Shown here: positions 1-64,000 of the stretch, piece after piece | Layout of the letters: each line of letters starts with the position of its first letter | Position numbering within the stretch: position 1 is the stretch's first letter | From: a virus | Length of the DNA stretch: 64,000 nt | Virus record (IMG/VR): IMGVR_UViG_3300029915_000731 | Coordinates: 36,341-100,340 of that record | Direction: 5' to 3' (one strand) | Notes under the pieces: generated by a model | Told to the model about the DNA's origin: nothing | Databases searched by the model: none | Seen by the model: the letters and a program-made list of their open reading frames with translations, nothing else | Position numbers and translations under genes: made by a program

Positions 1-1521
1 CACGCTTTTCTCTACCGCACGTGGATTCTTCTGCGAGAAGAACTGAAAGGGGGCTTCAAGCATATTGGCCTGTACGTGGCGGATATAACGCTTCGAGTGG
101 TGGGCATGGATTCCGCTTGAAGTTCCAAGAATGCAGGAGGTTGATCCGGCGGGTTTCACGCAGGTGCAGCGTGCCGCTTGCCTGATGCCGATCTTAGCTG
201 CGATTTCCTTGTTGGTTGCAACCACAAGAGCAGCAATCTCACGCTGGATTTCAGGGTTGAATAGAATCTCTGGTGAATCCATCATACCTGTAATGGAAAC
301 CCCGATGAGAGCCTCGCGTTCGGCAATATGTTTCGTAGTTTCGCCCAGATATTCGAAGTCAGTGTAACCCGCCTGTGCAGTGCCGATAATAGCAGCGGCT
401 CTGGCGGCGATTGCAAAGTCTTCCTTGGTCTTGCACTTCTTACCATTGATTTCGCAAAGATTACAGAAGGCCCAACCAGACTCACCCGTGGTTACATCCA
501 CTGGATACATGCCGATCTCGACGCAGGGGTTGAACATCATCTCCAGTGAGTCTGACCACACAAAACCGGGCTCACCAAAGTCATGGACAGACTTAATCAA
601 TTCATGAAACTGCTCACGAGTTGTGGTGGAACGAAGGAGCATGGCGGAGTTGTTGGAGCGACCCCGCTGTGGGTTGGTGTAGTACCAATCTCCAGTCTTA
701 GCCCCCAACATCAAAGGATCATCAGGAGAGAAAATACAAATAGTCGCGGAACGACGCACGCCGCCCGATAGCACGGCATCGGAGGCGTGCATCACCACGT
801 CATAAGCGTCAATAGAACGCAGACGCCGCTGACCACGAGCTACGCACTCATCCAACAATTTGCGAATAGCTTCAAGGGACTTCTTCAATGGCTCTGGGCC
901 GGGAGCCTTGCCAACGCCAGATGAAAGCTTAGACCCCTTCTCGCGGATGAGACTGTAGTTGAACTTCACTTCCTTACCCGCCCATTGAGGATAGTTTGGG
1001 TGTGGTAAATAGGTGGCCACCAAAACGCCAAGTGCATCAGCCCAACCTTCAATATCATCGGGAATAAAAAATTCTTCAATTGGAAATCCGCTATAAAATT
1101 CCCCAGTTTTTACACCATCATGGTGTGCCTGAATTTGTTCGGGAAGAAAGTCAGGAAGCTTTGCAATGTGGTGTTTTTGAACGGAGAACCCAACTCCGCT
1201 ACCGCAGAGCAACAACCAGAGGGCTTCCTGAAAGAAACGTGGGCGGTCACAGTACGCAGTGCAACAGTTGTAAACCCGGGCATGTTTACGAAGCACTGGA
1301 GTACCCGCATACTGGAGAGCACGCTGACTGCCTAAAACTCGCTTAGCTTTGGCTTGTTCAAATGCCCAATCCAGCTCTTCCGCAATTTGCGGATAACGGC
1401 CTTGGTGCATGGTGAGGACACGGTTGTTGGCTTCCTGCCAAGTGTCGCGTCGTTTGAGTTGCGAATTGTAACGAGCGTACTTCGAGTGGAAAGTATAGTC
1501 TTGTAGAGCTTTGATTGACAT
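1..1521 (-). CDS. nrdJ: Class II (adenosylcobalamin-dependent) ribonucleotide reductase, partial at left edge
   Basis: The reading frame is open for 507 codons from an ATG at 1521 to the left edge, so the C-terminus is missing. The enzyme family reduces ribonucleotides to deoxyribonucleotides with a B12-generated thiyl radical, giving dNTPs for phage DNA synthesis without an oxygen-dependent small subunit. Visible hallmarks are the VYNCC segment near residue 83, an LLCGSGVGFSVQ glycine-rich segment just after it, NPCVEI near residue 329 (thiyl-radical Cys and neighbouring Glu of RNR large chains) and KPAGSTS near residue 455 (phosphate-binding PxGS-type loop). The overall layout resembles the single-chain triphosphate reductase of Lactobacillus and phages more than the long NrdJ dimer; this assignment is inferred. 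AGGA sits about 11 nt before the ATG. It is the last visible gene of the minus-strand replication block. Confidence 0.88.
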   Translation of the reverse strand, partial: MSIKALQDYTFHSKYARYNSQLKRRDTWQEANNRVLTMHQGRYPQIAEELDWAFEQAKAKRVLGSQRALQYAGTPVLRKHARVYNCCTAYCDRPRFFQEALWLLLCGSGVGFSVQKHHIAKLPDFLPEQIQAHHDGVKTGEFYSGFPIEEFFIPDDIEGWADALGVLVATYLPHPNYPQWAGKEVKFNYSLIREKGSKLSSGVGKAPGPEPLKKSLEAIRKLLDECVARGQRRLRSIDAYDVVMHASDAVLSGGVRRSATICIFSPDDPLMLGAKTGDWYYTNPQRGRSNNSAMLLRSTTTREQFHELIKSVHDFGEPGFVWSDSLEMMFNPCVEIGMYPVDVTTGESGWAFCNLCEINGKKCKTKEDFAIAARAAAIIGTAQAGYTDFEYLGETTKHIAEREALIGVSITGMMDSPEILFNPEIQREIAALVVATNKEIAAKIGIRQAARCTCVKPAGSTSCILGTSSGIHAHHSKRYIRHVQANMLEAPFQFFSQKNPRAVEKSV

Positions 1522-1608
1522 CGGTGTTTGGGTTCCTATGATTTGATTAATACTGCGAGGTGGTTCTGGTCGCGTAATTAGATTTTGGTATTGGAAAGTC
1601 GGAGTAAC

Positions 1609-1638
1609 TGGTGGTTCGAGCCCCGAACCACCATTTTT
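1609..1638 (+). terminator. 10-bp hairpin followed by five T, possible intrinsic terminator
   Basis: The arms 1609-1618 and 1624-1633 are perfect reverse complements around a 5-nt loop, and TTTTT follows at 1634-1638, so the polarity is plus-strand. No plus-strand gene ends just upstream. The octamer GGTGGTTC of the left arm is duplicated at 1559-1566, so the right arm could pair with either copy. The rest of the 1522-1725 gap, between the reductase and the helicase-loader gene, shows nothing else I can support. It could also be a decayed tRNA end, because GGTTCGAGCCCC looks like a T-arm. Confidence 0.4.
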
Positions 1639-1725
1639 GCAGCACCGATGATGAAATTCAGATTGCAGTTTAGTTGCAGGGGAGTAATTTTTTCAGTACC
1701 ACTGAGGTTTCTATTTAGAGGATAC

Positions 1726-2715
1726 TTAGTCCTTCTCATACTTGAGGTTGGCAAGGTTGTAGTAATCGCGAGTGTCACACATTTCTTTCACTCGGCGATA
1801 GATTGGTTCTCCAAAGGCTTCTTCAAATTCACCGACGGTGAGGTTGCTTGAGAGAATAAGGGTGCCCTCGTTCTCATAGACACCGTCAATGACATCGAAC
1901 AACTTATCAAGACGAAACTTACTCGCCTTCAGCTTGTCAATCTCCTCCAGAATTACGACAGGTTTAACACCATACTTCTTGCGGAGGTGATTCAATTTCG
2001 GTTTGGTGACATCAGGCTCAGGGGCTGTATTGTCTGTGGACTTGGTCTGGAATTGTTCGAGCAAGTTCTGTGCGTCCACCCGCCAGATAAACTTGACGTT
2101 TTCCTTGAATGGGTCACGAAGAGACTCCACGTTCTCTTCGAGAGCATGACGGTAGAGCGCAGTGATAAACGTGGTTTTACTTGACCCTGCAGGACCGACA
2201 AAAAAATAACTCTTGAGTGAGTTTTTGCGGAGGTGTTCGATTTCGTTATCCTGCAACGCCAAGCGGAGTTCCAACCCTTTGCTGCTGTTGTCCTTCCCGC
2301 CCAAGGTAGAAAGTACGTCGGCTTCGAGGGTGTCCAAATCGGTGTTACGGTAGCGAGGCGGCAGCTCATTGTCCAGCAGCTTATGCAGGAACACCCAATT
2401 GCGGCACTCACACTCCACGAAGAATGTGCGCTGAAGCCCTGTGTCCAACCCAACCTCGCGGGTCTTCACACGATGGTTATTCTCGCCCTTGCAGACAGGA
2501 CAAACCTTCTCCCCCTTAGCTATTTCGTAGCCCGTAGGTTTGGACACAGTGAGTTCGACCTCACCCAACTCTCTCCATACCCCATCCCGTGAAATCAGGA
2601 TGCGTTGCCAATGCTTTTCTAGTGAGTTGAGAGCCATCAACTCGGGGTAGGGTAGTTCTTTTATTTGCTCCGGGGTTAGAGGAAGTTTAAGTCGGTTTTT
2701 CTTGTTGTCTTTCAT
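1726..2715 (-). CDS. DnaC/IstB-type AAA+ helicase loader with N-terminal zinc motif
   Basis: This 329-aa protein has a AAA+ core in its C-terminal half. Walker A is GPAGSSKTT near residue 170 and Walker B is VVILEEIDKL near residue 253, followed by an SSN sensor-1 type segment (LILSSNLT). An N-terminal cysteine cluster (CPVCKGENNH, then CECR about 30 residues later) probably binds zinc, as in many DnaC-like loaders. The family loads the hexameric replicative helicase onto single-stranded DNA. The DnaB-like helicase is encoded three genes upstream in the same minus-strand operon, and the 173-aa gene ends 3 nt before this start. DnaA-like or IstB-like roles are alternatives, but the neighbourhood favours helicase loading. 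Confidence 0.8.
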   Translation of the reverse strand: MKDNKKNRLKLPLTPEQIKELPYPELMALNSLEKHWQRILISRDGVWRELGEVELTVSKPTGYEIAKGEKVCPVCKGENNHRVKTREVGLDTGLQRTFFVECECRNWVFLHKLLDNELPPRYRNTDLDTLEADVLSTLGGKDNSSKGLELRLALQDNEIEHLRKNSLKSYFFVGPAGSSKTTFITALYRHALEENVESLRDPFKENVKFIWRVDAQNLLEQFQTKSTDNTAPEPDVTKPKLNHLRKKYGVKPVVILEEIDKLKASKFRLDKLFDVIDGVYENEGTLILSSNLTVGEFEEAFGEPIYRRVKEMCDTRDYYNLANLKYEKD

Positions 2716-2718
2716 GTG

Positions 2719-3240
2719 CTACTCCTGTTTTTGTGCGGCCATGGCTTTCTTGGCAGCTCTTTCCGCTCGAACCCGCTTAGCGGTCTCAATCCAATCGTCG
2801 CCGAGTTGATGTTGCGGTTTATTAACCTCGGCAACCGGCGAGTAGTTGTCGGAGGTTGGGGTTGCGTTCACCTTACGGGCTCGGATATCCTCCTTGCGTT
2901 TCTTGGCGGCATACTCACTGCCAAGCTTGGCGAACTCATCGGTGAAGCGGTGGAATGGGCTAGTATAGCCATCCTTTGCGTACCACTCCATCAAGCGGCT
3001 GACCCAGTAGATGCGCTCACAGAGCGCATAGTCGATAACCCCGTTCAACTCATCTTCCGACCAGTCTTTCAACATGTTCAGAAAAAATAATTTCCAACTT
3101 GATATCACGGTAAGCGGCTCAGCTATAACTTTTGGGTCTTTCCCACTCAACTCCCAAAACTTACGGGAGAGTCGGGCGGCGGCTTTGCGTTGCTCCAGCG
3201 GAAATTCCTTGATAGCTTCGATGGGAGGTTTGTAGGCCAT
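2719..3240 (-). CDS. Hypothetical protein in replication operon
   Basis: A 173-aa protein not recognised by family. It has a basic, helix-rich N-terminal half with many Trp, Tyr and Arg residues (WKLFFLNMLKDW, WVSRLMEWY) and a lysine/arginine-rich, probably disordered C-terminus (RVRAERAAKKAM). The ATG overlaps the upstream stop in TGATG, so translation is probably coupled, and the loader gene starts 3 nt after its stop. Position between a putative initiator and a DnaC-like loader suggests a replisome accessory role; this is inference from context only. Confidence 0.7.
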   Translation of the reverse strand: MAYKPPIEAIKEFPLEQRKAAARLSRKFWELSGKDPKVIAEPLTVISSWKLFFLNMLKDWSEDELNGVIDYALCERIYWVSRLMEWYAKDGYTSPFHRFTDEFAKLGSEYAAKKRKEDIRARKVNATPTSDNYSPVAEVNKPQHQLGDDWIETAKRVRAERAAKKAMAAQKQE

Positions 3241-3818
3241 CAGTCATCCCCCTCTTCAGCGAAAGCGAGGTCTGCCCGTTCTGAAAGCGAGAGCGAGGTT
3301 GAGGAGCCCTCTCCCAAGCCAGAACCAAAGCCAAGACCCTCTCCAAAGCCAAAGCCAAAGCCATGGTCGCCCTCTGCTACCTCTTTGCTACCCTGAGGGT
3401 ACCCTTCTGTTAACCCAATCCCAGATACAATATCACCCGCAAGGAACTGCTTGAGTAACAAGCGGGGAACTGGCTCCCCCATTTTCTCTTTTTCTTTGCG
3501 GCTGGGAGCGGGCAGTCTACCCGGTTTATCCATACCTACCCAATGACCCCACACTTTACCGTCTGTGCCAATCCAACGGAAGAGTAACTTGACACGTTCG
3601 TAGTCTTTCAACATATTCTCCACGTCAGTTACTTTGTAGGAAGGCCGATTATAGCTGTATACGATTGACCATATCCGTTTGGGGTTACATTCAAACGTGC
3701 CATTGGCGTATGCAAGTGGGATGAGGTTGGCAAACTCCGCCCTGAATTTCTCAGGTTGGACTTCAGCCAATTTGTCGGAACGCCATAGCGACTCCCCATC
3801 AACAATTCTCTTAGGCAT
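3240..3818 (-). CDS. Probable phage replication protein with Gly/Phe/Glu-repeat tail
   Basis: 192 aa from the ATG at 3818; a TTG three bases upstream keeps the frame but sits too close to the GAGGG ribosome site. The N-terminal ~95 residues (SLWRSDKLAEVQPEKFRAEF, then a segment with KRIWSIVYSYNRP) look like the winged-helix N-terminal region of phage replication initiators; this is a resemblance, not a proven match. The C-terminal part changes to low complexity (alternating Gly, Phe, Glu, Leu, then a Ser run) and ends acidic (AEEGDD), like tails that recruit partner proteins. It lies between the helicase and helicase-loader genes in one operon and overlaps the next ATG by one base. Confidence 0.6.
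   Translation of the reverse strand: MPKRIVDGESLWRSDKLAEVQPEKFRAEFANLIPLAYANGTFECNPKRIWSIVYSYNRPSYKVTDVENMLKDYERVKLLFRWIGTDGKVWGHWVGMDKPGRLPAPSRKEKEKMGEPVPRLLLKQFLAGDIVSGIGLTEGYPQGSKEVAEGDHGFGFGFGEGLGFGSGLGEGSSTSLSLSERADLAFAEEGDD
3296..3366. repeat. Short imperfect CCAAAG-type repeats inside the 192-aa replication gene
   Basis: The stretch repeats hexamer-like units (CCAAAG, CCAGAA, CCAAGA) and on the minus strand encodes the GFGFGFGEG-type tail. Such hexamer arrays can expand or shrink without breaking frame. Confidence 0.6.
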
Positions 3819-3872
3819 CAAACCCTCTTCTCGTGGTACCCGTAGGCTACCCTGCTGCTACCCTAATACTCA

Positions 3873-5375
3873 CTATTCAATGTAACCGTCTGTTGGGTAC
3901 AGCAGATAGTTGGCCTCACTGTCTGTCATGTTGCTCGTGATATTCTCAGAAGAGACCTTGATAGTAGTGCCTTTGTCACAGATATACCCCAAAGTTTCGT
4001 TCAACTCCACCTTGTGTGCAGCGAATAACGGGCCACCACGAGCCTTCATGCACCGGAGCATCAGGTTAGGCGGGGTTACCTCTTTAAGGTTGTCTCCCTC
4101 GAACCACACTGATATCACCATGTCCATATCTTGTGCGGCCTGCGTGTACCAGTCGATGGCACCAAGAGATTGGTACTCACCGATTTTATCCCCCTCCTGT
4201 TTCGCCGCCTCGTCATGTCCCTTCTTGTTTGCTTGTAGTGGGGTGACGATGACCAACCCAGACTTATCGTTACGGATACCGTTACGGGTCAACATTTGGG
4301 CTTTACGGAAATCCTTTTTGTGCTCTTCTACCTCATCTCGGCCTTTTACCATTAAGTGGGTAAAGTAGTCGATGGCGAGAACGTCGTAGTCCACTTGGTC
4401 TACCGTGGCTTGCATGTACTCTTCAATTTCACCCCAACTCTCTAACGGCTCAACAATAATTTTACCTTGGAGAAGTGTTCCATTCTTCAGGTCACGTATT
4501 ACTTTCTTCATGTTGGTGTCAAACTTCGGATCGAGAGTGCTGCCCGCCTCAATCCATTTGACACGACTGCACAACTCAAGCTCTGGGAAGTTTGAGGCAT
4601 GGAGATATGCTAGTTGCATATACGCTTCATCCACGGAGACTTCTCGGGGGACAAGCAGTACATTCTTCCCGGACATGGCCATGTTGTAAATGAGAGACAG
4701 CAGTAAGAGCGACTTTCCATGGTTGGTGTAACCGAGGATGCCAATCCAGCGATTGGGCTGGCGGCGTCCTATGACACAGGTATCAATAGTGCCAAACTTC
4801 GTAAAGATGCGAGAACTATCAGAGAGTATATAACTGTCGAAAATATTTTGGATATGGTCGGCGTTGGTTTTCAGGTCACCGGAGATCACCTTCGGGCCTT
4901 TGATGACCATCTTTTCCTTTTCTTCGTGTAAATATTGTTCAGCAGCTAGCTTACCTTTCTCCTTTGTCTTCGGGTGCTCCATACCCCCAGAGACAATTTG
5001 AGCCGCCACCATATAGGCGTTGGAGCTGTGCGCCTCAAGTCCTTGCTGGTAGACAGCCTCCATCAGGATAGCGACCTCCCCTACCGGGGTTTTGTCGGAC
5101 TGAAGTTCAGTAATTTCCTCCTCAATTATTTTTCCCTTCTGTTCGAAGTATTCTTTCTTATCGAAGTTGCTCTGAACAAACTGGAGTAGGGAGACTAGGG
5201 TATCGGGGCACTTCCCAAGCCGTTGGTCATAGTAGAGGATGGAACGCATGGTGTCTGCAAAGGGTTCATCTCGAAGGTGCTTATAGGCGTATTCGAGAAA
5301 TTTTCGGTCACGGGTTAAAGTCTCATGTGGGTTGTCGCGAATCAAAGCTTGTATAAGTAGACCTATTTCATTCAT
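3873..5375 (-). CDS. DnaB-like replicative DNA helicase
   Basis: A 500-aa protein with an N-terminal helical domain and a RecA-fold ATPase domain from about residue 200. Walker A is GYTNHGKS near residue 215, preceded by RWIGILG as in DnaB/gp41 helicases. A DEAYMQLAYLH helix and the Walker B-like strand VDYDVLAIDYFTHL follow, then VIVTPLQANKK, which corresponds to the DnaB motif 3 region, and a C-terminal LRCMKARGG segment near the arginine-finger/motif 4 region. The family unwinds duplex DNA at the phage fork as a hexamer. It is the first gene of the minus-strand replication block, whose loader and accessory genes follow. It diverges from the plus-strand gene at 5527, so the 150-bp gap should hold promoters for both directions. 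Confidence 0.87.
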   Translation of the reverse strand: MNEIGLLIQALIRDNPHETLTRDRKFLEYAYKHLRDEPFADTMRSILYYDQRLGKCPDTLVSLLQFVQSNFDKKEYFEQKGKIIEEEITELQSDKTPVGEVAILMEAVYQQGLEAHSSNAYMVAAQIVSGGMEHPKTKEKGKLAAEQYLHEEKEKMVIKGPKVISGDLKTNADHIQNIFDSYILSDSSRIFTKFGTIDTCVIGRRQPNRWIGILGYTNHGKSLLLLSLIYNMAMSGKNVLLVPREVSVDEAYMQLAYLHASNFPELELCSRVKWIEAGSTLDPKFDTNMKKVIRDLKNGTLLQGKIIVEPLESWGEIEEYMQATVDQVDYDVLAIDYFTHLMVKGRDEVEEHKKDFRKAQMLTRNGIRNDKSGLVIVTPLQANKKGHDEAAKQEGDKIGEYQSLGAIDWYTQAAQDMDMVISVWFEGDNLKEVTPPNLMLRCMKARGGPLFAAHKVELNETLGYICDKGTTIKVSSENITSNMTDSEANYLLYPTDGYIE

Positions 5376-5478
5376 ACCGTCCTAATACCCCTTCATTGGG
5401 CAACCCGCCCGATTTTTAATCCCCGTTCCACTGACTTTCCAAAGTATTGATAGGTAGGCGAGGAAGTGATGTGCGTCT

Positions 5479-5505
5479 TAATCTCTTTGTCGGCTGAAGA
5501 GAGGG
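5479..5505 (+). promoter_or_regulatory. Conserved leader hairpin (copy 1)
   Basis: The segment reads TAATCTCTTTGTCGG followed by CTGAAGAGAGGG. It forms a 6-bp stem, CTCTTT with GAAGAG, including one G-U pair, around a 7-nt GTCGGCT loop. A near-identical hairpin with a G-C-type closing pair precedes the gene at 23453. It ends about 25 nt before the ATG at 5527. Confidence 0.5.
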
Positions 5506-5526
5506 AGTTCAAGACGGGGGAGAAGT

Positions 5527-6009
5527 ATGGGTAATATCGAAGTTAAACTCTTACATTACACCTTCACTTTTCGAAGATTAAAATGGAGAGAAGAGTTCGC
5601 TATCAAGCAGATTCCCTTGAAAGACCCGATACGGGTCTATCTCGCTCACGCCCTGAACGAGGTGTCCGGGCTCAAACCTAAAGACTTCCTAGAGGCTATG
5701 CGGGTCATAGACGCTGTTCCTAAGGCCATCATCAACCGGGTCTGGAAGATTTACAAAGGGGGGTTTCCCGCCTCCCGCCGCTTCCTTACTGGGGGTCTGT
5801 ACAGCGCACCAGATACCCGAGTTTTCATGGGTAGGGTAGCAGAGGATAGTGGAGGTAAGAAGGCTAACGACGCCCACGCTTCAGCGATGTCGGCCATGGA
5901 GGCGAAGTACACGGAGGAGGAGTTAAGAACTGAGCGGGAGAATGATAGGAAGATTTTTGATGCCATAAAAAAACGTGACGGTCTCATAAAGGCTACCCAA
6001 AATGAATAA
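5527..6009 (+). CDS. Probable tail assembly chaperone or morphogenesis protein
   Basis: 160 aa. The N-terminal region FRRLKWREEFAIKQIP with an internal AHALNEVSGL segment resembles short proteins encoded just before tape measure genes that act as tail assembly chaperones; the match is by pattern and position only. The C-terminus is charged and helical (YTEEELRTERENDRK). GGGGGAGAAGT precedes the ATG. The end overlaps the next gene by 8 nt (ATGAATAA), so the two are coupled. An in-frame A-AAA-AAA heptamer lies at 5967-5973, but a -1 shift would stop within two codons, so it does not join this gene to the next one. Confidence 0.5.
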   Translation: MGNIEVKLLHYTFTFRRLKWREEFAIKQIPLKDPIRVYLAHALNEVSGLKPKDFLEAMRVIDAVPKAIINRVWKIYKGGFPASRRFLTGGLYSAPDTRVFMGRVAEDSGGKKANDAHASAMSAMEAKYTEEELRTERENDRKIFDAIKKRDGLIKATQNE

Positions 6010-7072
6010 GACAGCCCTGAACTTACCCTCCGGGGTAGACCTAATGATGAGAATTAACGACGGGTTGGCCGTCAAGGCTCCCACTGAGTACGTTCAGAAA
6101 ATCAAAGCCGAAGTTACCGACGCTTGTGATGAGCTACTTGATTTTGGGGCGAGGATTCGTCCTCTCATTGTAGATAAGACACAGATTGGGTGGGTGCGTG
6201 GATTCCATGGTAGTGAACGCCGCATACTGAATCGGTGGGTTTATAGTTCGAATGACTACATTGCCAAGTCACTAGCCATCACCACAACTTTAACGACGGA
6301 GGAGATTGAAGACCTCACCGCCTTAGAGATAAAGAACCTTGTAGAGTTGGTACGGAACATGACCGACTACGACTTCTCTCTCTACCCATATTTGTCAGCG
6401 TTCTCCACCACCTCAGCGTCGGAGAACCTGTGGAACGGGAAGGGGGGTCAAATAGCTTCATTTGAAAATCGTAAGGTTGAGATGCCAGACGGCAAGGTAA
6501 TGACCATCATGGCTCCTTCTGACCACGCTCGGTTATGGTCTACCTTATGTGTTTACCGGGAGCAAGCTAAGCGTCGGCTGGATGCCAATTTCAATGCGGT
6601 ACTTATTATCCGCCCATGGGCAGGGAAAAGTGTAGACCCCCTTAACGCGGAACTGAAGGGCATCGCAAGGCAGCTCCGTTCCGACAGTATGGAAGCGTGG
6701 GAGAACCTCATCACCGTAGAAGATAAGCGAAACCTTGATGACGGTTGGGCCCACCCAGACAACCTCGATACCCGAGAAGGTATGTTGAAGGAACTCCATG
6801 GGATGCTGAATAACGACAAGCACGAGCAGTTGATGGGTGAATTCTACCGCAAGCAAGTAGAAGAGGCTGAGGCTCAGAAGCGGCAGATAGAGGAGTCAGT
6901 GAATCGGCGTGGAGGGATAGGTATCAACGAAGAGACAATAGTGGTGGAGACAGAGGAGGCAGTTTTACAACGGGAGCGTGACCTCAAACAGGGGCGGGTG
7001 AACATCCCTGTCAACCGCGACACGGAGAAGTCCACCAACCCGAGAGATAGGATGAATCGGTATAACACCTAA
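6002..7072 (+). CDS. Hypothetical tail-region protein
   Basis: 356 aa, family not recognised. The first 250 residues look globular. The end, from about residue 280, is a Glu/Gln/Arg-rich helical stretch (YRKQVEEAEAQKRQIEE) and then a basic, likely disordered tail (DTEKSTNPRDRMNRY). The gene overlaps the putative chaperone by 8 nt and faces the membrane-protein gene at 7080 tail to tail with only 7 nt between the stops. Its place two genes before the tape measure points to tail morphogenesis; this is inferred. Confidence 0.6.
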   Translation: MNKTALNLPSGVDLMMRINDGLAVKAPTEYVQKIKAEVTDACDELLDFGARIRPLIVDKTQIGWVRGFHGSERRILNRWVYSSNDYIAKSLAITTTLTTEEIEDLTALEIKNLVELVRNMTDYDFSLYPYLSAFSTTSASENLWNGKGGQIASFENRKVEMPDGKVMTIMAPSDHARLWSTLCVYREQAKRRLDANFNAVLIIRPWAGKSVDPLNAELKGIARQLRSDSMEAWENLITVEDKRNLDDGWAHPDNLDTREGMLKELHGMLNNDKHEQLMGEFYRKQVEEAEAQKRQIEESVNRRGGIGINEETIVVETEEAVLQRERDLKQGRVNIPVNRDTEKSTNPRDRMNRYNT

Positions 7073-7079
7073 CCATTAG

Positions 7080-7664
7080 CTAGTCGGGCAAGGGTAGCGG
7101 CTTCACCTTACGGACTTCCTCGGCGAGTTCTGGGTCTTCTATGCGATAGCTTATCCCACAAAGACACCCCCACCCACGCTCGGCTGCCCGCTCCCGCTCC
7201 CGACGATGGCGAATGGGAGGGAGGCATACGAAGAGGAGGTATCCAAGGCATAGAAAGCAAATCATCATCACAGCAAGGTGGCCGAGTCCGATCTCTCCCG
7301 CACCAAGTCTTTGGCACCAAGCCTTCTCGGTTAAGCCGGTTGAGTCCCCATGGGGCATGTGCCGGTGGGCGTAGCCGATCCATAAAGCCCATGAAACCCC
7401 CACCCCGATAGACCCTAAAACTGTGTAAAACGGAGCTTTAAAAAATAGTATTACGGTGAACAAGACGATGAGCCAAGTGAGGACGGCATCGCCGCTGACC
7501 GCCGCGCCAGTGAATAGCAGGTAGAAGGGGTAGCAAAGGAGGGCGAGAATCGCCGCCAAGAGCAGCAATACGCCCACAACCACGTCGGCAGCGATCTGGA
7601 CGGGTTTTGTGATAATGTCTAAGGCTCCGAAGACTCTCTGCTGCACTTCCCGCTCGTTGCTCAT
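7080..7664 (-). CDS. Small integral membrane protein
   Basis: 194 aa from the ATG at 7664. A GTG four codons upstream lies before the GGAGG ribosome site and is therefore rejected. About four hydrophobic segments are visible: VVVGVLLLLAAILALLCYPF, VLTWLIVLFTVILFF, the VLGSIGVGVSWALWIGYA stretch, and LAVMMICFLCLGYLLFVCLP. They are followed by a basic loop (RHRRERERAAERG) and a cytoplasmic-type tail. It is transcribed against its tail-gene neighbours from its own promoter at 7681-7711. Such isolated phage membrane genes can act in lysis, superinfection exclusion or host takeover, but nothing here decides between these. Confidence 0.75.
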   Translation of the reverse strand: MSNEREVQQRVFGALDIITKPVQIAADVVVGVLLLLAAILALLCYPFYLLFTGAAVSGDAVLTWLIVLFTVILFFKAPFYTVLGSIGVGVSWALWIGYAHRHMPHGDSTGLTEKAWCQRLGAGEIGLGHLAVMMICFLCLGYLLFVCLPPIRHRRERERAAERGWGCLCGISYRIEDPELAEEVRKVKPLPLPD

Positions 7665-7680
7665 AATTACCTCCACTTTT

Positions 7681-7711
7681 AGTATACCAGCCGTTCCGTG
7701 GAATTGTCTAG
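7681..7711 (-). promoter_or_regulatory. Phage promoter P1 (TAGACA-N18-TATACT)
   Basis: On the minus strand the -35 TAGACA (7705-7710, preceded by C) and the -10 TATACT (7681-7686, followed by A) are 18 nt apart. The same boxes and spacing occur at three sites at 61-62 kb. Here a GGAGG ribosome site lies between the -10 box and the ATG at 7664, so the mRNA would have a very short leader, not none. Confidence 0.75.
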
Positions 7712-7775
7712 TTTTTTTGTTTTTGCTAGTGATTTTAAGTTTGTAAAGTTGTCAACTATTCTTAGAGAGGTGTTT

Positions 7776-8360
7776 ATGGAAGGGTCACCAGTAGATATTG
7801 AGCAACCCCAATCGCTTGAAGACGTTATTGCGGGGCTGCGCGGATTCGGTATTGAAGAGAACGAGGAGATTCTGACGTTCGTAGGTAAGGACGGCAAAGC
7901 GGTACGCCTCCGCATCACCAACCTACCTACCGACGATGAGATTAAGGCGTTAATAGTTTGTGATGAATATAAAGGGTATGCGTGGGTGCAGCGGATTCGA
8001 GTTGAGGTGTTATCTCATTCAATCTCTTGGATTAACGGCTTCGATATCCGTAGTCTTACCGGGGCTGACCGCTTCATTGTAGACCCCACAGATGGCGTGA
8101 AAAAGGATGTTCAGGTTGTCCTTCGAAACATCCTCATGGGTTGGGGGGAGCAGCTCCTGACCACCCTCTGGAAAATTGCCATGGTTCACTCTGACAAGAT
8201 TGAAAAGCGGTACCAAGCGGATTTCCCTGACTCCACCATCATGACCGACGCCGAGCGACGTTTCATGGACACAGTCATTAAAGAACTGGAAGATCAAGGA
8301 AAGAACGTCATTCAAGACACTGTACAGAAAGTTTTTGAATCTGAAGCCCCTGAGGAGTAA
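7776..8360 (+). CDS. Probable tail assembly chaperone preceding the tape measure
   Basis: 194 aa from the ATG at 7776, preceded by AGAGAGG; upstream in-frame starts have no ribosome site. The N-terminus is acidic. The middle (DDEIKALIVCDEYKGYAWVQ; then VEVLSHSISWINGFDI) looks globular and the C-terminal half is helical. The gene sits 4 nt before the tape measure gene, a position that in tailed phages is usually held by the assembly chaperone that coats the tape measure. No frameshift partner is evident. The function is inferred from position and length. Confidence 0.5.
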   Translation: MEGSPVDIEQPQSLEDVIAGLRGFGIEENEEILTFVGKDGKAVRLRITNLPTDDEIKALIVCDEYKGYAWVQRIRVEVLSHSISWINGFDIRSLTGADRFIVDPTDGVKKDVQVVLRNILMGWGEQLLTTLWKIAMVHSDKIEKRYQADFPDSTIMTDAERRFMDTVIKELEDQGKNVIQDTVQKVFESEAPEE

Positions 8361-8364
8361 CTAA

Positions 8365-11300
8365 ATGCCCAACGACCCAATCAACCCGGACGTTGCAAAG
8401 AAGCTATTGGAAGCCATGACCGCGTTGCTTAATGTAACCACCCTCCTTGGTGAAGGGTTGGGGGTGGTTGATGGACACATTAAAAAGGCCACTGATGAGG
8501 TGGATGATTTGGGGCGTTCTTTCAAAAATGTGATTAGTCTTGCTGACTCAGCCAAGGAACAGATGAAGGATATGCTGGGCTTTCTAAGGAAGACCGTAGA
8601 TGCCAACCGAATGGGGATACGGACACTTGCTGATGCTAAGAAACACTATGAGGATATTGCGGCCTTCGCTAGGAAAGCATTAACCACCGCTAAAGAAAAC
8701 TCTACTGAAGCCCTTGTTTTTAGACGGACATTGGAGGAGTGCGAACACACCCTGGAGGGGATTTCTAAGATTGCCAGTCAGGTAGGTAAGGGGTTGAGCA
8801 CTTCCCTGAAAGAGTGTAGTAGCGAATTCGATCCACTAGAGAAGGGTATGAAGCGTACTCTTGCGTTAATCGAGCAGATTTCCGATTCTGTGAAGGGGAT
8901 TAAGTTCGATAAGTTCACTCGTGGATTTCAATCAATTAACAATATGTTTGGACGGAGCGGCGGGCGAGTTGAAAAGTACACCCGTATGGCACGCAATGCA
9001 GATGATATTAAAGAGACAGCCACTGCAAGAGGGAAGACTAAATCGGCTGAGTTTGAATTGAAGAAAGCCAGGTTTGACAAGATACTGAATCACCACAGCG
9101 TGAGGAAGAAGTTAGAAGAAGAAAGCCCTGAGATTTTTAAAAATGGGGAGATTCTCCAACCCGATAAGATATTTGAAAATGACCGCGTACGTAAAGCCGC
9201 CATGAAAATACTTAACCCAAAGGCAGGTTTTTTTGACAGGAGAGCTACCGAGGGTCTTCTTCGTAAGGGGGGAATGAGTGCGTTAGACCCTGGTGGGCGT
9301 TTAGCTTTAGGTGGTGGCTCCGCTACCGAGGCAATGTTTGGCGAGGGTGAAGCTGCTCTGGCGGGGGGTCTCTCCACGTTAATGGGGAGAGCCGCACTTC
9401 CACTCGCTATTGGGGGTGCTGCCTTCTCAGGTGTTAAAAAAGTTGTAGATGCCTCAGCTCAGCAGAGTAAGGGGATAGAAAAGGACCTTGGAAAGGGGGG
9501 GATTTTTACCGGAAGTGACTCTGGTGGGGACAGCATGCAGAATGTGAAGAACAACCTACGTGCGTGGGGATTTAACGGTGGCAGGGTTACCACCGAGCGG
9601 CAGCAAGCCGTAGCGGCAGCTATGGTCAATAACGGAATGGCGGTCACTAACTTAGGTCACGCGGGTAACACTATGGCCGATGGACACGCCGGGGCGATAT
9701 CCGACATCGGCGACATCGCCATGAACCACGCCCGTGAGTTTGGACTAACTGATACCGAAGGTACCGAAGCAATTATCAAGCTTCTCCACGGTTACCAAAT
9801 GACCATGCAAGGAACCCAGCGGTTCTTCCAGCAAATGGGTAAGTCAATTGCCTCATCTGGTATCAGTACGATGAAATACCTACAAATTATTGATGATGTA
9901 ACCAGTCAGTTCGACCGAATGGGTAAGTCGATTGGTAATACCACCTCAATTCTCCGTGTACTTGGTCAGTCAGGTACCTCTACTTTTGATGATTTGAAGG
10001 ATGAGTTGAGTGCTTTGATTGGTACAGAGAAGTCCCACGAGCAGAAGGCGTTCCTCACCCAAAGTATGACCCCATGGGAGAGGGAGGGACTTGGAAAGGA
10101 GTTGGATGCCACTGCGGACAACGCGGCTGAGAATTTTCGTGAAGCTCTCAAAAACGCCGCAGGTTCTATCCTCAAAGACAAAGAAGGGGATAGTGACGAG
10201 AAGAAAGCGGACAATTTGGCAAAACGGAACGCCCTTGAGAATGCCCCCCTATCCACCGCAGAGGAAATCAACAAAGCGATGATTATGTACTCCAATGCGG
10301 GGGGAAATAAAGAGGGGGATGCCAACACCAACCAGTTATCTAGTTTGCAGAAGATTGCTATCGCTTCGCGGGTAAATGCTAATGGTATAAAGGGAGACGC
10401 TGTCAACGCATCCTTCCTGAACGACTTCATGCCCACAACGAATGAGAGCAAGATGGCAATGCAGCTACAGGCGTACAGAGTATCCGCGAAAGCGGCGGGG
10501 TTGAATCTCGGGGATGTTGCGAATAATGAGAATTTACTTACCCACGGGCACGCCGCCGCTGTTATGAGTTCAACCGCCTCGGCTTTAGGTGTGACTGATG
10601 CTGAGAAGAAGAATATCCTCCCGATGATGCAGGGTATTCAGAAGATCGCCAACTCCACCTTTGATGAAGTCTCCCAACACGGGGAGGAAGCTACAGGGAA
10701 GGACAAGGAAGAGTTTGAACGCCTCGCAGAGGCGATGTTGAAGAATGCCGAAGGTGGTCCAATAGCGAAGGATAAGGATAAAACTGCGATACAAACCCTA
10801 AAAAACAACCCTGGTTACTGGATGGCTGTCAAACAAGGGTATAACAGGTATATTGCAAACACCCCCGCCGAACTTCAGAAGGTGGTGGGGGAGAACTCAG
10901 TCGTTAGTCGGTCTCAGAAGGCACATAATGAAGAGACAGCAGGAGAGCAATACGCCAAAGTCGTGGGGATCGCCAACTCTGTCGAAAGTTCGGAAGACCT
11001 CTTGAAGGGGATTAAGGAAGCATTAACTGGATCAATAAGTAATGTGCTTACCGATACATATGAGGTCTTACGTAAGCAATTCGGCGATGCTGAACCAGAG
11101 TTAGACAAGCGACTGAAAAACCAAGACTACCGGAAAGATGAGGATTTCCTGAGCGCCATGGCGGGTAGTAAATTGAAAGACATTATGGTGGAGATGAGTC
11201 CGGCCATAGAGGGTCATGCAGGAGACGAGGGCGGCAATGGAGCAATCGAAAAACGCGCTGCGGTTAACGAGAGCGTCGGGGACATCGTCAAAGAACTCAT

Positions 11301-11721
11301 GAATTTGAAAGAAAAATACAAGAGCGGACATGCTAGCGATGCGGAGACAGCTAGGCTCAAGGAGTTAACCTCCCCTGAGTTCATCAACCGTATTGTGGGT
11401 TCCTTCAAAGGACTAGGGAAGGCAGGTGACGAAATCGCCGAGGCTTTGCGTAAGCAATTTGTGGACGCGGGGGGAGTAATTAAAAAGGATGCACTTCCAG
11501 ATGTGCAGGACCCTGTAGCTAATGAAAGCCAAGGCACTAAGGCGGTTAATGCGGCGGCGCTTGCGATCAAACGGCGGAAACTATTGGGGGAGGTCGCTGC
11601 GGTGGGAGATACTATTACTAATAATACTACTACTTATCAGGGTCCACAGCCGCTTCGCGCATCTCACCCCCAAACACTCAAAGACCCAAGCGAGACGGTT
11701 GTTCAATGGTGGCCGAATTGA
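8365..11721 (+). CDS. Tape measure protein
   Basis: 1118 aa, rich in Ala, Lys, Glu and Gly. Long amphipathic helical stretches dominate the N-terminal 270 residues (for example LEAMTALLNVTTLLGEGLG). A glycine/alanine-rich hydrophobic segment follows near residues 310-365 (LSTLMGRAALPLAIGGAAF), as in tape measures that insert into the host membrane. The rest is again helical. The family sets tail length and occupies the tail tube lumen until ejection. It is the longest gene of the left tail block, directly after a chaperone-like gene and before baseplate genes, which is the usual order. GGAG precedes the ATG. Confidence 0.78.
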   Translation: MPNDPINPDVAKKLLEAMTALLNVTTLLGEGLGVVDGHIKKATDEVDDLGRSFKNVISLADSAKEQMKDMLGFLRKTVDANRMGIRTLADAKKHYEDIAAFARKALTTAKENSTEALVFRRTLEECEHTLEGISKIASQVGKGLSTSLKECSSEFDPLEKGMKRTLALIEQISDSVKGIKFDKFTRGFQSINNMFGRSGGRVEKYTRMARNADDIKETATARGKTKSAEFELKKARFDKILNHHSVRKKLEEESPEIFKNGEILQPDKIFENDRVRKAAMKILNPKAGFFDRRATEGLLRKGGMSALDPGGRLALGGGSATEAMFGEGEAALAGGLSTLMGRAALPLAIGGAAFSGVKKVVDASAQQSKGIEKDLGKGGIFTGSDSGGDSMQNVKNNLRAWGFNGGRVTTERQQAVAAAMVNNGMAVTNLGHAGNTMADGHAGAISDIGDIAMNHAREFGLTDTEGTEAIIKLLHGYQMTMQGTQRFFQQMGKSIASSGISTMKYLQIIDDVTSQFDRMGKSIGNTTSILRVLGQSGTSTFDDLKDELSALIGTEKSHEQKAFLTQSMTPWEREGLGKELDATADNAAENFREALKNAAGSILKDKEGDSDEKKADNLAKRNALENAPLSTAEEINKAMIMYSNAGGNKEGDANTNQLSSLQKIAIASRVNANGIKGDAVNASFLNDFMPTTNESKMAMQLQAYRVSAKAAGLNLGDVANNENLLTHGHAAAVMSSTASALGVTDAEKKNILPMMQGIQKIANSTFDEVSQHGEEATGKDKEEFERLAEAMLKNAEGGPIAKDKDKTAIQTLKNNPGYWMAVKQGYNRYIANTPAELQKVVGENSVVSRSQKAHNEETAGEQYAKVVGIANSVESSEDLLKGIKEALTGSISNVLTDTYEVLRKQFGDAEPELDKRLKNQDYRKDEDFLSAMAGSKLKDIMVEMSPAIEGHAGDEGGNGAIEKRAAVNESVGDIVKELMNLKEKYKSGHASDAETARLKELTSPEFINRIVGSFKGLGKAGDEIAEALRKQFVDAGGVIKKDALPDVQDPVANESQGTKAVNAAALAIKRRKLLGEVAAVGDTITNNTTTYQGPQPLRASHPQTLKDPSETVVQWWPN

Positions 11722-11765
11722 AAGCTTCACTGGCCAACAAGAAGGCTGCAAAGGCTGGTAAGTAA
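11706..11765 (+). CDS. Tiny Lys/Ala-rich ORF overlapping the tape measure end
   Basis: A 19-codon frame begins at an ATG inside the last codons of the tape measure gene and reads MVAELKASLANKKAAKAGK. The composition looks like a real C-terminus, so it may be a peptide or the end of a frameshifted tape measure. There is no clear ribosome site. The remaining gap to 11817 holds a small CGGCGG-TT-CCGCCG hairpin. Confidence 0.25.
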   Translation: MVAELKASLANKKAAKAGK

Positions 11766-11816
11766 CGACATCGTGGGTTTGGCTCCGGCGGTTCCGCCGT
11801 GGGCATCGGAGGGTAA

Positions 11817-13217
11817 ATGGCTAAATCGACTTACACAGGAACGCAGTATAACTACCAGCAGCTTCAGAAGCTCTGGACAGATAACGGGGGAGATGAGAGT
11901 GTAGCCCCACTGATGGCTTCAATTGCATTGGCAGAGTCTAGCAATGGAAGCCCAAATGGTAGTTATTCAGGTGCCTTCAACCCCAATGATGCACATGGGG
12001 GCTCTACCGGGATATGGCAAATCAATAGCTACGGGAGCACAGACCCAAATGTCAACGCCACGCAGGCCGTTGCCAAATACAATACGCAAGGATTGAATGC
12101 TTGGGGGTCATACACCAACGGCTCCTATATGAAGTTTGACCCCAATGGAGTGGGGCAGTCAGAGGCTGCGACGGCCTCAAATAACAATGCCAGCGGCACC
12201 GCAATAAACCCCGGCTCGGATTTTAAAACAGCGGATGGGTACCAAACACTTACTGAAAATGGTGCCAGTGCAACAGTGGTGGAACCCACTGTGGTTGTAA
12301 ACACAGGTTTGGATGTCACTCCTTGGTATAATGACACCGCTTTGATAACCGGGAACCCTCGCCTTAGAAAAGAAGTGGTTCCTGTGGTATTCGAGATTGT
12401 GCTGCATGACAACCACACCGGGAGTGACTTCACGTTATCAAGTCAGGGGAAGACGGGGAATGCTATCGACATTCAGTTGAACGCCTCGATGACTAGTTTC
12501 AGCATCAACTCGAAGCACATATTCCACAATCAGCGAACGCGAACAGGGTTTCATATCACTCTGTGGGGTATGCAAGCTGACATGATTGAGGGCAAGTGCT
12601 CGACAGGAGTGTTCATGAATCAACTCGGGTTGACTGATTTTTTTAGCACCTCAACCATGAGTGACCAAATGAAGAAGTTGGTGACCAGTGGGTTCTCCCT
12701 AAGAGAGAACCCCAGCACGTATAACAAAACTACCAAGCAGACGGCACTTCTTAAGGCTGGGGGAGACCTCGGGGGCACATTTGTGGGCGGTGCTGTTAAT
12801 AAGGGGGACTATGACACCATCGTCAACAAGCAGACTAAACAACCACAGGAGGCCTTCCGCGTGGCTGCACAGGATGCATTCCAAGAGTTCCTATCTCTAT
12901 TCAAGAATAATGGAATTGTGTGGAATACAGGGGGGAAGGTACCAACGGGGGGAAATGGTAGTACAACAAATCCCGGGAGTGTCGTTCAGTCATGGTCGGC
13001 TAGCAACGGGGTATCCTCCGCTCAATTACTGGCAAGAAACAACGACGTTCTTAGCCGTGGTCATGTACTCATGAAATTTAAAAACACAGCGTACTCAGGG
13101 TACTTCAAAACTTTGAGTTGGCAAATAGACGCCAGCAAACCGTATTCTTTTGATTTTTCATTTACTTTTCAGGTAGAGAGTACAATGAGCATTCTCTATA
13201 CCCCAAAGAATGGGTAA
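11817..13217 (+). CDS. Tail protein with N-terminal lysozyme-like (transglycosylase) domain
   Basis: 466 aa. Residues ~1-100 form a lysozyme-fold domain: APLMASIALAESSNGSP carries the expected catalytic Glu, and GGSTGIWQINSYG is the conserved SLT-type substrate-groove motif. This domain would cut peptidoglycan locally during DNA entry. Residues ~170-466 are a separate beta-rich domain whose end (YFKTLSWQIDASKPYSFDFS) matches the end of the next gene product in pattern (MFDTLTVSQDATRPFVVNFT), so the two are probably paralogous baseplate or tail-tube-end proteins. GGAGGG precedes the ATG, and the next gene starts 3 nt after the stop. Confidence 0.75.
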   Translation: MAKSTYTGTQYNYQQLQKLWTDNGGDESVAPLMASIALAESSNGSPNGSYSGAFNPNDAHGGSTGIWQINSYGSTDPNVNATQAVAKYNTQGLNAWGSYTNGSYMKFDPNGVGQSEAATASNNNASGTAINPGSDFKTADGYQTLTENGASATVVEPTVVVNTGLDVTPWYNDTALITGNPRLRKEVVPVVFEIVLHDNHTGSDFTLSSQGKTGNAIDIQLNASMTSFSINSKHIFHNQRTRTGFHITLWGMQADMIEGKCSTGVFMNQLGLTDFFSTSTMSDQMKKLVTSGFSLRENPSTYNKTTKQTALLKAGGDLGGTFVGGAVNKGDYDTIVNKQTKQPQEAFRVAAQDAFQEFLSLFKNNGIVWNTGGKVPTGGNGSTTNPGSVVQSWSASNGVSSAQLLARNNDVLSRGHVLMKFKNTAYSGYFKTLSWQIDASKPYSFDFSFTFQVESTMSILYTPKNG

Positions 13218-13220
13218 ATT

Positions 13221-14189
13221 ATGGCCATTAACCCCGCTCCCCCTAACGACGTGATACAACTCCCATTACGGGGAGAGAAACGGTTCGCCCCGTTTAGCGT
13301 CGATGTCAATTCCCTAAATAAAACGATAGGCACCCCTGACAATTCTGTAGAGTCGGGTGACTTTCTTGTTACCGCCGCGAAGAAGTCTTTTTTCTCTGAC
13401 TACATCAAAGTTAGGATTCCCCATCGTGGTGTGGATTCTAACGGCAAGAGTAGCACCTCGCTTGACGCAATCTACCATTTCCTTATCAACCCTGCCACCC
13501 TTAATGTAACCCGGCAGACTGTGGATGCACAGGCATTCACTCGCGGCGGCTGGCAGTTTGGTGTTTGGGGTGAGGATGTAGTTACCATTTCGATGACCGG
13601 GCAGTCGGCGGGGCAATATTTTACTCTCGGTCTCACTGATGAGTTCCAACCGTACGCTAAGTCGTACAGAAATCTTCAGCAATTGGTTATTTTCTATGAA
13701 AATAATGGGTATTGGTTTGAAGGGGAGGAAGCAAACGAAGGACCGCTAGCTCCCGGATTCACTCGTCGTCGGATTAAATCACACCAAGATGTGGAACTAA
13801 CAGTGGGGAACTCAGTGTGGTCAGGGATGTTTGATACCCTTACGGTGTCGCAGGATGCCACACGACCATTTGTGGTGAACTTTACTATCAGTTTTGTTGC
13901 GTGGAAGGAGCGCTTCCTCACCAGCTCTCCTTACAAAAACACGATAATGAATGGTGTCCAGAGGGGGCATTTTTACCAAGTACCCCCGACGACTCCCCCA
14001 GTTCCACCTAGTATCCCACCCACTCCGGTAGCTACTTCTCAACCCCCCTCGAATGTGAATTCAAGTAGCACCGCAGTTCAAGTAGCTGCGGCAGGTAATT
14101 CAAACACACTGGGTAATTATGGTGCGGGGACGCTGGGAGACTATGAAACCAACCCTTTGATTACCCCATTCGATTCTGGAGGTAGTTAA
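13221..14189 (+). CDS. Baseplate or tail-end structural protein
   Basis: 322 aa. The core (residues ~60-245) has the pattern of small myophage tail-end proteins that join tube and hub: YHFLINPATLNVTRQ, FTRGGWQFGVWGEDV, then a beta-rich end with FDTLTVSQDATRPF. It shares this end with the preceding protein. The last 75 residues are Pro/Ser/Thr/Asn-rich and flexible (PPTTPPVPPSIPPTP). The stop and the next ATG overlap in TAATG. A gp53-like role is possible but not proven. Confidence 0.6.
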   Translation: MAINPAPPNDVIQLPLRGEKRFAPFSVDVNSLNKTIGTPDNSVESGDFLVTAAKKSFFSDYIKVRIPHRGVDSNGKSSTSLDAIYHFLINPATLNVTRQTVDAQAFTRGGWQFGVWGEDVVTISMTGQSAGQYFTLGLTDEFQPYAKSYRNLQQLVIFYENNGYWFEGEEANEGPLAPGFTRRRIKSHQDVELTVGNSVWSGMFDTLTVSQDATRPFVVNFTISFVAWKERFLTSSPYKNTIMNGVQRGHFYQVPPTTPPVPPSIPPTPVATSQPPSNVNSSSTAVQVAAAGNSNTLGNYGAGTLGDYETNPLITPFDSGGS

Positions 14190-17188
14190 TGTTAACTTCA
14201 GTGACTCGCAACATTAGTCAGACGGTACAGGAGCGGGAGATAGTTAAAACCTGCCCGGATATCATCGTGTACATCAAGGGCACTCCATACCTTCAAAACC
14301 CGTATATTTACAATGCCAACCAACCCAAGAATAAACAATTCACGGTTGTTCCTTTTAACGACCATGTGGTGGCATTCTCAGCCTCTTTTGATGTTGACCA
14401 GCTTACGCCCTCGGCCATGCTAACCTTGACCGTCCCTAACCACTCAAAGCATCTATATCAATCACCGGGCGGCAACAACCTTATTGAGACGATGCAGCCA
14501 ATTCAGGTTTTTGCAAAGGGGTACTTTCCCTCGTCCAACGGAAATACCGTGTATCGCAGAATCTTCAAAGGGCTGATTTCTAGTGTATCCCACACGGATA
14601 ATGGGACTATTTTGGACATCTCAATTCAGTGTCTTGGGATTATGCACCTACTTGAGTTGACCCAAATAGAACTCAATGCTGCGTTACTCTCTAACTCTGC
14701 AAAGGAAGTAACCCCCAACTCCACAAACCAAGCCGGGTTGACCCCATACCTCGCGTTAGCTGACACGTTTCTACGTGCAGTCGGTTTTGATGGTTTTCAA
14801 ATTGCTAGTTTAAGCGGTGCGACAAGCAACGGTAACGGCAGTGTCAATCCAAACAGTCAGAATCCAAATTTGGGCTCTACGTCCGGGGATGGGAACAAGA
14901 GCGACTGGGTTGACTCAGTTAAGGCTAACTACATTTCGGCGTGGCAGAAGATGTTGTCTGACCTCCAAAAGGATGTCTATATTTTAGGCATCCGCCCCTT
15001 TGATGTTGCCACAATGGGCACCAACGGTCTTGCAGCCCCAGTCGAACAAGGAAAAATGGGGCCTGACAGTGCGGCTTCGAGGGGGGTGGTCACAGCTAAA
15101 ATCTCGGCAATTGACCAAGCCAATCAAGGGGATTACTACGTCGATGTTATCCGCAGTTACCTCCCCGAGATGTCAATAGGTTCCATTAAGTTGATGGATG
15201 GTAGCACCACCTCACGACTGGAGAGAATTCGAACTCTCACTAATCTCCTCAACTACGAGGGGTATCAGGACGTGGATGGAGCCATTGTGTTTAAGCCACC
15301 ATTTTACAACCTTGATGTTACTGAGGTTGGAAACATCAATTTGGATGGAACCAACTTTCCCTCCCCTGGCTCTGTCACAATCACGAATGACACCAATCCG
15401 TTTGTGATAAATCTGAGCGAGATCGAAACTGAGTCGGAGACTGAAGACCAGTCAGCGATTAAAGAGACCAGCGTGGTGGTTCAACCCGACTGGCTGCCTA
15501 ATTTTCATTTCGACGGAGATAAGAAGAAGCTCCCATGGTCGCGTCACATCGACGTTTTCAAATTGGCTAAGTTTGGGCTCAGAGAACAACCCGCCCGTCA
15601 GTTGCCATTCCTTGGAGTAAACGACAAGATGGTGTTGTATACCTATGCGGTAAGTGAGCTGAATAGAGCCAACCGTGGGTACCGTCAATACACCATGACT
15701 ATACCGCTTCGTCCTGAATTGAAACTCGGATTTCCGATGTACATCCCGCATAAGGATATGTATGGGTATATCAAAACCATCAGCTTCAGCTACAATTTTG
15801 GAGCGGCGGCAACGACAACAGTGATGTTGGATACCATCCGTAAACGTCCGATGTTTCCGGCTACCGATGCCAGCGGAAATACCATCTACACCACACAGAA
15901 GAATTTGGTAATGAAGTGGACAACCCCACCCCCACCCGCTGCCACTTCCTTGAGCACGGCTCTTAGTTTGGCAGGAGTGAGTCAATACTCGTACAGTTCA
16001 TTAGGCACTAACCCATCTTCTTCGGGGTGTACTACATCAGACGACCCACAGGCAAATTGGTTAGGGAATCCGGCGACCTCTCGGCAACCCTCATCTAAGC
16101 CTGTCTACTCTGAAGAGTGGGAGGTAATCGACAACCGCCGCACGCAGATGGGCACTACTTGGTCAACTCGCATTGATACACGTACTAATAGTTTCAGGCC
16201 TCAGAATGATAAGGCGACGGCTGAGGACGCCACATTTACAGGCACCGGACCAACAGGGGCAAAAGTGACCATCTCGACACAAATTGAAGTTGGGAAACCC
16301 TTCTTCTCCGCAGATAATTGGGCAAAAGCAAAAGATACAACGACCACGGTCGGCGGAGGCAGCGACCCAACCACCAACTCAGCCACTGTAGCTCAACTTA
16401 CTACCAATTTGGCCGCAGCTCAGAAAAGGTCTGATGATGCTATAGCTGCTTTGGCGGTTAACTCCATGCAGTCTTCACATGCGGTTGGAACGACAAACAG
16501 CAGCGCCCAGAAAGCGGCTCAAACAGAGGTAGCAGCAGCAGCGGCAGACCTAGCTACAGTTCAAGCGGCTCTTGCCAAGGCACAGGCTACGCCTTCTGAT
16601 ACGACTCAAGGAGTTAAAGCGGGAACCAAGACAGCCACTGGGGTCAACGTCGTATACATGCAGAAAATTTTGAACTGCCAGCCGCTTACCGATGAGAAGG
16701 GGTACGAGGTTGTAACCCCATTCCCTTGGGGTCGTTGGAAGTCCCTGACTCAGGCTATCCATGAGACTCGACTTGGTCAGATTGCATATAGTACGGATGC
16801 TAATGGGGTTTCAACCGACGTTTCAAACCCACAAGGTGCGACAACTATATCCGGGGTGAACACTTTCATTTTTGCTGGGGCGGATATGACCGGACTCTCC
16901 AGTATGGACCCATCCACTTTGATGAGTCAGGCTCTCAATAACACTGGAACCACAGCACAGGATGCTATTTTTGAATTGGTAACCCCCACCCTTGGAGGGA
17001 CTGACTCCTCATTGAGTACATCAGCGCAACCCGACTTACAGGCTCTGCAAACCTCGCTCACTGATGACGAGGCAAATAGAACTAAGATGTTTATTAGTGG
17101 TCAAGCCCCAGTGTCAGATACCCTTGACGCTAGCTTGAACACGATCACCGACGCTCAAACCGGGAAGTCCTCGGTGTATGGTCACTAA
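14189..17188 (+). CDS. Baseplate hub-like protein
   Basis: 999 aa. The N-terminal third (FSASFDVDQLTPSAMLTLTV, then IQVFAKGYF and RRIFKGLISSVSHTDNG) has the layout of hub proteins of the gp27/gp44/phage D family, with two barrel-like domains that form the tail-tube adaptor. A helical Ala/Gln-rich stretch lies at about residues 720-815, and the C-terminus is low-complexity. It is translationally coupled to the preceding gene and is followed by the spike-like gene, the usual hub-spike order. The long C-terminal extension beyond the hub core is unusual, and its role is unknown. Confidence 0.65.
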   Translation: MLTSVTRNISQTVQEREIVKTCPDIIVYIKGTPYLQNPYIYNANQPKNKQFTVVPFNDHVVAFSASFDVDQLTPSAMLTLTVPNHSKHLYQSPGGNNLIETMQPIQVFAKGYFPSSNGNTVYRRIFKGLISSVSHTDNGTILDISIQCLGIMHLLELTQIELNAALLSNSAKEVTPNSTNQAGLTPYLALADTFLRAVGFDGFQIASLSGATSNGNGSVNPNSQNPNLGSTSGDGNKSDWVDSVKANYISAWQKMLSDLQKDVYILGIRPFDVATMGTNGLAAPVEQGKMGPDSAASRGVVTAKISAIDQANQGDYYVDVIRSYLPEMSIGSIKLMDGSTTSRLERIRTLTNLLNYEGYQDVDGAIVFKPPFYNLDVTEVGNINLDGTNFPSPGSVTITNDTNPFVINLSEIETESETEDQSAIKETSVVVQPDWLPNFHFDGDKKKLPWSRHIDVFKLAKFGLREQPARQLPFLGVNDKMVLYTYAVSELNRANRGYRQYTMTIPLRPELKLGFPMYIPHKDMYGYIKTISFSYNFGAAATTTVMLDTIRKRPMFPATDASGNTIYTTQKNLVMKWTTPPPPAATSLSTALSLAGVSQYSYSSLGTNPSSSGCTTSDDPQANWLGNPATSRQPSSKPVYSEEWEVIDNRRTQMGTTWSTRIDTRTNSFRPQNDKATAEDATFTGTGPTGAKVTISTQIEVGKPFFSADNWAKAKDTTTTVGGGSDPTTNSATVAQLTTNLAAAQKRSDDAIAALAVNSMQSSHAVGTTNSSAQKAAQTEVAAAAADLATVQAALAKAQATPSDTTQGVKAGTKTATGVNVVYMQKILNCQPLTDEKGYEVVTPFPWGRWKSLTQAIHETRLGQIAYSTDANGVSTDVSNPQGATTISGVNTFIFAGADMTGLSSMDPSTLMSQALNNTGTTAQDAIFELVTPTLGGTDSSLSTSAQPDLQALQTSLTDDEANRTKMFISGQAPVSDTLDASLNTITDAQTGKSSVYGH

Positions 17189-17257
17189 GGAAAACACCCA
17201 ACCACCATCAGCAAAGTTTGTTAGATAGGTTATTTTGAAAAGGCAGTAATTAAAAGT

Positions 17258-19591
17258 ATGAGTTCTCATGATGACTACACCGTCTATAAGATGCCGATGT
17301 CGGCACCGACCCGGAATGATGCTATGTACCGGGTATTCCTCGCCACGGTTCTCACCGTGGATTACGAGCGAAAGGTGCTTACCCTTGAGAATACCAGCAC
17401 AGGGGTAGTTTACACTGAAGTTGCAGCCCTTCCGGCAAACGCTGATTCTTTCGAGTCCACCGATATTCAAATGCCGGAACAAGGCACAAACTGTCTAGCT
17501 GTCCCCCTTTTTTATCAGGGTGGTTATGTGCAGGTGGCCATCATCAATTACATGGCCTCGCAGACTACGAGAGCCATCGACAACATCGCCATGAAGTCGC
17601 TGCAAAATGTGGAAGGTTACAACGAGCGTAAGCGTGGTAACTACCGCAAGGCGTACCCCGGCCAGAAGACTGTTACCATGTCGCAGGGGTACACAGAGAA
17701 AATCGACATTGGTTGGGATAGGTCTTCTCAAGATTTATCCCGTGATAAATTGGACACCCACCGTCGTACTTGGACGCAGATTACCGGGCGTCGGGTTTCC
17801 TATACTGATGCAGGGTTGGTATTTCAGGGAGCGGTTAATCGCCCCGATGCTACGGGCGTCACCGGGGTCATACTCCCAGACGGCTCTAAGGAATTCGTAG
17901 TATACCTCACGCCGGGGGCTCAACCCACAGACCGTTACGTCTCAGGCAAGCAGGATGTTATCCCCTTCGTTGAGAACACAACTCGCGTGCAGGAGTTCGC
18001 CCTAGACTACCCACTTCCGAACGAGATTCTCCAGACCGATTTACTGGACACCGTGCTGGGCACGACAGCCAACCCGTGGAACCGCACCGTAGTGAAGACT
18101 CTAGGTGGGGTTTCCTACGACGACAACGCCTATCTCATCAACCAGACTTGGGATCATCCAACGCAGGGTAAGCCACTCGGGCCGACTATCGCAGAGGGAA
18201 TCACCCCTAAACGTCGCGGCTTCATGATTGAGAAGTCAGAAGGAACGCTGGTAGGTTACAACCGCTTCGACAAGGGAACTTACGGCAAGGTGCTGAAACC
18301 CGTCTACACCTCCATGGACGTTGCCGGGAGATTCGGAGCCAACTTCGACACAGGCTACAATGGCTGCACGGAGTCCACCGACCATGCGGAAGCCCGACTT
18401 GCGGCCTCGGCTTACTCAGTCCGTTTCGCCTACGAGTACAACACCACTCGCTGGGACATCACCAAGGAGGGATTGGTTCAGTTTGAAATTGGTGCAACCC
18501 TCCCCAAGGAAAACATCAAACTTCAGGGTGGATACGAGCACCCACATGGAGCAGGTCGCTCCATGGAAGGACACCTCGTTGGCTCACTGAAGCTAGTTGT
18601 TGGAAAGAATCGGGATGAGGAAGATGCAATTGATTTGCAAGCCCTTGGTCAGACAGTCCTCCGCCTTGGTGCGGATGATAGGTCGCTACCTGATAGGGGC
18701 CGCGTCGTCCATACCCAGAGTCGGGCTCAAGGGGACGCTTCAACTCCCCGTTCGCTCCAGTATTGGACTTCGCCAAAACTGAAGGCTGCCACGGGCTCCG
18801 ATAGTTACACGCTCGATGCCGGGAGTAAGACAGTGGGGGAGGGAATCTCCCTTCGTCTTGCTACGGATGGGGCTTTAGTGGGTCGTCTCGGGGCTCGTGA
18901 CCCCTTGGTAAAACGCCGCCATTTGATGAACGGTTATTCAGATGGACAGGGAACCCAAAAGGTGGATGTAAACTCAACTACACGGCAAGACTCACATTCC
19001 CCGGGTCGTCCAGCCTACCCAGCCGGGGACACGAACTACGTTTTCAATAAGCGGGACTTTACTCAGGTGGGTTCCCCGCAGATTAAGCCGAACCCGATGA
19101 TTCCCTACCAGCAATGGATGGGCGACCCACTCGCGGGTAAGGGGATGGATGCTCACGGGCTCTCGCTCGATTTACATCTTGTGAGTGACGCTCTTCTTCG
19201 CATCGGACAAAACCCAGCCAGCGGACAATCACTCATTCTCGACCTTGCAGGTGGTGTGGTTCTTGCGGCGGGAGTAGATAAGCAGGGACGCTCTCTAACG
19301 GCGCAACTCGATGGTGGGGTGGAAATGACCATCGGTTCTAACAAATCCAGCCGGGGACTTCGTATCGAAGTGAATGGGGATGTCGATTTTATGGTCAAAG
19401 GCAATCGTCACGACCATGTCACTGGGGTCTACACGCTGGAGTGCTCCGATTTCCGCCAGATTTCAAAAGTAAATCATATCGTTACGGCACAGAATGTCAG
19501 AACGATGGCTTTGGGGAGCATCTACAATGAGTCGCCTGATAACAGTTCGCACAGTGGTGGTTATGGTAATGGCGGGGGGAGTGTTCTCTAA
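17258..19591 (+). CDS. Central spike-like baseplate protein
   Basis: 777 aa. The N-terminal ~120 residues (MYRVFLATVLTVDYERKVLT, PEQGTNCLAVPLF) have an OB-fold-like strand pattern as in gp5/gpV spikes. The last ~200 residues contain repeating short strands with regular Gly and Asp turns (SLILDLAGGVVLAAG, SLTAQLDGGVEMTIG, GLRIEVNGDVDFMVKG), typical of intertwined beta-helix spikes. The end is glycine-rich. Together this fits the membrane-puncturing spike that docks on the hub encoded just upstream. There is no obvious metal-binding HxH tip, so the tip may be a separate protein. Confidence 0.65.
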   Translation: MSSHDDYTVYKMPMSAPTRNDAMYRVFLATVLTVDYERKVLTLENTSTGVVYTEVAALPANADSFESTDIQMPEQGTNCLAVPLFYQGGYVQVAIINYMASQTTRAIDNIAMKSLQNVEGYNERKRGNYRKAYPGQKTVTMSQGYTEKIDIGWDRSSQDLSRDKLDTHRRTWTQITGRRVSYTDAGLVFQGAVNRPDATGVTGVILPDGSKEFVVYLTPGAQPTDRYVSGKQDVIPFVENTTRVQEFALDYPLPNEILQTDLLDTVLGTTANPWNRTVVKTLGGVSYDDNAYLINQTWDHPTQGKPLGPTIAEGITPKRRGFMIEKSEGTLVGYNRFDKGTYGKVLKPVYTSMDVAGRFGANFDTGYNGCTESTDHAEARLAASAYSVRFAYEYNTTRWDITKEGLVQFEIGATLPKENIKLQGGYEHPHGAGRSMEGHLVGSLKLVVGKNRDEEDAIDLQALGQTVLRLGADDRSLPDRGRVVHTQSRAQGDASTPRSLQYWTSPKLKAATGSDSYTLDAGSKTVGEGISLRLATDGALVGRLGARDPLVKRRHLMNGYSDGQGTQKVDVNSTTRQDSHSPGRPAYPAGDTNYVFNKRDFTQVGSPQIKPNPMIPYQQWMGDPLAGKGMDAHGLSLDLHLVSDALLRIGQNPASGQSLILDLAGGVVLAAGVDKQGRSLTAQLDGGVEMTIGSNKSSRGLRIEVNGDVDFMVKGNRHDHVTGVYTLECSDFRQISKVNHIVTAQNVRTMALGSIYNESPDNSSHSGGYGNGGGSVL

Positions 19592-22500
19592 TGGGTACAA
19601 TCGCAGCAGCAATTGTTAATCTCGATTCACAGGTAATGTCGGCGGTTAGGTCGTTGACGACGGCCACACCCCCCTCTATATCGGGCTCAGGCGGTCCAGT
19701 CCCTCTGCCCAACGAACTATGGCCGATTCAGGTTCAAAAGGACATCAATACACTTCGCAAGAAGCTCAATCCGATGGGCGACCCCGCGATTGAGAAATAC
19801 TACCATGAGGCACTTGAACAAGGTCGTTTATGTGAGAAGTCAATTGCCGACGCCCAGCATTGGCTTAATCAGAAACAAGCGCTCCTTTTTAAACATATTC
19901 AGCACTGGCTCGGGTTGAATACCCTTGCGGTGGACGGCAAACTTTCAGACAAACCGAGAGCCGTCAGATATACTGCCGACAGCCTCCGGTTCCTTCAGCA
20001 GATTAACCAATTTCAGAAGGAGATCGTCGGTCTCATCCAAGCGGTGACGACCAATATCGGGATTCTTGTCTCGATGATGAACAACATGGTGGGTATGATT
20101 CAGGCAAACCTGAACGCACTCGCTGCATTGATGGCTGAAATTTGTAACTGGGGTCTCCCTAAGATACCCGCACTTCCCAACTTTTTCAAAGACACTATCT
20201 GGCATTTCAACGGATTTAATTTTTTCCCCTTGGCTATGTTTAAGATGCCGCACCTGTCTTTAGCCAACTTCTCCAACTTTTCTTTTGCTCAATGCAATAT
20301 GGGTTTACCTAGTTCACCAAATGGCACGCCAGCTATCAATACGCTAACTCCTCCTGATTCAATGACCACGCAGGATGGGCTTACTTTCGGTACCCCGCTG
20401 TTCGTCCCCCCACTGGGTGGGCTTACCACCGACGCCGCAGCAGCCTCTACTCCTGCGGTTCCCTTGAGTAATACCACCATTCCAATTATCGACCCTACGG
20501 TGTGGAACGCCGATGCGACCCCGATGTGGGGTGCTGTCCCCGACCCGGCAACTATTGTGTCGGCCTACGAGATGCCAGCGGCTGTATATTCAGAAAATAT
20601 TGTTTCAATTGTTCCTTCGTTGCGGAGCAATACCATCGAATCAACTGACAGTGACTATAGCAACCCGAACTACACGACTCGAAACGCAGCTCTACGGGTT
20701 GCATTAGTTGAGAACATCACCCTTGCCAACGTCGTAGCATCCAACTATGACCCCTACATTACTTCAGCGTGGTTGATTTACTTGAATACCACTCGCACTT
20801 CACGACTAGGGAATTGGATTCAGAATTTTGAAGTGCAATATGCGACCTCTATCTCCCCCTCCTTGGTGGCATTGAGTAATGTGGTTCCTTGGAATAACAC
20901 GGTATCAGTGCCGACCCCGGTGCTGCCGTTGGTGTCTACCCTCACCACCATGGAAACCCCCGCGAAAGGGAACTTACTGTGGCGGTTGTCTTACATTGAA
21001 GCCGCTCTGTTAGGCTATACCCGCTGCCAGCTTTGGGACGGGTATGCCGATACGACTTACCTCTCTGGATACACGGGAGCGAATCTGGATTATGTTGCCT
21101 CGACCATTTCGAGTGCCACCACCACGGTTCTTTTAGGTGACGGTCAGGCAGAATACCCGGTAAGCTGTACATACCCTTCATCCATCAGTGGGGCGCTGCA
21201 ACAGGTCATTACGATGGCCAACACAAACATTGTGAATACTCTAGACTACCAGAGTAAGCAGCCGCGCTTCCGCTACATCTACAACCAGTTTGCAGAAGCA
21301 GTTGAAGTAGATCGCTTCAGTCAATTTTGGAGAGAGTTTAACTCCAACTTGCAGAGCCTGTTGGCGAAAGACCCTTATTTGGTACAGTTCGTTGTGACTT
21401 ATCCGGCCTCACTGGACTCGGCAATCGACCCACTAGGTAGCCCGGTGATATTCAACAACCTCAACGCCGATGCAGCCTCTCGTAATCGGACTTGGGTGCC
21501 GGGTTACTCCCTACTCAATCTCCCGATTGCCCCCCCGGTTGTTTACATGGGGGATGGTTCGGACGGAAGTAATGGGTACACCGGAAACGCCAGCGGGTGG
21601 AACGGTGACCTATTTGACCCGACCACATTTTTGGAACGTCCTGATGTTCAAGCACTCTCCATTCCAGAGCAGATGGCCATGGTCAGCACGAATCAAACCT
21701 ACGCCAGTCTCCTTTTGGCGAAGCAGGATATGCTGGATACCGCAGTTGCTCAGATTACAAACTCACAAGCAGTGCTCACCAGTTTGCTTAACATGGGATT
21801 CAAGGTGGAGTCCTCAGGGACAACTGTCATTCCTGTGGGCAGCATGACGACTTCAGTCGTGCTCGACGTTATCGACTATGACCTAACGAATAACGCCACC
21901 AGCCCCACCTCATTCACCATGCAAGCGGCAGGAAGCTACGCGGTTGCAGGACAGTTGAATTGGTCTTCTGGAGATGCAGGAACCCGGACGGTCACCGTTC
22001 TTCAGAATGGGGTGGCTATCATGACGGCCTCCATTGACACCAACACCGACCCCATTCAACTGCCGTTCTCTACGACGGCCAGCGTTGCTATTGGGGACAT
22101 CATCACATTGGAGGCAAGTCACAATCTGACGACGGCGCAGCAGATTACCACGGGGAGTTACCTCACTGTGATGCAGTACGACCCCGACCAATCCGCCGCC
22201 CAGCTCTCGACTTCCTCAAGCAACACCTTGACAGGCACGGTGACTTTTACCGCCGATGCCGCTATTCCAGCCCTCACCGCTGTTCAGGTGGGGCTTGATG
22301 GCAAGGTTACCATCCTCAACCCCACTGTAATCGCTACGGATAGCAACGGGGTCACTTTAGCCCCTCTAGTAGATGGAATCACTACCGCAGCCGTCGCCGC
22401 AGGCGGGCAGGTCTCCGCAGCTAATGCCTATGGCGGGGTGTATCAGGTCTCAGGTGCCTCATTCACTATTGGCGGCCTACTCTATGTCGGCTCGAATGGT

Positions 22501-22629
22501 GTGCTGACGCAGGATTTTACCAGTGTGCAGCAGGACTGCTCTTGGGTCATCTGTGTCGGAAGAGCCACGGCCACCGACACATTCATCTATACACCCCAAC
22601 TACCGAACCGGGTTGTCCTGACGTTCTAG
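19591..22629 (+). CDS. Large virion protein, fibre-like C-terminus
   Basis: 1012 aa. Residues ~35-190 are helical and include a hydrophobic, Met-rich stretch (NIGILVSMMNNMVGMIQANL). The middle is beta-rich and Ser/Thr/Asn-rich. From about residue 755 the pattern matches C1q/TNF-like jelly-roll heads (AAGSYAVAGQLNWSSGDAG, VTVLQNGVAI). The end (YVGSNGVLTQDF, ICVGRATATDTFIYTPQ) resembles the C-terminal domain of many tail fibres. It starts on the TAATG of the spike gene and is closed by a strong terminator. A baseplate-attached receptor-binding protein is the best guess. Confidence 0.55.
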   Translation: MGTIAAAIVNLDSQVMSAVRSLTTATPPSISGSGGPVPLPNELWPIQVQKDINTLRKKLNPMGDPAIEKYYHEALEQGRLCEKSIADAQHWLNQKQALLFKHIQHWLGLNTLAVDGKLSDKPRAVRYTADSLRFLQQINQFQKEIVGLIQAVTTNIGILVSMMNNMVGMIQANLNALAALMAEICNWGLPKIPALPNFFKDTIWHFNGFNFFPLAMFKMPHLSLANFSNFSFAQCNMGLPSSPNGTPAINTLTPPDSMTTQDGLTFGTPLFVPPLGGLTTDAAAASTPAVPLSNTTIPIIDPTVWNADATPMWGAVPDPATIVSAYEMPAAVYSENIVSIVPSLRSNTIESTDSDYSNPNYTTRNAALRVALVENITLANVVASNYDPYITSAWLIYLNTTRTSRLGNWIQNFEVQYATSISPSLVALSNVVPWNNTVSVPTPVLPLVSTLTTMETPAKGNLLWRLSYIEAALLGYTRCQLWDGYADTTYLSGYTGANLDYVASTISSATTTVLLGDGQAEYPVSCTYPSSISGALQQVITMANTNIVNTLDYQSKQPRFRYIYNQFAEAVEVDRFSQFWREFNSNLQSLLAKDPYLVQFVVTYPASLDSAIDPLGSPVIFNNLNADAASRNRTWVPGYSLLNLPIAPPVVYMGDGSDGSNGYTGNASGWNGDLFDPTTFLERPDVQALSIPEQMAMVSTNQTYASLLLAKQDMLDTAVAQITNSQAVLTSLLNMGFKVESSGTTVIPVGSMTTSVVLDVIDYDLTNNATSPTSFTMQAAGSYAVAGQLNWSSGDAGTRTVTVLQNGVAIMTASIDTNTDPIQLPFSTTASVAIGDIITLEASHNLTTAQQITTGSYLTVMQYDPDQSAAQLSTSSSNTLTGTVTFTADAAIPALTAVQVGLDGKVTILNPTVIATDSNGVTLAPLVDGITTAAVAAGGQVSAANAYGGVYQVSGASFTIGGLLYVGSNGVLTQDFTSVQQDCSWVICVGRATATDTFIYTPQLPNRVVLTF

Positions 22630-22658
22630 TTTTACCAATATTGAACTCTAAGTAGAAG

Positions 22659-22695
22659 AACTAAGTGGGTTTAGATATAACCACTTAGTTTTTTC
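22659..22695 (+). terminator. Strong intrinsic terminator of the left tail operon
   Basis: The arms AACTAAGTGG (22659-22668) and CCACTTAGTT (22681-22690) pair perfectly over a 12-nt loop, with a run of six T at 22689-22694. It lies 30 nt after the stop at 22629. Confidence 0.88.
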
Positions 22696-22799
22696 TATGG
22701 ACAAAAGAACCAACACCACCGTAGAATTAAGGTATTAGAAGTAGGAAGAAACTACGGTCAAAAGGAGCTATACGAGCACTCAATTCATTTGCAACCAAA

Positions 22800-23402
22800 A
22801 TGAAACCACTCGCTATGAAGAATTCAAAGCTACTTGTAGCCTTACTCATTTCTATTGTCTTTGGGACGACGGTTAGCGTCCTCGTGCATCAAAACCGGAG
22901 CCTCGCCCATCGACTCCACCAAAGAGATACTCAGAGGGACGAGGAACTTACCAGAACCAAAACCGAGTTAGTCCAGACCAAGAAACTCCTCGCACTGGCT
23001 CAACAGAAACTCGGATACCTCGACAAGCATAAGACTGATGTGCAGTTGACAGCATTTACTGCCATGCCCGGAAGTACCCAGTTTGCCAGTGGCCGCTCTA
23101 TCCATCATGCTTACGCTGTACAGAAGCCAGCACTGCCGGGGGATGCTATTGTGAATGTGGCTCTCTCCCCCAGCGCTCGACTCAGGTTGAACGCAAAATT
23201 CAACGACTTGTTGGTGATTACGGATAAGCGGAGCCATCAGAGGACGGTTGCAAGGTTTGTGGATACCACAGTTTCCACTGAGAGCCGCTCAGTCATCGAC
23301 GTTTTCTTTGCCGACCAAAGGACGGCTCAACGATGGGGACGCCGTCACGATTATGTTGCAGTTAACATTTCTGCGGCGGATTCCCCATTTAAAGGGTACT
23401 AG
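22800..23402 (+). CDS. Membrane-anchored 3D/RlpA-like domain protein, probable lysis or cell-wall factor
   Basis: 200 aa. A short basic N-terminus precedes one hydrophobic segment (LLVALLISIVFGTTVSVLV), a signal anchor. A coiled-coil region (residues ~30-75) follows, then a C-terminal domain whose motif ARFVDTT...VIDVFFADQRTAQRWGRR matches the double-psi barrel '3D' pattern (Asp-Thr, Ile-Asp, then Ala-x-x-Trp-Gly). Such domains occur in lytic transglycosylase-related proteins and phage lysis genes. No strong ribosome site is seen at the ATG. It starts the lysis-type region after the terminator. Confidence 0.6.
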   Translation: MKPLAMKNSKLLVALLISIVFGTTVSVLVHQNRSLAHRLHQRDTQRDEELTRTKTELVQTKKLLALAQQKLGYLDKHKTDVQLTAFTAMPGSTQFASGRSIHHAYAVQKPALPGDAIVNVALSPSARLRLNAKFNDLLVITDKRSHQRTVARFVDTTVSTESRSVIDVFFADQRTAQRWGRRHDYVAVNISAADSPFKGY

Positions 23403-23406
23403 TAGG

Positions 23407-23435
23407 TTATAATCTCTTCGTTGGTTGAAGAGGGG
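23407..23435 (+). promoter_or_regulatory. TATAAT box with conserved leader hairpin (copy 2)
   Basis: TTATAAT at 23407-23413 is a good -10 box without a clear -35. It runs into a 6-bp hairpin (CTCTTC with GAAGAG, 7-nt GTTGGTT loop) that matches the hairpin at 5479-5505 in both stem and loop pattern. It ends 20 nt before the GTG at 23453. Confidence 0.5.
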
Positions 23436-23452
23436 TCAGGTAGGAGACCAAA

Positions 23453-23698
23453 GTGCGTATCATAATCATGCAGGACGAGCTGTACCTCTATCTTAAGAAC
23501 GTAGTCAAGAACTACGCCAACAGCGGCATTGACCCGGAAGAGGGTCTTGCTCTCTACCACCTTAATCAGGTCGTCAAGAATGCTCAGTCGGTGGATGACT
23601 CACAGGCGGCGAAGGTCGCCATCTCTGAGGACGAGTCAAAGGCGATGGTCAGTGTAGTCCCAGCAGCGGCTGACACTGACCCACAGGGGATCGCTTAA
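23453..23698 (+). CDS. Small hypothetical protein
   Basis: 81 aa from a GTG start that sits 7 nt after AGGAG; an ATG five codons later is the alternative. The protein is helical at the N-terminus (LYLYLKNVVKNYANSG) and Ala/Asp/Ser-rich, likely disordered, at the end. No family is recognised. It meets the minus-strand endolysin-like gene end to end, and the two stop codons overlap by 4 nt. Confidence 0.6.
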   Translation: MRIIIMQDELYLYLKNVVKNYANSGIDPEEGLALYHLNQVVKNAQSVDDSQAAKVAISEDESKAMVSVVPAAADTDPQGIA

Positions 23699-24474
23699 TC
23701 CAGTAACTTGGTTAGGTCTATAGGGGTTTCATGGACTATACCACGTCTACACGCCACTGCGCCCCTCCTAGAGAGGGCGTCCCAAACGTATTGAGGGTTG
23801 GATAGCACACTCCTCTCGTAAGCGTAATAAAGGAGAAGTCTGGCCATCGGGTCAGTCTGGGTAACTACCTCCCACATACCTGCACATTTTAGGTTGTTGT
23901 TATGAGTGAAATCGAGAACCCCCGTGATGTCAGGGTCTGCCCCGGCTGGTAGCGGTTTGACTTTCCCCCGCGTGTTTTGCATTCCGCCAGATTGATTTAC
24001 TGTATCGAAAAAAAAGGCCTGTACACGGGTGCTGTCAGTGTGGTCTGGGACATACTCAGCGGCCAGTACCTTCGCCCGCTGCAAAATCGTTGTAATTGCC
24101 AACTGTGTCTGAGCTGCAATTGATTCTGGCTGGTTGAGTAGATTCTTCCAGCAAACCTCAGCGGCTGGGTCTACCTGAGTGGAGCCTGCGGCGATGTAGT
24201 GGTCTAGGCACCATTGGATAGCCTCGGCGGGTTTGAGCACCGCGAAGTGGTGAATATCGGAACGGAAGAAAGTCTGCATTTTATCCCACCCCATTAAGGC
24301 GGCGATACTCTGCAATAACTGTTGCAAGGTTCCTTGGCCAGCATTCCACTGTAAAATCCCTGCGCTCAACCCCTGCCCATCACTTGCTCCAGTGAGGCCG
24401 TCATATTTTGGGGTTCCGTTTTCAAACACCCCTGTTACATTCAAGCATATATCCAACATTGTTTTGTCATCCAT
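23695..24474 (-). CDS. Endolysin-like peptidoglycan or chitosanase-type hydrolase
   Basis: 259 aa from the ATG at 24474, which lies 5 nt after a GGGGG ribosome site; a TTG further upstream is rejected. The N-terminal segment VTGVFENGTPKYDGLTG followed by DGQGLSAGILQWNAGQGTL has the Glu and the DGxGxSxGxLQWN motif of lysozyme-like hydrolases (GH46-like and phage muramidases), with ENG as the candidate catalytic Glu. The rest is helical and lacks a recognisable wall-binding domain or signal peptide. It neighbours the membrane-anchored 3D-domain gene, so the two may work together in lysis. Confidence 0.6.
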   Translation of the reverse strand: MDDKTMLDICLNVTGVFENGTPKYDGLTGASDGQGLSAGILQWNAGQGTLQQLLQSIAALMGWDKMQTFFRSDIHHFAVLKPAEAIQWCLDHYIAAGSTQVDPAAEVCWKNLLNQPESIAAQTQLAITTILQRAKVLAAEYVPDHTDSTRVQAFFFDTVNQSGGMQNTRGKVKPLPAGADPDITGVLDFTHNNNLKCAGMWEVVTQTDPMARLLLYYAYERSVLSNPQYVWDALSRRGAVACRRGIVHETPIDLTKLLD

Positions 24475-24491
24475 AACACCCCCCAAATAAG

Positions 24492-25463
24492 TTACCTATT
24501 ACCCTCGTTCAGAAATTTACTTTTCCATCGGTCTTGAGTTTCGGCCCCACCAAACTGTAGTGGCTGTTGCTTCCAAGCTTTGATTCGAGATTCAATTTCA
24601 GGGATGGTAGCTTTGATTCCCCCAATGTCGCGGCGTAGTAGTGCTTGGGCGGTCACAAGAGCCTTTTCAAAGCCGTCCTCGCCCCGTTTGTAGACGCAGG
24701 GGACATCGTGGCTGTAACCGAAACGCTGCTCTTTCTCCCGCTTTGTGCCGTTCACTGAATTCACCTTGCCAGCTTCCATATTAGCGAGGGTTTCTTTGGC
24801 ACGTTGGAGACTGTGCTTCAAGGCGGCGACAAACTCAACAGCCCCCTCGGGCGATAGCTCCCACGCTGTGCATCCAGCCCCGAAGCAGATGCCGTTTCTC
24901 ATACCCCACTTCAGCTCATAGCCATGGGCGACCATCTTCCCATCGAAGGTCAACTTCTGCCGACGCATGCAGACCGGGCATACTCCCGTGTTCTGTTTGT
25001 CACGTTCAATCTGAATCTTTTGTTTGTCGGTGAGGACTGGTGGTTTGCGGCCTTTGACAATGTATGGCTTTGCGTTCTTAACCATCTCAGCTAGGGCTGC
25101 GCCCTCTTCCATCACTTGGAGAACAACGTCGATGTAACCTTCACCCTTAAATTTCTGGAGCTTCTTGACGGCACCCGGAAGATTGTTAAATTGCGGAGTG
25201 TAGATGATACTCCAACGGGGATCAGTGTTATCCCATGTTGGGTGGCCTTCACCCTCGCCGCGACGGATACCCCGCGAGGTCTCTTGTGCATACTCAATGG
25301 CCTCACCTACAACCCGTGAAATGTTCTCCCTAGCGGCCACAAAATCTTGGTTGAAGATTTGCTGGTTGGCGACCCCGGAAGTGAGTGCATTCTTAGCTGC
25401 GGGGAAGTTCTTAGCGTGACGGCTGCTGGCGGCGAAAGCGTCAATCTTGGGTGTTTCAATCAT
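24492..25463 (-). CDS. Hypothetical protein with central zinc-finger motif
   Basis: 323 aa. A cysteine/histidine cluster near residues 160-200 (CPVCMRRQ, then VAHGYELKWG and CFGAGC) probably binds zinc. The flanking regions are charged and helical, and the end has KSKFLNEGNR. No catalytic motif is visible. It lies 17 nt before the hydrolase gene in the same minus-strand unit and follows the 175-aa gene, so the three are probably co-transcribed. The family is not recognised. Confidence 0.65.
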   Translation of the reverse strand: MIETPKIDAFAASSRHAKNFPAAKNALTSGVANQQIFNQDFVAARENISRVVGEAIEYAQETSRGIRRGEGEGHPTWDNTDPRWSIIYTPQFNNLPGAVKKLQKFKGEGYIDVVLQVMEEGAALAEMVKNAKPYIVKGRKPPVLTDKQKIQIERDKQNTGVCPVCMRRQKLTFDGKMVAHGYELKWGMRNGICFGAGCTAWELSPEGAVEFVAALKHSLQRAKETLANMEAGKVNSVNGTKREKEQRFGYSHDVPCVYKRGEDGFEKALVTAQALLRRDIGGIKATIPEIESRIKAWKQQPLQFGGAETQDRWKSKFLNEGNR

Positions 25464-25470
25464 GATAATC

Positions 25471-25998
25471 CTATACGGGCACTACTGTTTCAAGGTATAC
25501 CCGGTCTTGGGCGAGGTCTAAATTCACGACGAGAGTACCGTTAATAGCGATAGAGCCAGGATCAGGGTTATAGATGACTGAGATAACGCCGTTAGCATAG
25601 GTCAAACCCCGTGGCTGAAACCCTTGAAGCGTCTGGCTGTACGAGTGGGCGATGCTCCCTAATGCAAAATTGTTGGACAAAGCGTAACTGTCTGAGAGTA
25701 AGGCCAGTAGCCAAAGGTTCAAATTGTGTGATGTTTCATCTAAAACGGCTAAAGAGGTATTTGAAAGTAGGAGGAGTACGGAATTTGGAAACGCCGCACT
25801 ACTTCCTCGATAGCTCCCGAAGGGCTCAGTTGCCCACGAGGCGGAGGCGGGGGTTACTTGGCCGTTGGAATAGAGAAACCCATCAGCGGCGTAGCCATTA
25901 TATGACGGCTGCAACTCAGGGTTGTAAAACACATCATTGTTTTTTTTCTCGATGCTTAGGGTAGCAATGATGCTTTGACTTAGGTAGTTGAATGGCAT
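25471..25998 (-). CDS. Hypothetical, virion-type beta-rich protein
   Basis: 175 aa, rich in Ser, Asn, Leu and Tyr, with the alternating strand-and-turn pattern of phage surface proteins (PELQPSYNGYAADGFLYSNG; GVISVIYNPDPGSIAING). No signal peptide or metal motif. It is the first gene of the minus-strand unit and diverges from the beta-helix protein gene at 26176. The 177-bp gap must hold promoters, but I see no clear pair of boxes there. Confidence 0.55.
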   Translation of the reverse strand: MPFNYLSQSIIATLSIEKKNNDVFYNPELQPSYNGYAADGFLYSNGQVTPASASWATEPFGSYRGSSAAFPNSVLLLLSNTSLAVLDETSHNLNLWLLALLSDSYALSNNFALGSIAHSYSQTLQGFQPRGLTYANGVISVIYNPDPGSIAINGTLVVNLDLAQDRVYLETVVPV

Positions 25999-26175
25999 TT
26001 TGACCTCAAATTTTCCGTGCTCCGCAGTTTTGAATACGTGGACAAGAAATTGGTCAACATATGGTTTTCATCCAATTGCAGGTACCACCTATGAAGCGGT
26101 TAGTCTAAAAACTGAACAAACAATTGCATACCTTTTGACTACCAAACCCATTAAAGAAGACCACAGGACTCATCT

Positions 26176-29100
26176 ATGTCAATCAATTTTCCAAATGTAG
26201 TTTCTAGAACGTTAGACCCATCGGGAAAGTCCCTCCTAACTGTGGTCGGTCTTCATGACCGACAGCTTTCTGATGCCGACCTCAACCTGATTCAATCTCT
26301 TCAGGATTCGAAGCGACAGAAGCTAGTCAGCAACATGGCGACCTCTGGATGTTTGACCTATGCTCCTTTTCAGTTTGTCCCCAGTATCGACAACACGTTC
26401 TTGATTCCCCAATTCGACGTGCTCTTCAACGGTGAAGTCGTCACCATTGCAGGTCACCTGTCGGACGACCCCACCCTCAACCGGGTTGTGATTCCTCAGC
26501 CGACCTCTTGGATAGCGGGTCAGACTTCTGAACCAGCGGCTATATACGTTGTTTTCTTGGAGATGTGGTATCAGAACCTCGACCCATCAACGGGCGAGGG
26601 GTATCTCCTAGACCCCTTTGATTCCACTCAATATTTCTACTACCCCTACGGGTGTGTGAACCCCGATTTGAACTCCGCCATTGCGGGGCCGAATGCCATG
26701 CCGGATGATGCCATCGACATCTTCGACAGCGGTCTTCAGACCACTCAGCGTGCCCAGATTCAGTGGCGTTTCAACGTCCAGCGGGTCGCCCTGACCTATG
26801 ATTTCACCCAGTATAGCTTCGGCCTTCAACCAGGAGCCCGCCCAACTGAGATAGTGTATGCACAAGCTCAGCCACAAGGCGGCTCAACTCCCATCATTGA
26901 TTCTGGATACACGTATTGGAACCAAGGAGATACGAGTTCATCCAACCCTCATTTCACAGGAGATACGGGGCTATGGGCGGCTGGTGATGTCACTCAAGGG
27001 ACAATTAACTCCCTCAACACGTTAGACGGCTTGAGCTATGCCCTCCCGATGGCCATTGTCTGCCAGAAAAACACGGGGAACTTTAATGTTCAGACCAACC
27101 CATTCGGCTGTGGAAATTCATCAAACGCCTCGCTTTCCGGGAGATACGACCAAAAGCTAGCTACTCAGATTTTTGCTGAGGATGTAGTCGATACCCGGCA
27201 GACAGTGAGCCTCAACGGCTGGGACTACGAAGACCTGCTGCGTGGCGGCTTCGTGGATGTCATCTCAGGGAACTGCCGTCTTGCCATCTCTCGCGGTATC
27301 TCACCGGGTATGGATAGTCGGGCGTTGGGTTCGGCTTTGGATTACTATGTTTCGGTGGCTCCTTCAACCTCCCCCGTACTCAACACAGATGAAATTGGAC
27401 AGTGGGACGGCTACGCCAATGGCTTCAGTTCCGATCAACGTACCTTCTATGTTACTCAGCAGGTGACCAAAGCGGGTAACAACCAGACATGGGTGACAGG
27501 GGGTTTCAATCCCGACACGTTCAACTTGAGTTTACCCGGCCAGAGTTCAGCCACCATCTCGTCCGCTGTAGTGCAAGCATTCAACACACAGGGTAACGTG
27601 AAGGTTCCAGTGACTCTACAGCCCGGTCAAATCACCATAACAGGCATAGGGTCTAAGCAGATTACGGTGACCCTATCCTCCCCCCTCACAGGCACCCCGT
27701 TCAATCCTGGAGCCAACCATCTTTACGTCACTTTGGGGGTGCAGTATCCGGCTGCTTTGAGTATGAATCTGAGGAACAGTCCCATTGCAATAGCTGGTGG
27801 CACTCTATCAGATACAGTTTCGAGCAAATACCTCCCGGTGTTCGGAGTATCTGAGTACCTCACTAAGACAACCCCGCCCGTACTTCAGAACGCTCTGTCT
27901 GGGGTGTCGGTAAGTAATGTGGTTTCAATTAACCCCAACTACTCTAACCTCATTTTCGGGACGAGAGTTACGTTGTCTTACTCGGTGGCAGCGGGGATTG
28001 CAGCCGGAAACATCATCACTCAAACTGTCAACAAGGCAACCACAACCACCTTTGTATTTGACCGCACCGGGGCTGGCTATGGCATCTACAGCTCTCCTAC
28101 TGGGGGTCAAGGAATCAATGGGCTCTATGTAATCAATTGCTGGGATGCAAGTACGGGCACAAATATCCCCTACACTATTACCTCACAACTTCTGAACGGG
28201 ACGAACTGCTTGGTTACTGTTTCAGGGGCTGTAACTGTGGGCGCTCAGCCGATGTTTACCTTCTTGGCTCAGGACACAACGCAACTCGTTTACAACGCTC
28301 CAGTCGGGGGAGTAACCGCGATTGAGGAGGTAGTTCTCTTCGGTACGTATACCAGCGACCCCACTCTTACCATGGAGCAGCGAATTGTTAAAGAATCGGT
28401 ATCGCTTGACTCTACGGGAGCTACCCCTGTTACTACAATGGTTTTTGCGGCGAATGGCTGTACGATAAAAGGCATCGCCGGAAACGATGTCAGTAAGTTG
28501 ATTTGGGTGAAAGACAACGTCGGAAACCTCAACTCCGTGCCCGTAGCGAGTGCCAATTTCACCAACGGTTTGGTGACGGTCACCATTAACGGTGACTACT
28601 ACACCTCCTCGCCCCAATTTTTCTTTGTAGGCTCTATCCTCCCCGCTCTCTCGCCAACTTCGACCTTGGTGTTACAGGAGCGGTACGTTCCCTATCAAGG
28701 TGAGGGCACCACTACCCACCAATACGATGTTCTGTTGACGGGCGATTCAGCTCTGATTACCACAAATGGGACAGGCAAGGCCCCTGTGGTCGGACTGGCC
28801 GATGTATACCCATACAATCGCGAGATTCCAATCTCCACAACCCTTCCGTGCCAATTGGCTTGGAAAGACGCCACTTTGACTAACGCCGCCGTGGCCAGCT
28901 TCTTTGACTCGAACTATGAGGCGATGCGGCAGAACAACGTAGAGCACACTTTTGAAGCACCATTGCACACGAACGACTTCATCCCCCCGATGAACAAAGA
29001 CACCCGCAAGCAGGTTCAATTACTGTCTTCCGGCGGCGGGCGCGGCTTTTCTCAAGCTACGCCTCATCTTGGTTTTGCTATCCGCCCATTGGTATCACGT

Positions 29101-30039
29101 ACTGTGCTTGGTCAGAATCTTCAGGCCACCACAGCTCCCATTGTTCTGTACGTGAACAACCAGAATGGTAGTGACAACAACGACGGACTCTCTTTGCAGA
29201 CACCGAAGTTGACCATCACAGCGGCTCTGAATTTGCTGCCTCCAGTGTTACGTCACCCTTGCTCTATTCAGCTTGTGGATACAAAGACACCGTTCTCGAT
29301 TCTTTCCTCAGCATCCACCCTTGAGGTTATCGCTCTGGGAGATGGTGTAATTCGCTCCTCAGAATACTACGCCCTTGCCAACCTAGCTTTCACCATGCAG
29401 GAGAGCGGTCGTTTGGTGATTACTACAAACCGTACCGCTGGAGCTACCAATCGAGTCACCATTGATGCTACCGGGTACGTGGGAGATGGCACCCCAACCT
29501 CGGCCTTCTTCATTGATACTACACGAGTCATATTCAACGGCATTTCTTTCACTGGTTTTCAAGACCCAGCCATCAAAGGAATTAATTCTGATATTGAATT
29601 TGTAGATTGCAATTGGCAGAGTAATATTCAATGTGGGTCTTTCGAGCAGGGTTGTGGTGTAATCGTGGAGAACGGCAATATTACCTTACCTGACGGGGGT
29701 ACTGGCTTTGTTATGTCCTCCTCTGAGCTTACGGTATCGGGTACCACCCTTGGGGTGGTTGCGGGTGCAGACTCCGGTGCGTTCTTTACCGGAGAGCGGC
29801 AGTCCACGATTAATCTATCCAATCACGGTACTAGCACACTGCAAGAGACGAACATCATAGCAACGACGGTGGTCGCTGAGGTTCAACTGAACTCTAGCGT
29901 CGTAGTTGACCCCTCGTTCCAAACCAACGGTATGGCTGACTTAGCCGCTAACTCAGTATTATCACGTCAAGTGACTGTCAACCCCTTTGCTGGGGGGGTA
30001 ACAGTGGATGCTTCTTCAACCACGGTAACTTCACTCTGA
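26176..30039 (+). CDS. Large baseplate or fibre protein with C-terminal beta-helix
   Basis: 1287 aa. The N-terminal ~230 residues (SRTLDPSGKSLLTVVGLHDR, DADLNLIQSLQDSKRQKL) look like a baseplate-attachment domain. The middle is beta-rich. From about residue 990 the motif YVNNQNGSDNNDGLSLQTP, followed by coils with stacked Val/Ile and Asn/Gly turns (RVTIDATGYVGDG, SDIEFVDCNW), matches right-handed parallel beta-helix (pectate-lyase-like) adhesins, which often bind or cut surface sugars. No catalytic residues can be assigned. AGGA precedes the ATG. It opens a 24-kb plus-strand adhesin and baseplate block. Confidence 0.6.
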   Translation: MSINFPNVVSRTLDPSGKSLLTVVGLHDRQLSDADLNLIQSLQDSKRQKLVSNMATSGCLTYAPFQFVPSIDNTFLIPQFDVLFNGEVVTIAGHLSDDPTLNRVVIPQPTSWIAGQTSEPAAIYVVFLEMWYQNLDPSTGEGYLLDPFDSTQYFYYPYGCVNPDLNSAIAGPNAMPDDAIDIFDSGLQTTQRAQIQWRFNVQRVALTYDFTQYSFGLQPGARPTEIVYAQAQPQGGSTPIIDSGYTYWNQGDTSSSNPHFTGDTGLWAAGDVTQGTINSLNTLDGLSYALPMAIVCQKNTGNFNVQTNPFGCGNSSNASLSGRYDQKLATQIFAEDVVDTRQTVSLNGWDYEDLLRGGFVDVISGNCRLAISRGISPGMDSRALGSALDYYVSVAPSTSPVLNTDEIGQWDGYANGFSSDQRTFYVTQQVTKAGNNQTWVTGGFNPDTFNLSLPGQSSATISSAVVQAFNTQGNVKVPVTLQPGQITITGIGSKQITVTLSSPLTGTPFNPGANHLYVTLGVQYPAALSMNLRNSPIAIAGGTLSDTVSSKYLPVFGVSEYLTKTTPPVLQNALSGVSVSNVVSINPNYSNLIFGTRVTLSYSVAAGIAAGNIITQTVNKATTTTFVFDRTGAGYGIYSSPTGGQGINGLYVINCWDASTGTNIPYTITSQLLNGTNCLVTVSGAVTVGAQPMFTFLAQDTTQLVYNAPVGGVTAIEEVVLFGTYTSDPTLTMEQRIVKESVSLDSTGATPVTTMVFAANGCTIKGIAGNDVSKLIWVKDNVGNLNSVPVASANFTNGLVTVTINGDYYTSSPQFFFVGSILPALSPTSTLVLQERYVPYQGEGTTTHQYDVLLTGDSALITTNGTGKAPVVGLADVYPYNREIPISTTLPCQLAWKDATLTNAAVASFFDSNYEAMRQNNVEHTFEAPLHTNDFIPPMNKDTRKQVQLLSSGGGRGFSQATPHLGFAIRPLVSRTVLGQNLQATTAPIVLYVNNQNGSDNNDGLSLQTPKLTITAALNLLPPVLRHPCSIQLVDTKTPFSILSSASTLEVIALGDGVIRSSEYYALANLAFTMQESGRLVITTNRTAGATNRVTIDATGYVGDGTPTSAFFIDTTRVIFNGISFTGFQDPAIKGINSDIEFVDCNWQSNIQCGSFEQGCGVIVENGNITLPDGGTGFVMSSSELTVSGTTLGVVAGADSGAFFTGERQSTINLSNHGTSTLQETNIIATTVVAEVQLNSSVVVDPSFQTNGMADLAANSVLSRQVTVNPFAGGVTVDASSTTVTSL

Positions 30040-30058
30040 TGACGGGAAAAGGTAGACA

Positions 30059-33000
30059 ATGTCACTGACTCTTCAATCCAATTTCACAACGCAACCCAAT
30101 CTAGTGCTCCCGCTTGCTCAAAACACAAGCGGCCTCGCTGTTCGTCTGGTTTCACAGGGGTCGGGCACCATGGGCACTCTGACAGCGACAGGGGCACAGG
30201 GGACTCCTACCTTTACCCTGAATAACGCCCCATCTTTTGTCACTCTTGGCGTTGATCCGACCAACACAGTTGCCACGCTACAGTTCGTTGGGGCTACTTA
30301 CCAGCCCGACCCTTATGGCTTCTACGTGTCCTGCACGGATGGAAATTCGACTGTAAATTTCCCTATATTCTTGGAAATTCGCCAGCCTTTCTCATTGTTG
30401 GCAAGCACCCCCAGTCTTGCTTCTGGTGCCACCCCAGTCATCACCAGCCAGAGCCCCCTCACCCTTAACATCCCGTCGTACGACAGCACGGTGGCAGATG
30501 TTGAAATTCAAGGGATTGGTCTCTATAACGCTGTACAGAGTAACGTCAGCTTCATCCTCCCTTCTTCACTCCCGGAGGGGATGAGCTTTGTCACCTCAGA
30601 CAGGACTAAACTAGTCCTCCGAGTCGCTCCCGCGACCTATTCGGATATGTCAGGTGGCCTAAAAACCTTTGAAAACGCCCCAACTGCTCAGTCAGTTACT
30701 ATTTACGCCTATCAACCGAATTCGTTTTATGATAGCCCATCGAACCTATTTGTTTTGAACCTCTCGGTAGGCTCTCAGTCGGCTAAGGTGGGGACTCTTG
30801 ATATTGGTGTCGGGGCTTATTACGATACGGTTAGTGAACTTCTCCACGCTGACGCACAAGTTGATGTGTTGATGGGGGCTCTAAAATCAAGCGGTGCGGT
30901 CATCGACCCCTCCACATTCACATATACATGGACAGCTTCAGGCACGGCGGTTGTCACCCCCAATGGGGGAACAACCAGTCGCTCTGCAACTTATCAGATT
31001 CTTTCCCCGGGCAGCTTGACCCTCGCTCTCACTGTGTCTGCGAACGGTGTGACTATCGCAAATGGTTCCCAGACGGTAACTTTCAATCAGGTTGCCCAGA
31101 GCGGCGGCGCTTCTTGGCTTGCGACCAACGCTATCAAGGTTGGGGTTAGTGGAGACCGAGTTCAAGGGTACAGCGGGGACACAGTGAGCTTTGTGGTGTC
31201 CTCCCCTGAGTTTAATACAGGAGAGACCCTGACTTTCACCACAACCGTTAGCGCAGAGATGGGAGGAGCCTCCGTAGGTGGAGCGTTGGTTCCCCCTGCG
31301 GTTTTGAGTTCCAACACGTTTACCTTGAATGCCACTACAGTGTCTCAGGCGGTGAATGTTCAGATACCTTCGGTGGCACCTATTGGATGCAAGTGGGTGG
31401 TTGGCCTTACAGCCTCCAACGGTGCAACCCGCAGGGGCTACGCTCAGGTGCTCATCGAGTGCTCAGGCGCAGCGCCCCTAGCGGTCACGGTTCCGGTTGC
31501 CCTTAGTTCCAGCACAGGCACCGCCATTACCCCGATTCAATTGACCGCCACAAATGGAGACCCGCTTTCACCAAGTTATGGTCTGGCAGTGCCTTCAGCC
31601 ACTTTCGAGTTGCAGGGAGCCCCAGACGGGTTCTACATTAACAGCCAAAACCAACTGGTCGGAAACGCGACTACACCCGGAACCTACACATTTATTGTCA
31701 CTGCTAACGCAACCGGCTATGCGAGAGGCTACAGCAATACGATAACCGTCACGGTTAGCCGAGGTTTGGCTCCTCTGACGATTACTGGCTTTGTTCCTTC
31801 GGTAACCTCGATTCAGAACAACACCTCATTTAATTTAACTTGGGGCACCTCGGGTAACGCTACCGACTTGTACCTCCTCCAGACCCCGGCTCCAACCCCA
31901 ATTCGAGATGTCACAGGGGCAACCTCCACCAGCGTGCAGCAGGTGGGCTCTGACGTGTATTGCCTCTATGGGGATAGCTACTACGGGACAGCCTACTCTG
32001 TCCCCGTAGTGGTACTCTCCAGCTCGATTGGGACGGCGCAGGCTCTACTCCCCTCTCCGACGATTGCGCTCATTGACGATAGCAATCAGTTGACGGTGAA
32101 CTGGCAACCCTACGCGGTGAGCGGTGACTACACCGTTTACAAGGGATGGGACATAACAATAAATCAATTGGCTGTTGGAGCAGTAGCCAGCCAAAGTGAG
32201 ACTCTCCTCACTGATGGATTGAGTCTGGGTACAGTTTCCGCTCGTGAATTCCAAGAAGCCCTCACAGTGGTGGCTGATTACACATTGGACATGCAGGCAT
32301 TGTCCAACAATTACATGCTGGCTCTTGACTCGACATCATGGGATACGCCACACCAGTTCCCAGCCGTGTTTAGCTCGGCGAACGTCATCTTTGATAACAC
32401 CACTCTTTTGCTTGGTCAGCCGATGACCATCACCCTTCAGAATAGTTATTCGGGGGCGGATGCAGATTCATGGCAGGTGGTATACCCAGATAACACTTCC
32501 ACTGGGTGGCTCCCGCTGAGCACAACAGCAACGGTAAAGATTTTCAATACACCGGGAACATTCGATGTCATCATTCAAACCCAGAAGGATTATGGAACGA
32601 ATAACCCACCCGTCAAACTGCGTCGGCAATTGACGCAGCAAGTTCTGGTGATGAACCAACAGTACAACTCGCAATCTTCGATTGATGATGATTTGACCGG
32701 AACCCTGGGCGTTGCGGGTACCCAAGGATTCGAGATTATCAACGTCACTGGAGGGGCGACGACCCAGCCTTACGAAGTTGTAGTGAGAGCGATTGCTCGT
32801 GACACTATTACTAATGAATTGAAGCTAATGGTGGCCACCAGCCGCTACTCCAACGCCAGCTCCCTTTTGGGAACCATGGCTATTGATGTATTTCCAATCG
32901 GGGGTCGTCCACACGCTCCAGAGTTCATTGCTCCGGTGTTCGTTCTGGAGACTACAAACAGCACTTCATCAGTTCCGGTGGCTATCCAGAACAACGATCA

Positions 33001-36000
33001 GACTCTTCCGCTGCCGTCGAGTCCTTCAGTTATCGCAGTGGGTAAGCCGATGAGCACCGAGTTCAAAATGACCGCAGCGGGGGGAAACACCCCCTATAGC
33101 TGGTTTGCTCAGGGGCTACCACCGGGTCTTGTTATGAGCACAGACGGTACAATCTCAGGCACCCCGACATCACTTGGAACCTTCAGCACAACATTCTCCG
33201 TTATGGATAGCAGCACTCCCGCTTACATTGACGAAGCTACCTTGACGTTCGCCATTCCAACGGATTTGGTTATCACCACTACATCGGTGCCAGCAGCTCA
33301 AGTGGGTGTTCCTTACTCTACTCCAATTACCAATACCGGAGGTCTGGCTCCTTACTCTTGGAATATAGCCGCAGGACAGGTTCCAGTTGGACTTTCAATT
33401 GACACACTCCAGGGAACCCTCGGTGGGACGCCTTGCACCTATAACTCAACTACGGACTTCAAGAAAACCTACACTTTCACAGTGCAGGTCACGGACGCGA
33501 TTGGTTCATGCGCTTCTAAGACCTACAACACCACACTGAATCCGATGCCCCTTCAGTTTGGAACCCTCGACCAGCCTTCGATTGTGGCTCAGGAGGATTT
33601 TACCCTCTCAGTGCCCGTGTTTGGTGGCCAGTCCCCTTACACTTTTGTAAGCTTCGCAGACAGTGGGATTGTAGGCACAGGTCTTCAAATTGTGAACCCG
33701 TCGCAGGTCTCGGTTATCGGTAAACCAATCGTATCTTTGACGCTTAATACTAACGTTAACCAGACGGTGTACCCCGCCGCAGGGGGAACGATGACTGTGG
33801 TCATTCCTCTCTCGGCATCGGGTGGAATTCAGTCAACGGCTGGACTACCGAACGATGTTTGCTATAAGTTCTTGGTAGACCCGACAGCGGCTAACACTCT
33901 TCCGGGTGCTGTTTGCTACGGCTCCCTGCTGGTCGCATACCCCACTGCCAACGGAACCTACACCGTCACGGTGAAGGTGGTTGATATGGTCGGACACACT
34001 GCCTCGCAGACCTTGAACGTCACCGTAGTTCAACAGGGCACGGGGGAATACACGTTACAGGCATGTACCATCAACCTAAACGGAAGTGAATCCACTCCTA
34101 GCAATTGGATTGTCACCCCACTATCGGGGGGTCTCCCTGACCCTAAACTAGGGACAGTCTACGCCCCCAGTCCCGGTCAATACTATGCCATTGTGTTATT
34201 CGACAACGGAGTGGCTAAATTAAACAGTGGAACCAACCCCGCTATGACGTTCAGCATTGTGGACGGGGCGCTGCCCAACGGACTCAGCCAGACCAGTGCA
34301 AGCTCCGCTTTCAGTGCAGCAGCCGACGGGGTGATTTTGATTCAGGGTACTCCACTGACACTAGGTACCGCTCAGTTCGATGTGAATATTCAAGGAATCA
34401 CGAACAGCTCAAGCCAACTCGTCAGTGCAGGACAAAGCTTTACACAGGATGTCACCAACGCAGGTGGGGGCACCACCCCGGTGGTCGCTATTACCTCAAT
34501 AGCTGAAATGGATATTGACCTCAGCATGGTGACGGCGAACTCAATCAATGGGCTTTACTCATGGGCGCACCCGCTCACAGCGGCGGGGGGCACAGCCCCT
34601 TACACGTTCTCCATCGTGAGTGGTACAACCCTTCCGGGCTCGGCCATCATTTCCGCTAACGGGGCTCCCTCGCTGGTCTCGAACACTGGTCAGGTTTCCA
34701 ACTACATTGCTGCAATCCAAGCGACGGACGCCAATGGAACACAATCTAAAATTGTGCAGATTACGGTGAGGATTGTAGAATCGGCCACACAGCCAATTCA
34801 CATATTAAGTAGCAATCCCCCTCAGTACCTGTATGTTAACCAAGCCATCCCGGTTAACAGCTACTCGGTAACTTCAGATTTGATAGCCACATGGACTGCT
34901 ACAGGGTTGCCAACCGGAATGAGTTTGAGTACCACCATCGGTAATCAGGTGTATCTCATCGGCACCCCGACTACGGCGGGTCAGGTAGCGACAGTCACCA
35001 TCACGGCGACCTCGGTTGTTTTTGGAACCACCACATCCACATCATTCATTTTGACTACCAGACCACAAGCGGTTGCTATTCTCACCCTCGTGGGAGGTAA
35101 TTGGCAGGCGGCTACCAGCACAACGGCAACCATAGGAAGCGAGTATCGTGGGGTCAGCAACAGCGCCCTGATACAGGTTCAATACACCGGATTCCAACCC
35201 GGTGCCGCAAACCTCCCACTACTCCAGAACGACTCGTCTAAGGCATTCTTGGGCAGCCCAACTGGGGCTAATAGCAGCTTCAATGGACAACCCACCACAA
35301 GCGTTACAGGGGTCACGTTTGATGGGTTTTTTATGACCTACGACTACATTCCCAACTCACTGGATGCCAGCGGCACGTTGGACACCTTGACGTTTAATAA
35401 CGTGGCGTATCCCAACTCTCTCGTTATTAAGGAAGTTCCGTCACAACTGGTGGCCACCGCGCTGCCAACCACTCAGAACATCAGTGAGTACACGGTCGAG
35501 GCGAACTTGTCCCTGCCCGTGCAGATATCAGGAGGAGCCGCCCCTTATTCAATCAAGGTATCCTCAGTCTCTGATTCAAGATTTCAGCCGGTGGACGCTA
35601 ACGGTGATGTCGTATCGGGTACCACACCTTGCACGGGGTTGCAGATTTCGGTGTCCCAATTTACAGCCGGAAGCTCCTACTCATGTTTGGTGTCTATGAT
35701 GGTGTCCGACAGCAGCAACCAGACTGTAAGCGTGTCGGGAACGGTAACTGTCTTCATCACTCTTGAGACATCCATCACGGTAGATTTCTATGATCTGACA
35801 TGGGCAATCAGTTTGTCAGCACCAGTACAGTCAGGGAGTGTGGTTTTGAACGAGTCCATGAGCGTTCCAATTGTTGGTCACAGCCCTTATCAATTTTACG
35901 TGGACAGTGTAACGATCCCGGTCACTTGCACTGCAATTAAAGCATCACCGTCAGATAGAGTGTTAGCGTTTAACCTGACTAGTGCTTCCATAAGTGTGCC

Positions 36001-36163
36001 GGATGTCAGCTCGACACTCACATCCAATGGGACTTTCCCGGTAGCATCAACGACTTCAGTGGTGCCTAACACCTACGTCATCCCCGTTACTCTACGGGTT
36101 GTCGATAGTAAGGGAATCACATCTACATCAAACCGAACTGTAAATGTCACGATTAGTGCGTAA
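30059..36163 (+). CDS. Giant Ig-like (He_PIG-type) adhesin
   Basis: 2034 aa, the largest protein in the window. It is a string of beta-sandwich repeats, Thr/Ser/Gly/Val-rich with very few charged residues. At least four repeats have the putative-Ig signature xLPxGLxxS..GxIxGTP followed by a strand ending in VxDxxG (for example GLPPGLVMSTDGTISGTPT near residue 1020; GLSIDTLQGTLGGTP; GLPTGMSLSTTI, then IGTPTTAGQ). Such repeats are known from bacterial and phage surface adhesins. No signal peptide, as expected for a virion part. It sits 19 nt after the beta-helix gene and 11 nt before another adhesin, so these three are co-expressed and probably co-assembled. Confidence 0.7.
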   Translation: MSLTLQSNFTTQPNLVLPLAQNTSGLAVRLVSQGSGTMGTLTATGAQGTPTFTLNNAPSFVTLGVDPTNTVATLQFVGATYQPDPYGFYVSCTDGNSTVNFPIFLEIRQPFSLLASTPSLASGATPVITSQSPLTLNIPSYDSTVADVEIQGIGLYNAVQSNVSFILPSSLPEGMSFVTSDRTKLVLRVAPATYSDMSGGLKTFENAPTAQSVTIYAYQPNSFYDSPSNLFVLNLSVGSQSAKVGTLDIGVGAYYDTVSELLHADAQVDVLMGALKSSGAVIDPSTFTYTWTASGTAVVTPNGGTTSRSATYQILSPGSLTLALTVSANGVTIANGSQTVTFNQVAQSGGASWLATNAIKVGVSGDRVQGYSGDTVSFVVSSPEFNTGETLTFTTTVSAEMGGASVGGALVPPAVLSSNTFTLNATTVSQAVNVQIPSVAPIGCKWVVGLTASNGATRRGYAQVLIECSGAAPLAVTVPVALSSSTGTAITPIQLTATNGDPLSPSYGLAVPSATFELQGAPDGFYINSQNQLVGNATTPGTYTFIVTANATGYARGYSNTITVTVSRGLAPLTITGFVPSVTSIQNNTSFNLTWGTSGNATDLYLLQTPAPTPIRDVTGATSTSVQQVGSDVYCLYGDSYYGTAYSVPVVVLSSSIGTAQALLPSPTIALIDDSNQLTVNWQPYAVSGDYTVYKGWDITINQLAVGAVASQSETLLTDGLSLGTVSAREFQEALTVVADYTLDMQALSNNYMLALDSTSWDTPHQFPAVFSSANVIFDNTTLLLGQPMTITLQNSYSGADADSWQVVYPDNTSTGWLPLSTTATVKIFNTPGTFDVIIQTQKDYGTNNPPVKLRRQLTQQVLVMNQQYNSQSSIDDDLTGTLGVAGTQGFEIINVTGGATTQPYEVVVRAIARDTITNELKLMVATSRYSNASSLLGTMAIDVFPIGGRPHAPEFIAPVFVLETTNSTSSVPVAIQNNDQTLPLPSSPSVIAVGKPMSTEFKMTAAGGNTPYSWFAQGLPPGLVMSTDGTISGTPTSLGTFSTTFSVMDSSTPAYIDEATLTFAIPTDLVITTTSVPAAQVGVPYSTPITNTGGLAPYSWNIAAGQVPVGLSIDTLQGTLGGTPCTYNSTTDFKKTYTFTVQVTDAIGSCASKTYNTTLNPMPLQFGTLDQPSIVAQEDFTLSVPVFGGQSPYTFVSFADSGIVGTGLQIVNPSQVSVIGKPIVSLTLNTNVNQTVYPAAGGTMTVVIPLSASGGIQSTAGLPNDVCYKFLVDPTAANTLPGAVCYGSLLVAYPTANGTYTVTVKVVDMVGHTASQTLNVTVVQQGTGEYTLQACTINLNGSESTPSNWIVTPLSGGLPDPKLGTVYAPSPGQYYAIVLFDNGVAKLNSGTNPAMTFSIVDGALPNGLSQTSASSAFSAAADGVILIQGTPLTLGTAQFDVNIQGITNSSSQLVSAGQSFTQDVTNAGGGTTPVVAITSIAEMDIDLSMVTANSINGLYSWAHPLTAAGGTAPYTFSIVSGTTLPGSAIISANGAPSLVSNTGQVSNYIAAIQATDANGTQSKIVQITVRIVESATQPIHILSSNPPQYLYVNQAIPVNSYSVTSDLIATWTATGLPTGMSLSTTIGNQVYLIGTPTTAGQVATVTITATSVVFGTTTSTSFILTTRPQAVAILTLVGGNWQAATSTTATIGSEYRGVSNSALIQVQYTGFQPGAANLPLLQNDSSKAFLGSPTGANSSFNGQPTTSVTGVTFDGFFMTYDYIPNSLDASGTLDTLTFNNVAYPNSLVIKEVPSQLVATALPTTQNISEYTVEANLSLPVQISGGAAPYSIKVSSVSDSRFQPVDANGDVVSGTTPCTGLQISVSQFTAGSSYSCLVSMMVSDSSNQTVSVSGTVTVFITLETSITVDFYDLTWAISLSAPVQSGSVVLNESMSVPIVGHSPYQFYVDSVTIPVTCTAIKASPSDRVLAFNLTSASISVPDVSSTLTSNGTFPVASTTSVVPNTYVIPVTLRVVDSKGITSTSNRTVNVTISA
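30147..30177. repeat. 31-bp exact repeat, copy A
   Basis: This segment in the giant adhesin gene is identical base for base to 49177-49207 in the tail protein I-like gene. It encodes VSQGSGTMGT in both. Confidence 0.85.
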
Positions 36164-36174
36164 TAGAGGATTGA

Positions 36175-39100
36175 ATGCCTAATATAACAACAATACAACT
36201 CGTTGGAGTGGGGGGAACGGCACCTTATAGTTTTTCAGCCCCCTCCGGTGACCCACAAACCACTTTGACTATGGGCACCTATGCTATCGTCGCCAGTTCC
36301 GGTAGCGCTGTTTTCGATACACTTCAGATTACCTCTGACACCCTTGCTCCGGGAAACTACACGGTGCGGGTTATCCTCAACGACTCTAACGGTGGCAGCG
36401 CAAGCAAACTCATTGGTGTGACAGTTAACGACCCAGCATCCTTCGTCATTTTGAACGAAAGCCAAGAGTTTGAGCCGACATCTTATCCTAGTGTGGCGAC
36501 CATACCACTTCTCTCCAATGGACAAAGTGGTACTGTGACTTGGTCTCTTCTACCCAATGTTACCTCACTTCCTAGTGCAACCATCGACTCGAATAACAAT
36601 CTGGTCTTCATCATGAGTGGGTTGGGTTCTTGGTCAGTGGGTCTCCAAGCGACAGACTCTGTCTCGAATGTGGTGTACAAGGTTATTCAGATTCAGGCAG
36701 TGTCTGCCCAAGCATATCAACTTGTGGATGGCCAGCTACAAATTAAAATAAACGCCCCGGCGACTAAAGTCGGGTTTCAAAATTTCACGGTTTCGGTGAG
36801 TGACGCAGCTCAGACAACAATTTCAACCCCGTTCACCTATAAGGTGAACACCCCCGTCAGCAGTGTGGAACTTGAGGCCGCAGTTTTCGATCACGAATGG
36901 GCAGCGGGAGACACCACCTCCTTGATTCTCCCCATTGCGGGGGACTTGTCGGGGTACTCTCTTGGAAGTGTTGCCCCAGTGACTCTATCAAACGGGTTGA
37001 CGGTGACCGTGGATGGTACTGATAGTGTGGTGAAAGTGTCAGGCCCTCCTTCTAATTTTCAGAACGTGGAGTTTCCTATATCGTTGGTTATTCTTCAAGG
37101 GGGAAACGCCGCCGCCACAGTTACGCGCACCTACACCCTTGTCTCGCACGACACGGCTACGGGTGAAACATTCACCTGTAACACCCTCCCCTATATTGTA
37201 GGGAATCAGGTGGCCTTAAACCCAGTTAAGCCCTACTTCAACTCCCCCAGTATATTCAAGGCATCGAATGTCACTGTTCGAGTAAAGAGCGGATCGTCTC
37301 TTCCCCTTGGCTTATCTCTTGATGCCAACACAGGACTCATCTATGGGACAGTGTTAGATTCAACTATCACGGCTAGTACCCTTGAGTATGTGGACAACCA
37401 AGGTACGATACAGGGGGTTGTCACCATTGCTTGGGATATCAAAAAGAACACATTCAGCCTCACCCCAAACATCACTGTTGGTCAGCTTCAGCAGGTGTAT
37501 GCCGGGACGATTACCACAAATTCTATCAGCCCCCTTACGGCTGTGACCATCTACCGGGGTCGGGTTCCGGCAGGTATGTCCGCTACCATCAACACCGTAG
37601 CCAATTCAGTGGTGTTTTCTGGGGCTCCCACTGAAGCGGGCTACTTTGATATTTGGTTTCAAGTCACAAACCAACTCGGGCAAAGCTCTTTCATTTACTC
37701 CCGGCTTATCATCGACTACATCAACCCACTAACCATTATGACTACCTCGCTCCCGTCAGCGACGAGTGGACTGCCCTACTCTGTAGTATTGAGGGGATTT
37801 GGTGGTGTGGGACAATACACTTGGTCAACCCCGACAGCATTGCCGAACTCATCGTGGTCGCTAAACTCAGCAGGTCTCCTATCTGGAACCGCCACTTCAG
37901 CAGATTCCAATTACGACTCGCAGATAGTGGTGAACCTCACCGATTCTCGTTCTGTTACGGTCTCAGCCTCTCTTGAATTAAAGGTAGATGACACCCTAAA
38001 AATTGTGACAAGTGCGCTCCCGAACATCATCCCCGGAGAAGCTTACGGTTCTGGGTGGGGTATGCAAGCACAGGGCGGAGTCGCCCCCTACACTTGGAGC
38101 ATTTCAGGCACCGCACTACCTTCAGGGATAAACTTTTCAGCGGTAACGCCTCTGTTTGGTACTGGTACGTTTTCGGGAAGAGTCAACACAACCGGAATTA
38201 ATCAGAGCGTGACCATCACTGTGAAAGACTCGGCGGGGAATCAGGTGTCACAGCCGTTCACACTACAGACTGGAGCAGCCTCGGGGATGTTGATCGACCC
38301 CTCCGGTGTCGGGATGATTGACAGAGGGGCTCCCTATCAGGGACTGCTTCGTGTCACCGGGACATTCATTGCTCCGATTACGTGGCCACAACCCGCACTT
38401 CTTCCAACTGGATTGACCCTCACTCCGACAGACAGTAGTGGGATCACTGCAACCATCTCAGGCTCATGCACGAGAGTGTTGAATGCTGTTTCGGTGCTGA
38501 TAACCGCCATTGATAGCGTGGGTAACTCAGCACAGGCCAACGCCATTCTTCAGTCGATGTCGAGTCTGGCTGTCGCTGCCACCCCACTGCCGCAGGGAAC
38601 GACCACGGCGTCTTACAACTATCAACTCACTACAGCTTCTACGGCCTACAACCCGCCGTTAGTCTGGACATTGGACTCCACTTCGCCAGCAATTCCCTAC
38701 AGCCTATCGACTAGCGGATTGCTATCGGGAAGCACCCCCTTGGCCTACAACCAGAACATTGTAGTTCGAGTTACTGATAATCTCGGGAACGTCAGCCCGG
38801 ATAATGTTGCTGATACAGCGGTGGGTACGTTGAATCTGGTTGTCCAGAATTCTACGTTGGCAATTCCATCCTTTACCTTACCCCACGCTATTGCAGGTCG
38901 GCCATATACCGCAACCCTCGTCGCCACAGGTGGGATAGGCGGGTATACTTGGAGTGTCTCAACTAACTCCCAGAATCAACCACCGTTTAACCTTACCTTG
39001 AACTCAACCACGGGAGTTCTTTCTGGTACAACGAGTATAGCGGGCTGGACGGAGCCAATCATCTTCCATGTTACCGATTCAAGCGGGGCTAATGTAGACT

Positions 39101-39531
39101 CGTTCCCAACTACTTTGACCGTGATTAGCGGTTTGGGTCTGGTAACGGGTATTGATTATACAGACGGTACCTCCTTCAACTACTTGGGGTACGTATCTGC
39201 TGGCACCGTGGATTCCATTTCTCCACGAACGAACTACTCTTTCTATGTTGTAGCGACAGGTGTGGTCACGACCTCGGTTGCCACCCTACAAGCGAACATT
39301 ACGGTGAACTCAAACTTCACAGCGACGGTCATAAGCATCACCAACGGGGTGGCGTTAATTCAACTTTCAGGTCCGTTCTCCTCGGGGATTGCAGGGGACA
39401 ACAGTTTTAGTATTTCAGTAGTGGATGGTACCGTAAGTGCAAGTAGCAGCTTTAAGTGGTATGTCTACAGTGAGTCCACCTTACGTCTCTCCACCACCAA
39501 TAGTTTTCCGCAGAGATTATTGCTTAACTAG
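36175..39531 (+). CDS. Second Ig-like (He_PIG-type) adhesin
   Basis: 1118 aa, paralogous in style to the 2034-aa protein. Around seven repeats carry the LPxGLxL....GxLSGT signature (for example SLPLGLSLDANTGLIYG, ALPNSSWSLNSAGLLSG, LLPTGLTLTPTDSSG, PPFNLTLNSTTGVLSGT). The frequent GGxxPYTWS openings are typical of this Ig subfamily. It starts directly with a repeat, without an attachment domain, so it may assemble with its neighbour or be a piece split from a once longer adhesin. GAGGATTGA precedes the ATG. Receptor or surface-polymer binding is inferred. Confidence 0.65.
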   Translation: MPNITTIQLVGVGGTAPYSFSAPSGDPQTTLTMGTYAIVASSGSAVFDTLQITSDTLAPGNYTVRVILNDSNGGSASKLIGVTVNDPASFVILNESQEFEPTSYPSVATIPLLSNGQSGTVTWSLLPNVTSLPSATIDSNNNLVFIMSGLGSWSVGLQATDSVSNVVYKVIQIQAVSAQAYQLVDGQLQIKINAPATKVGFQNFTVSVSDAAQTTISTPFTYKVNTPVSSVELEAAVFDHEWAAGDTTSLILPIAGDLSGYSLGSVAPVTLSNGLTVTVDGTDSVVKVSGPPSNFQNVEFPISLVILQGGNAAATVTRTYTLVSHDTATGETFTCNTLPYIVGNQVALNPVKPYFNSPSIFKASNVTVRVKSGSSLPLGLSLDANTGLIYGTVLDSTITASTLEYVDNQGTIQGVVTIAWDIKKNTFSLTPNITVGQLQQVYAGTITTNSISPLTAVTIYRGRVPAGMSATINTVANSVVFSGAPTEAGYFDIWFQVTNQLGQSSFIYSRLIIDYINPLTIMTTSLPSATSGLPYSVVLRGFGGVGQYTWSTPTALPNSSWSLNSAGLLSGTATSADSNYDSQIVVNLTDSRSVTVSASLELKVDDTLKIVTSALPNIIPGEAYGSGWGMQAQGGVAPYTWSISGTALPSGINFSAVTPLFGTGTFSGRVNTTGINQSVTITVKDSAGNQVSQPFTLQTGAASGMLIDPSGVGMIDRGAPYQGLLRVTGTFIAPITWPQPALLPTGLTLTPTDSSGITATISGSCTRVLNAVSVLITAIDSVGNSAQANAILQSMSSLAVAATPLPQGTTTASYNYQLTTASTAYNPPLVWTLDSTSPAIPYSLSTSGLLSGSTPLAYNQNIVVRVTDNLGNVSPDNVADTAVGTLNLVVQNSTLAIPSFTLPHAIAGRPYTATLVATGGIGGYTWSVSTNSQNQPPFNLTLNSTTGVLSGTTSIAGWTEPIIFHVTDSSGANVDSFPTTLTVISGLGLVTGIDYTDGTSFNYLGYVSAGTVDSISPRTNYSFYVVATGVVTTSVATLQANITVNSNFTATVISITNGVALIQLSGPFSSGIAGDNSFSISVVDGTVSASSSFKWYVYSESTLRLSTTNSFPQRLLLN

Positions 39532-39536
39532 GATTA

Positions 39537-41756
39537 ATGATGCCACTAGAAACTATCTCATACACGATTACTGGAGCCAACGGCCCGGTCACCAAGACAG
39601 TACAGGTGGACGTGGACTTGACCTCAGGCTCAGGCTCGGCACAGATTACCTATACGGGAACAAACGCCGGAACACCGGATACAGTAACGGCGACGGCGAC
39701 CATTGCAGGTAACTCGTATACATCCAATTCAGCTCAGGTTAACTGGCAACCGACTAATGGCACTGTACAAATTGGAGATGAGGTAAAATTTTACGGGTGG
39801 TCCGACTCCCCTCACAATACAGGTGAGAGCTGCTATCCACGTAAAAATGCAAATGATCCAGCGACGGCGACCTTCAGCGGTGATGGTCTAGGCAGTCTTA
39901 CCGTGATGAACCTCTCGACGGCGGCTTGCACCGCTACGGGGAGTTCCTTGGTGATTGATGACCTTGCAGCTTGGCCGGGTCTCTCGACTGGCCCTGGTTC
40001 TAGTTCTGGGGCACCTCGGTGGTGTGTGTATACAGCGGCGGGGGTGTATTCAACCTACACCAGTCCCACCCCAGGGGCAGTCTCTAGCTCCTCAATTTGG
40101 TCACAGAACGACAACTACGCATTACTCGGTTGGTTGGTAGTACCGAAAGCGGGGCAATATACCTTTAGCTGTGGTCATGCTACAGAAGCTATTTGGGGTA
40201 TCGGTGGTGGAGCCACCCGTATCTCAGGGTCTTCCTCAGGTACAATTAGGGGGCAACTCGGACAGGTTATGACAGCCGCCAATGGTTATCCCCTGCTTGA
40301 TGCAGGTTGGTATTCTGGTTGCAATGTTTCAAATTGGCTATCCGGTACTTGTACTGTCAGCTTCCCCAGCCCCGGCCTGTACCCGATTGAAGTTGACTGG
40401 GATGTTTGGTACCACAGTGGGCGCGGCCTTAACGTTTCGCTAAACACCGGAGTTATAACTCCAGTTGGTATTGTCTCAGCCCCTCCACTTAATGATGGAA
40501 CAGGTAATCTAACCATCACCCCCTCGGGCGGCAACGCAAACCTAGTATTTCAGGGAAACCAAGTTACCTTGACGGTTAATGTTTCAGGGATTGAATATTC
40601 TCAGACCCCCTACCTCCCAATATTGGAAGGGACACCCGCGTCGTTGAATATTTACAACTCCACTCAGAATACGTTTACTTTCCCGACTTTCCCGGCGTCG
40701 GCGAACTCCTTCTCGCTCACCAGCTCCGCTGGGGCACAGGAGGTATTTCAGCTCTCAGGGACTGACAATTCAAAATGGATGGGGAGGTTCGCTGTTTCCT
40801 ATAGTGACTCGGCTTTTGTGTTGGGATACAACGGGAACCCATTCGACATACCAATGCCAGCGGTCACCAACCTCACTATTCAGTGCGATGACGTGGCTTG
40901 GTTCGACGCCGCGAATGGCAGCGTGGATTTGTACACCCCCTCCTCACCGGGAATTGGGGGTGCCCTTGCTCAAGTCGAGGTGGATTGGATGCCGATTCCG
41001 AAGGTCACTTCGGTTTCAAACACCACCAACTTAACCGCAAACGGGGCAACTGTAAGTTTCGGTATCTCTTTGGATAAGGGGTTCACCCCCCAGCAACAGG
41101 GAACCTATAACACGGGTAACACTGTAGTTTCTTCGGTCTCCTTGCCGGGTTGCGTTGGAACGCCGACCCTATCTCCAACCTATGACGGAAGTGGTAATTT
41201 GACGGGGTGGACGGTGACTGCTCAACTGCCAACCTCGTCTACCCCCGTTACCTTGTCGCTTAACCTCACTGTAACTGGAAACTTGACTTATTTGAGTGGG
41301 AACACCTTTGTAACTCAGACAGTCAACTACATCAGTGGGCAGATTGCCACTATTCCTCTAGCGGGAGCCGGTCTGGTGGCACCGACGCACGTTTCCTTCA
41401 CGGTAAGCCCAGCGACTGTAGCTGAGACAGGAACGGTCACTTTGACTGCTCAGGTATTTTCCGCCAATGCTACTGCACCTAGTTGTGTGATGCAAGGTAT
41501 CGACTCGACAGGCTCCATTTTCACTATTGGAACCCCCACGGCTACCACGACAGCGGGAACCATCAATGGGCAGAGTGGATTCATTACCACATATACTTTA
41601 TCGTTCCCCGCTGTCAGTGGATTGAACGCAATCCCGGGGGATTATCTAGGCTATACGGCAACCGCAAATGGGTTAAAGGTCAGCTACACAACAACAACCC
41701 GTTATTACCGCAACAACCCGTCATTACCACAACAACCCGTTATTCCCACAAGTTAA
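39537..41756 (+). CDS. Adhesin with PA14/GLEYA-like lectin domain
   Basis: 739 aa; the second ATG at 39540 has the better spacing to AGGA. The N-terminus is one Ig-like repeat. Residues ~75-330 contain a PA14-like pattern: ALLGWLVVPKAGQYTFSCGH, paired cysteines, then SFPSPGLYPIEVDWDVWY and GRGLNVSLN. PA14/GLEYA domains bind carbohydrates in adhesins and enzymes. The remainder is beta-rich Ig-like. The last 20 residues are encoded by 19-bp tandem repeats. It closes the three-gene adhesin set ahead of the wedge genes. The PA14 assignment rests on pattern only. Confidence 0.55.
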   Translation: MMPLETISYTITGANGPVTKTVQVDVDLTSGSGSAQITYTGTNAGTPDTVTATATIAGNSYTSNSAQVNWQPTNGTVQIGDEVKFYGWSDSPHNTGESCYPRKNANDPATATFSGDGLGSLTVMNLSTAACTATGSSLVIDDLAAWPGLSTGPGSSSGAPRWCVYTAAGVYSTYTSPTPGAVSSSSIWSQNDNYALLGWLVVPKAGQYTFSCGHATEAIWGIGGGATRISGSSSGTIRGQLGQVMTAANGYPLLDAGWYSGCNVSNWLSGTCTVSFPSPGLYPIEVDWDVWYHSGRGLNVSLNTGVITPVGIVSAPPLNDGTGNLTITPSGGNANLVFQGNQVTLTVNVSGIEYSQTPYLPILEGTPASLNIYNSTQNTFTFPTFPASANSFSLTSSAGAQEVFQLSGTDNSKWMGRFAVSYSDSAFVLGYNGNPFDIPMPAVTNLTIQCDDVAWFDAANGSVDLYTPSSPGIGGALAQVEVDWMPIPKVTSVSNTTNLTANGATVSFGISLDKGFTPQQQGTYNTGNTVVSSVSLPGCVGTPTLSPTYDGSGNLTGWTVTAQLPTSSTPVTLSLNLTVTGNLTYLSGNTFVTQTVNYISGQIATIPLAGAGLVAPTHVSFTVSPATVAETGTVTLTAQVFSANATAPSCVMQGIDSTGSIFTIGTPTATTTAGTINGQSGFITTYTLSFPAVSGLNAIPGDYLGYTATANGLKVSYTTTTRYYRNNPSLPQQPVIPTS
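41693..41749. repeat. Three tandem 19-bp repeats at the adhesin gene end
   Basis: Units AACAACCCGTTATTACCGC (41693), AACAACCCGTCATTACCAC (41712) and AACAACCCGTTATTCCCAC (41731) follow head to tail. The period is not a multiple of three, so gain or loss of a unit would change the C-terminus and stop. Confidence 0.85.
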
Positions 41757-41776
41757 CAACCGGGAAGGAGTAACCT

Positions 41777-42457
41777 ATGGCCTATAAATATGCATATCCG
41801 GGACCACCGTTCCACTTTCTTGGCCATCTAAGCGCTAGTCAGTGGGCGGCGTTCAAGAAGTGGCAAGCGAAGCGTCAAAACTTCGATGCCATCTCTATGC
41901 ACCACCGTATCCGGGCTCAACAGCTACGGAAGACTGCGGGGGTGTTGGAGCAGTTTTACTCCACGGTGAATGACCAAGCCCTCACCCCAAGCCCCGCCGT
42001 CTGGATGCCAGACGGGACGAAGCCTATTTGGAAACCGGGTCCAGCAGGTCACTTCAATTACGCTTATGGGAATGACCACATCCCGATGGTCACCATGAGC
42101 AAAATCAAGAATCAGTACAAGGAACAGCTTCAGCGGGATGAAGAGGGTGTCTTTGCCATGAATCAGGTTCGTTGCTTGATTGAGAAGCATGAGGATGCGG
42201 GTCAGTATAGCTACGAGTTTACCCATCCACAGGACGCCGCCAAAGGATTGACAGGACTGTTGTCCAAAATTGATAGTCTTTTCGCAAAACCAGAGTACAG
42301 GACTGTTCTAGTGAGCGACCTGACAGATTTGAATAACGGGCTGCCACAAGCTCGTGTAAATCAGGCTGACGACATGGTTCCGGCTGAGCTTGATAATTTC
42401 AACCACTCGAAATCCTACCCATATGGTGGGATGGAGCAGGGGGATTTTCAACCATGA
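41777..42457 (+). CDS. Hypothetical baseplate-region protein
   Basis: 226 aa, not recognised. The N-terminus is aromatic-rich (YAYPGPPFHFLGHLSASQWA). A helical basic stretch (KKWQAKRQNFDAISMHHRIR) and a long central helix region follow. AAGGAG lies 6 nt before the ATG. Its stop overlaps the next ATG (ATGA), tying it to the W-J-I-like wedge genes. A baseplate wedge accessory role is inferred from place only. Confidence 0.6.
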   Translation: MAYKYAYPGPPFHFLGHLSASQWAAFKKWQAKRQNFDAISMHHRIRAQQLRKTAGVLEQFYSTVNDQALTPSPAVWMPDGTKPIWKPGPAGHFNYAYGNDHIPMVTMSKIKNQYKEQLQRDEEGVFAMNQVRCLIEKHEDAGQYSYEFTHPQDAAKGLTGLLSKIDSLFAKPEYRTVLVSDLTDLNNGLPQARVNQADDMVPAELDNFNHSKSYPYGGMEQGDFQP

Positions 42458-43230
42458 GCTACGATTTTTCTACAAAACTTATGCCATGCTCACACGAACA
42501 GAGTTTTGAACGGTACGTGGTGGACTATAAAGACTTCTCGACCCTACACCTAGCGGCAAATACGTCGCTCAACATGCGTGCCCCAATCAATGGACAGTCG
42601 CTGGTCAGGTTGTATATTCGAGGGAAGTTGGTCAGTTCCAATGACCGGGTGTATGGATACAGTATCAGTACGGACACCAATCGGTTACAAACCACTGATG
42701 CGTTTTATAAGATTAAGTTTAACCGTCCGGTGCGCTCCTACATCCCTTTGATTGAGGTCAGCTACCTCACTCTAGCCCCCTACTGCATGAAGTGCGGTGG
42801 GCAGGGACAACTCAATGACTACCATAAAGTCGCCAACGGGGGTATTCAGCGGGTAGTTGGGACGGACAAGCTGGTGCAGCGAGTGCTGAAGATGATCTTA
42901 ACCTCCCGCTGCCCTTATTACCCAGCGTTCACATGCAAAATTCGGGACTACATTGGGAAAAAGTGGGGAGTACAAATCACGGACGCGGATGTTGCTAACG
43001 AGATTATCAACTCCCTGTCGAACCTAAAACAGATTCAATCCGCCCAGAAGACGGTGCATCGGCTTGATCCTGCGGAGATGTTGAAGGACGTTACAGACAT
43101 CATTACGGCTACGCCAGACCCGACATCAGTTAGTGTTTCGGCTCAGATTTCCTCATATGCGACTTCTTCGAACCAAACGGTTCCGGTCAGCTTTTCTATA
43201 ACCACGACTAGACAGTTAGTAGGTAACTAA
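42454..43230 (+). CDS. Possible baseplate wedge protein (gp25/W position)
   Basis: 258 aa. The position directly before J- and I-like genes is that of the small lysozyme-like wedge protein W/gp25. A segment RVLKMILTSRCPYYPAFTCK has the 'iLtspGExxxrPxfG'-like arrangement seen there, although the match is loose. A CMKCGG pair near residue 110 (MKCGGQGQLNDYHK) is unusual for gp25 and may bind zinc. The start overlaps the preceding stop, and the stop overlaps the J-like ATG (TAATG). Confidence 0.4.
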   Translation: MSYDFSTKLMPCSHEQSFERYVVDYKDFSTLHLAANTSLNMRAPINGQSLVRLYIRGKLVSSNDRVYGYSISTDTNRLQTTDAFYKIKFNRPVRSYIPLIEVSYLTLAPYCMKCGGQGQLNDYHKVANGGIQRVVGTDKLVQRVLKMILTSRCPYYPAFTCKIRDYIGKKWGVQITDADVANEIINSLSNLKQIQSAQKTVHRLDPAEMLKDVTDIITATPDPTSVSVSAQISSYATSSNQTVPVSFSITTTRQLVGN

Positions 43231-46200
43231 TGCCAACACCGATTACTGGAAAAAACCCACTCGTCTCGCTTGTCCCCTCGCTCCCTTCGACGTTGACTGA
43301 CCTGTCCGTTGATTCGACCACGCTCCCTTACCAGATTCAAGCAGACTCGGTTTATAGTCAGTTGGTCATCACCGCCTACAATACCACCATGGTCAACTAT
43401 AACCCGGTGATCGCAGGGGACAATGCCACGTTTTCAGGCACCCTCAGCATAGACCCCGCTCAGGGTAACTCAACTGTTCAGATTGTGGCCTATAACTACA
43501 ATCCAAATCAAATGACTTGGACACCGGGAACTCAATATCCTTCTGGCTACCGTTTGGTGGATTCAAATGGGAATGTGCAGGTCTCAAGCGGGGGCGTCTC
43601 GGCTCCGTCTCAATTGGTTAACATCACAGGTGTTTCAGTGGCATCTGGGGTTCTCACAATCATTGCTTCAAATGGATTCACAGAAGGAACCCCGGTGGCT
43701 TTCACCAATGTCGCCATAGCCACCTTTTTGAACGGCGTCGCAGTAAAGATTTTGTCAGCCAATGCTTTGCAATTTACGGCGGCAACCTCTCACGCTGATT
43801 ACCCATTTCAGAGTGATTCAGGGGTAGGAACCGCAGTTTGGGCAACAGGCACTGGAAGCACCACGATTGATGGCACAGTCACATGGACGAATGCGGGGAC
43901 GCTCCAAATATCCCCGATGATTAAGTTCAACTTGATTTTCTTCCAGAGTAACTTAGGCACATTAATCGGCCCCCCATCTGCCCTTAGTGCCTATAAGACA
44001 CAAGATGTGTGCCGGATTGAGTGGCAGCAGCCAACCTATCCTGGAGTTATAGGAACGAGGGTCATGCTTTCGACCGACCCCTCCGGCATCAGCCCGAATT
44101 TTGTTCAATATGGGGATTTGATAACCCCCAGCACAATTAGTCGAACAGCCGTTGGAGTGATTTCTTCAAATACAACCACCGCGTACGACCCCACGACTGG
44201 GCAGCAGGTGATAACGACGTACAATAACACCCAAACGACAAATTACAACTCGGTTGACATCCCTTCATCAGCTCTTAATGGGGCTCAGCAATTCTATGCA
44301 ATGTTGTCAACGGTTGTTCAAGACCAGCCCACCAACGCTATTTTTGAGTCTCAACAAAACGGCCCATTGCTTTGTGGCTTCGTCAATTTGAAATTGACCA
44401 ACCCCACGGATTTTCTCGCGCTACAGCGCAGAGAAGATATTACCGCTCGGCTCATCACCCAGATGACCAGGTATTACCCAAATCTTGATCTGACCCCCCG
44501 CTCGGAGATTCGAGATTTGATGGTAGACCCGGTCTCCATCGAGATTGCCAACATGTCGGTTCGCGAGTGGTTTGCTCGCATGAGTCAGTCTGTCTCGGCG
44601 ATTTGTCAGGTGGACGATTCGAACGATGATGGGTTTAGCGATGCTTTTGATGCATCTCCTGTCAAGCAGCAGCTCTCCCGTGCGTTCAATCTCAGCCCCA
44701 GTGACACTCAGACTTTGATTGACAATCAATTCGACATTCTAGGAGAGCAAGCGGGGCTCGTTCGCAACAGTTCCTCACCTTCTGTAGTTACTTTGACTTT
44801 CTACACGTACGTGAAACCTGTGGCCTCCGTGGCATTTACGCAGGGGACAATCTGTTCCACGCTGCCCGACACTCAGACTCCGTCGCTAAACTTCATCACG
44901 ACAGGGTCAGCTACGGTGAATATATCCGCCGTAAACTCGTTTTACGACCCTATCAACGGCTGGTGGTCAGTTACAGTCCCCGCGTCTTGTCAATCGAGCG
45001 GGAGCACCACTAATGTGGGTGCTGGTACCATCCAGAAAGTTTCCTCAGGCACACCCGCTGGTTGGAACGTGATTAATCTTGCGGCTTCAGCCTTTGGTCA
45101 GGATGATGAAATCAATTCAGCTTTCGCGGCTAGAATCATGAACCGTATGGTTACGGGTGTAGATTCCGGGACACGGAACGGATACCTCACAACCGCCCTC
45201 GCTACACCGGGGATTGTTTCTGCCTCCGTAGTGGCCGCTGGTGATACTGAAATGCTCCGTGACTGGGATTCGCTTCGACAGAAGCATGTCTACGGGTGCG
45301 TGGACATCTATGCCCAAGGAACAACATCCTCAGAACAGAACGAGATTATCTCATACACTTATGGAAACTCAGGGACATTTGGCTCCCTCTCCTCTTATCT
45401 GACCCTCAATTTGACATCTAACCCAACAACGCTGGGGAGTAACAGCCTTATTGTGTTTCAAGTTGTGGGGTTCAATACACTTGAATACCCACTATACCAA
45501 GGGCTCCAGTTGGCGGTATCCCGCCAGTCGAGTAGCATCATTTACTACCTTGGGCTCACAAATGCCCAGTTTGATAACACCAACGGGTATATCCTCGTCA
45601 GCCCAACTGATATGGCATATCAGATTGTCGGGGATTCATTCACCCAGACTCCAACTCCTGCAATGTTTTCTGGGGTGGCCGTTAACAATCAGCAACTCCT
45701 CGCAAAGCTCGGGAGCACTGCGACTTATCAGTTAATCAGTCGTTACCACTCACCCCTTAGCCTGACTCCTGATCTTCAACCAATTACTTCAGTCAATTCG
45801 GTGACCGGACAACCTAACCTCACGGGTTCGGTGAACTCCTCCATTATTACTTTAGTACACACCTCCGACTTTTTGCTAAACGGTTCCTCCAATAAGGCTG
45901 GAGATGAGGTGCAAGTCTCAGCCACAGCCAGTGCCTCAACTACTGCAACCGTTACCGCATCTCTGGGTAACTACGTCACCGTAGACACCAACATGGATGT
46001 TCCCTTGATTAGCGGTGCTCCGGGGGCGATGCTATCAGTCCTATCAAGCGACCAGTCGGAGAGTTATGGCTGGGGGGTGGATTACACCACGGCATCCACA
46101 GGGGTTTACCACAGCTATGGGATTCAACCAAAACAGGTCACCTGCGAGGTCACTAACATTTTGATTTCAGGTGGTGTCCTGACAGCCACTTGCAACAATC

Positions 46201-47645
46201 GTTTTGGAGTCAATGCTCCAGTCACATTCAATGACCTCACAGGGGCTAGTTTCCTTAGTGGCCAAACAGTGGTAGTGTCTGGTTCGGATACATTGTCCTT
46301 CACGGCTCCTTACCAATATAACGATTACCCCTCGACCCCAGACACCGGGACGGTAGTCGGATACACCATATTGGATGGTCAGCAGCTTCTGGTCAGCTAT
46401 AACAAGTTCCAACTTATGGAGAATCTCAACTTCGCAAGTGGCGAGCCTCAACAGCTCAACGGTACTATTCCCTCCACGCTGAGTAATCAAGGGTTTGTTT
46501 ACAACACGTGGCTCCCTGAGAGCTATGGACGCACCGACCTCACGTTAGATGGTTGGGGTGGGAACTACACCACGGATGTGAACGGGGCGGTGACGGGGTT
46601 AGACCTCTCCACCTCAACCGGGCTGGTTGAGGCGTTAGTCCCCCGCACTTCACGCTACATCAAGGTGACCTATAACGGGAAGGTGATGAAAGAGGGGTCT
46701 GATTTTATTCTCACGGTTGACTCAGTCTCGGGTACAGCGAGTATTTCACGGAACGTGAGTAACGTAGCAAATATCCCGGATGGTGGCTCGGTGTTGGTCT
46801 CTTATTTTTACACTGAGGCATTTACGGTTTCAACCCAATACCCCGCTTTTGTGGAGTCCTTGGTGGGTGCGCTCTCGAATACCAAGCACGCAGCAGCGGA
46901 TGTTCTGGTGAAGGCGAAGATTTCCAACCCAGTAGACATTACCATGTCGATTGTGCTGGAGTCCAATGCCTCTTCGGATACTCTCGACCCAATTATCCGT
47001 ACGACCATTGACCTTGTCCTTGATAACGCTTCGGGTACACTCTACCAGAGTGAGATAGTTCGTCAGGTAAAGGCCATCACGGGGGTGCAGAGTGTGGTTC
47101 TGCCTCTAGTTAAGTGTGCCAAGAGTGACGGTGCTTACAATGTGGGCAGCATCATCCCGACTAACACATCTTGGACTGCTTTAGCATCTGACCCGGCAAT
47201 TATTGCGGAGAGACTCGTTACCCCCGCGAACAGTTACATCACCTCAACCCCGGTACTAACAGACAGCACTATCCCTTCAGGGGGCACAGCAAATGCGTTC
47301 GTAGGGCTCCTTTTCCAAGGGCAGTCCTACACTCGTTGCATGTCAATACAGGAATTCCTGAATTTGGCCAGCTCTCCCGTTGACTCTACGCAATCGGGGT
47401 TCTTCTACATCTGCGGCGGAAATGACCCCTTGGTGGTGAACCCCTCGGCGACAACAGATTACCTCAGCTATTCGTATGCAGGTAAGGTAATTCTATGCGT
47501 TCCACAGGATGTCAAGAATCCGAGTATTAATTCATACACGGTGACTTATCAAGTGTGGGGAGAGGGCTCGGCTGGAGATGTTACGATGAGCAGTACGGAG
47601 TATTTTTCTCCTGGGCGCATTACCCTAAATTACCTCAGTAACTGA
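43230..47645 (+). CDS. Baseplate J-like wedge protein with inserted Ig-type domains
   Basis: 1471 aa. The core from about residue 390 (EDITARLITQMTRYYPNLDL, then a linker with REWFARM) and the segment near residues 620-700 (AFGQDDEINSAFAARIMNRM, ATPGIVSASVV) follow the baseplate J/gp6 pattern, including the DxEx-x-RI region that links wedges around the hub. It is more than three times longer than P2 J. Insertions include two copies of a domain with FLNGVAVKIL and FLSGQTVVV motifs, at residues ~130-210 and ~970-1050, that also occurs in the next gene. It overlaps the upstream gene by one base. Confidence 0.72.
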   Translation: MPTPITGKNPLVSLVPSLPSTLTDLSVDSTTLPYQIQADSVYSQLVITAYNTTMVNYNPVIAGDNATFSGTLSIDPAQGNSTVQIVAYNYNPNQMTWTPGTQYPSGYRLVDSNGNVQVSSGGVSAPSQLVNITGVSVASGVLTIIASNGFTEGTPVAFTNVAIATFLNGVAVKILSANALQFTAATSHADYPFQSDSGVGTAVWATGTGSTTIDGTVTWTNAGTLQISPMIKFNLIFFQSNLGTLIGPPSALSAYKTQDVCRIEWQQPTYPGVIGTRVMLSTDPSGISPNFVQYGDLITPSTISRTAVGVISSNTTTAYDPTTGQQVITTYNNTQTTNYNSVDIPSSALNGAQQFYAMLSTVVQDQPTNAIFESQQNGPLLCGFVNLKLTNPTDFLALQRREDITARLITQMTRYYPNLDLTPRSEIRDLMVDPVSIEIANMSVREWFARMSQSVSAICQVDDSNDDGFSDAFDASPVKQQLSRAFNLSPSDTQTLIDNQFDILGEQAGLVRNSSSPSVVTLTFYTYVKPVASVAFTQGTICSTLPDTQTPSLNFITTGSATVNISAVNSFYDPINGWWSVTVPASCQSSGSTTNVGAGTIQKVSSGTPAGWNVINLAASAFGQDDEINSAFAARIMNRMVTGVDSGTRNGYLTTALATPGIVSASVVAAGDTEMLRDWDSLRQKHVYGCVDIYAQGTTSSEQNEIISYTYGNSGTFGSLSSYLTLNLTSNPTTLGSNSLIVFQVVGFNTLEYPLYQGLQLAVSRQSSSIIYYLGLTNAQFDNTNGYILVSPTDMAYQIVGDSFTQTPTPAMFSGVAVNNQQLLAKLGSTATYQLISRYHSPLSLTPDLQPITSVNSVTGQPNLTGSVNSSIITLVHTSDFLLNGSSNKAGDEVQVSATASASTTATVTASLGNYVTVDTNMDVPLISGAPGAMLSVLSSDQSESYGWGVDYTTASTGVYHSYGIQPKQVTCEVTNILISGGVLTATCNNRFGVNAPVTFNDLTGASFLSGQTVVVSGSDTLSFTAPYQYNDYPSTPDTGTVVGYTILDGQQLLVSYNKFQLMENLNFASGEPQQLNGTIPSTLSNQGFVYNTWLPESYGRTDLTLDGWGGNYTTDVNGAVTGLDLSTSTGLVEALVPRTSRYIKVTYNGKVMKEGSDFILTVDSVSGTASISRNVSNVANIPDGGSVLVSYFYTEAFTVSTQYPAFVESLVGALSNTKHAAADVLVKAKISNPVDITMSIVLESNASSDTLDPIIRTTIDLVLDNASGTLYQSEIVRQVKAITGVQSVVLPLVKCAKSDGAYNVGSIIPTNTSWTALASDPAIIAERLVTPANSYITSTPVLTDSTIPSGGTANAFVGLLFQGQSYTRCMSIQEFLNLASSPVDSTQSGFFYICGGNDPLVVNPSATTDYLSYSYAGKVILCVPQDVKNPSINSYTVTYQVWGEGSAGDVTMSSTEYFSPGRITLNYLSN

Positions 47646-47699
47646 TCCACGAAAACTCCGAAGCTAGGGGTCTTGTAAAAAAAAGGCAGAGGCGGAATA

Positions 47700-49964
47700 A
47701 TGGCAAACGCATTGTATACCCCCAAGGGGGTGTGGTCAAAGGCCGTGAATTACAACTACCTCGACGAGGTACAGTACGCCAGGGTCTTCTATGTCTGCGT
47801 TTCCATTAGTTCACTGGGGGAGCAGCCTGACATTTCCCAGTCTTGGGTTGCCATCCCCACCATCTCTACGCAGGATGAGCTTTACCTGAAGTCCCGTGAA
47901 GACCTCCTTTATTTTGAAGATAACCGTTTCAACTCGTTGCTCAAGGGGGTGGCAAACTTCTATTCCATAGCCAACGACCAGAGCCTATGGGGAAACTTCC
48001 TCAGGGCGGTGGCCATGGAGTTAGCACGTTTGGACTACTTGTATCAGTACGATATCATTAACAAGCAACCCAAATACATGACGCCCACCGACATTCGGCG
48101 CAAGTATGCTGACGTTCTTTTTATTGACAAAACGTATCCTCAACGTGACCAGTTTGATTTGGGGGACTTCTCAGGCACCTCCTCAGCCCCCACTGCCCCA
48201 GTGGGTTATCGAGACATGCTTATCGACCTCCTCGCTGCCTATCACAAAGGGGCAACTCCGGCTGCAATTGAAGCAGTCATTTACGCCTACACGGGGAAGA
48301 CAATTACGGTAGAGGAGTTGTACACCCAGATTGGTCTTCCGGGAAGCATTTACGACCAATCAGACCGAAATTCGGTAAAGGTGAGTGTTAACGTAGGGGG
48401 TGATGACCCCCTGACCGACATTCAAAATCTCCAACAACTTCAGGACATCACCGAGTCACTCTATGGAGCAATCGACCTCACAAAACCAGCTCATGTGGGG
48501 CTTGAGTTCACAACAGTTTTTGGCACAGGGGAATCCGCCGACCAGCTCATCAGTCCTCGCTACCTTTCACAGTATCAACTGAACACGTTAACTGTAGCTC
48601 AGCAAACCTATTATGCCCTAATTACCTATGTATTGAAAGTTTCTCCATTCTCAGGTTGGGTTAAGGGGGTGGCAGTGCCCCTTTCGGTAACCCTCCCGGT
48701 CATAGGGACTGTACCTACTTTGATTCAAGACAGCAACGGCAACATCCAAATGGCTGTTGTCCCCGGAAACTCAGGTGCCACATTACCAGAGTGGAGCACA
48801 GAGCTTCAGGGGGTTACGGTTGATGGCACAGTTCAATGGGCTAACATCGGCACGGCGCAAATTAGCATTGCAGCTTACTCCGCCTTAACTCCGGCTCAAC
48901 AGGCTCTTTATCAAGGCTATTACTACAACTCATCTGGTATTGACGACACACTGAGAGTCATCATCCAGCAGTTCGAGGAGCCACCCTTCGACCCGATGCT
49001 CTGGCAAGCACCCATCATCAATATCGCACACCCGACGACAACCTTGGCGGCGTATGGTGTGAAACTTCAAAATAACATTACAGCCATGCAGTGGCAGCAA
49101 CTTCAGTCGAGCCCCGCTCCTTGGGATGCCACCGTGACTTATAAGCGGGGTGCCTTGACTCGCGGCCTCACTTACATGGTTTCACAGGGGTCGGGCACCA
49201 TGGGCACGATGACAGACACCATTTCGTGGATTATGTACCGCGCAACAAAGAAGAATGTAGGACAGAACCCAGTAACGGATGGAGCCGGGATATACTGGAA
49301 GCCCATTTCCAGCCCCTCTGCTTACCAAGCCTACTACTGGAATGGAAATGCTTATTCTCTAGGGATTCAGAAATGGGCACCTGAAACCGTGTTTTACGCG
49401 GGGCAATATGTTTCAGACCCCAATGGCAACCTTCAGATTGCCTTAGCTGGTGGCACATCGGGCAGTTCGACTACGGTATTAGGGGTATCTGTGACTGATG
49501 TAAGTCTGGCTACGGGTGTGCCCCTTGGGACTTTGACAGTCATGGTGCCTTCTACGGTGGGGCTACCCATCGTTGGCACAGGGCAAACTGCTTCGGTGAC
49601 TTTCTATGATCTCACCAACGCTACTTTCCTAAATGGGCAGACCCTCGCCATCACGTCCCTCACCCCCACCTCGATTGTGATAAATAATTTTCAGCATCTG
49701 GCTTACACGGCCACCAGTGATACGGGAAACGTACAAGCAGGGTTTGCGGCCACAGGCAAAACGAATGACGGAGGAGTAGAGTGGCAGTGTGTCACTTCTG
49801 GCCTCACCGACCCATCGAAGTGGATTGGGATCACGGATAACGGGGTGATGACGGGTGAGGTTTCGAACTGGGACGCCGCCCACCCTTATGGGCTACTCGC
49901 ACCAAGACAGGATTTGGTGTGGGAAGTCAGTGGTGACACGTTTAATGGTTATGAGTACGATTAG
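47700..49964 (+). CDS. Tail protein I-like baseplate protein with C-terminal modules
   Basis: 754 aa. Residues ~60-260 match the phage tail protein I layout (YDIINKQPKYMTPTDIRRKY, GYRDMLIDLLAAYHKGATPA, AIEAVIYAYTGKTITVEEL), which connects J wedges to fibres. The C-terminal 400 residues are extra beta-rich modules, among them one FLNGQTLAITS domain shared with the J-like protein and a GSGTMGT segment with a 31-bp exact repeat. GAGGCGGAATA precedes the ATG. It ends the 24-kb adhesin and baseplate block, 38 nt before the TnpB element. Confidence 0.7.
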   Translation: MANALYTPKGVWSKAVNYNYLDEVQYARVFYVCVSISSLGEQPDISQSWVAIPTISTQDELYLKSREDLLYFEDNRFNSLLKGVANFYSIANDQSLWGNFLRAVAMELARLDYLYQYDIINKQPKYMTPTDIRRKYADVLFIDKTYPQRDQFDLGDFSGTSSAPTAPVGYRDMLIDLLAAYHKGATPAAIEAVIYAYTGKTITVEELYTQIGLPGSIYDQSDRNSVKVSVNVGGDDPLTDIQNLQQLQDITESLYGAIDLTKPAHVGLEFTTVFGTGESADQLISPRYLSQYQLNTLTVAQQTYYALITYVLKVSPFSGWVKGVAVPLSVTLPVIGTVPTLIQDSNGNIQMAVVPGNSGATLPEWSTELQGVTVDGTVQWANIGTAQISIAAYSALTPAQQALYQGYYYNSSGIDDTLRVIIQQFEEPPFDPMLWQAPIINIAHPTTTLAAYGVKLQNNITAMQWQQLQSSPAPWDATVTYKRGALTRGLTYMVSQGSGTMGTMTDTISWIMYRATKKNVGQNPVTDGAGIYWKPISSPSAYQAYYWNGNAYSLGIQKWAPETVFYAGQYVSDPNGNLQIALAGGTSGSSTTVLGVSVTDVSLATGVPLGTLTVMVPSTVGLPIVGTGQTASVTFYDLTNATFLNGQTLAITSLTPTSIVINNFQHLAYTATSDTGNVQAGFAATGKTNDGGVEWQCVTSGLTDPSKWIGITDNGVMTGEVSNWDAAHPYGLLAPRQDLVWEVSGDTFNGYEYD
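49177..49207. repeat. 31-bp exact repeat, copy B
   Basis: Identical to 30147-30177 and in the same reading phase (VSQGSGTMGT), although the flanking proteins differ. Confidence 0.85.
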
Positions 49965-49972
49965 TAACTTTT

Positions 49973-50002
49973 TTGACTACGGACTCCTTGAACGGATTTA
50001 AT
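49973..50002 (+). promoter_or_regulatory. Possible promoter at the IS left border
   Basis: TTGACT (49973-49978) and TTTAAT (49997-50002) are 18 nt apart and resemble sigma70 boxes. The -10 box coincides with the probable left border of the IS element. It could drive tnpB and, before insertion, the gene now starting at 51170. Confidence 0.4.
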
Positions 50003-50061
50003 GAGCGCAATCCCAGACTTTAGTCTGGGTTAGCGAATGCCTTTAGGCGGTATTAGACATT

Positions 50062-51111
50062 ATGCTTCAATACCAACTCAAACTTCGACCTTGCAGGGCG
50101 CAAGAGCAAACCTGCGACCAGTGGCTCTACCATCTGGCGTCAGTCTACAACTTTGCCGTCCGCAAGATAGAGCTAAACGCCAAGGATAAAATCTACTTTT
50201 CCAAAAACGATTTCCAAAACATCTTGGCGAATCACGGCGCGAAGCTGGGAATACCAAGCCATACGATTCAGGGTGTGCTGTGCACCGTCTTTGATGCGTG
50301 GAAGCGATGTTTCAAGAAAATTGGGGGCAAGCCACGTCTTAAAGGAATGCGGAACAAACTCACCAGCATTCCGTTCCCTGACCCTATCAAGGCTCCGAAA
50401 GGCAACCGCATTACGCTTCCGGGCCTAGGCAGTGTACGCTTCCACAAGCAGGAAATCCCGGAGGGAAAGATCAAGTGCGGGCGTCTAGTCAAAAGAGCTT
50501 CGGGATGGTATCTGTGCCTCTTTATCGACGCGCAGCCGAAGGTCATCGAGCGGTTAGCGTTTGGTCAGATTGGTATAGACCCCGGATTCTCCCACTTGCT
50601 GACTACTTCGGATGGGGAAGTCATCGAACATCCGCGAGAGTTAGAAGCAGCAGCACAACGTCTTGCACAAGCACAAAGAGGGCACGACAAGAAGTTGGCA
50701 GCACGGATTCAGGAGCGCATTGCCAACCGCAAAAAAGACAGAAACCACAAGATTACAACGAAGTTGGTGTCGGAGAATGCGCTCATAGTTTGGAGCAAGG
50801 ACAATCACCGAGGTATAGCAAAGAGATTTGGGAAGAGCGTGAGCAGTTCGGCGCACGCACAGATTCGACAACAACTGTCCTACAAGATGCCCATAAGCGG
50901 TGGGACGTTTATCGAAGTTGCTTCCAAGGATTCCACCAAGACTTGTAATCAATGCGGGAGCCCATTTGGTCCTTCAGGGTTTGCAGGATTGTCGGTAAGG
51001 CAATGGCGATGTTCTGCCTGTGGAGCAGATCACGACCGTGATGTCAATGCGGCTCGTAACACGCTATTCGCCGGGGCAGGATGTGCCCACGAGGAGTTGG
51101 CTTATGTCTAA
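50062..51111 (+). CDS. tnpB: TnpB RNA-guided nuclease-family protein, RuvC-II Glu replaced
   Basis: 349 aa, near the short end of the family. The N-terminal OrfB-type helix-turn-helix region is followed by RuvC-I GIDPGFSHL (Asp ~173), the bridge-helix-like basic stretch, the RuvC-II position, a zinc ribbon (CNQC at ~295/298 and CSAC at ~317/320) and RuvC-III HDRDVNAARN (Asp ~327). In canonical TnpBs RuvC-II reads IVxEDLNxxGM; here it is IVWSKDNHRGI, so Ser ~245 stands in place of the catalytic Glu and Lys in place of the next Asp. The protein may be nuclease-dead, or it may use a displaced acid as described for rearranged TnpB lineages. It is flanked by intact element ends, which suggests recent arrival. 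Confidence 0.88.
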   Translation: MLQYQLKLRPCRAQEQTCDQWLYHLASVYNFAVRKIELNAKDKIYFSKNDFQNILANHGAKLGIPSHTIQGVLCTVFDAWKRCFKKIGGKPRLKGMRNKLTSIPFPDPIKAPKGNRITLPGLGSVRFHKQEIPEGKIKCGRLVKRASGWYLCLFIDAQPKVIERLAFGQIGIDPGFSHLLTTSDGEVIEHPRELEAAAQRLAQAQRGHDKKLAARIQERIANRKKDRNHKITTKLVSENALIVWSKDNHRGIAKRFGKSVSSSAHAQIRQQLSYKMPISGGTFIEVASKDSTKTCNQCGSPFGPSGFAGLSVRQWRCSACGADHDRDVNAARNTLFAGAGCAHEELAYV

Positions 51112-51150
51112 CTCAGACAGGAATCCCAGAGCTTGCTCTGGGAGCATCAA
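50960..51150 (+). ncRNA. Candidate omega RNA (reRNA) at the tnpB 3' end
   Basis: In characterised TnpB elements the guide RNA is processed from the tnpB 3' region and ends at the right border, with the guide taken from flanking DNA. Here the window would span the zinc-ribbon codons, the stop and the GAAT-hairpin-TCAA end, and the guide would begin at 51151 (AGTTGAGACTACTC...). The 5' limit is a guess. No promoter of its own is visible. Confidence 0.4.
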
Positions 51151-51169
51151 AGTTGAGACTACTCAATCT

Positions 51170-53452
51170 ATGTATAGTATGGAAAAAGTCTCTTATTTAA
51201 GTCCAAGTGCAGGCCAACTCGAAGTCACTGTCATCCGCGACTCTCGCCCGTATGTGGCGATTACCCTCGACCTCGGAATTCCCAATTTTACTGTGTTTTC
51301 TTTGAAACTACCCCTCATTGAAGACAAACCGAATTCTATGAGCACTTTGGTTGCCGAAGCCATCCACGTCCTCATGGATGAGGTGTCTGCGTTCATGATT
51401 TCTATGGACTACAAGGAAGGGGTTATCGTCCAGCTCTATTCTGAAGTGATTGGTTGTTACAAGGGCATGTCTAGCGAAACCGACTCGAACAAATCGAAGT
51501 CCCCGGCCAGCAAAGACCCTATAGTGAAGAGTTTTGAGGGTTCCTTTAGGTTGCCATTAGCCTTCATTAACGAAACCTACGACAAGGTGGTCACCGCCAA
51601 GAAGGCGGGTAAGGTCATCCAAGTTGGCCCGAAGACTCGACACATTGAGTTCAAATATGAGAAACCCAACAAGCCCACGATGACCGACGCTCAGAAGGTC
51701 ATCAAAATGTATAAGACCCGCAGCCTCAAATCCCAACCAAACCCACTCTACATTGTAGTGTATGACCAGACAGGTAAACCCTATACGACCATCCCCTTGA
51801 ACACCGGGTTCAAGAACAAACTCCTCAAGGTCATCTACAAAAAGGGAGCCCATAGCCCCGAGTTTTCTCCCTCAGTGAAGTTCAACAGCGACATTGAAAT
51901 GAAGCTGACGAATGTGGTGGGCATCCCCCAAGACATTTCAGTAGGAAAGCAGGAGTTCAAAATTGAAGCATACACTGGGGACGATATGGCTCTCTATAGC
52001 TGCCATAAGGGTGGCTGGATTGTCAAGTTCCCCGATGGCCGCTGCGTGCCTTTTGAGTTCCGCCCCTCCATCCAGAGGCTGCGTTCGACCAATTATCCCG
52101 TTCCTTCCTCCTACCCTCGCTGGAAAATTATTCACGAGGATGAGGTAGAGGATAAGAGCAAGGAAGTCGATGCGGAAGGTAACGAGGTAAACGAGGCTGA
52201 CGCTGAGAAGCAGGCCGACAATACCGATGTTCTACCCACCGAGACCCCGGCTGAGGTGGACACCGTTGCCGACACGCCCATGGCCAGCCCGGAAGGAGTA
52301 AAAACTTCCTCCGATGATTTTCATCAAAGTCTAAAAGCGGCAATAGGAGCTTTTGATGAAGAGAAGACTGCGTCAGCCGCCCCTAAGTTGCGTAGGGACA
52401 ACCCCGGCGGGGAGTGGCTTGCAAGAAAGAAGCAGATTTCCATTGATGATGGTCGCGACCAGTGGGGTGGCTACTCCCGTCTCGGGGTGGTCACTGGGTA
52501 CTATAGCGGCACAGTCATGGTGCCCGTTCCTCTACTCGCAAAAGTCCCCGGATGCCGTGGAGAGCAGTCGAACCCCCGGCTCAACGCTCTTGAGGGCATT
52601 AAGCAGGTATTTCAGGAGACGGGGAGGCTTCCTCAAGGCCACGGTGGAGAAGACTATGCCCCTTTCATTATGGTTGACCAAGATGGCAAGCCGTGGGTGA
52701 ATGAAGGAAACCACCGCATCATGGCGGCGAAAGAGTTAGGCATCGAGTATCTCCCAGTTGAGGTGCGTTACTTCAACGGGGGAGAAGAGGTTGAGGGTGA
52801 GTTTAGCCCAAGCCACATTCAGCAGATGCACCAAGATGCGACCCAGCGGGGATTCTCCCCGGAGCACTACTTTAACAAAAAGACTGCCGCCGATGCCATG
52901 CGTTGCAGTTCCTGTGGACACGTGTTGGAAACAGGGGCGCAGGAGTCCTGCCCGGAGTGTGGCGAGCCCGTGTTTTGGTCTAGCTCGAACTCAGGAGCGT
53001 CAGGCATCCTCCCCATCTGCTCTTCTACAGGACGCATCTGTCTTGCATGGCGTTCGGCGAATGTACATAAGGGAAACTGCTGGGGTGTGTTAGGTGGGGC
53101 GGTCAAAGAAGGAATGACACCGGAACTTAGTGCTCGTAAGGAGATGGAGGAGGAGGTTGGTTATAAGGAGATGATTAAGCTCTTCCCTGCTTTTGTTTTT
53201 ACATCGGGGGACTTCAAATATTATAACTACCTCGGGCTCGTTAATCAAGAGTTCGGTTTTCACCCAACACAGAGTGCTACATGGGAGAACGATGGATTGG
53301 AGTGGTTTTCTCTGGAAGAGGTTGACGAGATGATGCGGATGGAGCCGGGGATGTTCCATCAGGGGGTTATCGCATTATTTAAGAACTCTAGAGAATTAAT
53401 TGAGCGAATGGTTGAAAAGTCAAGTAATAAACAATCTGAGAGGGCAAAATGA
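51170..53452 (+). CDS. Fusion protein: ParB-like domain, zinc ribbon and Nudix hydrolase
   Basis: 760 aa from the ATG at 51170 (a second ATG at 51179 is possible). Earlier in-frame starts lie inside the IS element and are rejected. Residues ~1-320 are an unrecognised beta-rich region, followed by an acidic linker (~323-365). Residues ~497-530 have a ParB-like core (PFIMVDQDGKPWVNEGNHRI; then AAKELGIEYLPVEV), residues ~578-595 a zinc ribbon (CSSCGH, then CPECGE), and residues ~640-665 a Nudix box (GGAVKEGM, then ARKEMEEEVGY) with Lys for the usual Arg. A KTA motif marks two domain borders. The stop overlaps the next ATG. A nucleotide- or NAD-linked role is possible, but the substrate is unknown. 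Confidence 0.72.
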   Translation: MYSMEKVSYLSPSAGQLEVTVIRDSRPYVAITLDLGIPNFTVFSLKLPLIEDKPNSMSTLVAEAIHVLMDEVSAFMISMDYKEGVIVQLYSEVIGCYKGMSSETDSNKSKSPASKDPIVKSFEGSFRLPLAFINETYDKVVTAKKAGKVIQVGPKTRHIEFKYEKPNKPTMTDAQKVIKMYKTRSLKSQPNPLYIVVYDQTGKPYTTIPLNTGFKNKLLKVIYKKGAHSPEFSPSVKFNSDIEMKLTNVVGIPQDISVGKQEFKIEAYTGDDMALYSCHKGGWIVKFPDGRCVPFEFRPSIQRLRSTNYPVPSSYPRWKIIHEDEVEDKSKEVDAEGNEVNEADAEKQADNTDVLPTETPAEVDTVADTPMASPEGVKTSSDDFHQSLKAAIGAFDEEKTASAAPKLRRDNPGGEWLARKKQISIDDGRDQWGGYSRLGVVTGYYSGTVMVPVPLLAKVPGCRGEQSNPRLNALEGIKQVFQETGRLPQGHGGEDYAPFIMVDQDGKPWVNEGNHRIMAAKELGIEYLPVEVRYFNGGEEVEGEFSPSHIQQMHQDATQRGFSPEHYFNKKTAADAMRCSSCGHVLETGAQESCPECGEPVFWSSSNSGASGILPICSSTGRICLAWRSANVHKGNCWGVLGGAVKEGMTPELSARKEMEEEVGYKEMIKLFPAFVFTSGDFKYYNYLGLVNQEFGFHPTQSATWENDGLEWFSLEEVDEMMRMEPGMFHQGVIALFKNSRELIERMVEKSSNKQSERAK

Positions 53453-53682
53453 TTACTAGAGTGACTCAGGTTGAACTGCAATCAGGTAGTGACATCCAAG
53501 TGTACTGGTTGAAACATGATCTGTACGAGCAGGTACTTAAAGCAGGTAGTCAGGTTAGATTGGGTGAAAGCGACAAGTATTGGGTTGTCCGTACTGCATG
53601 CGTCACCGTCTCAAGTGATGCTCACCTTCCACCTCACGCCCGAGTTGGCACGATTGACTACCTATATAACCCGGAAAAATAG
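53449..53682 (+). CDS. Small hypothetical protein
   Basis: 77 aa, starting in the ATGA overlap with the Nudix-fusion stop, so translation is coupled. The strand-rich sequence (TQVELQSGSDIQVYWLKHDL, YWVVRTACVTVSS) could be a small beta-barrel. There are no motifs that assign a function. The close coupling suggests it works with, or is at least co-expressed with, the fusion protein. Confidence 0.65.
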   Translation: MITRVTQVELQSGSDIQVYWLKHDLYEQVLKAGSQVRLGESDKYWVVRTACVTVSSDAHLPPHARVGTIDYLYNPEK

Positions 53683-53773
53683 CGACGTGTAGCAATAAGG
53701 AGATGTATCCGTATGGTTCCACCAGTTGTACTACACAACTCGGCATCTAAGCCTAATTGTGAGGGGGATAGAA

Positions 53774-54433
53774 ATGCAATTTGAAGATTTAACCCAGTAT
53801 AAGCCCACAGCCAACATCAACATCCGTCGTGAAGATACCGGCGAAGTGTTATTTAGTGGGCACAATGTAATGACGAACACGGTTAAGTGGTTATTTGCCC
53901 GGTTACTCGCCAACGCCAATCCCACCGACCCCAATCCCCCTTACCCGCAAGGGCACGAACCCGCTTACGGTATCTGGGGCTTAGCCCTTGGCTCAGGGTC
54001 GCCGACGTGGCCAGCAGAGACGCAGCCGCAGGAAACTCCTGTTCAAACGGCTCTTGTTCAAGAGTTCGCCCGTAAGAAACTCTCACGTATCAACTATGTT
54101 ATCCCTGATGCTACAGGCACCTCATTCAACCCAGTGAATACGCTCTCCACTTACGTTGATTTTGAAGTGGTAGTAAACGCTACGACAGACAACATCACCC
54201 AGAGCATTCGAGAGATGGGTTTGATTGGCGGCGGAACGGTGAAGACCACCAACCCAGCCACCTACACCTCGATGGGGAACACCACCACCAACTACTTCGT
54301 CCCGGATATGACTCAGTACAGTACCGTGGCTGAAGCCGAGGATACAATCGTGTTAGTCAACTATAAGACTTTACCCCCTTTATTGCTCCCCCCTGGAATA
54401 AATGTGATTTTTTCTTGGGTTATAAGCTTCTGA
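53774..54433 (+). CDS. Virion-type (fibre/baseplate accessory) protein
   Basis: 219 aa from the ATG at 53774, preceded by GAGGGGG; an upstream in-frame start at 53726 has no ribosome site. The layout is common in phage tail-fibre or decoration proteins: an N-terminal segment INIRREDTGEVLFSGHNVMT, a YGIWGLALGSGSPTW core and a TQSIREMGLIGGG turn with a strand-rich end (INVIFSWVISF). Those proteins start with a 'gHNxxtn' helix and end in 'vREmGLfg..'. It is the only fibre-like gene right of the IS. The match is by pattern. Confidence 0.5.
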   Translation: MQFEDLTQYKPTANINIRREDTGEVLFSGHNVMTNTVKWLFARLLANANPTDPNPPYPQGHEPAYGIWGLALGSGSPTWPAETQPQETPVQTALVQEFARKKLSRINYVIPDATGTSFNPVNTLSTYVDFEVVVNATTDNITQSIREMGLIGGGTVKTTNPATYTSMGNTTTNYFVPDMTQYSTVAEAEDTIVLVNYKTLPPLLLPPGINVIFSWVISF

Positions 54434-54466
54434 TTCTAAAGGGTTTAACTCAACAATCAACCAAGT

Positions 54467-54493
54467 TACCGTTATCTATTACAGGAGCCGTAA
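54467..54493 (+). repeat. 27-nt duplicated leader with ribosome site (copy 1)
   Basis: The 27 nt up to 54493 contain ATTACAGGAGCCGTAA and are identical to 55082-55108. AGGAG lies 8 nt before the ATG at 54496. An identical leader in front of two unrelated genes suggests a shared translational or regulatory signal. Confidence 0.8.
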
Positions 54494-54495
54494 CA

Positions 54496-54957
54496 ATGCC
54501 CTATAAGTGCTTCCTAATTGAACAGGACGGTGAGTGGAGGGAAGGCGAGTTGTGCAATTGTGGGTGTGGCACCTCTCTAGACTACAGCGGGTCATGGTGG
54601 GTTCGGAAAGACACTGGGGAACGCCATAAGCACATTCGAGATTTCGCAGTAGGCGCAATGTGGTTCGCCGACTGGCTTAAGCAGGGTAAAGGCGGCTACG
54701 GGTGGGACTGGGACAATCAGGATACGCCCCCACTTGTTGTAAAAACACCGGGCGGCGACTGGGTGATTGATAGTCGGGCAAGTAACTGCACGATGAAAGA
54801 CGATAAGTTACACCGTTGCTGGGTTCGTCACGGAGAGCCACCCATTATTACCGTTGATAAATCAGGGAATACCTGTGCGGCGGGAGCTGGTTCAATAATG
54901 TGCGGAAGTTATCACGGGTTTTTACGCGATGGGCACTTGACGGATGGTAACGGATAG
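54496..54957 (+). CDS. Conserved cysteine-rich phage protein (DUF6527-like)
   Basis: 153 aa from the ATG after the duplicated leader. An N-terminal CNCGCGTSLD motif, a central tryptophan-rich region (WFADWLKQGKGGYGWDWDN) and the C-terminal GAGSIMCGSYHGFLRDGHL resemble small phage proteins of the DUF6527 type (CxCGCG near the start, PSI-like segment and YHGFxxxG near the end). The function of that family is unknown; the Cys and His residues could bind zinc. A pair of hairpins follows its stop. Confidence 0.55.
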   Translation: MPYKCFLIEQDGEWREGELCNCGCGTSLDYSGSWWVRKDTGERHKHIRDFAVGAMWFADWLKQGKGGYGWDWDNQDTPPLVVKTPGGDWVIDSRASNCTMKDDKLHRCWVRHGEPPIITVDKSGNTCAAGAGSIMCGSYHGFLRDGHLTDGNG

Positions 54958-54969
54958 GACTTACGCTCA

Positions 54970-55023
54970 CCTGCGGCTTGCCGCAGGCTCGTTAAGCTGC
55001 TGTGCTCACGTACAGCAGCTTTT
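54970..55023 (+). terminator. Two adjacent hairpins, the second terminator-like
   Basis: CCTGCGG-CTTG-CCGCAGG (54970-54987) is followed by AAGCTGCTGT (54994-55003) and ACAGCAGCTT (55012-55021) with a short T run. They lie between the DUF6527-like gene and the second copy of the leader. A REP-like pair is an alternative. Confidence 0.55.
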
Positions 55024-55081
55024 CGCATTTTGGGTAATTTCATTTGGCGTTCGAACAGGCAGTTCAGTCACTTTTATCCCC

Positions 55082-55108
55082 TACCGTTATCTATTACAGG
55101 AGCCGTAA
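55082..55108 (+). repeat. 27-nt duplicated leader (copy 2)
   Basis: Identical to 54467-54493; here AGGAG lies 5 nt before the ATG at 55108, whose A is the last base of the repeat. Confidence 0.8.
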
Positions 55109-55278
55109 TGGAAATCAAGTCGGTAGAGAAAAGGGACGACCTTTATTATTACACCATCACGGACGATGCTGGACGTGACCGGGTGATGGAATGTTGGCAC
55201 CCCGTGGGGATGCCTTCAAGGGAACGAGAAGCAGAAGCCCTTAAGTACGCTGCGGAGCTGTTCGATGAAATTGTGTGA
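55108..55278 (+). CDS. Small hypothetical protein
   Basis: 56 aa from the ATG after the second leader copy. The protein is highly charged (MEIKSVEKRDDLYYYTITDD, EREAEALKYAAELFDE) with a short beta hairpin and a C-terminal helix. The frame is open further upstream, but the ribosome site decides this start. It overlaps the next gene by 14 nt. No family is recognised. Confidence 0.6.
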   Translation: MEIKSVEKRDDLYYYTITDDAGRDRVMECWHPVGMPSREREAEALKYAAELFDEIV

Positions 55279-55495
55279 GCTAGAGCCGGATGATCCCAAC
55301 TGGAAGCAATACATCGACCCCAATCTGCTCACCGAGGAGAAGGCCACTCTCATCTATAAATATAAAGCTGCGGGGACTCACCGGGAAGAAGAGTACATTG
55401 AAGAGATGGCCTACGCTCGTTGTTATTACATCCAAATCTACAACGAGCTAAAGGAACTAGAGACGCTGGATAGTCGAGGGTGGGAGCGCACGTAA
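55265..55495 (+). CDS. Small acidic hypothetical protein
   Basis: 76 aa, acidic and helical (TEEKATLIYKYKAAGTHREE, EMAYARCYYIQIYNELKEL). The ATG lies inside the end of the preceding gene, 8 nt after a GGAG site, and the stop overlaps the next ATG in TAATG, so the three small genes form one coupled unit. No motif gives a function. Confidence 0.6.
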   Translation: MKLCELEPDDPNWKQYIDPNLLTEEKATLIYKYKAAGTHREEEYIEEMAYARCYYIQIYNELKELETLDSRGWERT

Positions 55496-55968
55496 TGGCA
55501 TATATTTTGGCGGTTCAACTTTCGTTGCCCCAAGAGATGGGCGGCGGGGTAGAGAACACAGGCTACCGCCCGGTTCTCTCCGTGCGCTTCATTGAGACCC
55601 TCGTTCAAACCTTCCGTGTCTGCGGCGACACACTCTACCAGCTAGGTGCCACTGACTCGGGAAGTATCAACAACATTGTCCGTTGGAACCTTTTTCTGAT
55701 GCAATTCACCAAACCTATGAAGTGGGCGGAGTTGGATGCTGTTCCCATGAACCCAACCACGGCCTCCTCCCGTCTATTTACCGGACCACTACCCTCCGTT
55801 GACCCTCCGGTGTCTGAGGGGTTGCTCACGGTGACCGCCGCTGACTATGACCCCATCAAGGGGTGGTGGATTGAGTTCGCTGGGAACTACGACATTGCGT
55901 GTCCGATTTTCCGCGACTTCCCGCGAGTTCGTAGGCTCACCCCTAACTATCGCATTCGCATAGGCTAA
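55495..55968 (+). CDS. Hypothetical beta-rich protein
   Basis: 157 aa from the ATG at 55495, with GGGAG upstream; a GTG five codons earlier lies on the ribosome site itself. The sequence is beta-rich with a conserved-looking aromatic end (DYDPIKGWWIEFAGNYDIAC). The ending PFPR/NYRIRIG-type strand pattern suggests a structural fold. No enzyme motif is visible. It is coupled to the preceding gene. Confidence 0.55.
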   Translation: MAYILAVQLSLPQEMGGGVENTGYRPVLSVRFIETLVQTFRVCGDTLYQLGATDSGSINNIVRWNLFLMQFTKPMKWAELDAVPMNPTTASSRLFTGPLPSVDPPVSEGLLTVTAADYDPIKGWWIEFAGNYDIACPIFRDFPRVRRLTPNYRIRIG

Positions 55969-56001
55969 AAATCAAATTCCAAACTCATAATAGAGGCCAC
56001 T

Positions 56002-58278
56002 ATGAAGAACCCCCTATTAAAGACTGCCACACCCCGCCGTCCCCAATGGGAGCCGTGGAGTACCGACACTGATTTTTTGGCTGAGCTGGCTCGTTATCAA
56101 CAACCTATGCTTACTCAGCCTACCGGGGATTCCCAGTCTCGCATAAACGCTAATCCTCAGAATTCTTTTGGTGCCAAACACAACGTCAAGAAGTGGCTGA
56201 CGACGGCCTCCCTGTTGCAGAAAAAAGTAGCAGGGGTGCCCCCCTTTAACCCTGAAGAGCTGTGTAAGTGCGACCACCCGCGCAAAGGACATAACATGTT
56301 TGGGTGCCAGTACCGCAGAAAGGATTCCAACACGATGTGCGGGTGCTCCGGGTTTCGTCCTAATAAGCCGGGAAACCCGGAGACTGGGCCTTGGCACCCC
56401 ACAGAGGAAGAGCAACTTGCAGAGTGTGTGCATTGCGGACAGGACGCCACAACGGTATGCCCAGAGTGCGACTCTACCTTCTGCAAAAAGTGCTGGCCTC
56501 GGCACTACAAGGATAGTCCCGAGTGTTTGGTCTATCAGCCGGGTCAACCCCTCGACCCTAATAAGAAAGCGTTCAAAGGGATAAGAGAACAGAATGAATT
56601 GGCAGAGAGGTTCCGTAGAAAGCATGACAGGTTTCCCACCGAAGCCGAGTTTAGTGAGATGGAAAATGCGATGGCAAGAAAAAAGCCGAATACCCTCTCT
56701 CTAGACCAGCGGAATGAGTTGCTATCCAAAGGCTACTCCCGCGATACCCTCGACGCCATACCTCAAGGGGACACATACACTCAATCGGAGTTGGCAGTAC
56801 AACGAGGCCGTAGGAAACACCAGTCTCCACCTAATATGTCCCCCGCGAGCCCAGCGCAACCCGCCGTGACCTGTCCGAGGTGCGGCCATTCGATTAAGGC
56901 AAAAGACACCTATTGTAAGGCTTGTGGTGTGACTTTGAAAAAAGCCCCGGCACCAGCAGCTCCTACCCCGGCACCAGCAGAAGCGGCACCCGCTGTGGCT
57001 CAAAAAGCTCGTATCGACGCGGTGACTAAAAACGACCTGCTCACACTCGGATACCACTTTGATGATTTCTCCAATATGACACAGGATGAGGTTGACAAAA
57101 TCCTGAAAGAGGGGATTTTTGCGGGTGGAAGGAGACCACTCAGAACGAGTAGCCTCGCCGAGAAACTTGGGTGGAAGAAGGTACAAGGTGGGTATAAGCA
57201 CCCGAAGCTGGGCTCCCTTGCTGTCAAAGGTAAGGCGTGGCAGCTACAGCAGGGGGGTAAGGTTGTGGCTTCAGGTAGCAGTGACACCAGTTGGAGGGTC
57301 GCCGCTCGTAAGCTGGCACGTGAGAACAAGCCCCCCATGCCCTACCACACCCCATCGGGTGAGTGTCAGTGTGAGAACAACCACGGTGAGCATGATGACC
57401 ACTCCTGCCCGAATGGTGCGTGCAACATTGTGGAGACCACCTATGGCAACTTCGATATGTGCTACGACTGCGCCCAAGCCGTGTCCCCAGAATTCCTAAA
57501 GGGGCATCAGCAGCAGTGGGTATTGAAGCGGGATGGGACTATTGTTCTCGGTCCTTGCACGGACATAGAAATTACACAGTACATTCACCGGAATCACTCC
57601 TACTCCATGTCGCACGCTCTCGCTCATGAGGGCTACTCTATTGCGAAAGCACAACCCGGAGACGCGGTGGGCAACCCGACCTTCAGCAAAGACGACCAAG
57701 AGATGATGAAACGGATGGGGATTCAGGCAAATAAGGCTTGGAAGATGAGACCCCCGACTGGTGATGCACCGAAGCTGTTGAAAGAGCGGATCGGCAAAAC
57801 TGAGTGGCACAGCCACGACATGAGCCTAGCTCAGCACCACCCTAAGTGTCAATGTGCCCGATGTGAACCCATGGGTCGTCCGTGCGATTGTAAGCACTGT
57901 CGTGCCCTTCGTGTATCTCAGGGGAAGAGGGCGGGTTGGCAGAATCCACTCCTAAAAAAAGCTGACGAGACAGCACTGGCTCGTGTCTCGAAGATGGAAA
58001 CAGTAGGTCGCCAGATGGTAGAAAAGCTTCGCGAGGAGAATTCGAGGAAGCGCAACTCCATGCCAGAAGGTTTCGACTTTGTCGGCCCCGCTGTGAGCTG
58101 TAGCGATTGGCTCACTGCTATGCTGAGAAGCATCCCGAACCTCATGTCGATGAACATCGACTATGATTTGCTCCTCAAAGAACTAGGCAAGGTCTGGGAG
58201 AAGGTCAAACCCGGTGACGATGAAGAGATTCCTGAACCCCCAGCCAAGATGGACAGCCCACTGATTGTTGGAGAGTAG
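56002..58278 (+). CDS. Multi-zinc-finger protein with B-box-like module
   Basis: 758 aa with at least five Cys/His clusters: ~87-117 (CKCDHPRKGH, then MCGCSG), ~141-174 (CVHCGQDATTVCPECDS, then FCKKCWPRHY, a B-box-like pattern), ~290-312 (CPRCGH, then CKACG, a zinc ribbon), ~453-490 (CQCENNHGEHDDHSC, then MCYDC) and ~614-635 (CQCARCE, then CDCKHC). An Ala/Pro-rich linker follows the ribbon. NPLLKTA at the N-terminus recurs as NPLLKKA near residue 650, so the protein looks like joined modules. B-box patterns are rare in phages. Binding to nucleic acid or host protein is plausible, but nothing proves it. GAGG precedes the ATG. Confidence 0.7.
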   Translation: MKNPLLKTATPRRPQWEPWSTDTDFLAELARYQQPMLTQPTGDSQSRINANPQNSFGAKHNVKKWLTTASLLQKKVAGVPPFNPEELCKCDHPRKGHNMFGCQYRRKDSNTMCGCSGFRPNKPGNPETGPWHPTEEEQLAECVHCGQDATTVCPECDSTFCKKCWPRHYKDSPECLVYQPGQPLDPNKKAFKGIREQNELAERFRRKHDRFPTEAEFSEMENAMARKKPNTLSLDQRNELLSKGYSRDTLDAIPQGDTYTQSELAVQRGRRKHQSPPNMSPASPAQPAVTCPRCGHSIKAKDTYCKACGVTLKKAPAPAAPTPAPAEAAPAVAQKARIDAVTKNDLLTLGYHFDDFSNMTQDEVDKILKEGIFAGGRRPLRTSSLAEKLGWKKVQGGYKHPKLGSLAVKGKAWQLQQGGKVVASGSSDTSWRVAARKLARENKPPMPYHTPSGECQCENNHGEHDDHSCPNGACNIVETTYGNFDMCYDCAQAVSPEFLKGHQQQWVLKRDGTIVLGPCTDIEITQYIHRNHSYSMSHALAHEGYSIAKAQPGDAVGNPTFSKDDQEMMKRMGIQANKAWKMRPPTGDAPKLLKERIGKTEWHSHDMSLAQHHPKCQCARCEPMGRPCDCKHCRALRVSQGKRAGWQNPLLKKADETALARVSKMETVGRQMVEKLREENSRKRNSMPEGFDFVGPAVSCSDWLTAMLRSIPNLMSMNIDYDLLLKELGKVWEKVKPGDDEEIPEPPAKMDSPLIVGE

Positions 58279-58280
58279 CT

Positions 58281-59036
58281 GTGTTTAAATCTAGATTTCT
58301 GAATAAGGTAGCTGCCGACGAACTGAGCACCCTCCAAGCTAAGCTGGATAAGGTACGAATTCAGGCCGATGAAAACGAGGAGCGGACTGAGCTGGCTTGG
58401 ACGGCGGCTGGAAAAGAGGCGGAACGACTGGGGTTGCGGTCTGTTGCTGCGTTAAGGGCTCAGGAGCCCACTAATCAATTTGTGAAAAACCTCGATGCGT
58501 TGCAGAAGGCGTGGAAGACCCTCGACATAGAGAGGTACCATCTTGAGGGAGAGGTTCGAGCTGCAAAGGTGCCATCGGTACCCCATATCATCAACCCAAA
58601 GGAAATTAAACAACTGGTTGACAAGGCCACTATCTTGGTCACACGGGGCGGCAAAGTCTACGCCTATCCAGACTATGACCCGGACAGCGAACACTACACG
58701 CACTCAAGTCTGTTCAATCAGGTACACTCGGAGCTGGAGACTGAAGAGACCGGGGACTACGTGAAAGTCGATGATGTCCGCCCCAGCCAGTTTCTTGATA
58801 TTGGGGGTATAACGGCGTTTTCGGAAGGCAACGATTCAGCCTCCATCCGCATCGGCCTCCGCGCCCCAGATGTTATTTCTCGCGTACTCGATTTAATGGA
58901 GTACCTCAATCGGGGAACCATTGAGTTTGAGTACGAGAATACAGATGACCAGAAAGACAGATTCTACACTATAGGGCCACAGAACCGGGTTCGCCAAGAG
59001 CTGCGTAACTGGCGGGATGAGCTAGATGAAGTATAA
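58281..59036 (+). CDS. Hypothetical protein with N-terminal coiled coil
   Basis: 251 aa from a GTG start 5 nt after GGAGAG. The N-terminus MFKSRFLNKVAADELSTLQ carries the motif shared by several neighbours and runs into a coiled coil (~10-95). The C-terminal half is a mixed alpha/beta domain (ILVTRGGKVYAYPDYDPDSE; then RVLDLMEYLNRGTIEFEYEN) without catalytic signature. It starts 2 nt after the zinc-finger gene stop and overlaps the next gene by 11 nt, so it is part of the same operon. Confidence 0.6.
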   Translation: MFKSRFLNKVAADELSTLQAKLDKVRIQADENEERTELAWTAAGKEAERLGLRSVAALRAQEPTNQFVKNLDALQKAWKTLDIERYHLEGEVRAAKVPSVPHIINPKEIKQLVDKATILVTRGGKVYAYPDYDPDSEHYTHSSLFNQVHSELETEETGDYVKVDDVRPSQFLDIGGITAFSEGNDSASIRIGLRAPDVISRVLDLMEYLNRGTIEFEYENTDDQKDRFYTIGPQNRVRQELRNWRDELDEV

Positions 59037-59376
59037 CCTAGAACAACACGACAGTAGCTGGTACCTCATGGGGCTCCCGGAAGACCTAGCCCTCTCCAGT
59101 GATGGGGAGGGGGTTGAGTTCGAAGAGCCCCCTGAGCCTGAGCCCAACACGTGGCTTTGGATTCCCCGCTTCCATGACAGGCTGGACTTCTTCGAGGGAG
59201 TCTACGCTGCCCTCTACACGAAAATCCACCGCAATCTGGCCATCCGTGAGGGCGACATCTTCTCCACCCCAGTTGGTCAGCTCGTCTACAAGAATAGCGA
59301 CCTCTTCCCGTTTGATGAAACAGCCGAAGAATACTATACCAAAATCCAGGGGGCCGTGGCTGTATCAGAGGTGTAG
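59026..59376 (+). CDS. Small acidic hypothetical protein
   Basis: 116 aa, acidic (GEGVEFEEPPEPEPNTWLW; DETAEEYYTKIQ). The ATG lies inside the preceding gene. The stop at 59374-59376 borders the methyltransferase-like fragment, so its C-terminus may have been reshaped by that rearrangement. No family is recognised. Confidence 0.55.
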   Translation: MKYNLEQHDSSWYLMGLPEDLALSSDGEGVEFEEPPEPEPNTWLWIPRFHDRLDFFEGVYAALYTKIHRNLAIREGDIFSTPVGQLVYKNSDLFPFDETAEEYYTKIQGAVAVSEV

Positions 59377-59432
59377 CTCAGCCAAGACCTGTGTAAACCA
59401 AGTCCCTGCTGCTTTCAAATGCATCCAGTGGG
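59376..59432 (+). pseudogene. N-terminal fragment of the methyltransferase-like gene
   Basis: The 57 nt are about 70% identical to the start region of the gene at 63374 and encode SAKTCVNQVPAAFKCIQW against SAMTCVNQVPATFKTIDW there. No start codon or continuation remains; the homology ends where the TnpB fragment begins. Confidence 0.6.
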
Positions 59433-59568
59433 AGCGAGGGGCAGTGAGTTCATCTGCCTATCTTGTGGGCATCGGGATAATGCAGACCACAATGGAGCAA
59501 TCAACATCTTGGGACGGAGCGTCCCACTAGACGTTAACGTGAGCGGAGTAACGCTGTGCGTAGTCTAG
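59433..59568 (+). pseudogene. C-terminal remnant of a second tnpB
   Basis: In the frame ending at TAG 59566 the sequence reads EFICLSCGHRDNADHNGAIN followed by ILGR, the zinc-ribbon half and RuvC-III Asp region of TnpB (FxCxxCGHxDNADxNAAxNI). Everything upstream is lost. The residues differ from the tnpB at 50062 (GADHDRDVNAARN), so this was a different element, closer to the canonical type. Confidence 0.8.
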
Positions 59569-59600
59569 GAATCCACCCCATTCATGGGGTGGAGGTTCAA
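59569..59600 (+). mobile_element. Right end of a decayed IS200/IS605-type element
   Basis: GAAT, hairpin CCACCCCA-TTCA-TGGGGTGG, 4 nt, then TCAA: the same build and spacing as the right end of the intact element at 51121-51150. It follows directly after the TnpB remnant stop. Confidence 0.75.
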
Positions 59601-59601
59601 G

Positions 59602-59701
59602 TTCGACAGTTGCGATGGTGTCGTTGTTCGACGGTTACGATGGTGTCGTTGTTCAAACGGTTCCGACGTTTTTACGTTCGACGGTTACGATGGTGTCGTT
59701 G
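59602..59701. repeat. Four tandem 25-bp repeats
   Basis: Units begin at 59602, 59627, 59652 and 59677. The second and fourth are identical, the first differs at two bases and the third is strongly diverged. They overlap the end of the minus-strand adenine methyltransferase gene and begin one base after the IS right end. Confidence 0.85.
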
Positions 59702-60174
59702 TGAGCCGCACCGTGCGTAACGAGAAGTATCTCTTTGAGTTCGTACCCTCGTGTCAAGCCGAAGCCCATAGAGTTCCAGCCGAAGCAAATGGCGATACCG
59801 CCCGGTTTGAGCATTCTATCGAGGCCGTCTTTCACCCGCTTGTAGAGCCGCCCGTTTTGAGTGTCCTGTGTACCACACTTCCGTCCAATTTGCTGATAGC
59901 ATTCGGAAATTTGTCTGGGACTATAAGGCGGGTCGAAAAGCACCACGTCGGCACTAACAATAACCTGCTCTACAAAATCCTCGGCAAGCATGTGATATTG
60001 AGCAGTCGTGGCGGGGTTGAGGTCATTCGTCACCGTACCCCTAGTGGAGTTTCTGGCAAAGGGGTCAACAATTACTTGCCCTTCAGTGAGCCATCTGTCA
60101 AGTAACCGCTTGACCGGGGGCAGAGAGAACGTCTCCGCGTTGCCCATCGCAAACTCACGGTTCCATGAAATCAT
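59653..60174 (-). CDS. DNA adenine (N6) methyltransferase
   Basis: 173 aa. QVIVDPFARNS near residue 35 is a SAM-binding motif I-type strand and loop, and VVLFDPPYSPRQ near residue 80 is the DPPY catalytic motif of amino-methyltransferases. A GGIAICFGWNS strand follows. The protein is short and has no clear target-recognition domain, as in compact phage Dam-like enzymes. It would modify phage DNA against restriction or for regulation. The start overlaps the preceding gene by 20 nt. The last codons run into 25-bp tandem repeats (VTVERKNVGTV), so the C-terminus may vary. Confidence 0.82.
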   Translation of the reverse strand: MISWNREFAMGNAETFSLPPVKRLLDRWLTEGQVIVDPFARNSTRGTVTNDLNPATTAQYHMLAEDFVEQVIVSADVVLFDPPYSPRQISECYQQIGRKCGTQDTQNGRLYKRVKDGLDRMLKPGGIAICFGWNSMGFGLTRGYELKEILLVTHGAAHNDTIVTVERKNVGTV

Positions 60175-60985
60175 ACTTTCGCTTTAGCTGCTGATTGACA
60201 TGACCGAGGTCACCCAACTTAATATACGGTATTTGTTGGACTCCGAGTTGAGACGCGGCGTGGATACGGTGCCGACCATCAGCAATATGCCCCTTTTCAT
60301 CCACGATTGCCGGGGGCATACGCTCTCCCTGTTGCATGGACTTCTTCATCTCATCCACATGGGGTTGCCCCCGGTTATCTCCAGCATCATCCCCCAGTCC
60401 CCAACCAGATATGTGCTTCATAGCGGTAGCGGTGGGCATCAGGTACACTGAAATGGGCGCGTCCCAATCAGGGTCGTCTTCGACCGGGGGTTCCATTGCT
60501 TCCGCCAAGTCGCTTACTAATTGAACAAAGTCGGGAAAATCACCCTCTAGGGAGCTAAGAACGACGGAGCCAACTGCTGGATGAGCCCAGTCACAACCAT
60601 TCTGCAAGTCTGCGGTCTTCTTCAAAAACTTAGATTCAAACCCCGTTTTGCCTTTCCCTCGCAGAGCAATCAACTCATCTTTGCCGCTGGCAAACTTGCC
60701 CTTCTTCTTAGAGTAGGGGGTTGGAATCTCAATCCCTCGCTTGAACATCCCGTAGTCGAGGACGGAGCTGAGGCTCTTCCCATGCCCCACCAGCCAGAAG
60801 GTGCCAAAGTCGGCGTACCAATCCTTGCGGGGTGCCATCTGGGGCTCAGCGCACCATTTGCGGCACACCACGACGCCCTCAAGGTTGTAGACCCGTTGCT
60901 TGAGGCGAAGTATGATGTGAGCCATGATGTGCTCAGGAACTTGGGTAAAATTAATCGGGCAGGAGAATACCGGGAGGGACGGCAT
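60155..60985 (-). CDS. ParB-like domain protein
   Basis: 276 aa. The C-terminal part (residues ~190-265) matches the ParB/sulfiredoxin-like fold: a VDEMKKSMQQGERMPPAIVD segment, then GHIADGRHRIHAASQLGVQ and IPYIKL, with the GRHR motif that binds nucleotide or phosphate in this superfamily. The N-terminal ~110 residues are a separate basic domain (YADFGTFWLVGHGKSLSSVL). SKFLKKTADLQN sits between the two, the motif also seen in neighbours. The ATG overlaps the stop of the 58-aa gene, so the two are coupled, and the adenine methyltransferase follows. Modification or nucleotide-sensing roles are possible. Confidence 0.65.
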   Translation of the reverse strand: MPSLPVFSCPINFTQVPEHIMAHIILRLKQRVYNLEGVVVCRKWCAEPQMAPRKDWYADFGTFWLVGHGKSLSSVLDYGMFKRGIEIPTPYSKKKGKFASGKDELIALRGKGKTGFESKFLKKTADLQNGCDWAHPAVGSVVLSSLEGDFPDFVQLVSDLAEAMEPPVEDDPDWDAPISVYLMPTATAMKHISGWGLGDDAGDNRGQPHVDEMKKSMQQGERMPPAIVDEKGHIADGRHRIHAASQLGVQQIPYIKLGDLGHVNQQLKRKYDFMEP

Positions 60986-61161
60986 TAGACGAGTTCCGCA
61001 CCCTCTCCGAAGATGAACTTGGCGAACTCTGCCTCAGCAGCCTTGAGGTCTTCAGGGCTGGCGGCACGCTCGATGCGCGAGAGGTAACCCTCAATCGTCA
61101 GGGTGGCGGACTTCAGTTCAGAAGCGGTCACCATCTTCGAGGCTGTCTTAAGCTTGTCCAT
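60985..61161 (-). CDS. Small leaderless-type gene, 58-aa protein
   Basis: 58 aa, beginning MDKLKTASKMVTASELKSAT and ending acidic (EFAKFIFGEGAELV), mostly helical. The ATG at 61161 follows the -10 box of P2 by exactly 6 nt and has no ribosome site, which predicts translation from a leaderless mRNA. The stop overlaps the next ATG (TAATG), linking it to the ParB-like gene. The KTA-type N-terminus is shared with other proteins of the region. Function unknown. Confidence 0.75.
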   Translation of the reverse strand: MDKLKTASKMVTASELKSATLTIEGYLSRIERAASPEDLKAAEAEFAKFIFGEGAELV

Positions 61162-61167
61162 GTCTAT

Positions 61168-61198
61168 AGTATACTGGGGGAACCAAGATTTTGTCTAG
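61168..61198 (-). promoter_or_regulatory. Phage promoter P2 (TAGACA-N18-TATACT)
   Basis: -35 at 61192-61197, -10 at 61168-61173, 18-nt spacer, A after the -10 box. The ATG of the 58-aa gene begins 6 nt downstream of the box, at the expected transcription start. Confidence 0.85.
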
Positions 61199-61241
61199 AG
61201 TTATTCCCTACTATGGGGCGGAAAGTCCTGTTTTGCACTGC

Positions 61242-61493
61242 TTAATCAGTGTCGAGGGTCTCCAAATGGTGGATTAGTGCAATTGCATCCCGCACAGTGA
61301 TATTCCTTACCACCAGAATATACTCCTTAAAGAGGAACCCATCATTCTCAAGGTCGAAGTCTAGACCCTGCATGAGGCAGTAACGTTTAATCATACCCAT
61401 CGGGTAGAGAAAACCTGCCTCTATGGTGACAGCCAGCCGCTTCACCTTGCCGGAGCTGCTCTGTAGCCGCCGTTTCGTTTCTTCCGTGGTCAT
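61242..61493 (-). CDS. Small hypothetical protein
   Basis: 83 aa from the ATG at 61493, 5 nt after a perfect AGGAGG that overlaps the stop of the upstream membrane peptide gene; a GTG one codon earlier is too close. The N-terminus is basic (EETKRRLQSSSGKVKRLAV) and the rest alpha/beta (YILVVRNITVRDAIALIHHL). Family not recognised. It shares a transcript with the 38-aa gene from P3 and is the one gene in this cluster with a classic ribosome site. Confidence 0.7.
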   Translation of the reverse strand: MTTEETKRRLQSSSGKVKRLAVTIEAGFLYPMGMIKRYCLMQGLDFDLENDGFLFKEYILVVRNITVRDAIALIHHLETLDTD

Positions 61494-61502
61494 CACTACC
61501 TC

Positions 61503-61619
61503 CTAGTGGTTAAATATGAAGTAGCTCGCAAAGCACATCGCGTACGCTATGGCGAGCACGATGCCCAAGAAAACGAAACCCCTGAATCCATCTAGTGCGT
61601 GGTTCGCATGGTTTTTCAT
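61503..61619 (-). CDS. 38-aa single-span membrane peptide (leaderless type)
   Basis: The peptide begins MKNHANHALDGFRG and continues with one hydrophobic span (FVFLGIVLAIAYAMCFASYF), ending FNH. The ATG lies exactly 6 nt after the P3 -10 box without a ribosome site. Such tiny early membrane peptides often modulate host membrane complexes, but the target is unknown. It is co-transcribed with the 83-aa gene 9 nt downstream. Confidence 0.7.
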   Translation of the reverse strand: MKNHANHALDGFRGFVFLGIVLAIAYAMCFASYFIFNH

Positions 61620-61625
61620 ACCAGT

Positions 61626-61656
61626 AGTATACCCGGAGGACCGCCTATTTGGCTAG
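61626..61656 (-). promoter_or_regulatory. Phage promoter P3 (TAGCCA-N18-TATACT)
   Basis: -35 at 61650-61655, -10 at 61626-61631, 18-nt spacer, A after the box, ATG 6 nt downstream. It begins just after the stop of the 53-aa zinc protein gene. Confidence 0.82.
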
Positions 61657-61658
61657 TA

Positions 61659-61820
61659 TTATTCCTGACTAACATGGCCGTTGCGGGCACACTTACAGGG
61701 AGTCTCCCACGGCGTGGTCTCTTCAGCAATCCCGGTGCAACGCTCGCACTGACCTAACTTGCAGTCAGTGCAGGTTTGGAGACGTTTGGGCTTCGGTTCA
61801 GTCGCTCTTGTAATCTTCAT
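61659..61820 (-). CDS. 53-aa zinc-binding-type small protein (leaderless type)
   Basis: 53 aa with six cysteines in pairs: CTDC (17/20), CERC (25/28) and CKC (42/44), plus a His near the end, which suggests one or two zinc sites. The ATG at 61820 follows the P4 -10 box by exactly 6 nt and has no ribosome site. Small zinc-ribbon proteins of early phage regions often bind host polymerase or DNA; here this is only a possibility. Confidence 0.72.
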   Translation of the reverse strand: MKITRATEPKPKRLQTCTDCKLGQCERCTGIAEETTPWETPCKCARNGHVSQE

Positions 61821-61826
61821 ACTTGT

Positions 61827-61857
61827 AGTATACCAAGAGGGGTGGGATTTAGTCTAG
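61827..61857 (-). promoter_or_regulatory. Phage promoter P4 (TAGACT-N18-TATACT)
   Basis: -35 at 61851-61856, -10 at 61827-61832, 18-nt spacer, A after the box, ATG 6 nt downstream. The upstream 53-aa gene ends at 61863, just ahead of it. Confidence 0.85.
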
Positions 61858-61862
61858 AATAT

Positions 61863-62024
61863 TTATTTATTGTAGTAGCTTTTGCTGATTCTAAGGGGGC
61901 CGATGGCAATATTGAAATGCCAGCCGTCGTAGTAGAATTTACCCCATTCCAACATCCAGTATTTTGTAAAACAGACACCCCACGGGCCGTCTATCTCTGA
62001 CAATGGTGGTGGTTCTTTCATCAT
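61863..62024 (-). CDS. 53-aa aromatic-rich hypothetical protein
   Basis: Reads MMKEPPPLSEIDGPWGVCF and continues with many Trp and Tyr residues (YWMLEWGKFYYDGWHF), ending KSYYNK. AGGAG precedes the ATG pair at 62024/62021, and the codon use is gene-like. No promoter of the P1-P4 type is seen before it; a GC-rich hairpin lies 23 nt upstream. Family not recognised. Confidence 0.65.
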   Translation of the reverse strand: MMKEPPPLSEIDGPWGVCFTKYWMLEWGKFYYDGWHFNIAIGPLRISKSYYNK

Positions 62025-62046
62025 AACTTTCTCCTAAAAATCGGTA

Positions 62047-62067
62047 GGGGGAGCTTTTGGCTCCCCC
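62047..62067. terminator. GC-rich hairpin, possible terminator
   Basis: GGGGGAGC (62047-62054) pairs with GCTCCCCC (62060-62067) over a 5-nt loop. On the minus strand TACCGATTTTT follows, so the T run is displaced. A second hairpin, AGGGGTG-TCA-CACCCCT, lies at 62108-62124. The stretch between them and up to 62195 holds only a doubtful 22-codon frame (62141-62209, minus). Confidence 0.45.
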
Positions 62068-62195
62068 ATCCTAGCGACTGCGGGGCCGAAGCCCTGCTTG
62101 ATTTATAAGGGGTGTCACACCCCTCACGCTTCGCTTATTACTAAGCAGCAGCGGCCATAGCAAATTCATTGGCAGTTACTATTTTGCATGTCCGT

Positions 62196-62324
62196 TTAAC
62201 GAGAGCCATACAAACTCGGGTCGTCAGCAAATCCAGCACCAAATACCGTCGAATCTTTGACGAGCCCAAATAGGCGATTCAAGCCTAAGACTACCACTGC
62301 ATAATTTGGTGGACTCGGGGACAT
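62196..62324 (-). CDS. 42-aa hypothetical protein
   Basis: The frame begins MSPSPPNYAVVVLGLNRLFG and ends DDPSLYGSR. It has the mix of hydrophobic strand and polar turns expected of a small folded protein and lacks the signs of a chance frame. The ribosome site is weak (GGACGGGA 9 nt before). The stretch 62325-62465 between this gene and the homing endonuclease holds nothing I can support. Confidence 0.45.
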   Translation of the reverse strand: MSPSPPNYAVVVLGLNRLFGLVKDSTVFGAGFADDPSLYGSR

Positions 62325-62465
62325 ATGCTAGTCCCGTCCGATAATCAATGTAGACGCATCATCTCTTTCGAGGGGCACGACCATATAAAAACAATACGCT
62401 AGTCTCCAGAATTTTGCAACATGTTTTTGTGAGTTGAGGGTTTTCGAACTACCGTCTGCATTAGT

Positions 62466-63206
62466 ATGGCCCTCTACACTGTCTACAAAACAATCGACAC
62501 CCGAAATGAACACTACTACCTTGGCGTGCATAAAACCGCTAACCCCAACGATTCCTATTATGGGTCGGGCACCATTATCCGTAACCTCCTCGCCAAACAC
62601 GGGGAAGGCATTCTCCGAAAAGAAATTTTGTTCATCTACCCAACTGGAGAAGAAGCGTATGCCAAAGAGGATGAGTTGGTCGTGGTCTTTATCAACGACC
62701 CCCTCTGTTACAACCTGAGAAAAGGGGGACTCGGGGGGTTTGACTATATAAATAGAAATGGGTTACACAGGAGAGCACTTCCAGAAGTTGAAGCTGAAAA
62801 TGGAAAGCGGCTACAAAAATGGAGAGTGGGATTATCTCCCGAAGAACGACTTAAACTGAGCAGAGATGCGAATGCCCACTGGAGAGGAAAACACCACTCC
62901 CCCTCCTCGCTTGAAAAACTAAGTGCGGCTAGAAAAGGAAACAACAGTAGACAAGGGACTCGTTGGGTATACAACCTGAAATCAGGTCAAAAACGGCTAG
63001 TACCCGCCGATGAGGTAGACAGTCTCATTACGGAGGAGTGGGTGACCGGAAAGCTGAAAAAGAATAAATCTGCATCCAACTACGGGAAGCTGTGGATAAA
63101 TAACGGAACCATCAATAAGCTCATCAAACCCGCTGAATTAGCAGATTACACCGGGTGGGTGCGGGGTAGGCTCGACCCGTTTCAGCGTCATAACCGCTCT
63201 GTGTGA
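62466..63206 (+). CDS. GIY-YIG homing endonuclease
   Basis: 246 aa. The N-terminal domain has YTVYKTI (GIY position), YYLGVHKTA (YIG position) and the following YYGSGTIIRNLLAKHG and KEILF strands, the phage GIY-YIG arrangement with an Arg/Glu-containing core. The C-terminal half contains NUMOD-like DNA-binding segments: SPSSLEKLSAARKG and RWVYNLKSGQK, then LWINNGTINKLIKP with GWVRGR. Such enzymes cut intron-less or intron-containing alleles and spread by repair. It is free-standing, on the opposite strand to the early genes, beside fragments of a methyltransferase gene. No good ribosome site is seen. Confidence 0.82.
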   Translation: MALYTVYKTIDTRNEHYYLGVHKTANPNDSYYGSGTIIRNLLAKHGEGILRKEILFIYPTGEEAYAKEDELVVVFINDPLCYNLRKGGLGGFDYINRNGLHRRALPEVEAENGKRLQKWRVGLSPEERLKLSRDANAHWRGKHHSPSSLEKLSAARKGNNSRQGTRWVYNLKSGQKRLVPADEVDSLITEEWVTGKLKKNKSASNYGKLWINNGTINKLIKPAELADYTGWVRGRLDPFQRHNRSV

Positions 63207-63289
63207 GGATACGCGACTATCATTTTGCCCTTTATGGCAGCATCCGGGAACACCGCGTGAACTTCCTCCAAATAGGTGTAAAAACTCAT
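63188..63289 (-). pseudogene. C-terminal fragment of a methyltransferase-like gene, reverse orientation
   Basis: The minus strand reads MSFYTYLEEVHAVFPDAAIK followed by GKMIVA. It matches VTYLSEVQKVFPDAILSGRVI of the intact-looking gene at 63374 (TYLxEVxxVFPDAxxxGxxI). It overlaps the end of the homing endonuclease gene. The upstream half is missing, so it is read as a remnant. Confidence 0.5.
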
Positions 63290-63373
63290 CTTCAAAGGCG
63301 GCGACCTTCTTCCCTTCGATGAAAAATCCAAAAATACTATACCCAAGTTCAGGATTCTGAGTAATAATGGGGT

Positions 63374-64000
63374 ATGACCTCTACCAACTACTCTGGGCCT
63401 TGGATGTATCAACAGTACACCTCGGCCATGACATGCGTGAACCAAGTTCCAGCCACATTCAAGACTATCGACTGGGTGCCCGGAACTGTGAACCTTGACT
63501 ATGGTGGGGGAAGGTTTGAGACAGCCACGAAATACCTGAGGGCACATAGTGTCACCAACCTAGTCTACGACCCCTATAACCGCTCTGATGAGCATAACGC
63601 GGCTGTCCTAGCCTTGTTGTTGAACGTAAAGGCAGACACCGCAACCTTGTGCAATGTCCTCAACGTCATCAAAGAGTGGCAGATGCGGCAGCAGGTTCTC
63701 AGGAATATTCACGGTCTAGTCAAGCCGGGTGGGCTCATCTACATTAGTTGCTACCGTGGCCGGGATACCGAACCCTCGGTGACTAGCCACGGTTGGCAGG
63801 AGAATCGTCCTCCGGTCACCTATTTGTCTGAGGTACAAAAGGTATTCCCAGATGCGATACTCAGTGGTAGGGTGATCTACGGGAGAAACCTGCCGCTGGT
63901 CAACAAAACTGGTCACGACTTGTTCGTACAGGCAATAGGTGATCTCATCGCTGCCCACGCACCCTCCAGCGAGTACGAGAGTGCAGAAGAGTTCTTGGCA
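63374..64000 (+). CDS. Methyltransferase-like (class I SAM fold) protein, partial at right edge
   Basis: The frame is open for 209 codons to the window edge. After a short N-terminal segment (YTSAMTCVNQVPATFKTIDW) comes a SAM-binding-like motif with Gly turns (VNLDYGGGRFETATKYLRAH), then VTNLVYDPYNRSDEHNAAVL, where DPYNRS follows the motif II-type acidic strand. LCNVLNVIKE is the position of motif IV in non-DNA methyltransferases of phages, and VKPGGLIYISCYRG is a typical post-motif strand. The substrate is unknown. Two fragments of similar sequence lie at 59376 and 63188. No clear ribosome site other than GGGGT before the ATG. Confidence 0.68.
   Translation, partial: MTSTNYSGPWMYQQYTSAMTCVNQVPATFKTIDWVPGTVNLDYGGGRFETATKYLRAHSVTNLVYDPYNRSDEHNAAVLALLLNVKADTATLCNVLNVIKEWQMRQQVLRNIHGLVKPGGLIYISCYRGRDTEPSVTSHGWQENRPPVTYLSEVQKVFPDAILSGRVIYGRNLPLVNKTGHDLFVQAIGDLIAAHAPSSEYESAEEFLA

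Follow-up and report, generated by a model that had tools for sequence, protein, structure and literature searches.

The 64,000-nt window analysed here, which covers positions 36341-100340 of a linear viral contig of 100,340 bases, carries phage promoters that very probably fix the start of transcription either on a start codon or on a Shine-Dalgarno (SD) sequence, the predicted leaderless messages using a pathway of the host. The proposed promoter is of the sigma-70 type and would be rigidly spaced, with 18 bp between the -35 element and the -10 hexamer and a further 6 bp to the transcription start. Where the start is the A of an ATG, a leaderless mRNA would be made and translated by the host's ordinary 5'-AUG initiation; where it is a purine-rich SD sequence, a short leader would result. 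A clade of jumbo-type phages whose hosts are probably Acidobacteriota seems to share the layout, with box sequences that vary between phages. An earlier note on this DNA had proposed a family of phage promoters whose mRNAs were predicted to be leaderless, and the proposal gained from further copies, conserved starts in relatives and a cultured phage with the same layout. We infer the exact 5' ends, translation, host, timing and promoter reader from sequence.

The earlier note had placed three boxes on the minus strand of the window, and all three fit CTAG[AC]C[AT]-N18-TATACT-N6-ATG. They are given here with a fourth, leadered box:

61168..61198, minus strand: promoter box 1, CTAGACA-N18-TATACT, predicted transcription start 61161
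61626..61656, minus strand: promoter box 2, CTAGCCA-N18-TATACT, predicted transcription start 61619
61827..61857, minus strand: promoter box 3, CTAGACT-N18-TATACT, predicted transcription start 61820
7681..7711, minus strand: box 4 of the leadered type, CTAGACA-N18-TATACT, GGAGG starting at the ATG position of the leaderless copies

The gap from TATACT to the ATG is exactly 6 nt at all three sites of boxes 1 to 3 (ATGs at 61161, 61619 and 61820). The absence of a ribosome site at these ATGs was also borne out, since the gap is too short for an SD sequence; neighbouring window genes have one (AGGAG before 62024, GGAGG before 61493). The window has three occurrences of TATACT-N6-ATG where 0.27 would be expected, and shuffled sequences never reached three. 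The looser TANNNT-N6-ATG was not enriched within the window, and the signal is therefore carried by the full box. A scan of the whole record, which the earlier note had proposed as a check, found six copies of TAG[AC]C[AT]-N17/18-TATACT, all on the minus strand. Simulated sequence gave 0.05 boxes per genome, with an ATG at N6 after the box in none of 60 simulations. Four of the six copies are of the leaderless type (the three window sites and a further copy at genome position 2176, before an 89-aa ORF) and two are leadered (genome position 25464 and window position 7686). The claim of an exactly 18-nt spacer holds for five of the six and fails for the copy at 2176, where it is 17 nt. The -10 hexamer is TATACT in all six copies, close to TATAAT, and the -35 element TAG[AC]C[AT] shows one to three mismatches to TTGACA with a spacer of 17-18 bp, both typical of sigma-70 promoters. 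The -10 hexamer is placed so that +1 would be the A of the start codon at four sites in this record, in many relatives and in eight annotated genes of Tunturiibacter phage Tunturi_5 (described below). As expected of leaderless genes, no SD sequence was seen upstream of the start; the promoter occupies its place.

The two leadered copies fix the same position in another way. The copy at genome 25464 (helicase) reads TATACT-ACAAGT-GGAGAGAAGATAA-ATG and the copy at window 7686 (194 aa) reads TATACT-AAAAGT-GGAGGTAATT-ATG; in both, the first base of the SD sequence takes the exact position that the ATG has in the leaderless copies. This shared position gives good support, from within the record, to a single transcription start 7 nt past the hexamer. 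One promoter type is thus predicted to serve leaderless genes and, with a very short leader, SD-led sister genes, and because the latter would be driven by the same promoter it is not a leaderless-only promoter.

The genes concerned, with two downstream ORFs and one conserved gene elsewhere in the window, are:

60985..61161, minus strand: 58-aa ORF, predicted leaderless, ATG 6 nt past the -10 hexamer, TAATG overlap with the next ORF
60155..60985, minus strand: 276-aa ORF without an SD sequence of its own, overlapping the 58-aa stop codon (TAATG)
61503..61619, minus strand: 38-aa ORF for a membrane-like peptide, ATG at N6, predicted leaderless
61242..61493, minus strand: 83-aa ORF with a strong SD sequence (AGGAGG), downstream of the 38-aa ORF
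61659..61820, minus strand: 53-aa six-cysteine ORF, ATG at N6, predicted leaderless
7080..7664, minus strand: 194-aa membrane-like protein behind box 4, SD-led in the window phage
24492..25463, minus strand: 323-aa gene, the window copy of ambiguous type, reading TAGGAT-N4-ATG

The three products behind boxes 1 to 3 match their earlier description: a 58-aa protein, a 38-aa peptide with a single hydrophobic stretch and a 53-aa protein containing six cysteines. Codon usage of the 58-aa ORF scores above every shadow frame, which is strong coding support; that of the 38-aa and 53-aa ORFs is neutral, with scores within noise. A homologue search with these two ORFs found none, nor did a search for viral relatives of the 58-aa protein. 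The 276-aa ORF is probably translationally coupled to the 58-aa ORF, and its residues 5-87 match part of Tunturi_5 gp321 (35% identity, E 7e-8), a distant homologue.

Related phages in IMG/VR show the same arrangement. A 999-aa protein is common to fifteen IMG/VR loci, and the contigs of relatives reach 231-265 kb, compared with 100 kb for the window record. In relative G008 the window-phage box is present three times, once ahead of a 344-aa gene with its ATG at N6, once ahead of an SD-led gene and once ahead of a tRNA cluster. In G002, TAGCTA-N18-TATACT stands before an SD-led homologue of the window 194-aa gene and before the same helicase. G010 (231 kb) has TGTTCA-N18-TATACT or close variants with an ATG at N6 before proteins of 95-357 aa, and G005 has TAGAAT-type hexamers with an ATG at N6 before four genes. 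An extended-box scan of viral contigs found 19 stretches whose boxes were preselected for the 18-nt spacer; non-preselected boxes near these stretches also have a spacer of 18, with few exceptions. In two protein families (110-142 aa, 43-92% identity across contigs) the alignment starts with residue 1, on the N6-ATG, in three contigs, and this is the best evidence that such predicted start codons are real. The orthologues of the 323-aa gene (24492-25463) are N6-leaderless in G008, G010, G002, G005 and Tunturi_5, five phages with differing box sequences, whereas G004 has an SD-led version. For the 194-aa gene, the window phage, G008 and G002 have an SD sequence and G010 a leaderless start. Counted crudely over all genes, the N6 peak is weak in several relatives and in the window record, because few genes are involved. 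The earlier note had expected the N6 rule before small genes; the three window products are indeed small, but leaderless genes of relatives include those for proteins of 110-453 aa. A loose box scan giving 119 stretches was dropped as evidence, being near chance by our own estimate of the collection size.

The closest annotated and cultured relative is Tunturi_5 (GenBank accession number PP885688.1), a 308,711-bp jumbo phage of Acidobacteriota (PMC11924767). It shares homologous structural and replication proteins with the window phage: the 777-aa window protein (17258-19588) shows 54% identity over 97% of its length and the helicase 37%. A search of genome_contigs found no relative of the 777-aa protein, and most window proteins tested, large structural candidates included, lack a PHROG match. 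In Tunturi_5 the box pair TCATCT-N18-TAGGTT occurs in 28 copies; none of the other spacings between 12 and 24 gave a copy. The promoters are near-identical, CCAAA[GT]TCATCTTT..TAGGTTGA, for example at 42275 (minus strand) and 53556 (plus strand). Nine of the 28 copies have an ATG at N6, and eight of these are start codons annotated in GenBank (gp11, gp41, gp46, gp61 DNA ligase, gp62, gp102, gp188 and gp318 RecT-like). The remaining copies mostly carry GAGG or a similar purine-rich SD sequence at the position of the N6-ATG. The two phages therefore have the same geometry (-35, 18 bp, -10, 6 bp, ATG or SD) with different boxes, TCATCT and TAGGTT in Tunturi_5. The box of the window phage is absent from Tunturi_5, and the Tunturi_5 box has 31 matches in IMG/VR, none in an evident promoter context. 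Genes behind the Tunturi_5 promoters include DNA ligase, DNA methyltransferase, RecT-like and similar genes, a set that suggests early or middle timing. The words 'promoter' and 'leaderless' are absent from the text of the Tunturi paper (PMC11924767). This phage with many predicted leaderless genes also has gp58 and gp297 annotated as peptide deformylase and ribosomal protein S6 modification enzyme; a link of the two to translation is possible.

The host of the window phage is probably acidobacterial, one of the soil Acidobacteria, because its distant nearest isolate Tunturi_5 infects Acidobacteriota. Leaderless genes were predicted in three of three acidobacterial genomes, with a mean of 13.3% (PMC3160421). 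In 800 kb of Edaphobacter lichenicola M8UP30 (Tunturiibacter-related), TANNNT peaks at a distance of exactly N6 from the start codon that follows; 25 genes have it there, compared with a background of about 6. In 60 host-family genomes (match counts are sums over the tabulated columns), TTGACA-N17-TANAMT had 150 matches vs 29 in the control and the N18 version 119 vs 50. The window-phage box (2 vs 9 control matches) and the Tunturi_5 box (5 vs 6) were not enriched in the same genomes. From the N6 peak, the published prediction and the absence of the phage boxes, it seems that the host group uses leaderless genes without these phage promoter sequences. The earlier suggestion of a host that translates leaderless mRNAs well agrees with the prediction and with the peak in a host-group genome.

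As to what reads the promoters, a sigma factor or activator specified by the phage is slightly favoured over unaided host sigma-A, because the spacer is exact, the -35 shifts and the boxes are absent from host genomes. Unaided host sigma-A is given a little under an even chance, since the window-phage hexamers lie near consensus. In its full form, this alternative holds that the boxes are ordinary strong promoters, that the 18-bp spacer is a phage preference and that leaderless translation is a host habit; it is plausible, if clearly short of an even chance. TAGACA and TATACT are each one base off the sigma-70 consensus, and both 17-bp and 18-bp spacers behind TTGACA are tolerated in host-family genomes. 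On the other side, 17 bp is the spacer that the host prefers, the exact phage boxes are not enriched in the 60 host-family genomes, and TCATCT/TAGGTT is far from consensus, yet it occurs in 28 Tunturi_5 copies with an invariant spacer. A sigma factor that has both region 2 and region 4 is encoded in the window record (genome 33442-34071; L006:15142-15771, minus strand) and is a candidate reader of some phage promoters; Tunturi_5 is annotated with two sigma factors. Dependence on a phage sigma factor is not established by this, since a search for sigma region 2 found it only in the window record and Tunturi_5, and in neither G008 nor G010. We consider it an even bet that this acidobacterial jumbo-phage clade has a promoter class of its own, served by a phage-specified factor, in which the geometry (18-bp spacer, 6 bp to the start) is kept while -35 and -10 change between phages and genes switch between a leaderless AUG and a 5'-terminal SD sequence at a fixed start.

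Other readings of the layout have less in their favour. The earlier note had allowed for a phage-modified ribosome state, and an infection-time change of the ribosome or initiation factors that favours leaderless mRNAs has a precedent in what was proposed for Thermus phage phiYS40 (cited in PMC3594737); the Tunturi_5 peptide deformylase and S6-modifying enzyme would be in keeping with it. Such a change is unnecessary because the presumed host already uses leaderless genes, as the N6 signal of the host group indicates, and many SD genes lie behind the same promoter in the same phages; we regard it as unlikely. Even less probable is a coincidental N6-ATG, with transcription starting elsewhere or the true start codons lying downstream of it. 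The three small window proteins have no homologues and two of the three ORFs have neutral codon usage, as a coincidence would allow, but an N6-ATG after the box is absent from simulated sequence, protein conservation in relatives starts at this ATG, eight annotated Tunturi_5 starts lie at N6, and the SD position in leadered copies points to the same start site. That the conserved box is an operator or another protein-binding site is very improbable: conservation does exceed the two hexamers (an A-run after -35, GG before -10), whereas the two-box layout is asymmetric with fixed spacing, the boxes lie on the coding strand immediately ahead of genes and tRNA clusters, and TATACT is -10-like.

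Transcription of lambda cI from PRM begins at the AUG, as predicted here, for a single gene rather than a promoter family. The T4 middle promoters (MotA/AsiA) are repeated phage promoters that combine a sigma-70-like -10 with a phage-specific element close to -35; they resemble the window-phage promoters in these respects and differ in that T4 middle mRNAs are leadered. AsiA is treated in PMC7403470. Bacterial leaderless genes in which the -10 lies directly before the start codon are known from several phyla (PMC3160421; for Deinococcus-Thermus, PMC12340547). They share with the phage genes a TANNNT about 12 bp before the start codon and the lack of an SD sequence, and the published prediction includes Acidobacteria; the phage differs in its repeated promoter, strict -35, 18-bp spacer and additional use of SD leaders. 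For phiYS40, leaderless middle and late mRNAs were measured and a change of IF2/IF3 was proposed (cited in PMC3594737). Like the window phage it is large, has numerous leaderless transcripts and belongs to a host group with leaderless genes; its transcripts were measured, whereas the window-phage starts are predicted and would not need an IF2/IF3-type change. Neither the phiYS40 account (PMC3594737) nor the leaderless-gene papers (PMC3160421, PMC12340547) describe a phage promoter that works in two modes and keeps its spacing rigid while its sequence changes, and a promoter class of this kind, its geometry conserved while its sequence diverges, appears to be undescribed. Literature searches found no transcription study of acidobacterial phages, and few cases of measured leaderless initiation in phages are known. 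Tunturi_5 and Tunturiibacter are a cultured pair with 28 near-identical promoters that differ mainly at +1, so that a single infection allows the two kinds of initiation, leaderless and SD, to be compared behind the same promoter. The layout also offers a practical start-codon rule for small genes of these phages and a lead on the factor that fixes the 18-bp spacer.

Several other features of the record were noted. A 49-aa ORF (window 59419-59568, plus strand) matches TnpB/Cas12f-like proteins in their C-terminal zinc-finger part (PF07282, E 9.5e-7) and is probably a transposon remnant. The 246-aa protein at window 62466-63206 (plus strand) gave no significant Pfam match; it has several relatives per phage genome in the clade, like mobile homing-type genes. 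The PhoH protein (L005:6677-8395, minus strand) has two matching stretches separated by a LAGLIDADG domain, which suggests an intein. The record has 21 tRNA genes, including seven for tRNA-Leu (L005:3234-4826 and L006:10586-14684, minus strand), and in G008 a tRNA cluster lies directly behind a promoter of the window-phage family.
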